Below, piece after piece: positions 1-5,101 of a stretch of 5,101 bases of DNA. Origin of the DNA: Candidatus Zhuqueibacterota bacterium (lineage in GTDB: Bacteria; SM23-31); NCBI GenBank assembly GCA_022562855.1, contig JADFON010000100.1:1662-6762 (forward strand), given 5' to 3'. Position 1 is the first letter of the stretch. Each line of letters opens with the position of its first letter. Both the position numbers and the translations under genes were made by a program. Under the pieces are notes generated by a model. That model had not been told where the DNA came from and ran no database searches. It worked only from the letters and a program-made list of their open reading frames with translations.

Positions 1-205
1 GAGCAAAGCCATTTTTGAAACAACCAAAGCCGAGCATAGTATTATCGGTATCGGCAGATAAAAAAGTATAATAGGGCTCAACCGAAACAACCGTTTCAGA
101 ACCTTTGATGGCTGGGGATGCATTTGAAAATAAGAAAAATGACAACACAGAAAAAAACAGGACCATACGTCCGTGTCTTTCTCGAAAAGAACACAATGTC
201 TTCAT
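1..205 (-). CDS. N-terminal part of a secreted or outer-membrane protein (3' end outside window)
   Basis: The minus strand is open from an ATG at 205-203 to the left edge, giving 68 residues of an incomplete protein. The N-terminus looks like a Sec signal peptide: basic residues at positions 2-13 (K2, R8, R10, R13), a hydrophobic core at about 14-26 (MVLFFSVLSFFLF), then a small-residue region SNASPA where cleavage is plausible near residues 29-32. The mature start is rich in aromatic and small polar residues (VEPYYTF, LGFGCF), which would suit a beta-barrel or other envelope protein, but too little is visible to name a family. A purine-rich GAGAGAG sits five bases before the ATG at 205. A second in-frame ATG at 166-164 (residue 14) would give a shorter but still plausible signal peptide, so the start is uncertain. 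The gene is transcribed divergently from the cyclic-nucleotide-binding gene. Signal peptide: seen. Outer-membrane location: inferred. Confidence 0.65.
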   Translation of the reverse strand, partial: MKTLCSFRERHGRMVLFFSVLSFFLFSNASPAIKGSETVVSVEPYYTFLSADTDNTMLGFGCFKNGFA

Positions 206-210
206 AGCTA

Positions 211-217
211 CTCTCTC
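211..217 (-). promoter_or_regulatory. probable ribosome binding site of the left-edge secreted protein
   Basis: Read on the minus strand this is GAGAGAG, five bases upstream of the ATG at 205-203. It is the only reasonably purine-rich Shine-Dalgarno-like sequence seen before any start in the window, and it favours the ATG at 205 over the internal ATG at 166. It is not a perfect AGGAGG, so support is moderate. Confidence 0.4.
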
Positions 218-295
218 TCAATATAAGACTACTACCTTTTCTACCTAATTCAGGTTTGCAGAAAATAAAGGAATCGACAACTATTTTTTTTGTAT

Positions 296-307
296 ATTGG
301 AACCAAT
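296..307. promoter_or_regulatory. short palindrome in the divergent intergenic region (possible operator)
   Basis: ATTGG-AA-CCAAT is an inverted repeat with two 5-base arms around a 2-base centre. It lies roughly midway between the two divergent starts (205 minus, 452 plus), directly after a T-rich run (284-291). The position would suit a dimeric regulator acting on either gene, but a 5-base arm can occur by chance and no known operator consensus is recognised. It does not match the TGTGA-N6-TCACA CRP site. Apart from this, I saw no small gene or RNA in the 206-451 gap. Confidence 0.2.
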
Positions 308-451
308 CGGCTTAGGTAAAACTCAGATTGAAATTAGCAATAATCAAACCGAAAATCAAGCAGATTCTAAGAAGAGCCAATAGTATATTACAATGTCTTA
401 GCGGCGCATTCCTCACTAATAAAGTCTAATTTTAATACGGTTGAGCGTTAT

Positions 452-955
452 TTGATTTGGAACAAATTAAAATTTCTCATACCGTGGACGTCGGGAGAGG
501 ACACTTCCCATTCGTCGGAAATAACACGGTTTGAAATATTCCAATCGCTGACCCCGCTTGAGGCTGCAATTATAGAACGTATTCTATATCGCAGAACGTT
601 CAACCCGGGTGAGCGGATTGTGAATGAGGGTGACGCGGCTGTTTGTCTTTACCTTCTAAAATCCGGAGAGGTTAAGGTTCTCAAGGAAGTAAAAAACCGC
701 CAAATTGAACTTGCGTCCATGCGGGAAGGTTCATTTTTCGGGGAATTGACCCTTCTTAAAGAACGGAAACGGTCGGCAACCGTTATCGCCACGGACAAAA
801 CGGAAGTGCTATGCCTTTTTAGACCCGATTTCCTTAATTTACTTGAAAACCATCCTTCAATATGTGCAAAGTTCATTTCCGGTTTTTGTGAAACCATTCT
901 GGATAGAATTAACAATATGTATGACGTCATCCACAAACTAAATAACGACACATAA
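452..955 (+). CDS. single-domain cyclic-nucleotide-binding (cNMP/CRP-like sensor) protein
   Basis: This 167-residue soluble protein is essentially one cNMP-binding beta-roll (about residues 27-140) with a C-terminal helix. Family landmarks are visible: IFQSLTPLEAAIIERI (29-44, N-terminal helix), FNPGERIVNEGD (50-61), LYLLKSGEVKV (66-76) and the phosphate-binding cassette around GSFFGELTLLKERKRSATV (93-111). Glu98 and Arg107 of the cassette, which in the family contact the ribose and cyclic phosphate, are both kept, so ligand binding is plausible. After the roll there are only about 27 residues (HPSICAKF onward), with no helix-turn-helix, kinase, channel or cyclase domain, so it is probably not itself a transcription factor. 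It may act by protein contact. The start is TTG at 452: an in-frame stop lies at 368-370 and no ATG or GTG occurs between. GAG at 443-445 is the only, weak, ribosome-binding hint. It lies on the same strand as the downstream three-gene unit but is separated by 165 bases and may be independently transcribed. Confidence 0.88.
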   Translation: MIWNKLKFLIPWTSGEDTSHSSEITRFEIFQSLTPLEAAIIERILYRRTFNPGERIVNEGDAAVCLYLLKSGEVKVLKEVKNRQIELASMREGSFFGELTLLKERKRSATVIATDKTEVLCLFRPDFLNLLENHPSICAKFISGFCETILDRINNMYDVIHKLNNDT

Positions 956-1098
956 CAAAACGAATTCAAAACGTTTCATTTGTTGAGAATTTGCGTTACG
1001 TGAGATCAAAATTCGACTTCCTTTCAATTTTATTTCCATAACTATGTTGACAATGATCCTGAGATTATTCTTTCCTGAGTTGAAATTCAAATTCCCTG

Positions 1099-1104
1099 TA
1101 TAAT
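1099..1104 (+). promoter_or_regulatory. candidate -10 element (TATAAT) before the three-gene unit
   Basis: A perfect TATAAT lies 17 bases upstream of the ATG at 1121, in the 165-base gap between genes. No good -35 is spaced correctly. TTGAAA at 1080-1085 leaves only a 13-base spacer, and TTGACA at 1047-1052 is 46 bases away. If used, transcription would begin near 1111 and leave only about ten untranslated bases with no Shine-Dalgarno sequence, so the first gene would be read from a nearly leaderless message. The rest of 956-1120 shows an 8-base palindrome AAACGTTT (969-976) and no convincing terminator or small gene. Confidence 0.35.
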
Positions 1105-1120
1105 GGCGCTATAACCGTAT

Positions 1121-1909
1121 ATGAATTTTCCTTTTGCTTTCATATTGGCTTCCCTTTCGGGTCTCTATACTTCTCTCTGGGGCGCTTTTAAAGATTCTCC
1201 ATATGAAGGTTTTAAACCCGGAACTTTTCCAAGAAGCGTCTATTTTAGCGCGGTGTTTTTTCTGGTTCTCTTTGCACTACCTTTTTACAGGGAAAGACTG
1301 GTTGGTTTACACTATTTTCACATTTTTTTCCTCATGATGGGTATGGAAAGAATTATCGCCGAAATTTATAAAGGATTCTTTCGAACAGAAGACCAGGATA
1401 AGTATTTTGTTCCTTCCCGGATAACGTTTCTTGGAAAATTCGTTGCAAGTGATTTACTCAGGTACAGCGTAGGCGCTGTAATAATTATCGGCACTTTTTC
1501 CGTACTGTTAATCGACTTCAAAATCTCAACGCAAATTGAATTTCTTATAGTCTCTTATGGAGCAGGGTTGCTTGTATCGATGGGGGGCGCTTATAAAGAC
1601 GCGCCGTTTGAAGGATTTAGTTATTTGAAATTCCAAAAGTCTCCGCTGGTTTTGAGCAGTACTTTTCTGCTTTTTTATTATCTTGGTGAAGTTTCTCTTG
1701 GTTTACTGATCTGCATGAACATAGGTCTGGAAAGGTTTATGGTAGAGTATTACAAAACGTTCATCGAAAGAGATATGTCAGGAAAATTCAGACCTGACCT
1801 GAAAAGGATTCAACATTACCTCGATATAAGAGAAAAATTCCATTATGGCGCTTTGGTGATCATAGCCGGGCTAATCGCTCTTTATATTTATGAATCAAGA
1901 TCGATATGA
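1121..1909 (+). CDS. internally duplicated polytopic membrane protein of unknown family
   Basis: This 262-residue protein is very hydrophobic, with about eight candidate membrane segments (near residues 4-20, 38-56, 61-78, 110-132, 137-157, 173-190, 191-207 and 241-258). I do not recognise the family. It is clearly made of two halves. GLYTSLWGAFKDSPYEGF at 14-31 matches GLLVSMGGAYKDAPFEGF at 149-166. GMERIIAEIYKGFF at 74-87 matches GLERFMVEYYKTFI at 202-215. Shared residues define two motifs, G-A-[FY]-K-D-x-P-[YF]-E-G-F and G-x-E-R-x-x-x-E-x-Y-K-x-F, present once per half. Conserved charged residues beside membrane segments suggest a catalytic or binding role rather than a simple anchor. The start is firm: an in-frame stop at 1112-1114 precedes the only nearby ATG, although no Shine-Dalgarno sequence is visible. 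The gene end overlaps the GMC oxidoreductase start by 20 bases (1890-1909), so the two are probably co-transcribed and translationally coupled. It could be the membrane partner, transporter or lipid-modifying enzyme of the pathway. Its function is not assigned. Confidence 0.85.
   Translation: MNFPFAFILASLSGLYTSLWGAFKDSPYEGFKPGTFPRSVYFSAVFFLVLFALPFYRERLVGLHYFHIFFLMMGMERIIAEIYKGFFRTEDQDKYFVPSRITFLGKFVASDLLRYSVGAVIIIGTFSVLLIDFKISTQIEFLIVSYGAGLLVSMGGAYKDAPFEGFSYLKFQKSPLVLSSTFLLFYYLGEVSLGLLICMNIGLERFMVEYYKTFIERDMSGKFRPDLKRIQHYLDIREKFHYGALVIIAGLIALYIYESRSI
1160..1423 (+). repeat. first half-repeat of the duplicated membrane protein (protein level)
   Basis: Residues 14-101 carry the GAFKDSPYEGF motif, two candidate membrane segments, and then the GMERIIAEIYKGFF motif followed by a charged KYFVPSRI tail. 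The unit matches residues 149-230 with an offset of 135 at the first motif and 128 at the second, a 7-residue difference that implies a small indel between the halves. The match is visible in protein. I did not see extended nucleotide identity, so the duplication appears old. Confidence 0.8.
1565..1810 (+). repeat. second half-repeat of the duplicated membrane protein (protein level)
   Basis: Residues 149-230 carry GAYKDAPFEGF (155-165 within the longer match), two candidate membrane segments, and GLERFMVEYYKTFI followed by a charged KFRPDLKRI tail. The counterparts in the first half are at 14-101. Further matches flank the first motif: F31/F166, F36/F171 and S39/S174 occur at a constant offset. 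Confidence 0.8.
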
Positions 1910-3413
1910 TGTGATAATTATCGGATCGGGTTTTGGGGGAGCTGCCGCCGCTTATTCCCTGGCGAAGACCGGACTGAATACTCTTCTCCTCGAAAAAGGT
2001 AACTGGGTAAAGCGGGATGAAACTGCGTGGAATCCGAAGGATATTTTCATAAATAAACACTACAAAAGTTATGCGCCTGTTTACGTCAATCAGAATAATA
2101 ACGGTACACAGGAGGTCTATTTTAACGAGGTTGTTGGCGGAAATTCTATTTTTTTCGGAGGCGTTGCCCTGCGATTTCGCGAAACCGACTTCGAGAGGTG
2201 GCCCATATCTTATATGGACCTGGAGCCATATTATTCGGAAGCCGAAAGGCTTCTTGAAGTATCCGGGGAACCTGGTCTCGATCCTTTTGAACCTTACCGT
2301 TCAAGTGATTATTTCTACAATGATCTCCCGATGTCAGAACCGTCACGAAGAATTTTTTCCGCATCGAGAGCGCTTGGATTCAAACCCTTTAAGCTTCCTC
2401 TTGCAATAAATTTCAGGAATAATTCCAAGACTCTCTGTATAAAATGTAATACCTGCGACGGATTTCCCTGTAAGATCAAGGCAAAAAATGACGTAACAAC
2501 TACACTTTTGAAAAGGGCTCAGGAATACAAACTCAAAATTACTACCGGCTCTATTGTAAAAAATATCTCGGATGATAACGGAACGATTGAGTCGGTTACC
2601 GTAGTAGATAAACAAACCGGAAAAGAGTACCGGTATTCATCGAAAATAGTAATTTTGAGCGCCGGGGCTTTACAAAGCCCGGGAATTCTTCTGAGATCAA
2701 ATCTCGATAAATATCCACAAAGAGAATTTATCGGAAAATACCTTATGCGGCATTGCAGTGCGGTGGTAAGCGGAATATTTCCATTCAAAACCAACCCCGA
2801 TAAAGTATTCCATAAACATGTTGGAATAACAAATTTCTATGAGGATTTTCGGAACGTAACAAACACATCGGTAGGAATGATTCAGGATGTTTATATGCCG
2901 GAGGGAGAAACGGTAAAATATTATTGCCCAAAAGGCATTAAAACGCTTGCAGCGTTTTTTGCCGGTAATATTCAAAATCTCATGTGTATCGGTGAGGATG
3001 ATCCTGTAAAAAGTAACGCCGTATCACTTTCGGGGATAAGAGATTCTTTTGGAATTGAGACTATTAAAATTGATCATGATTTTACGAAAAACGATTACAA
3101 ACGAAGGAAATACCTTATAGGCAAAGCAAAAATAATACTGCGAAAGACAGGAAGTATATTTTCATTTTCCCATGGAATAGATGAACACATTCCCCCTGCA
3201 TTTGCCCACGCCACAGGAACGGTACGATTCGGAAAAAGCCCGGAAACAAGCGTGCTCGATAAGAACTGCAAATTTTTTGGAATAAAAAACCTGTTTGTCC
3301 TTGACGGAAGTTTTATGCCGTCATCCGGTGGAGTAAATCCCAGCCTCACGATTACGGCAAATTCGCTGAGAGTTTCGGATCATATCGTCAAAAACTTCGA
3401 TGAATTCCAATAA
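1890..3413 (+). CDS. GMC-family FAD-dependent oxidoreductase (alcohol/sugar dehydrogenase type)
   Basis: This 507-residue protein has the usual GMC length and probably oxidises an alcohol or sugar hydroxyl to a carbonyl with FAD. The N-terminal Rossmann fold is at 7-37: DVIIIGSGFGG with the dinucleotide-binding glycines 12, 14 and 17, and Glu35 ending the second strand (LLLEKG). GGNSIFFGG (83-91) followed by RFRETDFERWP is the flavin-contacting GMC segment, and DLEPYYSEAE (110-119) is also typical. AGALQSPGILLRS (258-270) is the second GMC signature. The C-terminal domain has HATGTVRFG (440-448) and DGSFMPSSGGVNPSLT (472-487); His440 and Asn483 correspond to the catalytic His/Asn pair. A cysteine cluster C183-x2-C186-x2-C189-x4-C194 sits in the middle. 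No signal peptide or membrane segment is seen, so it is likely cytoplasmic or membrane-associated through its neighbour. It overlaps the gene before it by 20 bases and the one after by 14, with no Shine-Dalgarno at its start, pointing to translational coupling. The substrate is unknown. Confidence 0.92.
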   Translation: MNQDRYDVIIIGSGFGGAAAAYSLAKTGLNTLLLEKGNWVKRDETAWNPKDIFINKHYKSYAPVYVNQNNNGTQEVYFNEVVGGNSIFFGGVALRFRETDFERWPISYMDLEPYYSEAERLLEVSGEPGLDPFEPYRSSDYFYNDLPMSEPSRRIFSASRALGFKPFKLPLAINFRNNSKTLCIKCNTCDGFPCKIKAKNDVTTTLLKRAQEYKLKITTGSIVKNISDDNGTIESVTVVDKQTGKEYRYSSKIVILSAGALQSPGILLRSNLDKYPQREFIGKYLMRHCSAVVSGIFPFKTNPDKVFHKHVGITNFYEDFRNVTNTSVGMIQDVYMPEGETVKYYCPKGIKTLAAFFAGNIQNLMCIGEDDPVKSNAVSLSGIRDSFGIETIKIDHDFTKNDYKRRKYLIGKAKIILRKTGSIFSFSHGIDEHIPPAFAHATGTVRFGKSPETSVLDKNCKFFGIKNLFVLDGSFMPSSGGVNPSLTITANSLRVSDHIVKNFDEFQ

Positions 3414-4362
3414 ACCAAACATTTGTATTGTTGGCGGCGGCGGAATCGGCGCAGTACACGCCCGAAACCTGTCACCCTACGCCAATCTCTATTTTTTCAA
3501 TCCCACAATCAAGAAAGCAGAAACATTTAATCTTAAATTTGACGGCAGCGGAACATTCGATTCATTCGAGAAAATACTCGAAGCCGATAGTATTGACGCC
3601 TTGTTGATAGCTTCACCTCCCCAGTTTCATAAACAGCAAGTGATAGACGGTTTAAAAGCTGAAAAACACATACTCGTTGAGAAACCATTATGCATAAACC
3701 GTGAAGAGTTGGAAGATATTGAACAGGCGGTTGCAGACGCCGGGTCAACCCCGAAAAGAAAAGGGCAGACTGTATTTATGGTTGCGGAGAATTATTATTA
3801 TAAACCATCGCTCATTAAAATAAAGGAAATAATTAGGTCTGGAGTAATCGGAGATATAAAATCTGTCCATGCACGCAAAGAGTTTATGCAGCCTGCATAC
3901 AATTGGAAAAGAAATTATGGCGCTTTGCTTGAAGGCGGAATCCATTTTATAGCGCTGATATCGGGAATAATTGAAGAAACACCAATACATGTCGAAGCCG
4001 ATTTTCCAGGTCTGCAACCGGGGACACAGGAAAGGGCGTCTGTTGTTTTCCTTAATTACAAAAATGGTGTTAATGCAACACTCAATTACGCCTGGAACAA
4101 GAGGAGTTTGACCAAAGGATTATTTCAACATTCGGTTATCAGAGGGACAAAAGCGAATCTGATATTCGAGAGCAATGGGCTGTACATCATTGCTCCCGGG
4201 ATCAAAAAGCTGACCTTTCCGGGATTTTCCGATATAACCGGTCATAAAGCTATGGCTGTGGATTTTTTGTCCTGTATCAGCGAAAGAAAACAACCCTTTT
4301 CTGATTTTGAAAAAGCAAAGCGGGATTTGGAAATAGTATTCGGGGCGTATGATACAATGTAA
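3400..4362 (+). CDS. Gfo/Idh/MocA-family NAD(P)-dependent oxidoreductase
   Basis: This 320-residue protein belongs to the family of glucose-fructose oxidoreductase and inositol dehydrogenase, which interconverts a hydroxyl and a ketone on sugars, sugar nucleotides or cyclitols. The N-terminal Rossmann domain begins ICIVGGGGIGAVHARNL (8-24), continues DALLIASPPQFH (66-77), and ends with the EKPL signature at 94-97, Lys95 being the usual catalytic/cofactor lysine. The C-terminal alpha/beta domain includes ENYYYKPSL (130-138) and LLEGGIHFI (176-184), where His182 aligns with the catalytic histidine. The usual D-x-x-x-H aspartate is glutamate here (Glu178). The protein ends soon after DLEIVFGAYDTM, a normal end for the family, and is on the short side. 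The ATG at 3400 lies inside the end of the GMC gene (14-base overlap) without an evident ribosome binding site, so translation is probably coupled. Pairing with a flavin oxidase suggests a two-step oxidation/reduction on one substrate (inference). Confidence 0.92.
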   Translation: MNSNKPNICIVGGGGIGAVHARNLSPYANLYFFNPTIKKAETFNLKFDGSGTFDSFEKILEADSIDALLIASPPQFHKQQVIDGLKAEKHILVEKPLCINREELEDIEQAVADAGSTPKRKGQTVFMVAENYYYKPSLIKIKEIIRSGVIGDIKSVHARKEFMQPAYNWKRNYGALLEGGIHFIALISGIIEETPIHVEADFPGLQPGTQERASVVFLNYKNGVNATLNYAWNKRSLTKGLFQHSVIRGTKANLIFESNGLYIIAPGIKKLTFPGFSDITGHKAMAVDFLSCISERKQPFSDFEKAKRDLEIVFGAYDTM

Positions 4363-4366
4363 ATGA

Positions 4367-4399
4367 TCTGCAGGCGGACGACCTGATTGGGTTTTTATT
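4367..4399 (+). terminator. weak candidate terminator between convergent genes
   Basis: The 32-base gap between the two convergent stop codons contains CAGG and CCTG arms around a 7-base loop (about 4370-4384), followed by GGGTTTTT and further T-rich sequence from 4389. The stem is only four bases and separated from the T-run by several bases, so this is a poor intrinsic terminator and may have no function. Confidence 0.2.
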
Positions 4400-5101
4400 G
4401 TTTCTCTTTAAGTATGTAAGGTTCGAAAATTTTCGGCATAAGAATTTTATGGTTAATCCAATATGCTATAACTACATATACTGCCGCAATCATTAAATCG
4501 ATTATATAGTGATGGTTAAGATAAACGGCTGCCCAGCCAACCAATAGGGGATAGAGTATAACAAACGTATGATATTTCTTGAATTTCAAGTAAACAAACA
4601 ATGAAATTATAATCGGATAACCACCATGAAGAGAAGGAATCGCAGCAAAATGATTCGGGTTGAAATTATCCCACAAATTGGAAAATAACTTCATCTTTAT
4701 CATATTATCGATATTGATCAGTGAACCGGCTGTTCCGAGGTAACTGCCTGACGGCTGGTCGAATCCGTCTCTGAGAACGTACCACGGCGGAGCAGCCGGC
4801 AAGATGAAAAATGTGATCAACGCCATAGCATTCAATATCGTAAGCGTCCAGACAAATCTGTAAAACATTTTTCGGTCGTTTTGCGTATGCCAGAGAATCC
4901 ATCCAAAGAGCATTGGACCGTAAAAGTGAAAACTGTACAAATTTGCGGCAATCAGGTCAATCGCTTTTTTCCAGAGATGGGCGTCATAAATATAGTGAAA
5001 CCGTTGAAATACATAAGACGGAATTTCGTTTCCGAATAATTTTCCAAAGATCGCGAATTCAGCGTCATAAATTTCCCTGACATAAACATACCCCCTCCAG
5101 C
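4395..5101 (-). CDS. PAP2_3 / Aur1-like membrane phosphatase or phosphotransferase (5' end outside window)
   Basis: The minus-strand frame is open from the right edge to the stop at 4397-4395, giving 234 full codons of an incomplete protein. A TTG at 4940 is not the true start: the 53 codons upstream of it encode family-like sequence (for example the segment from EIYDAEFAIFGKLFG to HLWKKAIDLIAANLYSF). Numbering from the first full codon at 5099, PAAPPW is at 101-106, NHFAAIPSLHGGYP at 149-162 and LNHHYIIDL at 194-202. PSLH and HHYIID are the second and third phosphatase motifs of the PAP2 superfamily, with the transition-state and nucleophilic histidines present. The PAAPPW plus PSLHGGYP pattern is that of the Aur1/inositolphosphotransferase-like branch. 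Several hydrophobic segments indicate a polytopic membrane protein. Family members move or remove phosphate head groups on lipids or polyprenyl phosphates. It converges on the oxidoreductase unit with a 32-base gap. The exact substrate is unknown. Confidence 0.88.
   Translation of the reverse strand, partial: WRGYVYVREIYDAEFAIFGKLFGNEIPSYVFQRFHYIYDAHLWKKAIDLIAANLYSFHFYGPMLFGWILWHTQNDRKMFYRFVWTLTILNAMALITFFILPAAPPWYVLRDGFDQPSGSYLGTAGSLINIDNMIKMKLFSNLWDNFNPNHFAAIPSLHGGYPIIISLFVYLKFKKYHTFVILYPLLVGWAAVYLNHHYIIDLMIAAVYVVIAYWINHKILMPKIFEPYILKEKQ

Follow-up and report, generated by a model that had tools for sequence, protein, structure and literature searches.

In flavoenzymes of the FAD glucose dehydrogenase type, a 3Fe-4S cluster takes over the electrons from FAD and hands them on to a cytochrome c subunit (PMC9727119). 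Loci that deal with membrane lipids have been described separately, among them the HpnM/HpnN loci for hopanoid export and the Bacteroides inositol-lipid cluster BT_1522-BT_1526 (PMC9246714). The locus analysed here and its counterparts in other genomes have likenesses to these, and the locus encodes, directly in front of a flavoenzyme, an eight-helix membrane protein that we call MEM.

The window, i.e., the whole stretch of 5,101 nucleotides that was analysed, comes from a Candidatus Zhuqueibacterota bacterium (contig JADFON010000100.1, positions 1,662 to 6,762). A ten-N assembly gap lies just before its start (G000:C106:1652-1661), and the frame at 1-205 on the reverse strand, which crosses this gap into a bacterial sugar transferase, may be a scaffolding artefact. 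A stand-alone cyclic-nucleotide-binding domain protein is encoded at 452-955 on the forward strand, 165 nt upstream of MEM; no relative of it turned up at the other loci.

MEM is made of two homologous halves

MEM (1121..1909, + strand, ATG start) is a protein of 262 residues with eight predicted membrane segments, according to the open reading frame call, the hydropathy, and the structural models. The comparison of half against half delimits a first half (residues 1-135, TM1-TM4; 1121..1525, +) and a second (residues 136-262, TM5-TM8; 1526..1906, +), the latter being the nearer to an archaeal single-unit protein described below. The original prediction had claimed from shared motifs that the protein is built of two halves, and their homology is borne out by several tests. 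The halves are 33% identical over 83 residues (BLASTP of half versus half, E 1e-9), the profiles of the two match each other with a probability of 98.4 and an E of 8e-15 (hhalign), and their local alignment score of 105 exceeds the maxima of shuffled controls, which were 59 for plain shuffling (n=2000) and 79 when the hydrophobic pattern was kept (n=2000). Chance is excluded as an explanation of the internal repeat. The alignment of the halves stops near residue 95/223, so the demonstrated repeat comprises TM1-TM3 of each half; a repetition of TM4 and TM8 is not demonstrable.

All four motif copies lie at the residues where they had been predicted. Motif A closes the first helix of each half and runs into the following cytoplasmic loop: copy 1 (GLYTSLWGAFKDSPYEGF, residues 14-31; 1160..1213, +) at the end of TM1 and copy 2 (GLLVSMGGAYKDAPFEGF, residues 149-166; 1565..1618, +) at the end of TM5. 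Motif B lies within the cytoplasmic half of the third helix, at its cytoplasmic end, with copy 1 (GMERIIAEIYKGFF, residues 74-87; 1340..1381, +) in TM3 and copy 2 (GLERFMVEYYKTFI, residues 202-215; 1724..1765, +) in TM7. Far from varying freely, every charged motif residue of both halves is invariant among 39 homologues. The positions kept in 39/39 of them are, in the first half, K24, D25, P27, and E29 of motif A, F36, P37, R38, S39, then G74, E76, R77, E81, Y83, and K84 of motif B, R88, D91, and R114; in the second half, they are G155-F166 (every residue of this part of motif A), K170, F171, S174, then G202, E204, R205, E209, Y210, Y211, and K212 of motif B, G221-F223, R237, and H241. Nearly all of these positions survive when two further myxococcal homologues are added, H241 being among the losses. 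Each half had been proposed to retain a working site: the part of this proposal that concerns the keeping of charged residues in both halves holds across the 39 homologues, and a catalytic site in each half is not established.

The distribution of positive charges indicates how the protein sits in the membrane. In the 39 homologues, the mean number of lysines and arginines is 4.0, 4.8, 3.7, and 7.6 in the loops after TM1, TM3, TM5, and TM7, respectively, and 0.1-0.5 in the remaining internal loops. The positive-inside rule thus places the motif loops in the cytoplasm and both ends of the protein outside. Hydropathy, this charge pattern, and the models agree on what had been expected of the topology, i.e., roughly four segments per half and two halves in the same orientation. 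The AlphaFold2 model made with 39 sequences has a pLDDT of 87.7 and a pTM of 0.88, the other of the two models a pLDDT of 82.

Searches for known families and folds

The search of MEM against Pfam gave nothing above the cut-off. The top match was HRG (PF16954), with an E of 3.4 and 8.5 bits, and we rejected an identity with this haem transporter at a score below the 27-bit threshold. MEM had no match in NCBIfam, in PHROGs, or among PDB sequences, and three distant homologues had no Pfam family above the cut-off. These results accord with the first reading of the sequence, which had matched the protein to no known domain; no characterised family emerged that explains both motifs. KDxPxEGF presumably resembles the KKTWEGF motif of CdsA-type cytidylyltransferases, and motif B presumably resembles EXPERA proteins. 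We take both resemblances as leads only, and the Pfam search returned neither an EXPERA nor a CdsA match.

Comparing the two models with the PDB by Foldseek gave nothing at E 1e-3 (best E 0.23), and VIA-align gave a Z of at most 4.0 (reported best row with Z 3.9, rmsd 4.9, and 112 residues aligned). Matches to DPAGT1/MraY and to oligosaccharyltransferase recurred but were weak, the TM-score being about 0.2 or the rmsd about 5 A, and we discarded them. Such negative results fall short of proving that the fold is new. We did not find the protein family described in the literature, and it appears to be undescribed.

A GMC oxidoreductase accompanies MEM in two phyla

The gene of MEM overlaps by 20 nt (1890-1909) that of a GMC oxidoreductase of 507 residues (GMC; 1890..3413, +), which makes the predicted co-translation of the two plausible. 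GMC has no signal peptide, its Rossmann motif begins at residue 7, and its nearest solved relatives are the large subunits of FAD glucose dehydrogenase and fructose dehydrogenase. A loop with four cysteines (C183, C186, C189, C194; 2436..2471, +), invariant in 42 sequences, aligns with the Cys-rich loop CCGNNNCMPIC of FAD glucose dehydrogenase. The GMC gene overlaps in turn by 14 nt (3400-3413) that of a Gfo/Idh/MocA dehydrogenase of 320 residues (GFO; 3400..4362, +), and a GFO gene follows GMC in 27 of the 35 loci with enough downstream sequence. GFO retains the EKP and GGIH motifs of its superfamily. It is nearest to inositol dehydrogenase-type proteins, the closest NCBIfam model being inositol 2-dehydrogenase with a score far below the model cut-off; glycoside 3-dehydrogenases are among its weak NCBIfam matches.

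Our survey comprises 49 distinct MEM loci, 46 outside Myxococcota and 3 within. At every one of the 46 non-myxococcal loci, a GMC gene on the same strand lies immediately downstream of MEM. The original prediction had asked whether homologues sit next to GMC enzymes, and the answer is that one GMC oxidoreductase is invariably linked to MEM in two phyla. The presence of this GMC subfamily was tested in 31 genomes: it is found in six of six operon-bearing genomes and is absent from 23 of the 24 genomes lacking MEM. In the sole exception (G328), GFO comes after a fragment of GMC that lies at the edge of a contig, and MEM may thus simply be missing from the assembly. The three myxococcal MEM homologues have no such GMC neighbour; one myxococcal genome (G007) encodes MEM without the GMC subfamily, and the genomes G352 and G353 encode only distant GMC enzymes. 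The GMC subfamily, wherever present, accompanies MEM, and MEM can do without GMC. These myxococcal homologues, together with an archaeal relative that has no oxidoreductase nearby, imply that the core role of the family is wider than serving GMC, and its gene neighbours point to polar-lipid or inositol chemistry. A membership of MEM in a redox pathway, which had been considered in the original prediction, is not established.

Lipid-related genes in the neighbourhood

A sufficient stretch upstream of MEM is available for 34 loci, and in 16 of these MEM is directly preceded on the same strand by a fusion of an NTP-transferase and a CDP-alcohol phosphotransferase, an HpnM-like gene, and an HpnN-like gene, in that order, and an outer-membrane efflux gene mostly precedes this set. 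The best NCBIfam model of the fusion is inositol-1-phosphate cytidylyltransferase/DIPP synthase (IPCT/DIPPS; E 5e-76, 256 bits versus a cut-off of 580). Since this model is the best and yet the score falls below its cut-off, a specificity for inositol is likely, not certain. The Latescibacterota loci with such a fusion beside HpnM/HpnN-like genes (fusion at L002:1049-2650 and L010:1156-2625) possibly represent an undescribed type of inositol-lipid export locus. In a genome of the window's class (G003), the gene just after that of a myo-inositol-1-phosphate synthase encodes a similar fusion. Roughly half of the loci, among them that of the window, lack IPCT and HpnN genes beside MEM. Two IPCT-type fusions are encoded elsewhere in the genome from which the window comes; a search of this incomplete genome for HpnN-like genes at E 1e-30 found none. 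In 2 of the 3 myxococcal loci, an HpnN-like gene is adjacent to or near MEM, with GT4 glycosyltransferases. Convergent with the MEM operon, the window encodes a PAP2_3 protein (4395-5099, - strand) that resembles phosphoinositol dihydroceramide synthase (NF052609, E 3e-28, below cut-off).

A hopanoid or sterol substrate was considered because of the HpnN/HpnM-like neighbours and of a weak cholesterol-oxidase score of GMC. It was ruled out: squalene-hopene cyclase was found in none of 20 genomes (the control, B. subtilis, was positive), and the HpnN-like exporter is therefore unlikely to serve hopanoids there. Myo-inositol-1-phosphate synthase is present in 17/17 tested genomes with MEM, but relatives without MEM have it at a similar frequency (10 of 12), so its presence is not a specific test.

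At several Latescibacterota loci, MEM is also adjoined by a divergent xylose-isomerase-like TIM-barrel gene (L041:10194-11105, checked with Pfam; L009:4985-5848; and similar cases).

Distribution and a single-unit relative in Archaea

The MEM family occurs in 2 of the 6 genomes of the window's phylum, in 44 of the 64 Latescibacterota genomes searched, and in Myxococcota at a frequency of 1/282 in a spread sample and 3/14 in one order. The roughly 60 residues invariant across homologues, the presence in more than two thirds of the Latescibacterota genomes searched, and the exceptionless linkage to the flavoenzyme there indicate that the family is under strong selection. Viral contigs and phage records yielded no relative. 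A tblastn search of plasmid records led to an archaeal relative of 103 residues, TNaP3-14 (AGX15328.1), encoded on plasmid pTN3 of Thermococcus nautili (KF527230.1:7871-8182; L108:4001-4312) and flanked by genes of coiled-coil proteins and by MazE/MazF-like genes. The pTN3 class of plasmids is related to viruses and carries genes for a capsid protein and a packaging ATPase (PMC5495485).

TNaP3-14 is 40% identical to the second half of MEM and 34% to the first, reaches an hhalign probability of 98.3, and retains the core G-A-x-K-D-x-P-x-E-G-F, F-x2-S, and G-x-E-R-x3-E-x-Y-K. In contrast to MEM, it consists of one unit with three hydrophobic segments, two of them weak, and it is carried by an archaeal virus-like plasmid. 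On pTN3, no enzyme of lipid or sugar metabolism and no oxidoreductase was found near it. As TNaP3-14 is a single unit of the MEM family, the bacterial MEM is a fused duplicate. We infer that the ancestral unit had three helices and dimerised in parallel, and that TM4 of the fusion holds the second unit in the same orientation. The archaeal plasmid copy is the main unexplained fact and sits uneasily both with a role of MEM in a lipid pathway and with one as electron acceptor.

Discussion

We tentatively favour the possibility that MEM belongs, as a membrane component, to a pathway for polar lipids, probably of the inositol type, whose lipid is tailored by the GMC-GFO pair. MEM would be a membrane-embedded pseudo-dimer of an ancestral three-helix unit of ~100 residues, and each unit might form one cytoplasm-facing polar pocket from KDxPxEGF at the end of its first helix, F-x2-S, and GxERxxxExYK at the end of its third. 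The fourth helix of each half permits a co-oriented fusion of three-helix units, so that both pockets would open to the cytoplasm. What MEM may bind or process there would be the head group of a polar membrane lipid, with the phospho-inositol type as the likeliest. In the two operon-bearing phyla, the co-translated soluble flavoenzyme GMC would dock with GFO onto MEM, which would present them the lipid, and the two enzymes might oxidise and then re-reduce one of its ring hydroxyls. Where HpnM/HpnN homologues are adjacent, the product could be exported towards the outer membrane. This reading is the best supported because the constant elements are the MEM unit with its cytoplasmic charged motifs and, in Bacteria, recurrent polar head-group enzymes and HpnN-type exporters, with GMC and GFO added in two phyla. 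Against it count the fact that no MEM homologue has a known function and the position of the archaeal relative between toxin-antitoxin-like genes rather than in a lipid locus.

The main rival, which ranks next and which we find rather doubtful, holds that MEM anchors a new GMC-type dehydrogenase in the membrane and is its electron-accepting subunit on the quinone side. Electrons would flow from FAD through an iron-sulfur cluster in the four-cysteine loop to a quinone in MEM, which would replace the cytochrome c subunit of FAD glucose dehydrogenase. Such a subunit would be expected to co-occur obligately with GMC and to have its gene translationally coupled to that of GMC, as is the case for MEM; the conserved surface of MEM faces the cytoplasm, and GMC is closest to the 3Fe-4S dehydrogenases (PMC9727119), with four invariant cysteines at that position. 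However, the cluster of GMC is itself putative, and no haem or metal site can be discerned in MEM: its (nearly) invariant residues include no cysteine, and one histidine at most is strongly conserved among them. Moreover, the myxococcal members lack this GMC and the archaeal unit has no oxidoreductase nearby. The unusually strict invariance of acidic and basic residues would also suit an enzyme, e.g., a head-group transferase or a lipid kinase, with charged motifs catalytic in each half and GMC and GFO acting at later steps. The IPCT/CDP-alcohol phosphotransferase fusion and, in Myxococcota, the GT4 glycosyltransferases would be fitting neighbours, but MEM matches no transferase family or fold and has no classical metal-binding DxxD-type motif, and we regard this option as quite improbable.

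We give even less credence to the operon being a sugar-oxidation module of the 3-keto-glycoside type, rather than a lipid module, with MEM as an accessory membrane protein. Such chemistry typically involves GMC and Gfo/Idh/MocA enzymes, glycoside 3-dehydrogenases score weakly against GFO in NCBIfam, and the xylose-isomerase-like gene stands beside several loci; yet GMC lacks a signal peptide, neither a cytochrome or small-subunit gene nor a sugar importer was seen, and about half of the loci have HpnN/IPCT neighbours instead. We consider it least probable that MEM transports or flips a small polar molecule or a lipid. The eight helices in two halves and the linked exporters are compatible with it, whereas the conserved residues are gathered on one face of the membrane, the loops on the other being short, uncharged, and unconserved, and the halves are parallel, not inverted, and match no transporter fold.

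A more ambitious form of the polar-lipid reading, which we consider unlikely, is that MEM is the first of a new family of membrane proteins, also new in fold and common to an archaeal virus-like plasmid and several bacterial phyla, whose three-helix unit acts in parallel pairs; the fused pair of Bacteria and its co-translated iron-sulfur GMC would constitute a new kind of oxidoreductase for membrane lipids, remodelling a head group of the inositol type prior to export. If MEM serves an inositol-type lipid pathway, it would point to an undescribed membrane lipid in phyla of which most knowledge comes from metagenomes. The single-unit relative from Archaea is a small protein from a genetically workable genus and lends itself to structure determination and mutagenesis.

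Comparison with known systems

As its function is one that we infer, we class the system with known redox-tailoring and lipid-export loci, as a variant of them. It resembles the FAD glucose and fructose dehydrogenase complexes in that these contain the nearest solved relatives of GMC and have their Cys-rich loop in the same place; the spacing of the four cysteines of GMC differs from that in FAD glucose dehydrogenase, and cluster binding by GMC is putative. Besides the large subunit, those complexes comprise a multihaem cytochrome c and a small subunit of the Tat hitch-hiker kind (PMC9727119), whereas genes for neither were found in the MEM operon at the loci examined, which has only MEM. Its likeness to the HpnM/HpnN hopanoid export loci lies in the HpnM- and HpnN-like genes that immediately precede MEM in about half of the cases; unlike in those, the scores of these genes fall far below the equivalog cut-offs, an IPCT/DIPPS-like gene is found instead, and the tested genomes have no hopene cyclase. 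As for the Bacteroides cluster BT_1522-BT_1526, the sections of PMC9246714 that describe it list no GMC, Gfo/Idh/MocA, or MEM-like gene; what it has in common with the locus described here is the inositol-lipid theme, and the window gene at 4395-5099 resembles its phosphoinositol dihydroceramide synthase.
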